In this document: positions 1-64,000 of the stretch, in pieces
Position numbering within the stretch: position 1 is the stretch's first letter
How the letters are laid out: every line of letters starts with the position of its first letter
Assembly (NCBI RefSeq): GCF_964355755.1
Contig: NC_092677.1
Span: forward strand, 10,128,601 to 10,192,600
DNA length: 64,000 nt
Reading direction: 5' to 3'
Source: Antedon mediterranea
Lineage: Eukaryota; Echinodermata; Crinoidea; Comatulida; Antedonidae
Translations under genes and position numbers: made by a program
The notes under the pieces: generated by a model
What the model was told of the DNA's origin: nothing
The model's database searches: none
What the model saw: only the letters and a program-made list of their open reading frames with translations

Positions 1-705
1 GCCATATGACCACACCCCGACGCCTCGGGCCGGGTACACAATAGTATAGATTGACGTAGTATGGTCCTGGCTTTCCAGAAATGTGCCACTTGCCCCGGCC
101 CAGTGCGGGCAAGTACGGATTTTAAAGCAATTTAAAATGCGTGTTTTTAGTGTTATTTTACTAAGTATTAATAGCACCACTTTTAAAGTGGCCATTTGAC
201 CACACCCCGACGCCTCAGGCCGGATACACAATAGTATAGATTGACGTAGTATGGTCCTGGCTTTCCAGAAATGTGCCACTTGCAACGGCCCAGTGCGGGC
301 AAGTACGGATTTTAAAGCAATTTAAAATGCGTATTTTTAGCATTAATTTAGTAAACACCAGTTTTAAAGTGGCCATGACCACACCCCGACGCCTCGGGTC
401 GGGTTCACAATAGTATAGATTGATGTAGAATGGTCCTAGCATTCCATAAATGTGCCACTTGCCCCGGTGCGGGAAAGTACGTGTTTAAAAGCAATTTCAA
501 ATGCGTATTTTTAGCATTAATTTACTAAGAATTAAAAGCACCACATTTAAAGTGGCCATAATGACCACACCCCGACGCCTCGGGCCGGGTACACAATAGT
601 ATAGATTGACGTAGTATGGTCCTGGCATTGCAGAAATGTGCCACTTGCCCCGGCCCAGTGCGGGTAAAATGCGTATTTTTAGCATTAATTAACTAACATT
701 AATTA
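1..705 (-). repeat. Satellite array, inverted block
   Basis: About four tandem monomers read on the minus strand relative to the rest of the array. Units begin with 'gccat.tgaccacacc' at 1, 191, 372 and 555, giving spacings of 190, 181 and 183 bp. These match the two monomer lengths of the large block to the right. The last unit is shortened: about 25 bp is missing after 'cagtgcgggtaaaatgcg' near 663-675. The array runs off the left edge, so its total size is unknown. The small ORFs in it are repeat by-products. Confidence 0.95.
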
Positions 706-3700
706 ACAGGACCATACTACGTCAATCTATACTATCGTGAACCCGACCCGAGGCGTCGGTGTGTGGTCATAATGGCCACTTTAAAAGTGGTGTTTACTAA
801 ATTAATGCTAAAAATACGCATTTTAAATTGCTTTAAAACACGTACTTGCCCGCACTGGGCCGGGGCACATTTCTGGAATTCCAGGACCATAGTACGTCAA
901 TCTATACTATTATATACCCGGCCCGAGGCGTCGGGGTGTGGTCATATGGCCACTTTAAATGTGGTGCTATTAATTCTTAGTAAATTAATGATAAAAATAC
1001 GCATTTTAAATTGCTTTAAAACACGTACTTGCCAACACTGGGCCGGGGCAAGTGGCACATTTATGGAATGCCAGGACCATTCTACATCAATCTATACTAT
1101 TGTGAACCCGACCCGGGGCGTCGGGGTGTGGTCATATGGCCACTTTAAAAGTGGTGTTTACTAAATTAATGCTAAAAATACGCATTTTAAATTGCTTTAA
1201 AATCCGTACTTGCCCGAACTGGGCCGGGGCAAGTGGCACTTTTCTGGAAAGCCAGGACCATACTACGTCAATCTATACTATTGTGTACCCGACCTGAGGC
1301 GTCGGGGTGTGGTCATATGGCCACTTTTAAAGTGGTGCTATTATAATACTTAGTAAAATAACACTAAAAAGACGCATTTTAAATTGCTTTAAAACCCGTA
1401 CTTGCCCACACTGGGCTGGGGCAAGTAGCACATTTCTGGAATGCCAGGACCATACTACGTCAATCTATACTATTGTGTACCCGGTCCGGGGCGTCTGGGT
1501 GTGGTCATATGGCCACTTTAAAAGTGGTGTTTACTAAATTAATGCTAAAAATACGCATTTTAAATTGCTTTAAAATCCGTACTTGCCGGCACTGGGCCGG
1601 GGCAAGTGGTATATTTCTGGAATGCCAGGACCATACTACGTCAATCTATACTATTGTGTACCCGGCCCGAGGGGCCGGGGTGTGGTCATATTATGGCCAC
1701 TTTAAATGTGGTGCTATTAATTCTTAGTAAATTAATGCTAAAAATACGCATTTGAAATTGCTTTTAAACACGTACTTGCCCGCACTGGGCCGGGGCAAGT
1801 GGCACATTTATGGAATGCCAGGACCATTCTACATCAATCTATACTATTGTGAACCCGACCCGAGGCGTCGGGGTGTGGTCATATGGCCACTTTAAATGTG
1901 GTGCTATTAATTCTTAGTAAATTAATGCTAAAAATACACATTTGAAATTGCTTTTAAACACGTACTTGCCCGCACTGGGCCGGGGCAAGTGGCACATTTA
2001 TGGAATGCCAGGACCATTCTACATCAATCTATACTATTGTGAACCCGACCCGAGGCGTCGGGGGTGTGGTCATATGGCCACTTTAAAAGTGGTGTTTACT
2101 AAATTAATGCTAAAAATACGCATTTTAAATTGCTTTAAAATCCGTACTTGCCCGCACTGAGCCGGGGCAAGTGGCATATTTCTGGAATTCCAGGACCATA
2201 CTACGTCAATCTATACTATTGTGTTCCCGGCCCGAGGCGTCGGGGTGTGGTCATATGGCCACTTTAAATGTGGTGCTATTAATTCTTAGTAAATTAATGC
2301 TAAAAATACGCATTTGAAATTGCTTTTAAACACGTACTTGCCCGCACTGGGCCGGGGCAAGTGGCACATTTCTGGAAAGCCAGGACCATACTACGTCAAT
2401 CTATACTATTGTGTACCCGGCCCGAGGCGTCGGGGTGTGGTCATATTGCCACTTTAAAAGTGGGGTGCTATTAATACTTAGTAAAATAACACTAAAAATA
2501 CGCATTTTAAATTGCTTTAAAACCCGTACTTGCCCGCACTGGGCCGGGACAAGTGGCACATTTCTGGAATGCCAGGACCATACTACGTCAATATATATTA
2601 TTGTGTACCCGGCCCGAGGCGTCGGGGTGTGGTCATATGGCCACTTTAAAAGTGGTGCTATTAATACTTAGTAAAATAACACTAAAAATTCGCATTTTAA
2701 ATTGCTTTAAAACACGTACTTGCCCGCACTGGGCCGGGGCAAGTGGCACATTTCTGGAATGTCCGGACCATTCTACGTCAATCCATACTATTGTGAATCC
2801 GGCCCGAGGCGTCGGAGTGTGGTCATATGGCCACTTTAAAGAGTTGTGTTTACTAAATTAATGCTAAAAATACGCATTTGAAATTGCTTTTAAACACGTA
2901 CTTGCCCGCACTGGGCCGGGGCAAGCGGCACATTTCTGGAATGCCAGGACCATACTACGTCAATCTATACTATTATTAACCCGGCCCGAGGCGTCGGGGT
3001 GTGGTCATATGGCCACTTTAAATGTGGTGCTATTAATTCTTAGTAAATTAATGCTAAAAATACGCATTTTAAATTGCTTTAAAACACGTACTTGCCAACA
3101 CTGGGCCGGGGCAAGTGGCACATTTATGGAATGCCAGGACCATTCTACATCAATCTATACTATTGTGAACCCGACCCGGGGCGTCGGGGTGTGGTCATAT
3201 GGCCACTTTAAAAGTGGTGTTTACTAAATTAATGCTAAAAATACGCATTTTAAATTGCTTTAAAATCCGTACTTGCCCGCACTGGGCCGGGGCAAGTGGC
3301 ACATTTCTGGAAAGCCAGGACCATACTACGTCAATCTATACTATTGTGTACCCGACCTGAGGCGTTGGATTGTGGTCATATGGCCACTTTAAAAGTGGTG
3401 CTATTATAATACTTAGTAAAATAACACTAAAAAGACGCATTTTAAATTGCTTTAAAACCCGTACTTGCCCACACTGGGCCGGGGCAAGATGCACATTTCT
3501 GGAATGCCAGGACCATACTACGTCAATCTATACTATTGTGTACTCGGTCCGAGGCGTCGGGGTGTGGTCATATGGCCACTTTAAAAGTGGTTTTTACTAA
3601 AAATGCTAAAAATACGCATTTTATATTGCTTTAAAATCCGTACTTGCCCGCACTGGGCCGGGGCAAGTGGCATATTTCTGGAATGCCAGGACCATACTAC

Positions 3701-6700
3701 GTCAATCTATACTATTGTGTTCCCGGCCCGAGGCGTCGGGGTGTGGTCATATGGCCACTTTAAATGTGGTGCTATTAATTCTTAGTAAATTAATGCTAAA
3801 AATACGCATTTGAAATTGCTTTTAAACACGTACTTGCCCGCACTGGGCCGGGGCAAGTGGCACATTTCTGGAAAGCCAGGACCATACTACGTCAATCTAT
3901 ACTATTGTGTACCCGGCCCGAGGCGTCGGGGTGTGGTCATATGGCCACTTTAAAAGTGGTGTTTACTAAATTAATGCTAAAAATACGCATTTTAAATTGC
4001 TTTAAAATCCGTACTTGCCCGCACTGGGCCGGGGCAAGTGGCATATTTCTGGAATGCCAGGACCATACTACGTTAATCTATACTATTGTGTTCCCGGCCC
4101 GAGGCGTCGGGGTGTGGTCATATGGCCACTTTAAATGTGGTGCTATTAATTCTTAGTAAATTAATGCTAAAAATACGCATTTGAAATTGCTTTTAAACAC
4201 GTACTTGCCCGCACTGGGCCGGGGCAAGTGGCACATTTCTGGAAAGTCAGGACCATACTTCGTCAATCTATACTATTGTGTACCCGGCCCGAGGCGTCGG
4301 GGTGTGGTCATATGGCCACTTTAAAAGTGGTGTTTACTAAATTAATGCTAAAAATACGGATTTTAAATTGCTTTAAAATCCGTACTTGCCCGCACTGGGC
4401 CGGGGCAAGTGGCACATTTCTGGAATGCCAGGACCATTCTACGTCAATCTATACTATTGTGTTTCCGGCCCGAGGCGTTGGGGTGTGGTCATATGGCCAC
4501 TTTAAAAGTGGTGCTATTAATTCTTAGTAAATTAATGCTAAAAATACGCATTTGAAATTGCTTTTAAACACGTACTTGCCCGCACTGGGCCGGGGCAAGT
4601 GGCACATTTCTGGAAAGTCAGGACCATACTACGTCAATCTATACTATTGTGTACCCGGCCCGAGGCGTCGGGGTGTGGTCATATGGCCACTTTAAAAGTG
4701 GTGTTTACTAAATTATTGCTAAAAATACGAATTTTAAATTGCTTTAAAATCCGTACTTGCCCGCACTGGGCCGGGGCAAGTGGCATATTTCTGGAATGCC
4801 AGGACCATACTACGTCAATCTATACTATTGTGTTCCCGGTCCGAGGCGTCGGGGTGTGGTCATATGGCCACTTTAAATGTGGTGCTATTAATTCTTAGTA
4901 AATTAATGCTAAAAATACGCATTTTAAATTGCTTTAAAATACGTACTTGCTCACACTGGGCCGGGGCAAGTGGCACATTTCTGGAATGCCAGGACCATAC
5001 TACGTCAATCTATACTATTGTGTACTCGGTCCGAGGCGTCAGGGCGTGGTCATATGGCCACTTTAAAAGTGGTGTTTACTAAAAATGCTAAAAATACGCA
5101 TTTTAAATTGCTTTAAAATCCGTACTTGCCCGCACTGGGCCGGGGCAAGTGGCATATTTCTGGAATGCCAGGACCATACTACGTCAATCTATACTATTGT
5201 ATTCCCGGCCCGAGGCATCGGGGTGTGGTCATATGGCCACTTTAAATGTGGTGCTATTAATTCTTAGTAAATTAATGTTAAAAATACGCATTTGAAATTG
5301 CTTTTAAACACGTACTTGCCCGCACTGGGCCGGGGCAAGTGGCACATTTCTGGAAAGCCAGGACCATACTACGTCAATCTATACTATTGTGTACCCGGCC
5401 CGAGGCGTCGGGGTGTGGTCATATGGCCACTTTAAAAGTGGTGTTTACTAAATTAATGCTAAAAATACGCATTTTAAATTGCTTTAAAATCCGTACTTGC
5501 CCGCACTGGGCCGGGGCAAGTGGCACATTTCTGGAATGCCAGGACCATTCTACGTCAATCTATACTATTGTGTTCCCGGCCCGAGGCGTTGGGGTGTGGT
5601 CATATGGCCACTTTAAAAGTGGTGCTATTAATTCTTAGTAAATTAATGCTAAAAATACGCATTTGAAATTGCTTTTAAACACGTACTTGCCCGCACTGGG
5701 CCGGGGCAATTGGCACATTTCTGGAAAGTCAGGACCATACTACGTCAATCTATACTATTGTGTACCCGGCCCGAGGCGTCGGGGTGTGGTCATATGGCCA
5801 CTTTAAAAGTGGTGTTTACTAAATTAAAGCTAAAAATACGCATTTTAAATTGCTTTAAAATCCGTACTTGCCCGCACTGGGCCGGGGCAAGTGGCATATT
5901 TCTGGAATGCCAGGACCATACTACGTCAATCTATACTATTGTGTTCCCGGCCCGAGGCGTCGGGGTGTGGTCATATGGCCACTTTAAATGTGGTGCTATT
6001 AATTCTTAGTAAATTAATGCTAAAAATACGCATTTGAAATTGCTTTTAAACACTTACTTGCCCGCACTGGGCCGGGGCAAGTGGCACATTTAAGGAATGC
6101 CAGGACCATTCTACATCAATCTATACTATTTTGAACCCGACCCGAGGCGTCGGGGTGTGGTCATATGGCCACTTTAAAAGTGGTGCTATTAATTCTTAGT
6201 AAATTTTTGCTAAAAATACGCATTTGAAATTGCTTTAAAACACGTACTTGCACGCACTGGGCGGCCGGGGCAGGTGGCACATTTCTGGAATACCAGGACC
6301 ATACTACGTTAATCTATACTATTGTGTACCCGGCCCGAGGCGTCGGGGTGTGGTCATATTGCCACTTTAAAAGTGGTGCTATTAATACTTAGTAAAATAA
6401 CACTAAAAATACGCATTTTAAATTGGTTTAAAACCCGTACTTGCCCCCACTGGGCCGGGGAAAGTGGCACATTTCTGGAATGCCACGACCATACTACGTC
6501 AATCTATATTATTGTGTACCCGGCCCGAGGCGTCGGGGTGTGGTCATATGGCCACTTTAAAAGTGGTGCTATTAATTCTTAGTAAATTATTGCTAAAAAT
6601 ACGCATTTGAAATTGCTTTAAAACACGTACTTGCCCGCACTGGGCCGGAGCAGGTGGCACATTTCTGGAATGCCAGGACCATACTACGTCAATCTATACT

Positions 6701-7290
6701 ATTTGTGTACCCGGCCCGATGCGTCGGGGTGTGGTCATATGGCCACTTTAAAAAAGTGGTGTTTACTAAATTAATGCTAAAAATACGCATTTTAAATTGC
6801 TTTAAAACACGTACTTGCCCGCACTGGGCCGGGGCAAGTGGCACATTTCTGGAATGCCAGGACCATTTATTCTACGTCAATCTATACTATCGTGAACCCG
6901 GCCCGAGGCGTCGGGGTGTGGTCATATGGCCACTTTAAAAGTGGTGCTATTAATTCTTAGTAAATTATTGCTAAAAATACGCATTTGAAATTGCTTTAAA
7001 ACACGTACTTGCCCGCACTGGGCCGGGGCAGGTGGCACATTTCTGGAATGCCAGGACCATACTACGTCAGTCTATACTATTGTGTACCCGACGCGAGGCG
7101 TCGGTGTGTGGTCATATGGCCACTTTAAAAAGTGGTGTTTACTAAATTAATGCTAAAAATACGCATTTTAAATTGCTTTAAAATCCGTACTTGCCCGATC
7201 TGGGTCGGGGCAAGTGGCACATTTCTGGAATTCCAGGACCATACTACGTCAATCTATACTATTGTGAACCCGGCCCGAGGCGTTGGTATG
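706..7290 (+). repeat. Satellite array, 181/190-bp alternating monomers
   Basis: About 35 tandem monomers with the shared core 'ggaccatactacgtcaatct'. Two types alternate. Type A carries 'gtggtgtttactaaattaat' and is 181 bp. Type B carries 'ggtgctattaattcttagta' and is 190 bp. Together they make a 371-bp higher-order unit, visible for example as ggacc anchors at 3879, 4060 and 4250. Each monomer holds the short inverted repeat CCACTTT-N-AAAGTGG and a GC-rich half with 'gggccggggcaagtgg'. The cleanest dimer stretch is about 3860-6060; copies near 6060-7290 are more diverged. The array stops abruptly at about 7290. It looks like a heterochromatic satellite; no coding function is supported. Confidence 0.96.
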
Positions 7291-7871
7291 GTCGTAATAT
7301 CGGAACTAAAAAATGTAAATCTGTGATAAAATAGGTACATCTACACTAGGTCTACTTTGGTACGAATTTGGGCCAGCCGGTCGGCCGCGGCCTAGCGAAC
7401 GTCGAATAAGGAACCAACTTCACGAATGAATGTCGAATAGGGAATAAGTAACAGCAGGAGATTGGTTGGTGGCGCACGGCATATTTACCGCTGGGAAATT
7501 ATCATTTTCGAAATTTTGGCCTAGCCTAGCGAATGTCGAACGTCGAATAAGGAACCAACTTCCATTAACGAATGTCGAATAAGGAATAAGTAACCAACTT
7601 CACGGCGCTAGTTAATTGTTACATTTTTTTAGTTCATGATTGAATCAAAACATCATGTTTGTGTATTTTATTTTAGTGCAGATAGTATGAAATAGTTTCA
7701 CTGCTTCTTGACCAATAATATAGTCACCCATACATGTTACAACAGGAGTACAAATGGGTACCTCTGCCACCACTCACTCCACCAATGATACTCAACTCAG
7801 TCAGCACTGAGCCTGGATAGTAGTACTAGGCCTAGCCTAGGCCTAGTACCATCTGAAAAAAATGAACCCAC
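7291..7871. other. Spacer between satellite and KIAA1143-like exon
   Basis: No exon is recognised on either strand. A local duplication is present: the phrase 'gaatgtcgaataaggaataa' and its relatives ('gtcgaataaggaaccaactt') recur between about 7390 and 7450 and again between 7510 and 7600. If the minus-strand exon at 7872-7979 is real, this stretch and at least part of the satellite belong to its first intron. Confidence 0.6.
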
Positions 7872-7979
7872 CTTTGTTTCTAATGTAGGCCCTTCTTTAA
7901 AACCTATTTCTTTCTTGAATTTCTTAAGAAAGCTCGGTTCTGACGGCTTAATAAAGTTGACTGACTTTTTGCCTGCCAT
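7872..7979 (-). CDS. KIAA1143: KIAA1143-like protein, first coding exon (partial)
   Basis: Thirty-six codons read from ATG (7979-7977) to a splice donor AAG|GTGGGT at 7872/7871. The peptide contains NFIKPSEPSFLKKFKKEIGF followed by KEGPTLETK. This aligns without gaps to the conserved N-terminus of the small KIAA1143 family, whose human member begins with a Met followed by a '..RPAEPAFL.RFK..VGYREGPT.ETK' pattern. The start was chosen because it matches the human start exactly; an in-frame Met six codons upstream (7997) is possible. The family is a small, poorly characterised conserved protein of unknown function. The remaining exons are not found between here and the left edge, so they must lie beyond the satellite or the gene is broken. 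It is divergent from PSMA7, with 282 bp between start codons. Confidence 0.72.
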
Positions 7980-10235
<2,256 letters not shown>

Positions 10236-10656
10236 CTGTAGCTTTCTTAATTTGTTCAATTTGTATTGTAAGAGAATACTCATTTTCATACTTGAAATTG
10301 TGTCCATTAAGACCTGTTCACACAATGAGTTTGTTGTCATTGTTCTGTCCACGCTATGATTGGATGGGTTTTGGTGTATTGTAAAATACTGTAATCTGAA
10401 TTGATTACATAATTTCAATTACTTTATTATAGTAATAGTAAGTTAAAACCTAAAGTAAAAATTAAACTGGAAAGATTTTGAAACCATTTATAAATTTTCA
10501 AAACGGGGACAAAAATATGTACATTAGTGTTGTTTATACAGGCTGATTTTGAAGATCTTTTTGCAGCTATTTTTGTTACAGGTTCATTACATAGGATCAA
10601 GTATGAAACAGACCTTATTTGTAATCAATGTTCAAATGTTGCAATGATTTATTTCA

Positions 10657-10662
10657 AATAAA
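10657..10662 (+). terminator. Likely PSMA7 polyadenylation signal
   Basis: AATAAA lies 422 bp after the PSMA7 stop codon in an AT-rich 3' UTR. A second 'aataaagg' follows near 10724 and could also be used. Confidence 0.6.
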
Positions 10663-10739
10663 TGTATCATACATTACAACAGTATGATTCTTTTGTATAT
10701 GCTCATAATTAAAATACTCTACCAATAAAGGCTTACACT

Positions 10740-12035
10740 GTACATTTGACTTTCACATCAACATTTATTGGATCAGGTTTATTAATAAACAGTTGTTTAT
10801 CCAATCAAAAATAGTGTAGTATATTTGAGCCAATCAATAACGTCACAAATGTTGTCCAGAAATTCAGAAGATTCAACCAATCAGACAACAGAGATTTTCT
10901 AAAAACTGCAGACGATTTTAAGTAGGCCTAGCTACATGTGTGGTACATTGTTACTGGCGGTATGGCTAGGCCTGAATAATCTAATCATTATTATTTGAAG
11001 AAAATCATTATTAGAATAATGTGAAGTGACCAGACTACAAAATTAACTGACAAAAGGCAATTACCAGGTAGCGAATTACCGTCAAAATGAGAGTAGAAGG
11101 TACGTTAAAAGCTACTATTAGGCCTTTGTTTTACTGTTGGGAGGCCAGATCAATATAGATAAGGGACTTGGGGGCCATTGTCCGGTGGACAGTGGTGGCG
11201 CATTTTATGATCGATGCCTCTGCTCTATCAAATGTATTCCTACCATTATTTAATATAAAGCCAACCAATGAAATATTGCTAGCAATAGTGGGCCATTTAT
11301 TATTTGGCATTCTTTTATATGAACCTGAAAATGTCAGTGTAAATCTCCTAGGTCTAGATACTAGTAGTAGTAGTACTAATAATGTTATATAGGGGTAGTC
11401 AGGCCTAGAGAAGAGAAGTAGTTGCAGTAATAATGCAGTAACGCCGGTACGTATGGTACCATATCAATTGAAAGGATACACACGTTTGCTTGATTGGTAA
11501 ACAATGAATTGTCCCAAAATGAGGAAAGTCACTTGTCTTTAAACAAGGAATATTCAATTCATTCTTGGTTTCTTTCATCCAATGTTTCACATTTAACATT
11601 ACTACAGTATTAGATGATCCTTATCTAGGTTCTATACAGCAAATAGGATTAATATTTGTAAAAAGAAAATATTTAGGCACTTAGCGATCATTAAATCACC
11701 ATACAAAAATCAAAATGCCCAACAAATAGTAACATAGTACAGTATAAATTTAGTACTGTTAATACTATTCAAATCTCACTTTAGGGGTGGATCCAGGATT
11801 GTTTTAAAATAAAAATATATTGTCCCCCTGAAAAAATAATTAGTACAATTTTTATTTTTGGTTGAATTTATTTATTTCTTTTTTTTTCTACCTATTCAAA
11901 GTCTGATTTAATTAATCTTCATATTTCATGTTTTTGGGGACCGTCGTAATAGACCGTCAAAAATCGATATCAAAAGAGGGAGTGCTCCCTTAGTGCTACC
12001 CTCTGTGCATATCAGGCACAAGCTAAAAAACGACA
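10740..12035. other. Intergenic spacer, PSMA7 to LSM14
   Basis: No exon or RNA gene is recognised. The stretch around 10800-10900 has three 'ccaatca' (CCAAT-like) words. A short sequence at about 11810-11835 resembles the end of the TA-flanked element found complete at 57781-58328. Minus-strand AATAAA signals (plus 'tttatt' near 12042 and 12068) at the right edge fit the end of the LSM14 transcript. Confidence 0.5.
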
Positions 12036-12964
12036 GTAGGCTTTATTGGGCATCTTTTTGTTAAACTTTTATTTTCTACAACAATGAAAATTACAACAAG
12101 CTGAACCACTTGTTGCCTGCTGCTCGTGTGTTTATCTTCTTTCAGACTCAACAATTTTAAATAGTTTTTAAAAAGTAGGCTACAAATAATATACACACAT
12201 TACTGTCTTTTTCAATTCCTTACTTTATACCTCGGCATTAATACTTAACAAAACATTTCGGTTACCAAACTTTTTTCTTTAAATTTCTTTTTAGGATACT
12301 AATTGTAGCACATTTTTTAAAATGAAGATGGTATCAGAACTCTGTACCTCTTACTTTTTTAACTATTTTCTCATTTATATAAAACCTTACGTTAAGACCG
12401 TTCTTAAATAAATTATACTTCTGCATATTAAATATGTTTACTTCTTTTCTAGCATGTACGAAAATTATTCAATCACTTCAACAATTTTCTATTAAAAATA
12501 GTTGTATGTTCCGAAATCTGATGTGCACTTATTAATGTTTTTAAATAATATTTCTTAACTTAAAGCTTTTTTTTTAATTATTAAAACCTAGATATATTTT
12601 TTCACACATTATCTAATGGAATTTTAAACATGGAAAAAATATGAGAAAAACCCTTTATCACAATGACTGTAATAGTTGGTTATGGCGACTGTTCAATAGT
12701 GCATGTTAATGTTACTAATGCACTACATGATCATTATTGCCTTGACGTTTTGTCATTTGCTATTTTCTCCAGGCTAAACAAAAACACAAATATGCCTTTA
12801 AATAAAAAAACTCTCCCATATGCAAAATATTGCCTAGCAAAGGCTAGTATAATTTTATCACTTATACTCATAAATTAAATTGTTATAGAACAGACATGGT
12901 TCTTTGATCTTCATGCAGTTTTCTGCAATCATGTCATCAAATGTGTTATTTCTTTCTTTCAAAA

Positions 12965-15900
12965 CTATGCTTGAGCTGGCTGAAAAATAACAAAAAATGT
13001 ATACAAATATTAAAAATGATCAATTATCACAAAATTGAGCAACAATAACATTTTCCATTTTTCTAATTGACTTTTAGCAATAAAAAAAATAGTGGTTTTG
13101 TTTATAAACTACCAGTGAATACGAGTTAGCTGTGGATGTGTAAATGACATTTAAGTCGAAACAAGTTTGTGATAAAATCTTCAAATTGTGGTAAATTATT
13201 GCGAAACCTACTTTTTTTTTTGCAATTTTAATGTGTGTACTTTCAGTCAAAGTTTCAAGCCATTCATGAGTTTGACAATAAAGTATTGAATTGAAGATAA
13301 CACTTTTCAGTTATTCATTCAGGAGATTTTGTTTTCCTTAAGTTTAAGTCAAAGTTATGTTTGATAAAGTTACAAAGTTTGTAACAAATTCTTTGTAATC
13401 TATCATTATCAAACTTTATGTGAAAAAAATAATTGATGTGCCCTTATATGGACATAATGATGTCATATCACAATTTAAGCAATCACTACCATATTTGGGC
13501 ACATCACTTTTTTTTGTCAAACTAGATCGATAGTGTAGACAGAGCTTTACAACTTTATTACAGTTATTCACTCACCACTGGTGCTTGCTGTTCATTGTTA
13601 TCTGCCCTTTCATTTCTATAACCACCACGTCCACCGCGATAGCCACCTCTGTAACTGCCTCTGTACCCACCACGTCCACGAGGGCGATAACCACCACGAT
13701 AACCTCCCCTGTACCCACGACGTCCACGGGAACGGTAGTTAGCACTTACTCCAAAAGTTTCAGCATTTAACTTGCGCTCTTCTTTCCAATTTGATCGTGG
13801 ACTGAAAAGCAAATATATTATTCATCAATCATTACAGTACAAAACAGTCTTTATGTCTTAATGTGCCTGGTTTTGTGGAAAGTTTAGTATTCAGAGTGTG
13901 TTTTAATGGTAAAAATGAATTTTGGACCTTCATGAAAAGCCTGTTTCTAGTTTTCAAAGTAATCTTTCTTTCCATAAATTTAGAAATTTTACATTATTAC
14001 TATACTATATGGAAAATGATGATTTACATGTAGTCAAAGTGAAAAACTACGACATTAAAATGGCCTATTCTTTTATATCATTTTTAAACATAAATTGGTT
14101 TAAGATCCCAGAAGGTTTCGGTTTTCAATGTGCCAGCTTACCCTCTGTTAGATGCTTCACATGTAATAGAATCAAAAAATGATTTCTTGGAATCGTAAAA
14201 CAATTCTTCCTCTTCGTCTTGTGCTGCATCACTTGGTTGAGTCTCATTACCTGAATCCTCTTTACATTCACCATTACCTGAAATTGTGACAAAAAATACA
14301 TATATTGTATAGTATATTAAAATTGACATGCCTACAACAATTTGATTAGCAAATTTAGTTAATACAAATACGTACACTACAAACACTGCTCACAGATGTT
14401 TTAACAATTGCTTGTTATGTTATTAAATACAGATATCTCCTTATCTAAAGCTCTGTCTATACTATGAAAATGTGACATACCCATACTTGAACACGATGTT
14501 ATATCACATCACTACCATATTTGGGCACATCAAACTTTTTTTATTGAACTAGTTTGATAGTGTAGACAGCATTGTGATGTCGTAAAGGCTTTTTAAATAA
14601 CCATACAATTTACACTATCATGTTTTTGAAATTGTTTCATTCAAATTAATGCACATCAGGTTGTATTCAAAATAAATTGCGGTCAAATGGAATAAGACTG
14701 TCTGTACCCATCCAAATATCATGTGATACTAGTAGCTTTGCTAATGGCAAAAAAAAAACCAAACACAAACCTAGTTTCAATTTTGTCTGGAATTGTTCTT
14801 CTAATTCGGACTTATCAAACTTGGAATTTGCTTCAGCAAAGTCAAAATCAGTACCAACTTTAATTGCTTCTTTCTTTTGTTGTCGGTTTGGTGCACCACC
14901 ACCAACCACAGTATTGCCACCGGCTCCACCTCCACCACGTCCCCTTCCTCTTCTTTGTGGTTGACCTAACAGTAATTTAAATAATACAGTTAATAACCGA
15001 CTTCTTTGAGCTGTCCTAATAATATCTGGTTTTCCATAAAATCTGGTATTCGAAATGAATTTGGGACTTTTTGGGCCTCAGAAAAAGTCTGGTTTTGGGA
15101 GTTTTCAGAGTATCATATCATTTATTTCAATAAATTTTAAATACAGTACAAAGACATAAAAACAGTACAAAAGTAAACCAATAACAGCATTGGGAGAGTT
15201 GACTGTTGTTTGACATTTTAATTGTAATAATTCAACATCAAATTTATACTTGTTTACTGTATGAAGTATACCATTTTCGCGAAAGGAAAATAAACCCATT
15301 GCTTAATATGAAAATATAATAGAGAGTAGAGAAAAAGTATATTTCCACAGTATGTATTCAATTTTGTGTCAGAAAAATACCAAAAAAATCATAAATTAAA
15401 TTTAAAATTTACCATCCCTACGATCTCTCCAGCCTCTATTGTCACGATTGTCCCGCCATTCACGGTTATCACGCCATTCACGGTTATCGCGCCACTCACG
15501 ATTGTCCCGCGTATCCCGTCTTTCTTTACTATCACGCCATTCCCTCGAATCAATATATTGATTCCCTTTTTTGGTGTCTGTGGTTTGCTGGCTTGATTTT
15601 TTATCTTCTTTGGAGCTTTGTCTACGTACTTGTTTACCCCCTTCGTTCTTTCTTTCGTGACCATCATCTTTCTTCTTTTGTGGGGAATCTGGTCCAGATG
15701 CTTGGACACCTTGTTCCATTGTAGGAGATTTACGTACTGGTATGTTTAAAGGCGGAGTTTGCCTATCTGTGAAAATCAAGCAATAAAGTTTTAATAATTT
15801 AATTTAAATAATGTTCAATGTCTCTTTTAATGTTATATACACTGTTATTGAGATACATACATAGTTATACTATAGGTGAATGACCACAACATGAGGTGAA

Positions 15901-17145
15901 TAAACAATTACTAGGTGAGACTAGTGACTGCACCCAATATTATCACCATCCATATACATGATTACAGAAAATACTAAAAAAAAATATTCAGTTTAATACC
16001 ATTCAGTCTTACCATGGGTATGGGACATCCCGGGTACACCCATTTGTCCGGTCATCATACCACCGTACGCCGAGTTGTAAGGCAGACCTCCGAAGGGACC
16101 GTAGCTTGGAGTGGACTGCTGAGGGAAGGATCCTGGTGGCGCTGTGTATCCATGACCAGCTGGTGTACTACCATGGGAATGCTAGGAGAAAAAACAAAGT
16201 TACATGGAAAAAAATAATACTTGAAAAGGAGGAGGAGAAGGGTGTATGCAGTAGCGTACTACATTGAAATAATGTTTAGATGCGTGGATGAATTAGGTAG
16301 TATAGGTGACAACTACATACTTGCACAATTGCGGGGTCTCTAGCCAACTCTGAACTTGAAGACTGCGCACATTTTGGTGGCTCACACACATGAATATCTT
16401 TGATATCGTTCCCACGAAATACGATGTAGTCGTACACCTGCGATTGTGGCGCTATCGGTCGCTCTACGGGTCGGTCTTCAGTTCCAAATGAACGAACTAG
16501 TAAAAAAAAAATATATAAGACGTGTTGTTAAAGATTTCAGTAATATTAATAATATATCTGAATATTTTGTTGGCGACTGCTGCAAGGGGGTTATAAACTT
16601 ATACTAGGCCTAGGCCTAAATGTTATTTAAAAAGATTGTTTGTTTTAAAGTAATTGTATGATGAATGATATTAAATTATAAAACTTGTGTTATCTCTAAA
16701 AGGTTTAATTACTAATGGCTCGTTTTCTTGACTTTTCCACGACCTAACATCATCAAGCAAGGAGAGAAGGATTGAAATGAAAGGTCGAGGAAGATTTTTC
16801 AGCAAAACAAAATAGAAGGAAGAAAAAAGGAATGCAATATTTTGTTTGTAATATTGATGACTTTAGTAACAATGACCATGTCTAAATCTTTCACATATCG
16901 ACACAATTTACTATGCCATCAAGCACTGCTTAACTACAGAATGCCAGTTAACAAAGACCTCTCGTTGTTCTAATGGTAGGTAAATATAAGCGGAATGACG
17001 CTTAAAGAAAAAAACTGGACTAACCCGAAGCTAAAGTAACAGTAGATTCTGCAGCATTTATCGTATATAATTGCCCTTCATACCGAATTTCAGCTCTTGA
17101 TATTAGGCTAATTTTACTACCAATGTATGGCGCTCCAACACTCAT
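12965..17145 (-). CDS. LSM14: LSM14 (RAP55/Scd6/Trailer hitch) mRNA-silencing protein
   Basis: Exons on the minus strand: 17145-17025, 16496-16321, 16181-16013, 15766-15413, 14965-14771, 14277-14142, 13801-13576 and probably a tiny last coding exon 12979-12965, giving about 463 residues (human LSM14A is 463). The N-terminal Sm-like domain (about residues 1-80) starts [20 protein letters not shown] and continues [16 protein letters not shown] Ser/Pro/Gly linker is followed by a charged block with repeated DNREWR. The FDF motif sits in exon 5 ([20 protein letters not shown]), the FFD box in exon 6 ([12 protein letters not shown]) and the TFG box in exon 7 ([10 protein letters not shown]), ending in RGG-type YRGG repeats. 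The family binds mRNA, DDX6 and EDC4/4E-T and acts in P-bodies in translational repression and decapping. The end is ambiguous: if exon 7 is read through, the stop is at 13566-13564 (462 residues). Confidence 0.94.
13393..13547 (-). mobile_element. MITE-A copy in LSM14 3' region
   Basis: Reverse-oriented MITE-A: 'tcaaactttatgtg' on the left, 'cactaccatatttgggcaca' inside, and 'gtgtagacagagctt' then TA on the right. The left end is eroded, so its coordinate is approximate. It starts 16 bp past the possible exon-7 stop codon of LSM14 and falls in the last intron under the preferred gene model. Confidence 0.82.
14448..14570 (-). mobile_element. MITE-A copy in LSM14 intron 5
   Basis: TA then AAGCTCTGTCTATACTATGA on the left and 'gatagtgtagacagc' on the right. 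The right tip is truncated (no 'agctt'-TA). Internal 'tcactaccatatttgggcac' fits the reverse orientation. Confidence 0.85.
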
Positions 17146-17945
17146 CTTTAAAGGTTGAAGATATCTTACAACCTTAGAGGATGGGAAATGATTGAATTGA
17201 CCAACTCTCTTTCAGCCTCTTCTGTTTGCAGATCAAAATCACAAATAAAATGGCGGAGAATCAGTAAATTATAGAGGGCGACATTACAAAACTTTGCTGC
17301 TGCTTCCCCACCACCACCAGGATCCATTATAATTAATATGCAGAATTTTTAAAACAATTATTGTCATTAAAGGCAATAGGCCTATATGTTTTAATTATCG
17401 ACCCTCATTTTAAAAGAATGCAATATTTTTTATTGATTTTTTTTTTTTTAATGAAACATAGTTTTGTCACCTTTTATTCATTTCATTTATTGTTTTACTA
17501 TAATTTATTTAAAACATAATTGAATTGATTGTAAGTATATCATTATGAATATGATAATGACAATTTTTAAAACTAGTTGTAAACTGTGGATAATGAGCAG
17601 ACTTTTTAGTTAGATGATGATACATCATTCATATCCACCGCCTTAAAAAAAGTTTTATGCACACAAGTGAAGGAATTGTTTTGTTTGTATTTCTACGCCA
17701 ACAGATAAACTTTAAACAACTAAAACTTTACATTGAGACAATAACAATAATAAAATATTTGAAGATTGAAAAGAAAAATATACAGATTGATATTGATATT
17801 TATAAAAAAAAAGTTTGTATTAAAAATTTGTAAAAGTTACACATCGCCCTCTATATTCTCGCTTGCGGTAATCAAACAATCCCATAATAACATTCACGTT
17901 GAGCATGCGCTTTGTCATTTTAAATTCAGACTCCATGAAGGAAAG
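17146..17945. promoter_or_regulatory. Divergent promoter region, LSM14 / TAF4
   Basis: 800 bp separate the two divergent start codons. The half near LSM14 is of mixed composition, and the centre (17400-17560) is strongly AT-rich. The reading frame of TAF4 stays open for 60 codons upstream of its start, to 17766, by chance. No TATA box or other core element is clear. Promoter activity is inferred from arrangement only. Confidence 0.45.
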
Positions 17946-20900
17946 ATGGCGGGCACGACGTCCTTGGAACTGGAAGACATCCTTTCGTCTGAGGTAGATG
18001 AAAGTGCCGTGAGATCACTTGTTGGTTCTTTGGAGTCCCAATTAGCTTCATCAAGCACCATTCCTTCTGGTACTGTGGCTACGGAGACTGCAGGACGCAA
18101 CAATCATGCTAATATTACGTTGAGCACTTCGGCAAACAACATGCAGCCCGTCCAGCCCGCCACAACTACAATTCAAAACTCGCACTCAACCGGGGCTAAA
18201 GAGGTCGTATCTGGACATGTATTTCCAAACAAAACGGTCGTGTCTATAGCTCCAATTCAAGTTTCTAGTCCGCAGGTTTCAACCCCTGGTGTTGTAGTGA
18301 GTACAGAAAATAAACCAGTACAAAAAACCACTGTTCCAACAACTTGTGTAAGAATTATAACACTTCCCACAAGTGGTGGAGGAACTGTTTTGGCTTCTGA
18401 AAACAGCATTGCTACAGTCAACCTTTCAGACTCTGCTAAAAATATTATGAGGCCAAGTAGGACTACACAAGCAATAACACAACAGAGTATAAATCCACAA
18501 ATAGTAACTGGAAACGGAAAGAATGTCATTGTCAGTAGTAACGTGGTTGTTACTTCAGAAAGTAAGCCTACAATAACGTTAACGTCGGGTAAACAACCGG
18601 TTACGTTGACGCAGTTAACTACGGTTCAACCAAATACTGATCCCTCACAACTTGTAACAAACACACAGCCACAATTTGTGCAAACTATTCGCCCAAGAGG
18701 GGCAGTTGATCAAACCGTGACAGTCGGAGTAACAAATACAAGTACGATAGCTACACGGGCGTTAACGCCGAATCCGCAACAAGTTGTAATGCAACCTGGA
18801 GGTCAGATATTGACGCAGCCTGTTAGAATTGCGCCTGGTCAACAGGTCATTGCACCAAGGCCGCAGAACGTTCAAATACGATTACCCGATGGAACAACAT
18901 TACCCCCAGGAGTTGTTCTCATTAAGGACGGCATGGTAGTTGGAAGTACTGCTTCGTTAGGTCAACATGTTACTAGTTCGCAAGGAACAATTTATAGAAC
19001 TGTTCAGGTATAAAATCTGAAATTTGAAATATTTCTAGACCATTTTGTTAGCTTTAAATTGAAGCGGTATAAACAATTTGGCCTTTATTTAAAATTTTGT
19101 AAAGTTGGAAAATTCATTTACACTATCATCAACTTCTCACAGTACTAATACTACAGTAGTATATAACCTGTTCATATTTGAATCATAACTTAAGATCCAA
19201 TGGAAATAAAGAATATTAATCATGTGATGAAAACAAATGTTGACCTACTTTTACTTGACCTTGAATGTTATTGTTTTATTTACCCTTTACAACTCTCTTT
19301 TTGTATTCCCATAACATCAACACTAAAGAACACTTCAGAGTCAGCTTTATTTATTTGTGAAATTTTAAATTAATATCTTGATTTTTAAATTTATTTTTTT
19401 TGTAGGCAAATTAATGTGTAACTTAATTGCACTGCTTTATCAGTCATTTGACTGACTACTGCAGTTTGATTTGAAATAACTTGCAATATTCATTTTTCTG
19501 ATAATTATTGTATTTGTTTTTATTTTTGTTAATAGAGTCCACAAGTTATAACACAGTCTGCAATACGTCCTGCCAATACAATGAGGTTGACTTCACCGGC
19601 TCCTATACAACTTCGAAATATACAAGGACATGGAAACGCAGCCGGTTTACCCGTACGGCCGGCAATGACGGTGCTAACAGCTCCTGGCAAAGGAAACCCA
19701 ACACTTATCAGTGGCTTACCCACTTCTGGGGCTGTTGGTTCAAATACTATAGTAGGTCAGCCGTCTGCTGGCGTGACCTTGACCTCTGCGAACTTGGACA
19801 GTGTAAAAAAATGTAAAAACTTTTTAACGACTTTGATCAAATTGGCGGCGAATGCAAATCAGCCACCGAATACAGTTCAGAATGTGAAGGATTTAGTTCA
19901 AAATTTAGTGGTAAGTTTAAATGGTGCTTTTACAGTACCCTCTGGAGCTCTGTCTACCCTATCAACCTTTATGTGAAAATGAGATGTGCCCATATATGGA
20001 CATGATGATGTCATATCGCTACCATATTTGGGCATATCCTCACCATATTTGGGCACATCAACCTTTTTTGTCACATTAGTTTTATGGTGTAGACAGAGCT
20101 TTAAGCATATAGGACCAAAGGGTTTATGGATCATCATCATATCTACTATATACAGGTATTAATTATATACCATACAATTAATTTAGGACCAAGTATAGTT
20201 CCTGGAGGGCTGGATACACAATTTATAGAAAATTAGGGGTTAGGACTATATCCGGATATTGAAAGACAACTTAGCATCTGAAAGCAAATGTAAATTTTTG
20301 GGTGGGATTATAATTGAGCATTGGATTACTTTGTACTGTACATTGAATGAAAACTATGAGATGTATCATACACACAATACTACAAGAACGGTGCATACAG
20401 TAATCGCAAAATGAAAGTGCTGTTTTGTCTAAATGTGCATACTGTATTTCATGATCTATAAAATCTATGCACATGGATTAGAGGTCCTATTTTATAGTAT
20501 GCTAGTACTAATAGTTATAATATGCAAGAATTGATATTACAAAATGTCATTAACCAGTAAAAAGGGTTAATACACAAATTATGTGTTTGCACTTAAGCTC
20601 TGTCTACAAAAAAAGTGTGATGGGCCAATATATGGTAGTGATGTGCTTAAATATGGTAGTGATACATCATCAGGTCCATATATGGCCACATCACATTTTT
20701 TATCACATAAAGTTTGATAGTGTAGACAGAGCCTTATACTATAAAGACTAAATACTAATATTGGCAGGCCAATCTAATCCAATTTGTTATTATACTATTT
20801 TATTAAAACTTCACTGATTATTTAACTGTTTTGTTGCAGGATGGAAAGATTGAACCTGAGGAATTTACATTGAAATTACAGAAGGAGTTAAAGTCTTCAC

Positions 20901-23900
20901 CTCAACCCTACTTAGTGCCTTTTCTTAAGGTAAGTATCGTAAAACACAACCCATGTCTTAGTGTTGTATCATAGAGGGAATCAAACTTAAAATGTCTTAA
21001 ACTCAACAATTTTAAACATAGAAAACACTCAGTAAAACCTTGTTATTTTCTTCAGATTTGTGTAACTTTGGCTTTGTCCTGATTATTGTAAGGTGGCCAT
21101 TATACCACAAACACACTATAAATAACATACACTTGTAATTTGGCCATAAAAAATTTTGTTAATATTTAAAAATTATTAATATACTTTTTTTATTACAGAA
21201 AAGTTTACCTCTTCTGAGACAGACGTTAAAGGGGCCTTTATTAGCTCCACAGGCGCCAGGAACCTCTATCATGACCCCAGGAGTCGGTGTTGCACAACCT
21301 AACCTCATGTCTTCTGTTGCAACCACCAACCAGAAAACTGTTACTGGACACAAAACCATTAACCTGAATCTCAACCATGTGCAACTGTTACCACAGGGTG
21401 CAGCTAAGAGCCAGTTTATAACACCAGCACCACCTAGGTTACAAGTAAGGCATTACTTGCTACATCAAGATTGTGCTTAATTATTTTGTTTCGAAATATG
21501 GAACTCTTAAAGATCTGTCTACACTATCAAACTAGTTAGACAAAAAAAGTGTCCCAAATATGGTAGTGATATGACATCATCGTGTCCATATATGGGTACA
21601 TCACATTTGATAGTGTAGATAGAGCTTTAGGTATAATTGTGTGTAAGTATGAATTATTGCTGTAAGCTCAATTATACATAATGGTCATTACATAATGACA
21701 AATAAAAATGACAATGCATTTAGAATCATCTACGTCTAATATATAGTATAAACAACAGTCTCTGCAAGGATATTGTGTTCAGTAAACATAGCAAACTGAG
21801 CTATTGTGTGTAGCTAGCTGTATAGAGCTATGTTCACAACAAGATTTGATCCAGTCGGGTTGCTGGAGAAGAAGAGATTGTGAATAGGTGTGCTCATATA
21901 TAGACATGATGATGATGATGACTACCATATTTGTGCATATTACTTTGGTCCTAAAGGGGGTCTCCTTACTAACTGTATTATAACAGCAAAGATTAAAACA
22001 AAAGAGCACTAAGATATTTTCAAGAATTGATCATAACCCTGCCATTCTTTAAAAATTAATAAATCAAATGCTTCCATTTAGGCTCCAACGCCACGAAGTA
22101 TAGCGGGTCAGAATTTGATTCATGCCAACACGCTGGTCAATCACATTCGGGCTGCCGTAAACCCAGGCACTGTGATACTCAACCAGGCAAGGATACAAGC
22201 AGCACATCGAATGTCAGCTGTTGCCGCTAAAGCTGGTGCTGCAGCTACACCACCGAGGGATAAAGGAAATAAACATACCTTCAGGTAAATTAGAATAGTG
22301 TTATTAAAGGCAAACAGTTAATAAAGGGGACATTTTTGAATTCCAAATGTGTCCCTTAAATTATACATTGCTACCATTGAACAAGAGGAAATATATGTTT
22401 TAACACTACAGAAAACAGTTATTAAAGGGACACTTTTGGGTCCCGAATGTGTCCTCTTAATAGAGCTTCTACTGTGTACCATTAAACAAGGAGAAATGTA
22501 TTTGTTAACGCTATGACAAACTGCTATTAAAGGGAAACTGTATTTAAATTATAACACCATTAATACTACTACTATCAATCATTTTATTATCATAGTTATT
22601 ATTATTAGTAGTATTGTTATACTAAATTACAAACTGAAATGATGTTTTTTTCCTAATAGGGATGATGATGACATTAATGATGTGGCATCAATGGCAGGAG
22701 TGAATCTAATGGAAGAGAATGCTCGTATCTTAGCAACAAATTCCGAACTGATTGGTACCCAAATTCGTTCCTGTAAAGATGAAGCATTTTTAGGATCAAA
22801 ACCTTTACATACCAAGATCAATATGTTGTGTGAGTGTTATTATTAATAATTACCCTAGGTTAAACAAAATGTTACTATGGTGGTGATATGTCCAAATATG
22901 GTAGTGATAGGACATCATCACATTGTTAAAGTAATGTTAGATAGTGTAGAAAGAGCTTAAGCCAAGGCCATATGCCTATTATAAATCTCTGTCTAAACTA
23001 TCAAACTAGTTTGACAAAAGAAGTTGATGAAGATGTGCCCAAATATGGTAGTGTTATGACATCATCACATTGTTAAAGTAATGTTAGATAGTGTAGAAAG
23101 AGCTTAAGCCGAGGCCATATGCCTATTATAAATCTCTGTCTAAACTATCAAACTAGTTTGACAAAAAAAGTTGATGAAGATGTGCCCAAATATGGTAGTG
23201 TTATGACATCATCATGTCCATATAGGGGCAAATCACATTTTTTTGTCACATAAAGTTTTGTAAAGTGAAGACAGAGCTTAAGAACTAGATGTCCAGCCAA
23301 ATCACATTAAATAATATTTTTGTTACGTACTGTGCTTTGTTTGAATCACTTTACTGTTTGACTCTATGGTTCTTATAGTGTATGTCTGTGACCTAAACAT
23401 ATTCTGTATATAACAAAATATCATTACAATGTAAAGCTCTGTCTACACTATCAAACTAGTTTAGTGGTATGTGGTATGTCCAAATAGGGTAGTGATATGA
23501 CATCAGACATCATGTTCATATATGGGCACATTTTTTTTTTGTCGCATAAAGTTTGATAGTGTAGACAAGACTTTAACAATCGGGATTTGAACCTATAACT
23601 CATTAGTAATTGTTGTACCCACCTTGCTTACTTTAATAAATATGTTTACCATTTTGTATTTTCTTCATGCAGGTGCTAAGCATGGTCTTGGGGACACAAC
23701 AGCAGACGTTGTTAATCTTATATCACACGCAACGCAGCAGAGACTGAAAGATTTAGTAGAGAAATTAGATGTAGTGTCACTTCATAGGACTGAAATTTAT
23801 AAGGTATACCAAAAGTGTAATGCATCAGAGCCCCTCCTTTGGGACACCCCTGTTCAGGGGACATCATTAAAGAACACTTTGTTGGTTCCTAAATGTGTCC

Positions 23901-25987
23901 CATCGGTTATAATGTATAGTAATTTAGTTACAGACTTCAAACAAGCCCAAAATGGTATCTAAATCAAGTTTGATCTGAAATACAATAATTTAATTTGATG
24001 ATGTTTTACACTTTATACAATATAAATATACCTCTATTAAGAAGACACTTTTTTGGGTCTTGAACATGTCCACTTAATAGGAATTCTACTGTGCTTGGTT
24101 ATAGTTGAAACTGGTTCATTACAATCTAGTATTGCAATGTGTCTAATGTGCATTCTTTCTGGCTTGTGTAGCATAAATCTCTGTCTAAACTATCAAACTA
24201 GTTTGACACAAAGTGTGTTATGGTCAAATATATCATCCTATCCATATAATATGGGCACATCACAGTTTTTTGTCACATACAGTTTGATAGTGTAGACAGA
24301 GCTTATGATTCCATTAATCCACATTGTCTTATAAGCTTAGGATATCACACACCTGTACAAAGAGTTATTTGAGGGGAGTATTTTTGTTGTTGAGTCTTCA
24401 CTAAATATATTTTTATTTTGTTAATATTTGTTTGATAGACTGACTCTCGGTACGAAGAAGCCAGTGATGTACGTAGTCAAATGAAATTCTTCGAGCAGCT
24501 TGATTCATTAGAAAGAAAACGTAGAGATGAACAAGAGAGGGAATTGTTATTACGAGCTGCTAAGGTTTGCTTTTTTTTTCAAATCAAATCTTGGAATAGT
24601 AACTTATGGATTGAATGAATCATGGATTGAATAATCTACTATTTTATTGATTGAAAAACTTAAATATTTACTCTTTTAGAGTTGTTCCAAACAAGAAAAT
24701 CCAAAGCAGCTTTAATAGAAATCAAATGTTTTATTAATTGAGATTAATGGAGTGGATTAATTGATTTAAATGATTCATGGATTGATTAATCCACTCATAT
24801 TTACTCCTTTAGAGTCGTTCCAAACAAGAAGATCCAGAGCAGCTTCGATTAAAACAAAAGGCAAAAGAGATGCAACAAAAAGAGATGGACCAAGCGAGGA
24901 TGTACAATGCTAACATGGTTGCATTGGATGCTATTGGACCGCGGAAACGCAAACGAGACTCATTTGCAGCTGGAGGCCTATCATCGGTATGTTTTCACAA
25001 CATCCAACAATTATTATTTCCAAATTTTTTTCTTTTCTGTGCTACAAGGAACTATACAATATATGATATATTCTTTCCTTTCTTACAGGGTGGAATAGGG
25101 TCATCTGCGCTTTCTGGTAGCTCACCATCCGTTGCTAGAACTCAAGTAAGTGCCAAATCACACTGTTTAGGGTCGGTTTCCACCAAATGCAGAAAAGTGA
25201 ATTTCACATCAATTAAACAACATGCGATAGAATGAAAGCTTAGCAACAATACTTCCAATGTGAACATGGTTATTAAAAATTAACTCCAAAAGACATTTCT
25301 TCCTTTGACATGTGTAGGTGTAGGCAGTGTCGAGTTGCTCATCCACTTCTGGCGAGAAAACAATTTTACCTTATCGAAACCATATCTTAAATATTCAAAT
25401 GCAGTAGAACACCTCCTCTGGGACACTTTCCTATCAAATGAACAAGGGGAAATATGTTATCTACAGCCATTTGAACACCTGTTACGAGGAGGACACTTTG
25501 TTGAATCCAAATGGTGTCCTATTAATTAAGAATAATATTGCATAACATCTGGTCAGACTAATTGCCCTATCAAGTTATAATAAATAACAATTTCAGATAG
25601 TTGAAAAAGGCCAAATAGATACCAACATTATTGATTTAGGGAAGAACTTACAATTATTATATTAACAGAAAATAACATTTTTAATATAAAATTTCAACAT
25701 ACCTTGAATTATTGACCACGTTTCACATGTCTTTATCAGAAGAATCCTATGAGTGTTTGTTTAAAAAAACATTTTTTCTTTTTAACACCACGTATAAACT
25801 TTCATTCGAACATTTTTAATAATATTGAATACACTACAAATCTGCAATCTTATGTTTACTTTATGAGAATTTTGTTTAACAGATTCGCCGTGTGAAGAGA
25901 GTGACGCTTCGAGATCTATTATTTGTACTTGAACAAGAACGAGAGACAAGGAAATCGGACATCCTTTACCGTGGCTACCTCAAGTAG
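17946..25987 (+). CDS. TAF4: TFIID subunit 4 (TAF4), complete
   Basis: Eleven exons joined in frame: 17946-19007, 19536-19910, 20840-20929, 21199-21444, 22082-22284, 22660-22829, 23673-23803, 24439-24564, 24813-24986, 25089-25145 and 25883-25987; 912 residues. The start AAGATGGCG has an excellent context, although the frame is open upstream. Residues 10-34 carry the N-terminal TAF4 motif (SSEVDESAVRSLVGSLESQL). A long Ser/Thr/Gln/Val-rich activator-contact region follows. The TAFH domain begins at about 443 (SVKKCKNFLTTLIKLAANA) and spans exons 2-4. The histone-fold domain that pairs with TAF12 begins at about 660 (DDDDINDVASMAGVNLMEEN). The conserved C-terminal region includes HATQQRLKDLVEKL, EDPEQLRLKQKAKEMQQKEM and IGPRKRKR. 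TAF4 is a nuclear scaffold of TFIID. Introns 2, 4, 6 and 7 hold MITE-A copies, and intron 8 holds a partial copy of the exon 9 edge. Confidence 0.96.
19946..20101 (-). mobile_element. MITE-A copy in TAF4 intron 2
   Basis: Ends 'agctctgtctaccctatcaa' and 'gtgtagacagagctt'-TA. The core has two copies of 'accatatttgggca' spaced 19-20 bp apart. It begins 36 bp after the exon 2 donor. Confidence 0.88.
20596..20734 (+). mobile_element. Second MITE-A copy in TAF4 intron 2
   Basis: Flanked by TA on both sides. Left end 'agctctgtctac', right end 'tttgatagtgtagacagagcc'-like. It carries two 'atatggtagtgat' units and 'gtccatatatggccacatca'. The outer part of the left inverted repeat after 'gtctac' is missing. 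Confidence 0.88.
21510..21627 (+). mobile_element. MITE-A copy in TAF4 intron 4
   Basis: A TA duplication flanks AAGATCTGTCTACACTATCA on the left and 'tgatagtgtagatagagctt' on the right. This is a short 118-bp version with one internal 'caaatatggtagtgatatga'. A degenerate further fragment may lie at about 21880-21957. Confidence 0.88.
22318..22520 (+). repeat. Dispersed repeat C ('aaaggggacac'), TAF4 intron 5
   Basis: Two imperfect units of a repeat built from 'ttaaaggggacatttt..gggtcccgaatgtgtcc' and 'ccattaaacaaggagaaatgta'. The same phrases recur near 23826, 24040, 25400, 27428, 48718 and 53435. No termini or ORF are recognised, so the class is unknown. Confidence 0.7.
22870..23282 (+). 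mobile_element. Tandemly duplicated MITE-A cluster in TAF4 intron 6
   Basis: Three partial or complete MITE-A copies in a row. A 147-bp block running from 'cacattgttaaagtaatgtt' through 'aagcc.aggccatatgccta' to 'gtagtgttatgacatcat' is repeated directly (22918-23064 and 23065-23211). The last copy keeps both ends. The first two lack the 'gtccatatatgggcaca' arm, so the duplication is post-insertional. Confidence 0.85.
23434..23573 (+). mobile_element. MITE-A copy in TAF4 intron 6
   Basis: TA target on both sides; left end AAGCTCTGTCTACACTATCA, right end 'tttgatagtgtagacaagactt'-like. It lies about 100 bp upstream of the exon 7 acceptor. A short stretch just after it (23578-23610) contains 'gggatttgaacctataactc', which on the minus strand looks like a tRNA B-box and may be a SINE remnant. 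Confidence 0.87.
23826..24095 (+). repeat. Dispersed repeat C in TAF4 intron 7
   Basis: Begins just after the exon 7 donor with 'cagagcccctcctttgggac' and 'ggggacatcattaaagaaca'. It continues through 'caaaatggtatctaaatcaa' and 'gatctgaaatacaat'. This longer form matches 27428-27690 closely. A second short unit ('gggtcttgaacatgtccact') ends at about 24095. Confidence 0.72.
24176..24303 (+). mobile_element. MITE-A copy in TAF4 intron 7
   Basis: TA on both sides; left end 'aatctctgtctaaactatca', right end 'agtttgatagtgtagacaga' then 'gct'. The central part is shortened. Confidence 0.86.
24590..24720 (+). pseudogene. Partial duplicate of TAF4 exon 9 edge inside intron 8
   Basis: The sequence 'ctcttttagagttgttccaa' followed by 'acaagaaaatccaaagcagc' at about 24671-24711 is a diverged copy of the real exon 9 acceptor and first 36 coding bases (24803-24850). 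The upstream flank is also shared (for example 'aatgaatcatggattga' against 'aatgattcatggattga'). The copy keeps an AG acceptor and an open frame for 12 codons before TAATAG. It has no donor and would truncate TAF4 if used, so it is read as a decayed tandem duplication. Confidence 0.75.
25400..25530 (+). repeat. Dispersed repeat C in TAF4 intron 10
   Basis: 'gtagaacacctcctctggga' and 'aggaggacactttgttgaat' followed by a 'gtgtcctattaatt' tail match the shared phrases of repeat C. Boundaries are approximate. Confidence 0.65.
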
Positions 25988-27420
25988 TGGAAGAGTAAGG
26001 TAATAGGAAGCCAAATAAGGCAACTAATTTATCAAAGTGTAATAAATATTCTGGGTTTAACATCATCTCCGACTCTGAGAAACAATTGGTTTCTACAGTA
26101 AGCAACCTGGAATAATGTGTAATACTGAGGAAATTGGGTCACAACTTCTTCAGGCCAGTGGAATGGTGCTGACCTCAGCAATAAGCCAAAGTAAGTATGA
26201 GGAATGTGTGCTTGACGATAAGCCAGGAACAGTGATGGACGACGTAGAAGAAGATGGAATCCTGTATGTAGTAGTCTTCCTGTAAGTTGTAAGGACAGAG
26301 GGCGTGATACCAAAGCTATTACTAAGGAGCAGATTCGAATCGAGTTTGCTAATTATCAGACAGAGAAAGTACGGGAATGACTAAAAGAAACACACACATA
26401 TGAAGCAGAACGCCAGGGGTGTGTAATGAATGCCCAACTACCGATATATATCCGTATTTGATCATAACACAGCAGCAGCACCGTTTACAATATAGTATAT
26501 TTAGAAGTACATACAACAAACTACATCTACTACAGCACCTAACTAATTTGACTAGTATGAATGGCTTTTGTAACCAAGCTAGTGGTAATTTTGTCCCATA
26601 CAACTGGAGGGAGTTGGTAGTTACAAACGTGTGGAACAAGTAAGCCTAAATTAACAGGCCTAGGTACAGCAAGTAAAGCAAGAATGAACCAATGTTGCTG
26701 CATCATATAAGGGAGTTTTGGTCTACGCAACAACTAGGCTTAGCGATTCACACTGGCTGCATTGACTATCATGTGTAAGGTATGACTGAGTGTTTACGGA
26801 CTCTGACCCAACTTGGCTGGCACTAGAAATATTGAGATAAGCTCTCGCTCTTATCTAGCAGAAAAAGATTCTACAGCTGAATTTCAAATGTGTGAAGAAC
26901 TCGCCTTGCTTGGAGTAGCAGTGGAAACTCAACCAGCCATCAACCTACTACAATATATAAATAATACGGGAGCCATACCAATAACATGTACACTAGATAT
27001 AATACCGTTTAAGATAGATTTCACAGCAGATAAAAACAAAGCAGCATCCGCACAAACTAATTGTTAATACTATCCTAATAAATATGACGACGCATGTGCA
27101 TGAAAATAGAATTCATGATACATTTAAATCGGCAATATAGGTCGACGACGCCGCAAACACTATTGACAAATAAGTAAGAAACAAAAAGCTGAAATGGTGT
27201 ATACTGTTAGATATTCAGGGATTTTATTTTTGTTTGCATCGTTTTGATTAAGACGTTACATAGATGTAGTTGAAAATAGTGTTTGAAATCATGTTTAAAG
27301 TTAAATTACTATGTATTTTGCCTAATCTCAAGACTGAGTGTCTATTTAGTAGGATAACACTAGTTACAAACTAATCACAAAATGTGTTTGTACTTGGATT
27401 AGCACCAAATGTTAAATGCG
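25988..27420 (+). other. TAF4 3' UTR and following spacer
   Basis: About 1.4 kb of non-repetitive sequence after the TAF4 stop. An AATAAA at about 27077 is a candidate polyadenylation signal. An 84-codon open frame at 26813-27067 has no similarity I recognise and is not called as a gene. Confidence 0.5.
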
Positions 27421-27427
27421 TGAAATG

Positions 27428-27690
27428 CAGTACAACCACTCATTTGGGACACCTCTATTAAGGGGACACTTCACGAACGAAGGGCGGTAATGGTATATCT
27501 TTTAATACTACGGTCAACCCCTATTTAGGGGACATTATTGGTTCCTAAATATGTTCCATGGGTTATACTGTATAGTAATGTAGTTACAGGCCTCAAACAA
27601 GACCCAAAATGGTATCTAAATCAAGTTTGATCTGAAATACAATCATTTACTTTGATGATGTGTTTACACATCTTTATAAAATATAAATAT
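27428..27690 (+). repeat. Dispersed repeat C, long form
   Basis: Shares 'cactcatttgggacacctct', 'ggggacattattggttccta', 'tcaagtttgatctgaaatac' and 'tttgatgatgt.ttacac' in the same order as 23826-24030, which supports one dispersed family. Confidence 0.74.
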
Positions 27691-28026
27691 ATTTTATTTT
27701 GTTACCTGTTTATAAAATGTATAGCAATTTGATTGGTGTCAGATGTTATCTCGCATCATTAACTTCATATAACCTAAAAGAGAAATATCTTTCAGTATTT
27801 TTTCCATCAAATCTTTATAATGTAATATTCTGTACATACTGTAGATCAGTCAAAAGGGTTTTCCATATCACATTATTAATGATAGTATCAGAATCATGAA
27901 GAAAAAGATGTATATTAATAACTTTTTATAGTGTAACATTTTAAGGGATTTTCTATTTATTATGGGTAAATAGGGAGGACAATGTTTTTTTGTGGGAGTG
28001 AGACTGAGATGGTGAGTGTTGGCCTA

Positions 28027-28138
28027 AAGCTCTGTCTACACTATCAAAGAAGGTGTGATGTGCCCAAATATGGTAATGATATGATGTCATCGTGTCCATA
28101 TATGGGCACATCACATTTTTTTTGTAACATAAAGTTTG
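28027..28138 (+). mobile_element. MITE-A copy, right end truncated
   Basis: TA then AAGCTCTGTCTACACTATCA on the left. The core 'cccaaatatggtaatgatat' and 'gtccatatatgggcacatca' are intact. It breaks off after 'cataaagtttg' without the right terminus. Confidence 0.86.
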
Positions 28139-30745
28139 TGCATATTCAATTCAAACAACATAATATTATTAATCATCTATCTTTTTCGACTGCACTACTC
28201 CCCCCCCCCCCTCCCTTGGCCCCTTTTCATCCATCCAAACACTTCAATTCTTCTGTACATCTCAACTATTTTCGGCAAACATTTGTTCTCTTATTTGCAC
28301 TGGATTCTGTACTTCAAATATGGATGTCCAATATAGGCAAATTCTGTAGTACAGTGTCATATATGTATCATATGTGGCGCCTGTATTAAATTAGGCTTAT
28401 AACCTATGAAACAGGTGACACATGTGATACATATGAGACCCTGTATCAAGTAATTTGTCTATGATACTGGAAAATCAGCCTGTGGACAATATTATATACA
28501 GTACTGAGAATCAGCTACATTTAACCATGGAGTAACTTGACAACGTGACATTGCAAATGAAGCTCTTTTTTGTATTTATCTATTGTTAAATGAAAGTCAG
28601 TGGGTAAATTCTTCCTAAAAGGTATCAAAAAAATATTGTGGCTTATAACATAATGTTGTGTTATATTTTCCTTTTTATAAATCGAACCATATATGTACTC
28701 AAGAACCTAGGACGTTTAATGATTTTATTTTGTTGTAATTTGAATGATTAACATTCTGTTTTTGATTATATAAAAGTTTCACTTGGTGTGATGGCGGTAT
28801 TGGAGTCTCATTATTCTCACTACTTCAACAGAGTACCCTTTAAAACCACCTTTCTTTTGTTAGATATTACTAGACCTTTGTCTCTTTGCCTGCTTCTTCC
28901 CTGTTTACAGAGATTTCCATGGATATTTCCCTCCCCCTTTCCCCCACACTAGAACAAAAGAAGTAATACACTTGACTTGACCACCACCAAACTAACCGTG
29001 TACCTTAACTTCAACTCTAAGTGTGCAGATCTATTAACAAAATATTACTAAATCTTCGCTCAACTACTTTGATACTTTCCATTGTACAGAGATGTCGACC
29101 TCTCCACGTCGGATTTTTCCAAACCCCGGTGTAGAAAATATGTTTTTAATACACCTGAACCCTACAGGTAAACGCATGAATAAGTTAATTCTATAATCCA
29201 CCCACCCGCGACCATCTCTCTCCCTTCCCGCCACTCCTAATCGCTACCGACCTTTCCAAACACACACACACACCTTCCCCTCCCACTACACCCCCTAGAC
29301 CTACCTTGTTCTACAGCAGTGTTGACATTTCCGTTTGTAATGTTTTTTATATATTTACATTGTATTTTTCACTTGTACAAAACACAGTACAGTATATCAA
29401 TGAATATCAAGATGATTTCACATAGTGAAATTTATTTTCAGCAGATTTGCAAATCATATAATAATTTATTTTAGTGTTTAAAACATAAGTAACATCACAA
29501 CAGATTTGCAAATCATTTAATAATTTATTTTAATTAGTTTATTGAATATGGAAAAAATGTTGTACAAATTAAACATATATGATTAAAATTATGGCAGTTT
29601 TATGTTGTCGATAAAAACATAAATTATTCGTTTTTACTGTAAGCGCTAAACCCTTCATCATATTGCACCATACACTGGTGTGTGACGTGATTGCCGCCAG
29701 CCATATATCGCCCACCACGAAGACGCTTGAGGCGCCTCATACTTATAAATATCTCCTTCATTTTATCTGCTTCTATTTTCGTATGTTAATATATGGTGGG
29801 TTATTTAACTACTGTACCAAATGATTACAATACATGGGATTACTTATAAACGAAGTATTAATTTGTTTAAGGGTATTAAGACAATTTTAATCAAATCAAG
29901 TTTTACAACGTAAATAATATACTTTCAATATTCAAATGAAATGTGTTATATTATTATATTTATTTGTTTTGACATTTAAACACGAACGCACTATTTTAAT
30001 CGGGACTCCGGAATGTGATTTTATTAACTGCCAGAACTGCTAGTTTTGTCGGGCCGCTGAAACAAATATAAAGCAAGAAATATTTCTTACAAAAAACGCT
30101 GCTCGCTTATTGACGTAACAGTTTTAAAGATATATTGTCCCTCTGAAAAAATATTTTTTTTGTTTTTGCAAGTGTCATTTTATTGTCACATAATAGTTAT
30201 TCACGTTAACCAAACAATTATTTACCTGAAAAAAAATGTAATTTAAAGCAAAAAATACTTAAATCGTCTGCCAGTTTTGGGTTATAATTAAACGTTTCTT
30301 TTCTCTTTTTATACGTAAATAAATATTATTTTTTTTGTTACAGAAGTGAATAACTTGTATTTGAAGTAAAATACAACAAGAATTCCTACTTTGATATGAA
30401 ACAGACTCAATTTCTGTCACTTTATTTTATTATTATTATATTATTATTATATATATATTATTATTTAAGGTCAAATCTGGGGGGCACTTCATCAAGCCTA
30501 GATACTTCAAGTGTGAAGTATCTATTAATGGACTGTTTTGATAATAATTCAATGATTATCTGACAGCTTTGCTTTGGGATTTGTAATTTTAGCATGACAT
30601 GTCCTAGTTTACAAAAAACAAAAATGTCGGCCTCTAGTACTATAACTGCTGCTTGCTTTCAGCTTCTGAATGAGTAGTCCTCTTAGAACGTAGCTGGCTA
30701 AAGCAGCAGCTTGACAATATTGTCAACTAGGAAATCTTTATGTTA
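28139..30745. other. Gene-poor spacer
   Basis: No exon is recognised. Contents: a C-rich run near 28200, a tract of pyrimidine-rich DNA at 28900-29300, a short direct repeat ('gcagatttgcaaatcat' followed by 'taataatttattttag'-like sequence) at about 29440 and 29500, and a fragment beginning 'aaagatatattgtccctctg' at about 30126. That fragment resembles the left end of the TA-flanked element at 57781. Confidence 0.5.
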
Positions 30746-30880
30746 AACTCTGTCTACACTATCAAACTAGTTTTGACAACAAAGTGTGATATGCCCAAAT
30801 ATGGTAGTAATATGACGTCAAAGTGTCCATAGGCACATCCCATTTTGTTGTCACATAAAGTTTGATAGTGTAGACAGCTT
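30746..30880 (+). mobile_element. MITE-A copy
   Basis: TA flanks both ends. Left 'aactctgtctacactatcaa', right 'tttgatagtgtagacagctt'. The core holds 'cccaaatatggtagtaatat'. Confidence 0.88.
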
Positions 30881-30889
30881 TATAGATGG

Positions 30890-32260
30890 AAATCTATACA
30901 AAAATAACATTATGCTCAACACTGGTCTTTTGGGCAAGTCAATAATGTATGTTGCGCCCTCATCGATTACAATACCACACTTACTTCCCTAAGTGTCTTA
31001 ATATAAATTCCCAAAATGAAAATATAAGAAAATATATGGTAGAGAAATCGTCTGAATATTGAAAGCAGTGTAGGCCTAAGTACGTTAAATACGGCTGTAA
31101 GCATTAATGTATTGTAGCCAAACGTGTTTACACCGCAGTAACTGCAGTAACTGTAGCATTTGGCTTAAGTAGTAGGTCAGCTTATAACATTTTTTGTACT
31201 ACAGTAACTGCAATTTCCACATTACCTGATTTCCAATGTTTCTCGTTTTACTCGTACTTTGTCTTCGTATTTATCACTGTGTAAATATTGTACAACACAT
31301 GTATGACGATGAAACACTATTTGTAAAGGAGAAGATAGATTATGTAATAATAAGAGTGGTCCGTTTTCAAAGGCTGTAAACTAAATGTTAAGTTGTTTTA
31401 CTTGTCGTTGTTTGCCTATTCATTATCAGAACTCGATCAAAGTCGGCCCCAACCCATTTCGGCGGCAACTCACCCTTTTTTGCGTTCCATAATTTATCGG
31501 GATGCAGTTGCCGATTTAGATTGTGGCCGATGTGAGTTGGGCCCAGGATTGTTTAGGGCCGACAGGCTTTCTTTTATCTTACCTTTACAAATGTGAATAG
31601 TTAGTAGGGCCTATGACAACAACAAAAAATTGTCGTTATTCGAGTTATCCACCTGATCGTCGTGTATCTTACCGCTTATATTTCACACAGACACTTAAAA
31701 GTGTTGTTTAAGAGAGTGCCGTGTGAACATTAGACATTTATCTTTTTAAAAATGCCCCCCCCCCCCCCCCATATTATAATACTGATTCATCTTTTTCGTT
31801 CACAAAATCCAATTTATTTTGGCCCTAGTGGCCGCCCATGATTCATCTTCCTTCTCTAGCACCATGCTTTATGTATTCTGTTTTTTTTTTGTGTGCTCAA
31901 GTATTATATTTTCTTTTCGTCCAATATACCATAATATAGTTGATTGTGCCTTTAGCTACTCCATTTATTTCTTAGTATTCGTGTCTATTTACTGCATGAT
32001 CGTTAATATAGATGAATTTGCCTTGTGGTCATTTCAGAATGATTAGGGCTTTGGTTATAATGGTTATTGCTAGTTCTCATAAACTGCCCACATTATATCA
32101 TTGTGTCCATTTGGTCAAAATGAGTCATTATTGAATATGATGACGGATTTGATATATTAAACGTACAATGAGAAAAGAAGTTAAAATACAGCCACACCCA
32201 TTGCTTTCCAAGTTTGTGACGCAAGCATAGGCTTAGTTCTGACTTGAAAATTCATGCGTT
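30890..32260. other. Gene-poor spacer with homopolymer C run
   Basis: No coding exon is recognised. A run of 16 C residues lies near 31755. A GC-richer patch at 31440-31570 ('gtcggccccaacccatttcg' to 'gtttagggccgacagg') has weakly inverted ends and may be a transposon relic. Confidence 0.45.
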
Positions 32261-32270
32261 GCGTGCTTTA

Positions 32271-32411
32271 AAGCTCTGTCTACAATCCCAAACTTCATGT
32301 GACAAAAAAATGTGATGTGCCCATGTAATGGACACGATGTAATAGTACTACCATATTTGGGCACATTACATTTTTGTTAGTCAAACTAATTTGATAGTGT
32401 AGACAGAGCTT
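32271..32411 (-). mobile_element. MITE-A copy
   Basis: TA|AAGCTCTGTCTACAATCCCA on the left and 'gatagtgtagacagagctt'|TA on the right give a clear TA duplication. The core 'actaccatatttgggcacat' shows the reverse orientation. Confidence 0.9.
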
Positions 32412-32460
32412 TATATAACGTACGATAACAGTATGTCAATGTGACCAAACAGAACACACC

Positions 32461-32820
32461 AACCTATTTATTTTGGAAATTGGTAGTCAGGCTATACATT
32501 GACTTTTGCCCAATTAGCAGTGTCACTGGTGTTGGGAACGCGATATTTCCTATACGGCCATAGTAACCCTATTTATTTGGAAAATTGGTAGTCAGACTAT
32601 ACACTGACTTTTGACCAATCAGCTGCAGTATCACTGGTGTTGGAGCGCGCTATTTCCTATAACATTTAAGTCGTGTTCCGCGCGTTACATGATATGAGCA
32701 TAGTAACCCTTTTTATTTTGGAAATTGGTAGTCAGATATAAAGACTGACTTTTGACTAATCAGACAGCGGTATCAATGGTCGTGTTCCCCGCGTACACGA
32801 TATGGCTAGTACATTTCTGC
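32461..32820 (+). repeat. Three-copy tandem repeat, about 100-140 bp units
   Basis: Three diverged units begin with 'aacctatttattttggaaat', 'aaccctatttatttggaaaa' and 'aacccttttattttggaaat'-like sequence near 32461, 32564 and 32705. Each continues 'ttggtagtcag', 'actgacttttga', 'cactggtgttgg' and 'tatttcctata'. The unit length varies because of internal insertion. Confidence 0.8.
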
Positions 32821-32964
32821 AGGTTCTGTTTTCATGCATGTTTTAAAAAATATATTTGGTAGGTATTATCAAACTACAAATAATGGTATAGGCCATGGAT
32901 TTAAATGCCGTTACATGAATCATAACGCCTATTTATAATATCTGTTTAGTTTGGCCTCCCGTAA

Positions 32965-33041
32965 AGCTTGGTTCCCACTAGGACGCAACGCAAGGACGTA
33001 AGCCACCCCTACGTCCTAGTGGGGCGTAGGGGACTAAGCTT
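32965..33041 (+). mobile_element. MITE-B copy, internally deleted
   Basis: 'agcttggttcccactaggac' on the left and 'gtcctagtggggcgtagggg' then 'actaagct' on the right. Most of the interior is missing. Confidence 0.75.
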
Positions 33042-33481
33042 GATAATTGACCGTACCTATGTGGTGTATCCACAATGTAGTCATTCCTATTTCATCTTGT
33101 GTGTTTCTGAGCTTATATAAATTACCTAATATTTTAGTAAGCTGTTTTTAGTTTCTTTTGACGCATTTTAGCGCCTGTTCCTCCTCAGCCCTAGTGGTGC
33201 ACTCTACTAATATGAATTGTTTTGAGTTGAGAGTCCAATGCATCTGTTATCTCCCCGTGAATACATCTCTGTTTTCTTAAGACACTATTAAACCTATCTA
33301 TTTATTGTTAATAAAAATACTTGGTAGCCGCAAGACACAGAAGCTCCTGTCGGCATATATAATGGATTACTATACCGCAGGAGGAAAGAGAATATGCAAT
33401 GTATTTTGTATTTGATAATGATCATGTATTATCTGAAAATAGAATAAATTTGATTTCATGTTTAAAATTATATGTCCTTTA

Positions 33482-33660
33482 AGCTTGGTTCCCACTAGAA
33501 CGTAACGCAAGGACGTAAACGCAACGCAAGCGTTTTAACCAATGGCAAGCGAAGTTATAGACACTTGGCAATCACAAGCGAATAAGCCATCGCTTGTGAT
33601 TGGTCAATTCACTTGCGTTGCGTTACGTCCTTGTGTTGCGTCGCTAGTGGGAACCACGCT
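33482..33660 (+). mobile_element. MITE-B, complete 179-bp copy
   Basis: Ends 'agcttggttcccactagaac' and 'cgctagtgggaaccacgct' form inverted repeats flanked by TTA on both sides (33479-33481 and 33661-33663). The interior is a long imperfect palindrome: 'aaccaatggcaagcgaagtt' on one arm and 'aatcacaagcgaataagcca' with 'tcgcttgtgattggtcaatt' on the other. There is no ORF. The length of 179 bp is shared exactly by copies at 38306 and 56682. The 3-bp TTA duplication is typical of PIF/Harbinger-type transposition, so this is probably a Harbinger-derived MITE. Confidence 0.92.
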
Positions 33661-33857
33661 TTAGACCTTTAAAGTTTAACATGGTTTGTAATTGAATCGT
33701 TTAGATTAAACTTCCATAAGGGTTAAGTCATGAGAAGGAATGTATAGTCTTTATTAAGCCTGGTTCCCACTAGGACGTAAAACGCAAAGCAAGCGTGTTG
33801 ACCAATGACAAGCATAAGTTTAAATAATCCATCGCTTGTGATTAGTCAACTCACTAA

Positions 33858-34075
33858 AGCTTGGTTCCCACTAGAACGTAACGCAAGGACGTAAACGCAA
33901 CGCAATCGTTTTAACCAATGACAAGCGAAGTTATAGACAGCAAAGATCTTCGTGGCGCTATAGTATCTTTGATAGACAGTTAGCAATCACAAGCGAATAA
34001 GCCATCGCTTGTGATTGGTCAATTCACTTGCGCTGCGTTACGTCCTTGCGTTGCGTCGCTAGTGGGAACCACGCT
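33858..34075 (+). mobile_element. MITE-B inner copy, itself interrupted
   Basis: 'agcttggttcccactagaac' to 'cgctagtgggaaccacgct', flanked by TAA on the left and TTA on the right. It is 218 bp because it carries a 31-bp insertion plus an 8-bp target duplication. Removing these 39 bp gives the family length of 179. Confidence 0.9.
33941..33971 (+). mobile_element. 31-bp insertion with 8-bp target duplication
   Basis: A 31-bp segment beginning CAAAGATC and ending ATCTTTG lies between two copies of ATAGACAG (33933-33940 and 33972-33979). The undisturbed MITE-B consensus has this 8-mer once. The 7-bp terminal inverted repeat CAAAGAT and 8-bp duplication fit a hAT-type event. The short length implies an extreme internal-deletion derivative. 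Confidence 0.78.
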
Positions 34076-34291
34076 TTACGTTGTGTTACGTTCTTGTGTT
34101 TCGTCTCTAGTGGGAACCAGATATTAGAGGATTTATTTAATACATTTTTGGTTATAATATACAGTACAGTTTTTGTTTATTACATGATACTTTGATTATT
34201 TTAATTTGTGAGGTAAGTTTTTTCAAATTTGATTGGTTCACGTGACTGTTGCCTTGTCGATTCTAACGAAAGATTGCTGAAGCCCTCATTT

Positions 34292-34466
34292 GTTTCCCAC
34301 TTAAACGTAACGCAAGGACGCGACGTTTTGACCAATCACGACGCGATGAATAATTCGTCATACTTTCACGTATGTAGGTTTACCAATCACAATCAACAGT
34401 ACGGACGATCCATCGCATCATGATTGGTCAAATGACTTGCGTTGGCGCTTACGTCATTGTACGTCC
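34292..34466 (+). mobile_element. MITE-B, diverged copy
   Basis: 'cacttaaacgtaacgcaagg', 'gttttgaccaatcacgacgc', 'atgattggtcaaatgacttg' and 'tacgtcattgtacgtcc' follow MITE-B order, but the sequence is strongly diverged and the right terminus is lost. A MITE-A copy abuts it at 34469. Confidence 0.7.
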
Positions 34467-34468
34467 TA

Positions 34469-34621
34469 AGCCTTGTCTACACTATCAAACTTCATGTGAC
34501 AAAAAATGAGATGTGCCCATATATGTACATGATGATGCCATATATTTGGTACATCACATAGTTTTGTCTCATAAGTTTAATTAAGGTATTCCTTAATCCA
34601 TGATATAGTGTAGACAAAGTT
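34469..34621 (-). mobile_element. MITE-A copy with internal palindromic insertion
   Basis: TA flanks both ends. 'agccttgtctacactatcaa' is on the left and 'gatatagtgtagacaaagtt' on the right. The right arm contains an extra 'aattaaggtattccttaatcc' palindrome-like piece. Confidence 0.82.
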
Positions 34622-34678
34622 TAGAGTGTGGGAACAAGCTTTAGTACGCACGCATTGACACTCGACCTTGTGTTTCTA

Positions 34679-34787
34679 AAGCTCTGTCTTCACTATCAAA
34701 CTAGTGATGTGTCCAAATATGGTAGTGATACGCCCAAATATGGTAGTGATATGACATCTTCATGTCCATATGGGCACACCAGAGCTT
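34679..34787 (+). mobile_element. MITE-A short copy
   Basis: TA|AAGCTCTGTCTTCACTATCA on the left and 'cagagctt'|TA on the right. Two 'cccaaatatggtagtgat'-like units are kept, but the right arm 'tttgatagtgtaga' is deleted. Confidence 0.85.
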
Positions 34788-34799
34788 TAGATTATTTCA

Positions 34800-36815
34800 T
34801 CATTATAGTAAACCATATTATTATTTAGTTAACAATGAGTAATGCAGACCTTTTATATGCAAAATCTAATGCAAAATATATTAGTCGAACAACATTAGAA
34901 TATTCCTTTTCCGTTAATTTATATTAATGTTTACAACAATACGTATTCAATGTCTTGTTCCAGATAATGTTTGATGAAAATGTATTGTAGATTTAGCTCA
35001 TTACAAAATGATCATGTCATTAGCCGTTGATGGTGGTACGTGCGAAAAAAATGTGATTACAAGATAATTACTAATTGTACATTAAAAGCTCTTAAAATAA
35101 TACAAAATCAAGACTGGTTGTATAGATAAACCGTTCGCACTCGCAGTATACCAGATTGTGCCTCGTAGAATGTCGCGTGCGTGAAACGTGGACATTTTGA
35201 ATCCGTGTATGGATAAGAATGATTACTCATACTGCGCATGACCCATTATAAGCATGTTTGACAGCGTTTTCCTTTATTAAGCCTACCTATAAGTATTAAA
35301 ATCGCCGCTGAAAAAAAACCTTACTAACTTTCGATGCATTTTATAAATGATATTGCCTAAGATACCTACTGAAGAAATTTTTCATTCTTGATCTGAAAAA
35401 AACTTGTGTGCATGGCGCATTTCGCAACCACCCCCCCCCCCCCCAAAGGGCGCGAATTTCGAGTCTGTTTCGTATTGCGCAGTATAAAGTCGCTTTTTTG
35501 CATATGAGAGGTTTCTCCGTGTCGTGTTAGGCATAATTTGTACGACCAAATATTCATTTTGGAAAAAATTCAGACAAAATGCGAATTTGTTTAAATTTCC
35601 AGAGACATATTTCATCAGACGTGGCAAGTGGAATGCGAAATGAGATGCGAGCATGCAACGATGTATAATTTTATTTTCTTTATCAAGTTTATTTCTGTCA
35701 GGAAACGCTTAAAGGATAGGGTTGTTTTTCCATCCATCCTCGAATACTCGTTTGTTCTAGGCCCCCGGGGTATGGCCTTCTTACCGAGTTTTTTGTACAA
35801 TGATTCATATTCGATAGCAGCTGCGAGCGCTCTGCACAGTAACAGAACGCCATTCATATCCGTCGAACCATGAACGCTGCCGCAAGGGTGCTTCAGGGTG
35901 TGCCTTAACTTGTTTGTTGGCTGCCTTTGTCGTTCGCTCTAATGTATTGCATTGCTGCTAGGCTAGCTAAGCAGAGTACTAAAATGGTAATGCTAGATGA
36001 ATATCTGTCGTCCTTCCTTCGGGTATAATCTCGAGTAGACATGTTGTATGTATTTTTCGACAAGATTGAATTTTTCGCTTTTAACTATATTCAATCATGG
36101 ATGTAATCAGTATCCTTGGAATATGTACATAATGTACACATTTTTTATAATACAATCGTTTTATTTTCAGTGAATATTGTGCTAAATGAGTATGTATAAT
36201 ATACGCATAATGTCCTCTGTATGTAGGCCTATTTCGTGATAATATATACTATACATAGTATTACTAATACTAATTAGGTATCTAAATGCTTTTATAACCG
36301 TTTATTTAATACATATAATTAAATAATAATCAAAACATAATAATAGATGTAACTATACATGTATAGGTCCATGATGACGGTTTCAGAATCACATCGGTAT
36401 TTTACGAATTTCTGCTCGGAAAATAATTGTATGTAGCCTATATTACTTATTTAGACAAATAATAGGTTTTCAAACAGTAGGCCTATCTGTTTTTCCCGAC
36501 ATCATTTTAATTGTCGCGTGAGTATTGATGTCTGGAGTCTTGACTTGGCGTTCTTTGTGTCGCTTGTGATAGGTCAACTCACTAATTGCGTTGCGCTCTA
36601 TCGTTGCGTCGCTTACACGTGTAAATGTGCGTAAAATTGCGCATACAGTAGGCCTCTGTTAATAATATAAGTGTGCATACATCAGTTCCGTATAGTCAAC
36701 GCGCGCACATCGAAAAATGCATATAAATCGTTAGTTTAAGGGTCAGTCGGTTTACAGCATTAGGCCTATACGCAACCGTTTTCATTGACAGATTTGTAAT
36801 CCTACGAATCAAAGA
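34800..36815. other. Gene-poor spacer
   Basis: No exon is recognised. A run of 16 C residues lies near 35430. A possible MITE-B relic ('tcgcttgtgataggtcaact') is near 36558. Open frames at 35366-35873 overlap on opposite strands without similarity to known families. Confidence 0.45.
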
Positions 36816-36822
36816 AAAATGA

Positions 36823-37059
36823 AATTCGAAAATTAATTTAAAAATGTGAATTTGTACAGTTACGGACTTTAAATATGAACTAATTAGAGGAAATCGAATA
36901 TTAAATGGCGTAAGGTGTCCGATCCTAACATCAGTTAGGATCGGTAATTCGAAAATTAATTTTAAAATGTGAATTTGTACAGTTACGGACTTTAATTATG
37001 AACTAATTAGAGGAAATCGAATATTAAATGGCGTAAGGTGTCCGATCCTAACATCAGTT
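36823..37059 (+). repeat. Direct tandem duplication, 123-bp period
   Basis: Two nearly identical units (36823-36945 and 36946-37059), each from 'attcgaaaattaattt' to 'gtgtccgatcctaacatcag'. At the junction the arms GATCCTAA and TTAGGATC (36921-36928 and 36935-36942) make an 8-bp hairpin. The few differences suggest a recent event. Confidence 0.92.
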
Positions 37060-37307
37060 TGAAATTAACGAATAGCTTCGTATACTACAAAGAAGACGAC
37101 GTCTAATTGCCCTAACGCCAGTGATGGTTTTTACCCCTCTGGTAATGGGCTAGATCCTATCATCCTTTGTCAGCAGACTGACTAATTAATATCATCATTA
37201 AGCCTAAGGTACAGGTATACATTGGTCTGTTATGAGGAAATTCAAATTAATATTATAGGAAATTGTTTTGATTGCTCTCGTGTTGTTTACTATTTTGCAA
37301 GCCTTTA

Positions 37308-37464
37308 AGATCGATTCCCACTATGACGCAACGCAAGGACGTAAACGCAACGTAAGCGTATTGACCAATAACAAGCAACAGTCGAATAAATCCATCGCTT
37401 GTGATTGGCCAAATCCCTTACGTTGCGTTAAGTCCTTGCGTTGCGTCTCTAGTGAGAACCAAGC
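37308..37464 (+). mobile_element. MITE-B copy
   Basis: 'cccactatgacgcaacgcaa' to 'gtctctagtgagaaccaagc', with the internal 'ccatcgcttgtgattggcca' arm. It is somewhat shortened. Confidence 0.83.
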
Positions 37465-37532
37465 GTAACAAGTCCTCTTACCTAGTAGTACAATTCTGAA
37501 AAACATAGTGTAGTGTGATGGATTATTAAAAC

Positions 37533-37607
37533 TGTCGCTTGTGATTGATCAATTGGCTTACGTCGCGGCGCCTACGTCCTGATGTTGCGTCCTAGTGGTA
37601 ACTTAGC
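37533..37607 (+). mobile_element. MITE-B right-half fragment
   Basis: 'tgtcgcttgtgattgatcaa' to 'gttgcgtcctagtggtaact' is the right half of MITE-B without the left arm. Confidence 0.72.
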
Positions 37608-37807
37608 TTAAAAACCAACATTAGTATAACCATGGTACCATGGTATAACTCGTTAAGTTAACCACGTCTTATTCAGTTCAATTTTTAAAAAATGCATTAT
37701 ATCCGGGAAATAATATTTAAAAGCCTTAATGCGCATAACATAATTCTGTATAATCGTCATCATCATCATATCAAAGCAATTTAAAATCGATACAAATACG
37801 ATAAGTT

Positions 37808-38026
37808 TCTCACTAGGACGCAACGCAGGGACGTAAGCGCAACGCAACCGAATTGACCAATCACAAGCGATGGCTTATTCGCTTGTGATTGCTAACTGTC
37901 TATAACTTCGTTTGTCATTGGTTAAAACGCTTGCGTTGCGTTTACGTCCTTGCGTTACGTTCTAGTGGGAACCAAGCTTTACGTTACGCTTACGTTGTTG
38001 CGTTGCGTCCTAGTGGGAACCAAGCT
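37808..38026 (-). mobile_element. MITE-B copy plus adjoining fragment
   Basis: Reverse-oriented copy 37808-37978 ('ctcactaggacgcaacgcag' to 'tctagtgggaaccaagct', then TTA). It is followed directly by a second terminus at 37982-38026 ('cgttacgcttacgttgttgc' to 'ctagtgggaaccaagct', then TTA). Two MITE-B termini in series again suggest insertion of one copy into another. Confidence 0.82.
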
Positions 38027-38305
38027 TTATGATAACTCAGTTTATTTAGTGTATGTTCATGTCACATCAACCCGTTCCCCGCTTTCCCCCATTCCATCAT
38101 CAGTATACCGTGAAGGAGTATGCGTTAAACTAATTCTCACGTTTATACAACAAAGAGATGATGCACTATTTAAAATAGCTCCTTTATTATTACTTTACAT
38201 TTATTTACTTCCAATTCAATTAAATTTACAATAAGAAACTCTAATACGAACCAATAATAGCGTTAATTAGAAATAATGTTATTTTATATACAATTTTAGT
38301 GCTTA

Positions 38306-38484
38306 AGCTTGGTTCCCACTAGAACGTAACGCAAGGACGTAAACGCAACGCAAGCGTTTTAACCAATGACAAGCGAAGTTATAGACAGTTAGCAATCACA
38401 AGCGAATAAGACATCGCTTGTGATTGGTCAATTCACTTGAGTTGCGTTACGTCCTTGTGTTGCGTCGCTAGTGGAAACCACGCT
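38306..38484 (+). mobile_element. MITE-B, complete 179-bp copy
   Basis: Perfect family length with TTA on both sides (38303-38305 and 38485-38487). It differs from the 33482 copy at only a handful of positions by eye, for example 'gttatagacagttagcaatc' here against 'gttatagacacttggcaatc'. Confidence 0.92.
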
Positions 38485-38554
38485 TTAATGTTCATTATTT
38501 TAGTTACGTATTATCCAATACAAATGGATGGTAATTAGGCCTAACACTTTTAAG

Positions 38555-39030
38555 TATACCCTTTAAATTGTATCCTCATAGACCCCCCGCCCCCCCACAC
38601 CTCCTTAATATACCCAGTGTAGTTTGCCCACTGAAATTAAGCATGCTATATGAAATTAGCATTCTGTTCAATTATTTGGTTCACCCATTACTTACATCTG
38701 CATTGTGGCCCCTACCCCCATCCCGATATTTCATTTCATTTCATTTCATTTATTTATTTCACTTTACAAATATATAAATATAAAGTGGAGGAGCCTAAAA
38801 GAAAGCAAAGCTTGTGGTAAATAGGCTCCTCAAAACAAAACAAATAAAATATAAATAATATAACACAATTAGAAATATTTGATACCTCCGACATCTACTT
38901 AAAGTATACCCTTTAAATTGTATCCTCATAGACAACCACCCCCCCCCCCCCTGCCCCCTAATATACCCGGTGCAGTTTGCCCACTGACAAAATTAAGCAT
39001 GCTATATTAAATTGGCCTTCTGTTCAAGTA
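38555..39030. repeat. Direct duplication around a retroposon-like tail
   Basis: About 115 bp at 38555-38670 and 38900-39015 are direct copies: 'gtataccctttaaattgtat', 'cctcatagac', a C-rich tract, then 'gtttgcccactga' and 'aattaagcatgctata'. Between them, 38731-38890 has a (tttca)n microsatellite, then 'tttatttatttcactttaca' and 'aggctcctcaaaacaaaaca'. This looks like the minus-strand 3' end of a non-LTR retroposon with a (tgaaa)n tail. Confidence 0.68.
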
Positions 39031-39497
39031 TTATTTCATCCATTCGCATTGGAGCCTGCCCTGATGATTCCAAAATCCTCTCGTTTAACGACCGCGTATT
39101 AAAAAAAAATAATAGGACCACAATTGCAAAACGCTACTCGATCTTTCCAAAATATGTTTTACAATTTAGAGATACCACGTGTATTATTGATTTAGTAGTG
39201 GCCCGGATGATGAGATAAACGCATGCGTATTTTAACCAGTATGTTATCTCACAAATTATAAGAACGGTAATGATATTTTTTGATACTACGTCGAGGTAGT
39301 TTGTAAAATGCTATCGACTAATTCTTGACTAACATTGCAAACAATTTCGTTAAAAGCCCCGTAGTTTTAAATATGATATTCGCAGGATATTTCATAACTT
39401 CTTAATGGCACGCATGACCCAGTTATACAGTAAATCTGCCGAGGTTATACATTGTAAAGTTAAGCTTGAATCACAGTAGAACGAATTAGAGCGCATC

Positions 39498-39634
39498 TGC
39501 ATTAATTCCCAGTTCCAAAAGGACGTAGACGCAACGCAACGCAAGCTAGAGTTGACCAATGACAAGCAACAGTTCAAATACTCCATCGCATGTGATTGGT
39601 CAAATCACTTTATGTTGCGTCTCTATAGTGTGAA
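39498..39634 (+). mobile_element. MITE-B fragment beside the KCTD stop codon
   Basis: 'aattcccagttccaaaagga', 'cgcaacgcaacgcaagctag', 'gttgaccaatgacaagcaac' and 'catcgcatgtgattggtcaa' follow MITE-B order. It ends about 14 bp from the KCTD stop codon, so it forms the start of that gene's 3' UTR. Confidence 0.78.
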
Positions 39635-39647
39635 CCATTAGAACCAG

Positions 39648-40373
39648 TTATGCCTTTCTACTGAGGACGTATTCACTGAACTGGGAACCTTCTAAGCCAC
39701 CGCCACTAGATGCGACTACATTAAACCCTGTCTGTAGAAATCGTTGTAATACCTGTACCATATTTAATTTACAGTAACCATTAAGTGGAAATCGTCTCAC
39801 GTAATTATTCTCTTGCGTCCAGCCGTAGTTGCTACCTGCCGAGTTACACATAACGCTGCCAACCTCTGGAAACACTTCGTGAATCATGTTTGTATCGCCG
39901 CTTATGTTTATCCGTTCACCGCAGTCCGGCGTCGTCTGAATTATGACGCATTCGTGTTCCGTACGTTCGATCTTCGCGGTTATCTTTTCCTTTTGGTTAA
40001 TTCCTAAACGTAAATTATCCATAGCCAATAACATTTCGGTGAGTTCGTAATATCTCACTTCTTCGTAAAGAGCGTCCATTTCTTTAAAATCAGACGGTAA
40101 ATTCAGTTTACATGTACGCAGAAAGTTCAGAACGTTTCGAAAGAGCAAACCGTCTCTGTCGATGAAGTAGTGTTGCTTAAGACCGTCTAGAACTATTGGT
40201 ATGTGTCCAGTAAACAGTTTACCAATCTTTGAGTTAGGATATTTTGTTAGTGTTTCTAGTGATGACGTGTACATAGTTCCTCCGACGTCGATGTGGACTG
40301 GTGCCGTCTGCCGATGTAGTGGTGCCACTCGTGGAACACCTTGTGGAGATGGTGAACTGCATGGTGAGGACAT
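39648..40373 (-). CDS. KCTD1/KCTD15-like BTB-domain protein, single exon
   Basis: An uninterrupted frame of 241 residues from ATG 40373 to TAA 39650-39648. The BTB/T1 domain begins at about residue 25: APVHIDVGGTMYTSSLETLT, then KYPNSKIGKLFTG, LKQHYFIDRDGLLFRNVLNF and LRTCKLNLPSDFKEMDALYE. The C-terminal half carries the KCTD1/15-specific block with CGERINISGD, FPEVGSVMCNSAGS, RFPLNGYCKLNMVQVLQRF and SSQFSEYVL-like GSQFSEYVL. KCTD1/15 proteins form oligomers and inhibit AP-2 (TFAP2) transcription factors in vertebrates; the same role here is an inference. An in-frame Met 14 codons upstream (40415) is an alternative start. Vertebrate KCTD1/15 genes have introns, so the lack of introns is notable. 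The tail after EYVL is short compared with vertebrate KCTD1. Confidence 0.9.
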   Translation of the reverse strand: MSSPCSSPSPQGVPRVAPLHRQTAPVHIDVGGTMYTSSLETLTKYPNSKIGKLFTGHIPIVLDGLKQHYFIDRDGLLFRNVLNFLRTCKLNLPSDFKEMDALYEEVRYYELTEMLLAMDNLRLGINQKEKITAKIERTEHECVIIQTTPDCGERINISGDTNMIHEVFPEVGSVMCNSAGSNYGWTQENNYVRRFPLNGYCKLNMVQVLQRFLQTGFNVVASSGGGLEGSQFSEYVLSRKA

Positions 40374-40419
40374 TATCGTTCTTGAATCTAGGCAATGGCA
40401 ATATAAGTAACACAATTAG

Positions 40420-41270
40420 ATCAGACGTGCATTTTTTTCGTCGTTACCTGTCGAATCTAGGATAGGGCCTAAATGATTTGTCGTCGTATCATCGGTATCG
40501 TCACTGACGTCATCTTTGGTTTTGGTCTTCACTATCATCTTCATAATTGTGGCACTGTGAGATCTCTGTCGTCAACACTCATAATCTATGGATACGGTAG
40601 GATGTCGTCGTTGTTATCTTTGGTACGTCCTGTCGTCATTAACTGTTATCTATGGTACGCCCTGTCGGCATTAACAAGGCAATTAGTCTAAGGTATCTTG
40701 CCTAATGATACAACCCGTACACACCTGATATTCCCAAACAGTCTCTCGTTCACTTTCTACACCCGACCCAACGTTCATTTTTAACTTGTGATCTGACTTT
40801 ATTGCCGTATTACGGTCAGTTCTCTGTCGTCATAAATTTTTTTATCACTGTCATCGAACATTTATTTAGTAGTAAATCTAATATTATGATACATTTTCTG
40901 TGTTCAATAAATTCAAGAAAGCATTACGTATGCTGCTCCCGATTATTTTTGCTTAATAATAAAGTCTAATTACGTTGATATATTTAAAGTATTGAAGTCG
41001 TATGTTCCGGATTCTATCGGTTGTAATCGATGATGCTGTCAAACTACTGACAACATGTCTAAGCCAGTTTAGTAATATAAATTAAGGAGATAATATTAGA
41101 TTAGTGTTCTTCACTACTTTCTAGAGAAAATATTACTTTAGAGATAATATTGTACAAGGTGGTCCCTTTAATAATGTATACGGCACTGTGACATCGCAAG
41201 ATCGGTAATTGGAACGTATTATACACTATACAGTTCGTGCGAATTCAAGATTTAAGACATTTTATTTGTC
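40420..41270. other. Upstream region of KCTD1/15-like gene
   Basis: This region should include the promoter of the minus-strand KCTD gene. It is AT-rich with repeated 'gtcgtc' words (40480-40680). No exon is recognised. Confidence 0.45.
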
Positions 41271-41274
41271 CATT

Positions 41275-42090
41275 TTGGAACTTGGAACACATCACCAGAA
41301 TTTGGAACACATCACCAGAACTTGGAACACATCAACAGAATTTTCAACACATCACCATCATTGTGATGCAAACATTAGGCCTACATTGGTTCACATCACA
41401 ATAATTTGGAACACATCGAAGGAATTTGGAACATCAGCATAATTTTGAAAACATCACAGGAATTTGGAACACATCAGCAGAATTTTGATCACATCACCGG
41501 AAATTGGAACACATTAGCAGAATTCTGAACACATCGCCGGAATTTGGAACACATCAGCAGAATTTTTAACACATCATTGTGGTATAAACATTAAATTGGT
41601 TCACATCACCAGCATTTGGAACACATCACCAGAACTTGGAACACATCAACAGAATTTGGAACACATCACCAGAATTTGGAACACATCACCAGAACTTGGA
41701 ACACATCAACAGAATTTTCAACACATCACCATCATTGTGATACAAACATTAGGCCTACATTGGTTCACATCACAATAATTTGGAACACATCACAGGAATT
41801 TGGAACACATCACAGGAATTTGGAACATCAGCATAATTTTGAAAACATCACAGGAATTTGGAACACATCAGCAGAATTTTGATCACATCACCGGAAATTG
41901 GAACACGTTAGCAGAATTCTGAACACATCGCCGGAATTTGGAACACATCAGCAGAATTTTTAACACATCCTTGTGGTATAAACATTAAATTAGTTCACAT
42001 CACCAGCATTTGGAACACATCAACAGAATTTTGAACACATCACAGGAATTTGGAACATAGCAGAATTTGGAACAACATTAAGTTTTCAAC
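41275..42090 (+). repeat. 20-bp minisatellite with higher-order duplication
   Basis: About 35 units of a 20-mer close to 'ttggaacacatcaccagaat', with variants (cag, cacagg, caacag). A larger segment is duplicated within it: 'cattgtgat.caaacattaggcc' at about 41359 and 41733, and 'gtggtataaacattaaatt' at about 41580 and 41974. The two blocks are therefore about 375-395 bp apart. Because 20 is not a multiple of 3, the open frames are phase-shifting by-products. Confidence 0.93.
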
Positions 42091-42099
42091 ACGTGCACA

Positions 42100-45000
42100 T
42101 CCTTAAGCATATTATTGTAATAGTCGTTAATGTATACGAAAGTTTGTTACAAGGTTACTAAAGATCAAGAAAAACAATGTCATTTTCGTTAATGATTTGT
42201 ATAGTTATATATTTTACCTCCGTTGTATTCGTTTAATCGCCTAGCTTTCGCAGCCTTCATTTGTTCTTGGTCAACCTACGAATTCTGTTCCTCCGGGCGT
42301 TATAGACAGAGAACAAATTTTATACGTATTCTGAAAGAAATAGATATGGAAACATACATTTTAAAATCCTTTCAGTAATTCACTGCGTGATTTAAACTAA
42401 GTGGATAACGACATTCAAAGTAAAACTATATTCAGATCACATTACACCCGATCCTAATGAAAAGATCTTATTCAGATTTGTGTCAAATTTAATTAATACA
42501 AAAACATGAACTCGAAGTAATAATAGAAATACCAGGAACTAATACACGATTGTCTTTGTCATATCTGGTCTTCGGATACATTTTATTTATATACATATAT
42601 TTATTTGAAACGATAAGATGAGGAAATCTGTGAGAATGATAACCGAGATTCGAACCTTAAAAACACATGTAAATAATTGTGTTTATTTACATTGTAACGC
42701 TCACAGTTTTTTTTTTAAATTTTTCTATTTTTTATTTTTTGTTTGCAAATACTGTACATAATATCAACAGACCATGTTTATATTTCAGGAAAATCGATAT
42801 ATTGGTGATGTCGCAAATGCTTATTAAAATCTCGAGTTATCTTTATCTTTAATATAGGCCGAAATAATAAATAGCACGCCCTCTATCGCTCCTGCGTTTT
42901 GCCAATTAAATAAGAATAAGTACTATTGGGGTAATTGAAAAGCTTGATGTGTGATCATAGAGATATTAGTGAGTTGAATAATCACGTAAAGCGACTTTGG
43001 ATGATGATCTTTGGTGGATAGGATCTGTCGCTCGTAATTAGTCAAAACTTGCGTTGCGCTTACGTATGTTCTTGCGTTGCGTCAGTAGAAACCACTAGAA
43101 CGCAAAGCAGTGACGTATCGACGCAAAGTGCTGTATTGCGTAATCACAAGTGGGAACCGACGACGCAATAGTGCTGCAAACATCATAGATTTGATTTCAC
43201 GCAGACGGGGGAAAACACAATTATTGGAAGGGCATTTTCGCACGGCGTTGCGTATCTAGTGGGAACCAAGCTTAAGTTTCTAGTTCTTGGACGCGAGGTG
43301 AAATTACTACTTGCGTCGCGGTCACGTCACGGCGTTGAATTGCGTCCAGTGGAAATCAAGATTGCCATCGTCATACGATTCATTATTTCGACATTATGTC
43401 ATCATCAGGAATCATGCAATACGTTGACATCATAATAAATATAATGGTGACATAATATGAACCGCATTAAGATGACATGTATTCCATTCATTGGAATCTG
43501 TTATACGTTCATTTGTGGACCTTTTAGTTTACATATCTGTTGCTTTCATTCACAAAATATCATCAGTAGAAAGTGGACAGTATGTGCGACACAAATATTA
43601 TTACATACTCCAAAAAATATGCTTAGATATAGCTTCTGCTGCTTCTCCGAGGCTACATTAATAATGAGAATGGCTTAGAACGGACTTGCGACTAATTTTA
43701 TGTCAAATGTCCCGAAGCTAGGCCCGAATCGAAAACTACACTGGCTCCGAGTATTTGCATACATTAATACTATCATCATCCATGTACGTCAGGCGGAATC
43801 TATGACGGTTAGATTTCAATAGAAGATTAAAAAAAACGAGTTATGTATTCAGTATAATAAAGTTAAACTCTTAGTTAATTAAATTGCATGAGTATTTATG
43901 TATCTAGCCTTATATATGGATATAACTTAAAATTAAAAATCATATTATCATATTGGTAGGCCTATGTCACAATAATTATAAGATGATGAATTTAGGATAT
44001 TAATTGTAGATTTTTTTTTTACGAATATTGTTTCTTACTATGACATTTTTGTCATCGTTCTTACCGCGTGTAACATAGAACGGGCAGACTTCCGTTGTTG
44101 TAAGATAGGCATACGGCAAGGAAAACCGTGACGCGATATCGTTTACGGATTTTGCTAAAAAAAGGTGTTTTTTTTGCGCCTTAAAAATAAAAAACGTGTG
44201 TTCATTTGATCGCTAATTCGTTTGTGACATTTATAATTGGCGCCATCAGTAGACCAGTATCGCGATTCAATATTACGAACAATTATAATGAATTAAATAT
44301 TTGCTTATAAATAGTTTACCTTATATATTACGGCAATGGTTTTAAATATGCATTCAAAATCCCTAATAATTGTGTGAAACGCATTGCTGTCTATGTTAGG
44401 GTTTGGCGGAGACACTTGTCGCTACAAACAAGAACTGCACCGCATTTGGTCCCCACGTTGCGTCGTCGCGTCGAATCGACCGATACGTACGCCAAAAAAT
44501 ATCAAAAGGAAACAATTAAAATTAAAATGAAGAAAATGTTTTCTCCACTTTGTTCAGCTAGGCCTATTTATTTTATATATCTGTGAATATCTGACGAGGA
44601 AGCTCGGCTTACTCGCCCATGGCCTCCAGATACATAAATGCTCAGTCAGCCTAAGAACGAACTGTCTTGCATTTGAGTACGAACGCAAATAATTAACAGC
44701 GCCGCTTGTGTTTTCCTATGCCTATTGCGAGGTTTTAATATTTTATACATTAAAACACACTTACCTGCAACGGAACAGTGAAAAAACGTCAAAATAATCA
44801 AAAATATGCTTCAATATTGCGAGAAAATCTTCTTCTGTGAACTGCAAGCAGTAGGAATAATGGTACTCTGGTGAAAACGTAAGCCGCCGGCGATGCTAAA
44901 TGCCGCAGGCGATCACGCACATTTTCAGTCTCGTGAGATGCGGCAATAATTACTAAGCAGGCCGTGGGCTATTTAGCTCTTACGGCAAATAACAATGCAT

Positions 45001-46560
45001 ATACAAATGCAATGATATAAAGCCTCCCTGTATAGGCTTACAAACATCTGAGGTGATTATGATCATGAGGGTTGTTCAGGGGAAGTAAAAAACAACATTT
45101 TAACCACAAATCGACATTATTTTGACAATTATGAATTTTACATTGGAAGTCACTGATTATATTCACATTTAGGCGATGATAATTATTTATGCTCATGGTT
45201 CGCAAGGATTACCGTGATGAATGAGATTTGGTCAACTCCTAGAAGGCCTCTTTACCGCCGCTGGCTAAACTTTTCAGATCGTTTATTCGCCTCGGAAAAG
45301 AAACGTTTTTGAAAGGAAGATTTTACTGTCGAGTTAAACGATCAACATTTTTACATGAATAGAAAGACAGGAGAAGCCAAAGTGATTTAAATCAAAACAG
45401 TATGCATACAAATATAACTGCTTTAGGCTTTCATTATTCATACATAGCCATCGTTAAGTCGGATATACAATATACATAACTTTGCTTTACACCCATATAT
45501 TTCTAATATCATTGCACGAATAATTAAACAATTTTACAAGGAGGAATTAGACACTGGCAATCAATGTATAGCTTAATAGTATGGAGCAACAAAATATAAT
45601 TTTCTGTTCCATGATGCTATTCCCACTACACACAACTGTATGCCTACACGCAATGCAATATTAATTTGACCAATCACATGCGGCATTTCGGATGACGTTT
45701 CCTTGCGGTACGTCTGTGTGCGTCCTAAGTGGTAATATTTATTTACAGAACTTATGTTATCAAGCAAAGTTTATTAACCTGTAAGAAATAAAATGTTCTT
45801 TTCGGATGACGTCTTTTTGCGTAAAAAATACTGTAGGCCTAATCATGTAAAGTATAAAACTGCTTACGAAATAATTATTTATTGTAGGCCACCACCACCA
45901 GCACGTGGAAGTGTACGGTACTGCCTTTCAAGATATAACCAGTCTGTCTATGCAATATAATTTGTAATATAATAATCGCTGATGTATGCATGCCTGCGCA
46001 ATAAAAAAGCAAGTCGTGTTTAAGAACAGAAAAGATAAATATTCAGAAGATATCAAAAAGGAGACATTGCCAAGGCTAAACAGAGCACGTTACGTCGATA
46101 TAATATGTGTTTACAATATTAAGGCTGTTTTGTTAACGTTGAGTTTTTCTTGTCTTACCCTGGGGCTGAGGTGGTTTTAACCGCCTACAGACCAACGGTT
46201 TTCTCCCACCTGTTCGGGGTTAAACGCTTAAGGGGTACAAACATAAAGTAGATTTCGTGAATAGTTAATTTAGGAGAAAGAAAAAGGAATGAAAAGAAAT
46301 GGTCTCTGTCCGATCCGCTTAGTAAGTTGGAATGTGAAAGTAAAACTATTTATTTATTAACCCTCATTTTTTGTTCGAAGCGGTTTCATGCATCACTAAA
46401 CTAAATACCTTTACTGGGCATGCGTAATAATCCAAGACATTTATATAATTAACTTCCCATACTTCATTTACAACAATATATTCCCATTTTTGTTAATTTA
46501 AGAAAACTTTAAAGTCGATAGGGCTCCTAATGTCAATATATTGTTGTTGGTTTAGAAGTG
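42100..46560. other. Gene-poor spacer with scattered repeat relics
   Basis: No exon or RNA gene is recognised. Diverged MITE-B relics lie at about 43020-43270 ('aacttgcgttgcgcttacgt', 'cgtatctagtgggaaccaag') and 45620-45735 ('ttgaccaatcacatgcggca'). A SINE piece is listed separately at 42590. Confidence 0.45.
42590..42665 (-). mobile_element. tRNA-derived SINE fragment
   Basis: On the minus strand it reads 'ggttcgaatctcggttatca', a B-box-like motif, then 'acagatttcctcatcttatc' and 'gtttcaaataa'. The same tail follows the B-box of the plus-strand copy at 46774. Confidence 0.68.
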
Positions 46561-46577
46561 GGAGAGAGGGTACTTTC

Positions 46578-46945
46578 CTCATCTTTATCGTTTCAAATTA
46601 ATTAATTAAATTTTAGTATATCATCGGGCGGTTTAGAATTAATGTTCTGTGCCTAATGTGTTTATATAAATTATAATTATATTTTTTTATTTGGGAACTA
46701 GTGCTGTCCCGCCGTACCACGCCGAGATTGTTAAAGAGTCGCTATCTAATCGGGTTTGAACTATACCATGAAAGCCCCAGTGGTCTAATTTAGGTTAGGA
46801 CATTAGCATATCAAGCAGAAGGTCCGGGTTCGAATCTCACAGATTTCCTCATCTCATTGTTTCAAATTAATTAATTAAATTTCAGTATATCACCGGGCGG
46901 TTTAGAATTAATGTTCTATGCCTAATGTGTTTATTTATAATTGTT
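46578..46945 (+). mobile_element. tRNA-derived SINE and duplicated tail
   Basis: A tRNA-like head at 46774-46838 ('cagtggtctaatttaggtta' as A-box region and 'ggtccgggttcgaatctcac' as B-box region) is followed by a tail, 'cctcatctcattgtttcaaa' to 'tgcctaatgtgtttat' (46848-46945). The same tail occurs headless at 46578-46670. The head lacks a proper acceptor stem and CCA region, so it is a SINE and not a functional tRNA. Confidence 0.75.
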
Positions 46946-46949
46946 AATA

Positions 46950-48400
46950 GTATGGGTCATAACTTAACATATTGTAGGTGGAGTCAAAATAGTATGGCGC
47001 GCAAAGTGAGCACGTATAAGTAGGCCTACAGTACTGTTAAAGCCAGAGTTATTGGTTTTTTCCCCAAGGTATAGCCCACGGTCCAGAAGTCAATATACAA
47101 CCTGCTTCCGATATCAGGCTTAAAAATGCATAAAATATTATTAGCGCAATGCTATTTATTATTACCGTATGCGATGTAATGTATTGCCTCGGGATACGGA
47201 CCGTGCTTAACGGTGTAATTATACATTGTGCTTAGGCGGCCTAATGATGCTGGCCAATGTGAACTTAAACAACAACTAGGTCTATGGCAAGACTTCAATG
47301 GAAGCCTATTTGTAGTAGGCCCAAAAATCAACTTAAAGTCTTGTTTCCACTACTCGATTAGGACACTTGAACATGTATGCGCAACGCCAAAAAAAAAAAA
47401 AATAAATAAATAAAAATAAATAAATAAAAAAAATAATAATAATTTCCTAATACTTATTTACCGAAAAATGTGTACTTCAGGCGCGGCTCGATCACAAGCG
47501 ACGACTCATCTGAACTTTGACTTCAGATTGGTCAAATTAATTGCGTTGTACAGTACTTAGGTAATTGGGCCCGCGTGGGAACCGAGCTTAAACATGTTTT
47601 GTACGTAACAAGGACATAGGATAAATTGATATATTGATTAACTAATCGATAATGCCTATACTCTATAGATTAGAGTTGTTAATCGACTAGGATTGAATCT
47701 ATTATCGATTTGTTGAAAAATATTTTATTATTATTATTATTATTGATTTGCAAAATGCCGAAAGTATAATGCCATAAAAAAAATATTTTTTTAAATTGAA
47801 TATCGTGAAATCTATGTGAAACACAATTTCACGAAAATACGACTTAATGTCTATTGGCTATACTATACTGCCGGCAAACACATCACTTTTAAAATCCTTT
47901 CAACTTTGAGATGACACAATAGTCCTTGAGGTATTAGTCAGGCACGACGTTCTCATGATTGTTTATTTGATAATTTGATAATCTCTCCGTTACATTCCTT
48001 TTAAGGCATCACGTAATATAATAATCAGCATACCTGAATGCATGTATTTTTGAAAAAAAGTAATTCATTTTCGCTTTGAAGGATTTAAATTGGAAGTTGT
48101 TTTGTGTATTTTTTAGAAGTAGGATGTATGTTTGTTGTTGGATTTATTTATTTCAATATTATTGTCTTTTCTCTATGGTAAATCTCTCCCTTCCACTAGC
48201 ATAGGGTTAACGTTGATGCATTGACGTCGTATAAGTGATTTGACCAATCAGATCATCCGGAGAACTTCCGCATGTAATTGGTCAAAAGTTACGCGCACCA
48301 AGCTGTTACATAATTTGGAAAAAATGGTAACGTTGAAAGCAAGTTTAAAAAAAAACAGACTAAAAAGGAGAAATAATCAAATATGCCTACCAATGTTGTA
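46950..48400. other. Gene-poor spacer with A-rich microsatellite
   Basis: An (A)n/(AAAT)n tract lies at about 47388-47442 and a (TTA)n tract near 47730. Diverged MITE-B pieces lie at about 47495-47590 ('gatcacaagcgacgactcat', 'gtgggaaccgagctta') and 48195-48310 ('gtgatttgaccaatcagatc'). No exon is recognised. Confidence 0.5.
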
Positions 48401-48408
48401 CATTTGTA

Positions 48409-48569
48409 AAGCTCTGTCTACACTATCAGACTTTATGTGACAACAAATGTGATATGCCCATATATGGACATGATGATGTCATATCACCACCATATTTTGG
48501 CATATAACTACCATATTTGGACACATCACACTTTTTTGTCAAACTAGTTTGATAGTGTAGACGGAGCTT
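48409..48569 (-). mobile_element. MITE-A copy
   Basis: Left end AAGCTCTGTCTACACTATCA after TA, right end 'gatagtgtagacggagctt'. The core has the reverse-orientation pair 'tcaccaccatattttggcat' and 'actaccatatttggacacat'. Confidence 0.9.
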
Positions 48570-48717
48570 CAAAGACGAACAGCAACACAAACAATTGTTT
48601 TCAGAGAATAGTAATAGATATTTAATTTACTCATCAATAAACAATCTACAATTAATACTGGTACTGTATAATAATGACGTCACACCAAAAACATTGTTGT
48701 TCACAAAGACTACGTCC

Positions 48718-48876
48718 GTCACAACTCGCGGAACACCCCTATTCAGGGGACACCAATGAAGTGGACATATACCCGCATGAGGGGGCAATATAATTGTTAA
48801 CATTATGGCCAACCCCTATTCAGGAGACATTTCTATTGAAGGGACATTTTGGTGGTTCCCGAAACGGTGTCCCCTT
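48718..48876 (+). repeat. Dispersed repeat C
   Basis: 'cggaacacccctattcaggg', 'gggacatttctattgaaggg' style phrases and 'tggttcccgaaacggtgtcc' match repeat C at 23826 and 53435. It abuts the MITE-B copy at 48880. Confidence 0.7.
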
Positions 48877-48879
48877 TTA

Positions 48880-49054
48880 AAGTGTGGTTCCCACTAGCGA
48901 CGCAACGCAAGGACGTAACGCAACGCAAGTGAATTGACCAATCACAAGCGATGGCTTATTCGCTTGTGATTGCTAACTGTCTATAACTTCGCTTGTCATT
49001 TGTTAAAACGCTTGCGTTGCGTTTACGTCCTTGCGTTCTAGTGGGAACCAAGCT
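48880..49054 (-). mobile_element. MITE-B, near-complete reverse copy
   Basis: 'agtgtggttcccactagcga' to 'ttctagtgggaaccaagct', with TTA on both sides (48877-48879 and 49055-49057). The internal arms are in reverse order compared with 33482. It lies about 140 bp past the CNG-channel stop codon, so it may be within or just after that gene's 3' UTR. A minus-strand AATAAA at 49089-49084 precedes it. Confidence 0.9.
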
Positions 49055-49191
49055 TTATATCGGAGTTTTATATTACTGTATTATTTATTTTACTTGAATA
49101 CAAATGTAAAGCACCACACATTTTGTATTATTTAACCATAGGGTCCATTTCGTATTATTTCTTTTTCTTTATTTTTGGATTAATTTAACGT

Positions 49192-52100
49192 CTATTTTTG
49201 TATGTCCTCTTCGATGTCAATGTGCGTTGATGTCTTTCGCAATTTATTTGGTGGTAAAGTTGAATGCCTCTCACTTTCATTGTTTCTTTCGGGTTCTGTA
49301 TTTTCTCTTTTGTTGAACACGTCTATCTTATCATCCCTTTGAGCATCTTCTGTGACCACATCTCCCTCCATATCTATGTGGGTTGATGTTTTTCTTAATC
49401 GTTTAGGATCAGCTGGTTGAGATAAACTAGAGGGCATCTGCTCTTGTTTCACCTGACATTTGGATGTCTGCTGTATCTTCTCACCATCTAGATCTTCATG
49501 CTCAAGTTCTTTATCTTTACATTGAATCATTTTATCATCCGCCTTTTCATTCTTATGTTCGGTGTTTTCTACGTCGCTCTCTAAATCAATGCACGTGGTT
49601 GTCTTTATTAATTTGTTACAATTTGAAGTGAGTGTGTTGTCTGTATCACCCCCGTTAGAAACAATGGTTTGTTCCAATTTAACATCAGCATTAATATTCT
49701 CCTTAACTTTTCCATAATCATCTTGACTACCCTCTTTAGCTGTAATGGGCTGTTCTAATTTGAAATGGTCATCACCAATCTTTGATATATTAGACTGTTC
49801 TATTTTATTAGAGGGGTTAACATTTTCTTTGACTACAATTATATGTTCTTGATCAGGTAACTCACAATGATTGGTCGACTCTTCATTGCCAGTATTGCCT
49901 TGTGATCCTTCACTTGGAACTACTCCATCAGAAGGTTGATGAACGATAACGTTGGGCTCTCCAGATGCATTCTTCATAATGTTTTCCTCAGTAAATGAAT
50001 CCTTATGGTTTTGCATCTCATTAAAATCACTATCGTCATCTTCGCTCTCATCTTGAGGAGGCATCCCGCCCTTCAATATCGTTGCTGCGAGTTTCTTTTT
50101 ACGGGAAACTTGTAGAACGGCATTGAAAAACCTTGGTGTGTTCCTTTTATCAGCTGTGAGTATAGACTCCGCTATAAGTGACTTTCCACGCCGCTTTTTC
50201 TTTGGACCGACACCATTCTCTTCATTTTTCTTAAGAATTTCGCTAAAGAAAAATAAATACATTATTCATCATATGGCAGTAGAGTTAAATATAATTGTTA
50301 TTAGCTTTGATTTGAGCAAAATATAATATAAAAATAAGCACTATATATATACAGGATGCTGTATTTCCACACCTGACAACAGACTATTAAATATTATCTT
50401 GCAATAGGAATTGCATATACTGTATTCTTACTTTGCTTTCTTCTGCAACAGTTCTTGGGCCTCTGGATAATTTACCAATGTCTCATGGAGGGTTTTTTTG
50501 TCCAGGACAAAGAGGTTGGCATACCCTGGTGAATACACATCAGCAGTACGACGATTTCCACCAGACAGGCTTAGGAGGCTGATGACAAAGAGTTTAACAA
50601 ATTTCGTATACCACTTATCAATTAGAGGTGTTCAAGAGAGGTGATCTCCAGGGCAGTTGCAAAACAGCATCTATTAACAGTGGCGTAACGGCTATGAGCG
50701 CTCACTGGTTAAACCCCGGGGACCCAGAGCTTATAGGGACCCATGAGCAGTGCCCAGAGGAAAAGACAGGCATTAAAATATGTCGAAAAAGCTAAAAACG
50801 CCCAAGGCCTCAGCGTTGGAGGGCCACTTAGGGTTCCTAAACCAGGGGCCTCAGATCTCTATGTTACGCCACTGTCTACTATTCACACATGGTGAAGATA
50901 TCTTTAAAATTTTATTTTGTTAGTGAGCATGCATTTGGGAAAAAAAGACCTGCTTAAAATCTCATCTGACGAACGAGACAAGAGTCTTGGTGGTTAGATT
51001 CGATCTGTTTCAGTAACCTACCTTATTTCTCCAAAGACACTGCCAGCATGTAGAGTTGCAAGAACTTTACCCCCTCCTAACACCTGTACCTGTCCACTTT
51101 TAATAATATACATTTCTTTACCAACTTCACCCTTAAAACAGAAAAATACTTTGGGCATATCATATTATATTTTAAACAACATCATGGGAACTCAATGGAA
51201 CAAGGAAGAGAAATATTGAATGAATAGTATGACATTTTAAATTTGTACGTGTTCTATAACTTTTAGTTGGCTTAGTTTTTTAAATTGTAATTGAAATTAA
51301 AATTTCAACAGTTTTTACTCACTTTACGACAAATAAAATCTCCAGGCAAAAATAAAACAGCTCTCAATTTTAGCATCAAATCTCTCAGTAACATCTTATC
51401 ACAGTCCTACAAGATATAGAAAAGTTGAAATTACCGTTGTCCTTGTTAGTTGCTAGCTGGTAGTGTTTCAGTGAAGTTGCTCTTATGGCACACTATCAGT
51501 CTCTGTTATGTAAATATCTGAATGGGTTCTGGCATAGTTTTAATAGGTTGGAAGGAAGAGAAATTTGCTATAACATGTGTTTATATACTTCACCTGGAAC
51601 AGAGATACTTTCGTAAGTGTGTCCATGTGGACATGAATGGCTATATCTGTTTGCATCTTGAGAGGAACTCCAGACAAGATGTCTGCTTCATCTGAAAACA
51701 TTGAAAACAAAGTCTTTCATGTAAAAAATTCATTTACATCCAACAGAAAGTGTCACCAATTACAGGATGGACAAACCATGGAGGTATAAAATTTGATAAA
51801 CTACACTGCTCGAAAGTGTAATTTGAGGCTTAGGAAGTGGATTACAGTAGTATAGTGAGCTAATACAAGCCAAGCACAATGTCAGGATTGAACCCTGGAT
51901 ATTGATATTGGATGGCAAGCATGTTAACCACCAAGCTACAGCTCCAGCTAAATCTACATGTAGCATTTATATATTTAGTTATCATAAATTGAGGCAGGTT
52001 ACTTTTTTCATGTTATTTTATATTCAATAGTGAACTGTGGGTACAGCTCATGAGTGCTACACCTAATCCTAATCCAAGTTAATAGTAGGCCTACATTGTC

Positions 52101-55100
52101 TTCTGAATGAGGTCTTAATCTGTTGGTAAAATGGATGAAATCACATGATCACTAGAAGCAAATCCATCTGTTAACCAATTACATACCAATAAGTTCTCCA
52201 CTGTCCCACTTATACATGTACCACATACGGACCTTCTTCTGCACATGCTCAGGTATTTGCCAGTTCTTCAACAGCAGCATGGTGTTGTCCATTCTCTCTC
52301 GGAATCTCTCCTTGGTGGCACTTGCTGCCCCTACAATATCCCGCATCTGCAAATGAAGACATTCTAATCCTTTGAAGTTGTAATGGTAATGTGTAGTAGG
52401 CCTATAAATTATGATATTAAGTAGTGTATGCCAGTTATTCTACTCCGCTGTAGTTATTTTTTCTTTAGGTGAACGGATGATATAGCTTGTTTAGTGTGGT
52501 CTTGTCATTTTGAGAAATACATTTTACTTTAAGGGTAGTTTGAACCAGGTCACAACACAAGGATGTGTGAGCAACAAAAGCAGATTTGACCAATCAAAAT
52601 CAACAGTTTGGATGATTCATCACTTGTAATTGGTCAATAACTTTCTCTGCATGCCTGTAAAACCTTGTGTTGCGTTCTAGCAGGAACTAAAGCTTTAATG
52701 TCCTTGGAAACGAACCTGACCAATGATAGATGCAAAGACAAATATACCGATGGCGAAATCAATATTCATGAAGACGATTTCAAGGTCTGTCATGGGAACG
52801 GGCAGGTTTCCAATTGTGATGAGCGTTTTGGTTGCTCGGTACATACATCGTATATAGCTATTGAGGAAAATAAGATATCAATTAATATATAATGTAATAT
52901 TTATCCCAACATAACCATACATTTGTTACAGTACTACCAGTACAAACAAATTTCAATCTACACCAAAGCAGGGTATGGTTTCAGTTAGCAATGTTATTGT
53001 TGGTAAACTTTGCTGATGTGAACCATATCATCTAGTTCCCATGGCCTATCCTCATCCTATCATTTATAATTTTCTTTTTACAACTGCCAATACAGTAGAA
53101 CTCTCTTGGATATGCTCCAGAATTAAACCAAAGACATTCCTTGATAGAACAAAGGAAGAGTGTAATTTCACTTTTAAAGCGTGTAATTTCACTCTCCCCT
53201 GATAGAACTATATGAAAACGTACGGGTTAGAATTCTCTGCGTTGTTGTAAACCCATTCATTGACTCCGATGCCTTCATAGAGAGAGATTGCGTAATAACA
53301 GCAAGTGTTTAGATGTATCATATACAACAGGTAGCTAACCATTTTTCCAACTCTAAAATTTGAAAGAATGCATAGAAGTTATTTGAAATACAACAAAATA
53401 ACATTTTGAAATGAATTGAAGGGAAATACATCTTTTAACACCACAGCCAACCACTATACAGGGAACATCCCGGGATTAAAGGGACACATGTTTTAACACT
53501 ATGGCTATGTACTATTTAGGTGACAGCCAATTAAGGAAACATTCTCTTGTGAAATGATGTTTAAACACTACAGTCAACCACTAAGAATTCATTAAAGGAA
53601 CACGTTTTTGGGTCCCGAAAGGTATCTCCTAATGGATTTTCTACTGTAGTTGGGGGCAATATAACACTACGCTCAACCTCTATTAAGGGGTTCATTTTGT
53701 TGGGTTACAAAGGTTTCCCCTTAATATGGGTTTTACTATACCTAAATGCATTTGCGAAACTAGAGCTACTTTCAAAACGACTGACAAACTCATTGTAGCT
53801 ATGGTACTTGAGCAAACGTGGTAAGCGTATAAAAATCATGAATCTTTCGTTCAACCAAATCTTGGAAAGCAGGTCAAAGGGTAAAAGACATACAACATCC
53901 AACTAAAAAATACAAACATCGACATATATTTTATTAATTTCACCAAATACAAATACAGAACAAATAGCTTGATTGCGCCAAGAAGTGCCAAAAGAGCCAT
54001 GCCACTTTACAACAATAGTTAAAGTTTCATTTTTTTAATAAATATTTTTTTATATTTTTTTCACACTTACCTTAAAATTGTTTGTTGAAAAGTAATACTT
54101 CTTTGTCAGTGCTTTATCCTCCTGCAAAGAAAATCGTAGTATGTATAAAGTTTAATCATTGGTGGTCGTCTGCTCTATTTAACTCTGCTCCGCCTCATTA
54201 AATGGAGAAATCAATTTTTCAACTCATGTATTATGATTATTCTCACCATTCAACACATAAATCTTAATTATTTGTATAACAGTATTAAAAAATCTGAATC
54301 TATCTTTAAATCTATTTCTAGTCACTTACCACGTACATACCACCATGTATAAATTGAATCCGCATCCGCAAGAAGATGTCCAGGAAATATACAAGGTCAA
54401 ATAATAGGTCAAAGCCCAACCACATGAAAAAACTTTTCTCCTCATTTATCAAATTATTATCATAACCAAACACCCCTCTCAGAAAAATGGTGACAGCATT
54501 GTATACAAATGCAACAGCAACTATGAAGAGCCATGCTAGCCAAAGTGAACCTACGAAATAAAATAAATTGAAATTTTGATTTATTTTTTCACAATTAGAT
54601 AAAATTGGAATACCGTAAAACCTTAAAAAGATTTTCGATGTTTTATGGTAGTTCTATGGTATGAATATTTTTATAATATACAATCCCACTTACCTGCTGG
54701 ATCTATAGATTTCATATGTTTTAACCTCTTCAACCATTTTGGTAATGTGATCTTTTTTGAGAAAAAGCTAACCTCTAAAGCAGTTTCTTCCACACACGAA
54801 CTTGGTGCAAATGAATCTAGCCTTTTCCGTTTTTTAGACATAGGAACTAAAGCAAAACAATTATTATTCTTATACAGTATGATTTTAAATAATAATATAT
54901 ACTTTTTATTAGTCAAATGTTTTGCCCTACTCTGATGTAATTTGTACTTTATACCAAGTACATTGAGAAAAAATATGCAAGTAATTCTAGGGTAGGACTA
55001 GAACCCACGACCTTCAAATCAATAGCCTAGCGTTCATACCTCTAGACCACTGAGGTTGCGCTGATGGCTAGGGGTTAGATTAAGGAAAAACATCTGACCA

Positions 55101-57555
55101 ATTACTCAACACCACAGTACAAACAATTACAATACTTTTGATTATTTCTCAGTTGAGAGGGTTTACCTTCCAAGGCTTCAGGGTGTATTTTATTCTGGCG
55201 TAGTTTGTTGGCTTTGGTTGCTACCGTCTTAAAGATTTGACGAAATCGATCAGTTTTAAATGATTCTTCAGCATCAATACTGTAAAAAATTACAGTTAGG
55301 TCAATTCTCAGCCAAGACTATTTATTGATTTTCACCGGCCCCCTATCTCCAAATCTATCTACACCATTTAAAATCATCACTTTTATTGTCTGAAGCCCTC
55401 TTTTATATTGAAAAGTACATATTATCAAGGGGGAAGGGCAGCCAGCCCAGTTCCCCCACCTCTCCACCCCAAATAAATGATGGGATCAAACTCAGCACTT
55501 CATTTCACCGTTTTTCGGCCCTTTCACCACCCCCACTCTCACCGTTATTTAAATTGATCCGCCACTGATTATGATGGGTAAGAGCCTACAGTATGTGGGC
55601 ACAGTATATTTATCATGGTCTTCGGAAGCTTAGAACAAGAAAGAAACATTACCAGGCGGATCAAAAGAATAACATATAATATTTATATAGTCTGTCAAAA
55701 TATCAAGAGTAGTTCATAATTTCAAAGGGGAGTGCACATCCTAGATCTATCCTGCTAGGTCTACCCCTGATTACTATGCAAACATCAATCGAATCATCTT
55801 ATCAATATGGCTCAGTACCAAACCTGAAACTTCCATCACTGCTGACTAAACTGTTACTGCTACTGATAGATGACAACTTTCTAGCCCATGCTGGACTTAA
55901 AGGTGACAATGGAGTCAATGGCTTTATTGATGACATATCAAAAGATTTCTGGAAAAAAAATGTCACAAAGTTTAACAAAAAAGTGTGATGTGCCCAAATA
56001 TGGTGGTGATATGGCCAAATATGGAAGTGATATGACATCATCATGTCCATATATGGGCATATTACATCTTTTTGTAACATAACGTTTGATAGTGTAGCTT
56101 TAGAGTAAGCATTATACTTACACTGATACAGTTCAGTCCGTCCAATGACTTTTGATGTTTAAAAGTATACCTTGGTGAGAGAAGGTCAGGGGTCGCATCT
56201 GATAGTGGGAAGCTGTGTCGTTTGCTGAGGACCATACCAGGAAGTGGAGGAATTGTTAGAGACAAATTAGAACTGCAAGATTAAAAACAAAACATTTCTA
56301 TATGAAATGTAGTAAATGAAAAACATGATTTATAATGTTTGATGATTAAAATCTCACCTATTGAAACCTGAATGTGGAGTAGATGATTCGTCGCATGTCA
56401 GTACCGTATCCTGTGTCTGGCTTCGTGGTACGGTTTGCAGGGATCTTGTTCCCGGACTTAGAGCAAGAGCTCCTGCGACTGTGGCTGTTGGTAGTGATAG
56501 CATGGAAGACATGCTTGCTGTATCCAATAAGCCTGGAATGTCCCATCCTGAAGTTTTGCAAAAATAATAATATTATATTACAGAGAAATCAGATAATACC
56601 GTTATTTCAAATATTGAAATGGATTAATCAAAGTAATTAATTAGGTAGACAAATTGAATTGCAAGGTTAAACATTCCTTTAAGCTTGGTTCCCACTAGAA
56701 CGTAACACAAGAACGTAAACGCAATGCAAGCATTTTAACCAATGACAAGCGAAGTTATAGACAGTTAGCAATCACAAGCGAATAAGCCATCGCTTGTGAT
56801 TGGTCAATTCACTTGCGTTGCGTTACGTCCTTGTGTTGCGTCACTAGTGGGAACCACGCTTTAACTGTATTAAGACAATTCAGAAAAGGCCATACAGAAT
56901 AGAATATAGTTAAATTACATAAGTGATTAAGTGAATAATAATAATAATAACAATATTGAAGTCACAATAGGTCTTCCTTGTATACATTATTACTGTTGAT
57001 TACTTATTATATTGATAAATTATAATTTCAATGATGATATTACAACTACAACCTATGACGGTATTCATCATTCGCACTTGGGCTAAGGGAAACACCCTTA
57101 AAATTAAGACAATCTCCTATCTAAAGTAAATACAATTTAAAGGAAATACTTATTACTTAGTATTTATTGAGAAAAATACTTAAATATTTAAGGGAAATAT
57201 CTCACACTTGTGTGATTGGTGAATACAGCCACTAGTTTATTTCGAAAACTAGTTTTAACCCCATCAGTGTGAAAGGGGCTTGGCAGCACCCAATCCTATC
57301 TCTCTACATGATTGCATCAATACCTTCTTTTCCTTGTGGGTGACCGTACTCCAAATTTAACTCATCATCCTGAACGAAACCATGGTTTATTTTGCTAGGA
57401 AAACTGAATCCATTAGAATGTTTAGTTTTCTTAGGTGAGGAGAGGCAAATTGTTGGTGTGTTTGGGCTTGGGGGTGAAATTCCATTGATAGAAAATTTTT
57501 CCGAGGGCGATCGAAAGACATGAAGTTCCAAATTGTTCGGCCGTGAAGAAGTCAT
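49192..57555 (-). CDS. CNGB: Cyclic-nucleotide-gated cation channel beta subunit
   Basis: Seventeen exons join in frame on the minus strand: 57555-57324, 56547-56358, 56272-56122, 55948-55824, 55279-55167, 54846-54694, 54550-54330, 54121-54071, 53902-53742, 53352-53224, 52857-52716, 52346-52187, 51691-51594, 51406-51323, 51131-51022, 50578-50432 and 50242-49192; 1105 residues. S1-S2 lie in exon 7 ([37 protein letters not shown]), S3-S4 in exon 9 ([22 protein letters not shown]), S5 in exon 10, and the pore and S6 in exon 11 ([25 protein letters not shown]). The C-linker is in exons 12-13 and the nucleotide-binding domain in exons 14-16 ([39 protein letters not shown]). The FFNAVLQ motif after the domain is beta-type. 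The protein is a plasma-membrane channel that works with alpha subunits. The acidic C-tail is unusually long. Confidence 0.95.
50677..50875. mobile_element. Short TIR element in CNGB intron 15
   Basis: Ends 'acagtggcgtaac' and 'gttacgccactgt' are perfect 13-bp inverted repeats enclosing about 170 bp without an ORF. The flanks 'ctatta' and 'ctacta' are similar and may be a diverged target duplication. It is not related to MITE-A or MITE-B. Confidence 0.8.
51880..51955 (-). mobile_element. tRNA-derived SINE head in CNGB intron 12
   Basis: On the minus strand, 'ggagctgtagcttggtggtt' and 'aacatgcttgcc' look like a tRNA A-box half, and 'ccagggttcaatcctgacat' looks like a B-box. The cloverleaf cannot be completed at the 3' end, so it is a SINE-type relic and not a gene. 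Confidence 0.65.
53435..53745 (+). repeat. Dispersed repeat C cluster overlapping CNGB exon 9 edge
   Basis: Several units in series ('caccacagccaaccactata', 'attaaagggacacatgtttt', 'tttgggtcccgaaaggtatc', 'ctctattaaggggttcattt'). The cluster reaches the donor of CNGB exon 9 (53742), so the donor side of this intron starts directly in repeat sequence. Confidence 0.68.
54983..55066 (-). mobile_element. tRNA-like SINE head in CNGB intron 5
   Basis: On the minus strand, 'cagtggtctagaggtatgaa' is followed by 'ggtcgtgggttctagtccta', which are A-box and B-box-like. The order and spacing fit a tRNA head of about 75 bp. No intact acceptor stem is seen. Confidence 0.65.
55962..56100 (+). mobile_element. 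MITE-A copy in CNGB intron 3
   Basis: The core 'cccaaatatggtggtgatat' and 'gtccatatatgggcatatta' is intact, and the right end 'gtttgatagtgtagctt' precedes TA. The left terminus is lost. It sits immediately next to the exon 4 acceptor (exon begins at 55948), so MITE sequence forms part of the branch-point region. Confidence 0.8.
56682..56860 (+). mobile_element. MITE-B, complete 179-bp copy in CNGB intron 1
   Basis: 'agcttggttcccactagaac' to 'cactagtgggaaccacgct', with TTA on both sides (56679-56681 and 56861-56863). It is the third copy of exactly 179 bp and is nearly identical by eye to the 33482 and 38306 copies. Confidence 0.93.
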
Positions 57556-57780
57556 CCTAGTAAAATAATATTGAGCTTCACATTATCTAAAAATGAAATT
57601 GAACAAGAAAATTGAATATTGGTATTTATTGTAATCATAGTTGGAGACTGTAAATATGTATTTTGTGTCATCATCTATTTCATTTATTGTATTAACAAAT
57701 TATTGTCATTATATATCTATTTCACTTCACTTTTATGGATAATACATTATTGCCATAAAGTTAAGATTGGTGTAATCTTA

Positions 57781-58328
57781 AAGATGTATTGTCCCTTTGA
57801 CTAATTCCAAAAAAATAAAAAATAAAAGATTTCGAAAAAAGGTGGGTCATTTTGAAGTATCATAATAGTTATTAACTATCACCAAAAATTTTTCGAAAAA
57901 AAAAAAATTTAACTGAAATACAGACGTTTTTTTGTTAAAAAAATAACTTTGACTTCCAGTCAAAGTTTTCAATCAAAACATATCCCATAATGCAACGCAC
58001 TTGTTTGGCTGCTCTGTATGCATAATCATAAAACTTCCTCATGATCTGTGTGAAAATACCTTCTTAACCGTGACGAGTTGTAAACAATCCTAATTTAGCA
58101 TATGCATAATGCGTACTCATGGTTTGAAATCTTTGTTTACTTTCACTCGTGACGATTTTCCAGATGAAATGTAATCAAACTAATTTACCTGTTAATTACG
58201 TAAACTTGTTGTTTTGGCTTAAATTTTTGACTTAAAGTGAATAACTTTAATATTACTTTGATATGGCCACTTTAAATTTAGAATATTTTGACCTTCATTT
58301 TTTTGTGTTTCAAGGGACAATACATCTT
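57781..58328. mobile_element. 548-bp TA-flanked TIR element upstream of CNGB
   Basis: Ends AAGATGTATTGTCCCTT and AAGGGACAATACATCTT are 17-bp inverted repeats flanked by TA on both sides. The interior is AT-rich without a transposase frame. Partial relatives occur near 11810 and 30126. It is likely a non-autonomous mariner-type element, inferred from the TA duplication. Confidence 0.83.
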
Positions 58329-58448
58329 TAAATATCATTAATAATAATATATAATTTAATTTGAGACAAAATAAAAAAAACCATTGCATTATATGAATTC
58401 TATAAAAAAAGAATAAAACTAGAGCAAGATGAAAAATAACTCATTCTA

Positions 58449-58890
58449 TATTATTATTAAGAAATATTTCTATATATTAACAAACAAAATTATTAGTTAC
58501 AACACTATAATATAAATGTGAAAAAAACTAAACAAATAATATTAAAAACAACAAATTCAATATTATTATTAAGAAATATTATTTCTATATATTAACAAAA
58601 TTATCATATTATCACCAATCAGATTGGTATTGTTGAAAAAGAATGATTTCGTTTACAACAACAGTATAATATAAATGTGAAAAAAACTAAACAAGCTTAA
58701 AAACTAAAAAAATAATATTAAAAACAACAAATTCACTATTATTATTAAGAAATATTATTTCTATATATTAACAAAATTAGCATATTATCACCAATCAGAT
58801 TGGTATTGTTGAAAAAGAATTATTTCGTTTACAACAACAGTATAATATAAATATGAAGAAATGTAAATAAACAAGCTTAAAAACTGCCTG
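58449..58890. repeat. AT-rich tandem repeat, three units
   Basis: Three units begin with 'tattattattaagaaatat' at about 58449, 58561 and 58737. Units two and three also share 'ccaatcagattggtattgtt', 'gaaaaagaat.atttcgttta' and 'acaagcttaaaaact'. The period is about 176 bp for the fuller units. Confidence 0.85.
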
Positions 58891-59087
58891 GTGTATTGAT
58901 TATCAAGATAGCGTAAAGTAAATAAGCAATATAATACTGAGCTGCGTTATTCACAAAGATATAAATATTATAAGATAAAATACAGATAATCAACAATACA
59001 AATTTATTACCATAAAATAAAATGTATATTATTATAAAATGTTCGCCATTTGATTAAATAAACCATATAAAAACATAAATGTCTTAC

Positions 59088-59232
59088 CGTAAAAGGAATA
59101 TGGCGTTTCATCGATAGACGACGAGGCGTTTAATTGGATGTTGCTACAAGAAATCTGATTCATTATGGATTCATATGGTTGCCATGGGAATAGCTGATTA
59201 CTGTGCACTTTATTTAAAGACTGGCTTCTCAT
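59088..59232 (-). other. Possible upstream exon of the CNGB gene
   Basis: A 48-codon open frame from ATG 59232 (MRSQSLNKVHSNQLFPWQPY at the start, ASSSIDETPYSFY at the end) reaches a good donor, ACG|GTAAGA at 59088/59087. Joined to the acceptor before 57555 it would not continue in the channel frame: it meets TGA one codon later, and that TGA overlaps the channel ATG. It could be a 5' UTR exon with a short upstream ORF, an exon that joins an unseen exon, or chance. Confidence 0.4.
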
Positions 59233-59775
59233 TGTATATGATTGTAGAACTTCTATTTAATAATCAGCTTAGCGTTTTGCTGTCTCACAGCTAACGAGCT
59301 TGACTTGTGATGACGTAATGGTGATGATTTGATTGGTATGATGTTAATGCCATGTAAATTAAATGCGGTGGTTTGCTCCAACTCCTTACATGCTTTGTTT
59401 ACTTCATCCATGTTATGTGGTTTGTGGTAAAGCCAACTTCATTTTGCTCATTTCTTCTCAGCTCACGCCTTTCTCTTTTTGCTCAAATCTTTTTGGCTTA
59501 GCTCTGCCATGCATTTTGCTTCTTTTTGTTGGCTCAGATTTTGACCTGTGGAATTGAGTCATCTGCAATTGTAAAAAATGGGTTTGTCTTTAATATAATT
59601 ATTAAAAAGTATAAATAATTAATAATGGAATAATGTATTTATCAATAATAAATTTGTTGATATGGCCATACTGCGTTAAAACATGGTTCTTGGATCACTT
59701 GGTTGCGTTCTGGATTGGAGACTGTGTCTGGAATAGGTGTGGCGGGTGCTGTATACTGGAGAGTGAAGTGATGGT

Positions 59776-59985
59776 GTAATGATAATATCAGACTAGCATG
59801 CATGTGATAGGCATGGGTTCGAGCCTATCTGTACCACAGATTTCATCCTTATATTTGGAAAGATTTTTTACTGCCTTGCCTCGACCTTCGTATTGGGATG
59901 TAACCGTTGGTCCCGTGTACATTATAGTGCATGTTAAGTTCTATTCAAAAAGGGGATTGTCTCCCTATGTGGTGATCTGGTAGGC
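59776..59985 (+). mobile_element. tRNA-derived SINE between CNGB and COG4
   Basis: 'aatatcagactagcatgcat' and 'ggcatgggttcgagcctatc' form a tRNA-like head with a B-box. The tail 'ccacagatttcatccttata' resembles the tails of the 42590 and 46774 copies, then 'gtgatctggtaggcgctgca' closes the element. No complete cloverleaf is formed. Confidence 0.65.
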
Positions 59986-60370
59986 GCTGCACTAATCCGA
60001 ATTTACTATTTTAAATTTAAGCTTGAGAACCAGCCTAATAATAATTTTTTAACATTTTAACATCTTCCCAAAAAAGAGAAGTCAAGGTTCACAAGACATG
60101 AGAGAGTCGACAGCACTCTGTTTTGTCTGTAGACAGCTAGACATGGCCTTCTTCTGCTACATGAACAATTCCATCCACTATGTAGTATAGGACAAATGTA
60201 AATATACTGTAATAAAAACCTTTTTAAAGAATAGATATAATACATTATTGTTAAAATATCATCCCAAACACCACTACTATCACACACCATACCTTCACTT
60301 TTGTTTGTGTGTGTCATGGTTGAGCTAGTTTTGAGGTCACAACTTTGTACGGGTCAGTGGTTTAAGGAAG

Positions 60371-63300
60371 ATGGCGGTAACCGCCACGTCCGAAGAGGTG
60401 GAATACCTCACAGATATTGATCGTATAGTAGCTGCTTTTGACAAATTATGCCAGGAAGAGGTATGTATTAAAAGAATAATAAATAGTGCTTGTGCTGGAG
60501 CAATTGTTTTATTATTGTTAAGTTTTAAATTTGATTTTATTAACGATGATTTTTCTAGGCCTAGCCAGAGTTGAGGGGGTGGGTGTGAGCGGTCGTCATG
60601 TGTTGTGTAGCTTGCAGGGAGGGGTGTTCCGGCGCTAGGCCTAGGGATAATTTACTAGGCCTAACTAACTACCACACTTTTATTTAACTCATGTAGCTAT
60701 ATAGGCCTATACGCACATATTTCTTGTTGGAAGAAGAACCATTATAAAATTCCGTCCTAAATAATGCATTTGACTTTGTTAAATTGTTAATTATTATTTT
60801 TATCTAGCCTAATTCTAATTCAACCTGTTAGTGGCGGTTTCATCGCTGTTGGTTGACAACTGAATAAAATAAAAATAAAATAATAAAATAAGACTGAAAT
60901 AAATTGCCCAACACCATCCATTGCACCAGAGAGTGTATTGTGTCTATACTCCCCGCGGCGCCTTATATTGGGTTTGTATTGTTATTCTCATTAATTATAG
61001 CAACAACTAACAGAAGAAATTGATGAGATGATTGATGAGCAGGGAAATTTAGAGGGCAAGATGAGCACCTTCCAGCGTATTGTGTAAGTTATTAAAAGCT
61101 AAATAAAGGATTAACCTTACTATACTAACATATCACACTAGGCCTTATATTATACTAAGCGTACATATAACGCCAAAGGCACACAGAACAAATTATGCAC
61201 CACCCAGTAATATATTTGAAACGATAAAATTTATCAATATACCAGTTTATACCAGAGTAAATACTGTACTGTACCCTATTGATTTCTACTGTTGGATTGC
61301 TATACTATTTTTGTTTTTTTCAATCTTGTATTGTATTCTTTATAGTCCTAGCTTAACAGATGTGCATTCTGACTCAACTAATCTTGGAGATATGATATCA
61401 TTTACATCTGACCTTGCAGAAAATGTCAGCGGAAAAGTGAGGATATTAGATCTAGCAAAGGTAACATATGGAAATAACTAAAAATACCAAAATGTATTGA
61501 CTTGGTACTTTGTCTTGTACCAAGGATGTACCACAAGTCTGTCAGGACAGTGTATATATCATTGGCAACCAAGGATGTAACACAAGTCTGTCAGGACAGT
61601 GTATACATCATTGGCAACTTTAGAATATGACTTTATAACACATATTCTGATTGTATTCTTGCAATTTGATTGGTCAATTACGTATCGCGTGTCATTTGGA
61701 ATTAGCCCTCTCTAAAAAAATTGATATCTAATGGTGATAATGATCACACTGTCTGAATTTTGAGAATGTTTAGTTTGCCATTTACGATGGATAAATTGAA
61801 TAAAAGTAGGTATGTTATAAATAAATAATGAATATTCTATATTCTTTGAATTGAAAAATTAAGTGCAATATTTTCAACTTGGCTCTTCCTTGTTTTAAAA
61901 TAGAGCAGTCAGTTTTTCAACTCATGAAATATTTTCCATCCAACTCTAAGAATTAATTTTACCATTCTTAATGTAATGCACTTGTCAATTGTATGACCCA
62001 CTATACGACCACCGGGAGAGGTGAGTCATTTTTCCGATGTGCGTCATACTTTTGAATACCGTGACGCACCCGTGCGTCAAAAAGGTGACTTACCTTTAGG
62101 TGACCATGACGCACCCATTTTGACGCACTGTGACCATGTTGTTTATGATATGGTGGGTGGTAAAGTGACGGACATTGACACACCTTGTTCATTGATGTGA
62201 CGTACCATCTAGGTTTTTTGACGCACCCCTGCGTCAGTAATTATTTGTAAATGACGCACCCATGACGCACCTTTCCCGGGGGTCGTATAGTGAGTCATAC
62301 AATTGACAAGTGCATAATGATGGGATTATGATAATAAGAGGATTTTCTGATGATAAAAACAACCAAATCACTTTTTTATAGAGCCGCGTACAAGCTGCAA
62401 AGCACAGAGTAAATGATGTGTTGGATCTTAAGGTTAGTTCTTTTTGTTTTATCATTCCAGACCAACTAAGCATTCTGTTTCAATAACTTGTCTTAACAAT
62501 TCTCCCATTTAACGTAATTCCCTATGCTGATTAATGACTATTAAAAGATTACAGCAGTCTAAATATAAAAGAATTTACTTAAAAATATCCCTTATTTTCT
62601 TAAGCTCTAAATGAGATGTGCCAAAATATGGTAGTGATATGACATCATTGTGTCCATATATGAGCACATCACATTTTTTCATATAAAGTTTGATAATGTA
62701 GACAGAGATTTATAGAAAATGACCAAGGGAAAACTAAATGACTATTAGGAAAAACACATTTAAACTAAATAAATAATTAATATTAACTCATTTTTTGCCT
62801 CTGTAGTTTTGTACAGATGGTGTTCAGACAGCACTACAGTCAGAAGATTTTGAGAAAGCAGCAGCACACATCCATCGATTCCTTTCACTCGATGAGAAAG
62901 TTTTAAAACAGTTTGCTCCGGAAACGAAAGAAAGTAAGCAGTGTTTTATGCAGTTTGTCAGAGCAAGGGACTACATACTTTAAATTGTTTAGAGCATTAT
63001 AGCAGCTGGAAAGAAAAAATAAAAACTGATCAAACTGTAAATTGTCTCTCTAACTAAAGATCATTTTTGGTCTTTTATTAGAGGTCAAATATACATTGTG
63101 TTTAGCCTGAGTGATTTCTAATGAATGTACTGTAATAAAGGTTTCTCTATATAATAACTAAGGACCACCCTTTTTGGAGTCGTTTTGAAACCTAAACCTT
63201 ACCAACCGTACTGGTGGCTACGGCCCTGCCTTAAATTAGAGACATCTGATGTTTTACATGATTGCTTTATATACAGCATTTAAACTCTGGACCATCTTTA

Positions 63301-63503
63301 TCATTTTAGGTGGTGGACTAGATGCGTCTTTGCAGGTGCTGCGGGAGGCTGAAAAGAGACTACAAACACTAGTTCATGAGAAATTTGATGAAGCAGTTGG
63401 TACGAGTGATCTTGCATCGGTTGAACGATTTTTCAAAATCTTTCCTCTTATTGGTCTGAAAGACGAGGGCTTAGCCAAGTTTTCCTCTTACTTAAAAACA
63501 CAG
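60371..63503 (+). CDS. COG4: Conserved oligomeric Golgi complex subunit 4, N-terminal part
   Basis: Six exons in frame: 60371-60460, 61001-61083, 61346-61460, 62382-62432, 62807-62933 and 63310-63503, giving 220 residues; the gene continues past the right edge (human COG4 is 785). The start AAGATGGCG has a strong context. The N-terminal coiled-coil region runs through [16 protein letters not shown] and [20 protein letters not shown]. Family landmarks are [59 protein letters not shown] and [16 protein letters not shown]4 belongs to lobe A of the COG tethering complex, acts in retrograde transport within the Golgi and binds SNAREs and Sly1 in known species. Intron 3 holds a complete MITE, intron 4 a MITE-A copy, and the intron after exon 6 a minisatellite that contains a copy of the exon's end. 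Confidence 0.95.
61520..61620 (+). repeat. Two-copy tandem repeat in COG4 intron 3
   Basis: 'accaaggatgtaccacaagt' with 'ctgtcaggacagtgtatata' and 'tcattggcaa' is repeated once directly with few changes, at a period of about 50 bp. Confidence 0.88.
61977..62314. mobile_element. 338-bp TAA-flanked MITE in COG4 intron 3
   Basis: Terminal inverted repeats of about 45 bp begin TGCACTTGTCAATTGTATGA and end TCATACAATTGACAAGTGCA. TAA stands on both sides (61974-61976 and 62315-62317). The subterminal DNA has many 'gacgcaccc' words in both orientations. The 3-bp TAA duplication fits PIF/Harbinger. There is no ORF of note. Confidence 0.92.
62603..62710 (+). mobile_element. MITE-A copy in COG4 intron 4
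   Basis: TA flanks 'agctctaaatgagatgtgcc' on the left and 'gataatgtagacagagatt' on the right. Part of the left inverted repeat is deleted. Confidence 0.82.
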
Positions 63504-63529
63504 GTAAGCTATCACAACGACTAAACTTA

Positions 63530-64000
63530 CCTAGTTATACCTAGGTAAACTAGTTATACTGTAGTTTACCTAGTTATACTATAGTTTACCTAATTATCCT
63601 ATAGTTTACCTAGTTATACTATAGTTTACCTAGTTATACTGTAGTTTACCTAGTTATACTGTAGTTTACCTAGTTATACTGTAGTTTACCTAATTATCCT
63701 ATAGGTTACCTAGTTATACTGTAGTTTACCTAGTTATACTGTAGTTTACCTAGTTTTAGATGTAGTTTATCTACTGTAGTTTAGCCAAGTTTTCCTCTTA
63801 CTTAAAAACACAGGTAAGCTATCACAACGACTAAACTTACCTAGTTATACTGTAGTTTACCTAGTTATACTGTAGTTTACCTAGTTATACTGTAGTTTAC
63901 CTAGTTATACTGTAGTTTACCTAATTATCCTGTAGGTTACCTAGTTATACTGTAGTTTACCTAGTTATACTGTAGTTTAGCTAGTTTTAGATGTAGTTTA
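63530..64000 (+). repeat. 20-bp minisatellite in the COG4 intron after exon 6
   Basis: Tandem units of 'acctagttatactgtagttt' and close variants ('acctaattatcctataggtt') run from about 63530 to 63777 and from about 63836 to the window edge. The two blocks are separated by a copy of the exon 6 end. The array continues out of the window. Confidence 0.95.
63781..63850 (+). pseudogene. Exact copy of COG4 exon 6 end with splice donor
   Basis: The 70 bases at 63781-63850 are identical to 63471-63540: the last 33 coding bases of exon 6 (encoding [10 protein letters not shown] at the end), the donor CAG|GTAAGC, and the first intron bases up to the start of the minisatellite. The copy lies 310 bp downstream, embedded between minisatellite blocks. 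No proper acceptor precedes it, so it is unlikely to be a working exon. Confidence 0.93.

Follow-up and report, generated by a model that had tools for sequence, protein, structure and literature searches.

Duplication of an exon 6 end and its splice donor within a minisatellite of COG4 intron 6

Introduction

How does the end of a coding exon, complete with its splice donor, come to stand a second time inside a minisatellite of the following intron, and what would the second donor mean for the transcript? Intron 6 of COG4 raises this question in the stretch of DNA analysed here (the window; 64,000 nucleotides, 36% GC). Minisatellites that lie over exon-intron boundaries have been described as "mirages" in the lancelet genes Adh3, globins BflGb6 and BflGb9, troponin C (TnC) and PGBD5 (PMC3087553; PMC3902484). 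In BflGb9, it is the 3' boundary of exon 2 that is duplicated (PMC3087553). RT-PCR of the Adh3 and globin mirages revealed regular splicing that was apparently undisturbed (PMC3087553), and the troponin C and PGBD5 mirages were reported to be spliced normally too (PMC3902484).

Results

The gene was delimited by an 11-exon spliced model that begins at 60371 and keeps a consistent reading frame throughout. The encoded protein is COG4, as a previous sequence-only reading of this DNA had proposed, with matches to Pfam PF08318 (E 2.5e-82) and PF20663 (E 3e-31), that is, COG4_N and COG4_m; a comparison of the protein with solved structures gave no match. With numbering started at the exon that holds the first ATG, the segment at 63310-63503 (plus strand, 194 nt, phase 1 in and phase 0 out) is the sixth coding exon, which agrees with the number given to it previously. 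In the spliced model, donor 1 (CAG/GTAAGC, 63504-63509, plus strand) opens intron 6, which spans 63504-64617 (1,114 bp); the window ends at 64000, before the end of the intron. Intron 3 of the same gene holds a 49-bp tandem duplication (61519-61618 of the window; two copies, 96% matches).

The last 33 nt of exon 6, the donor and the first 37 nt of intron 6 (TTAGCCAAGTTTTCCTCTTACTTAAAAACACAG/GTAAGCTATCACAACGACTAAACTTACCTAGTTATAC, 63471-63540, plus strand) are repeated at 63781-63850 on the same strand, 310 bp away and exact over 70 bp, just as had been claimed. The claim of a second donor at 63813 was right about the donor but not about its coordinate: 63813 is the last copied exon base, and the GT of donor 2 (63814-63819, plus strand), whose CAG/GTAAGC matches that of donor 1, starts at 63814 (the first GT is at 63504). 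The 33 nt of shared exonic sequence are far beyond chance, since 500 shuffles of the remaining intron shared at most 13 nt. A pattern scan of the whole genome (354 Mb in 18 contigs, up to 3 mismatches) detected two occurrences each of the exon end and of the intron start, none of them away from the COG4 locus. Because there are no other copies in the genome, the duplication is local rather than dispersed.

The copy bears on splicing in several possible ways. Given the published lancelet precedents, we take the route from 63504 to 64618 as the default, and normal splicing from donor 1 most likely persists. The exonic part of copy 2 (63785-63813, plus strand) is also a candidate 3' splice site that abuts donor 2, for it places a pyrimidine tract and CACAG directly before the donor (TTTTCCTCTTACTTAAAAACACAG/GTAAGC), thereby forming a possible acceptor-donor pair, AG/GTAAGC. 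Since the copied exon end carries this tract and CACAG, joining donor 1 to the AG at 63812-63813 would regenerate GTAAGC, and a second splice from there to 64618 would leave the mRNA unchanged; copy 2 would then act as a ratchet point (i.e., a zero-length exon). The acceptor score of this AG is 6.17, within the 4.8-10.1 obtained for the gene's ten own acceptors (leave-one-out) and among the top 5% of 282 intronic AGs, although the score model is a small one, built from those same ten sites. No clear branch site was found 15-55 nt upstream of the copy-2 AG, where the only YTNAY, at 45 nt, has AGs between it and the acceptor; three of the gene's real acceptors are also without a YTNAY in the scanned stretch, and at a fourth AGs lie between every YTNAY and the acceptor. 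Furthermore, long introns are where known ratchet points abound (PMC8605326), whereas this intron measures only 1.1 kb. We therefore consider it unlikely that copy 2 serves as a ratchet point.

Donor 2 might alternatively be used alone, so that exon 6 would be lengthened by 310 nt, to 63813. Its identical CAG/GTAAGC, together with 33 exonic and 37 intronic nt of shared context, would favor such use, and the resulting transcript would be truncated and prone to decay, thereby reducing COG4 output: read-through had been predicted to stop, and the extended frame indeed reaches a TAA after 226 codons (...KTQVSYHND*), the 310-nt extension holding 9-12 stops in each of the three frames. However, the extended exon would measure 504 nt instead of 194, and RT-PCR of lancelet mirages that contain copied splice signals showed normal splicing (PMC3087553; PMC3902484), which makes functional use of donor 2 doubtful. 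A cryptic exon starting at the junction TTTAG/CC was rejected; other AGs lie close upstream, and the exon would be 29 nt long and frame-shifting.

The 20-bp minisatellite that had been seen around the copy nearly fills intron 6 and extends beyond what the window showed, to about 64571 (TRF and unit decomposition). The array is not uniform. Its 20-bp units (CTGTAGTTTACCTAGTTATA), each of which within the window contains TAG as the sequence-only reading had stated, are grouped in blocks that close with two variants, one of 21 bp (...GTTTTAG) and one of 14 bp (ATGTAGTTTACCTA). Block ends lie at 63773, 64004 and 64199 and are followed by groups of 20+20+14. Close to the beginning of the first array block (63541-63780, plus strand) lies a 19-bp rearranged stretch (CCTAGGTAAACTAGTTATA), and the block finishes in the 21+14-bp pair TTTTAG/ATGTAGTTTATCTA. 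The second array block (63851-64000, plus strand) runs beyond the window and ends at 64014. The exon end of copy 2 sits exactly at a block start. Further higher-order repeats at 64005 and 64200, spaced 195 bp apart and identical over 111 bp, show that block duplication is ongoing.

Two candidate explanations for the array were rejected. The first was a dispersed repeat as its source. Besides the COG4 array, the 16-mer GTTATACTGTAGTTTA is present in a 40-bp array of partial similarity on contig C5 and at eight single sites, and at these other sites no source element was seen: the eight single sites have no flank in common with the COG4 array, and two of them, both on C4, have matching flanks. 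The second was strong secondary structure of the array as the cause, for which folding of 63505-63800 was no better than that of shuffles (z 0.09). The C5 array that shares GTTATACTGTAGTTTA is a minisatellite of 46 copies on another chromosome, at C5:4788621-4790460 (L010:1122-2961).

Several other repeats were observed in the window. A satellite with a period of about 190 bp (371-bp double period, 35 copies) occupies 707-7283 and recurs in the opposite orientation at 1-664, and another 20-bp minisatellite (GAATTTGGAACACATCACCA, about 40 copies, 132-bp higher-order period) lies at 41278-42074. The motif CCCAAATATGGTAGTGATATG forms 21-bp duplications at 9408-9450, 20012-20059, 20617-20663, 34702-34751, 48480-48529 and 55985-56034, is also found within a 147-bp repeat at 22885-23214, and looks like a dispersed element.

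The 70-bp copy is not a lone insertion; a larger tandem duplication begins with it. Alignment of 63471-63780 with 63781-64014 yielded 231 columns with 4 mismatches, a count that other gap placements can shift by one because the aligner opened a gap inside the exact 70-bp copy, and 79 bases of internal gap, which correspond to three units plus one 19-bp rearranged stretch. This alignment supports the previous statement that coding sequence was copied together with the repeat. One and the same 21+14-bp variant pair closes both blocks, and beyond it the older array resumes with CTTAGTTATA; TTA is common to exon and array where they meet. The breakpoints of the duplication thus lie in the exon on the left and in the array on the right, with ordinary array turnover following.

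The age of the duplication had been overstated. Exact identity had been read as proof that it is very recent; however, the whole block differs by 4/231 and by 79 bp in length. By our own arithmetic, the probability that none of 4 random changes in 231 columns falls within the 70 is about 0.24, and 0/70 differences are compatible with the 1.7% of the whole block and allow up to about 4% divergence. As 0/70 is indistinguishable from 1.7%, the claim about age has to be softened: on an evolutionary scale the duplication is recent, yet its age may match that of common polymorphisms in a diverse animal population.

Errors in repeat assembly more commonly collapse copies than create new, diverged ones. 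An artefact that doubled the boundary through an unmerged overlap or repeat error is very improbable here: tandem repeats are prone to misassembly, and the lancelet genome draft had one mirage wrongly assembled (PMC3087553), but the differences between our two blocks in length (79 bp), in 4 substitutions and in array variants, together with a coherent flanking higher-order repeat, make misassembly unlikely.

Discussion

The anatomy of intron 6 and the duplication within it are directly observed, and from them we infer an origin. Very probably, a minisatellite has spread over an exon-intron boundary in the manner of a mirage, so that the exon end was drawn into the array's higher-order repeat. 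The intron 6 array would expand and contract, whether by unequal crossing-over, by slippage or by template switching. During a single event of this kind, a nascent or recombining strand may have jumped from an array unit ending in TTTA back to the TTA in exon 6 that lies 33 bases before the donor, where forward copying would have restarted; the product would be exon end, donor, intron start and array in a tandem duplicate, whose array lengths later turnover would have shifted by 79 bp. The 3-base microhomology, TTA, is a weak pointer to any of these mechanisms. Every block begins with an entire exon end and donor, so that later crossing-over between the blocks would still leave exon 6 and its donor intact; near neutrality and variable length are therefore expected, and the COG4 copy is most likely neutral variation.

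The lineage of the genome affects how far this result reaches. A single Hox cluster was found at C2:7827794-8206141, with 12 genes that include a 9/10-like gene and three further posterior genes, the second-last posterior gene being inverted. No Ubd-A extension was found in the Hox genes of this cluster. Lancelets have 15 Hox genes, and the C2 set looks like that of an ambulacrarian, so that the genome is probably not from a lancelet. A search for GFP gave no match, but its controls also went undetected. Should the ambulacrarian reading be right, then mirages are no lancelet peculiarity. More generally, intronic minisatellites can acquire exon ends with complete splice signals, probably harmlessly, and thereby hold raw material of the kind proposed for intron gain. 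That a mirage duplication outside lancelets has created a ready ratchet point, with removal of intron 6 in two steps and a new-born zero-length exon that could seed an intron or exon, is improbable.

By its structure, the COG4 locus is a mirage. Both 63471-63780 and 63781-64014 start in exon 6 and include the donor, and the copies bear CAG/GTAAGC at 63504 and 63814. The published mirages considered here all come from lancelets, a lineage that forms no part of the structural definition. Within the one assembly analysed, block length differs by 79 bp. Like the lancelet mirages, the locus combines a tandem duplication across an exon-intron boundary that includes a splice signal with higher-order turnover, and like BflGb9 it duplicates the 3' boundary of an exon. 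It differs in that the boundary copy heads a block of 20-bp units and that there is one extra copy only; the gene is also different, and the lineage probably so.

Ratchet points in recursive splicing likewise have an acceptor-like AG adjoining a donor GTAAG within an intron (PMC8605326), whereas the COG4 intron is short, has no clear branch site and owes its second site to exon copying. Intron gain through tandem duplication of AG/GT stretches is a published model with cases in vertebrate ATP2A1 and potato RdRp (PMC4974935). COG4 shares with it an intragenic tandem duplicate of a stretch containing AG/GT, but this stretch straddles an existing boundary and its copy lies inside an intron. Under the ratchet reading, copy 2 would have the layout of the Rogers model, with both ends of a new 310-nt intron coming from the duplicated AGGT stretch.
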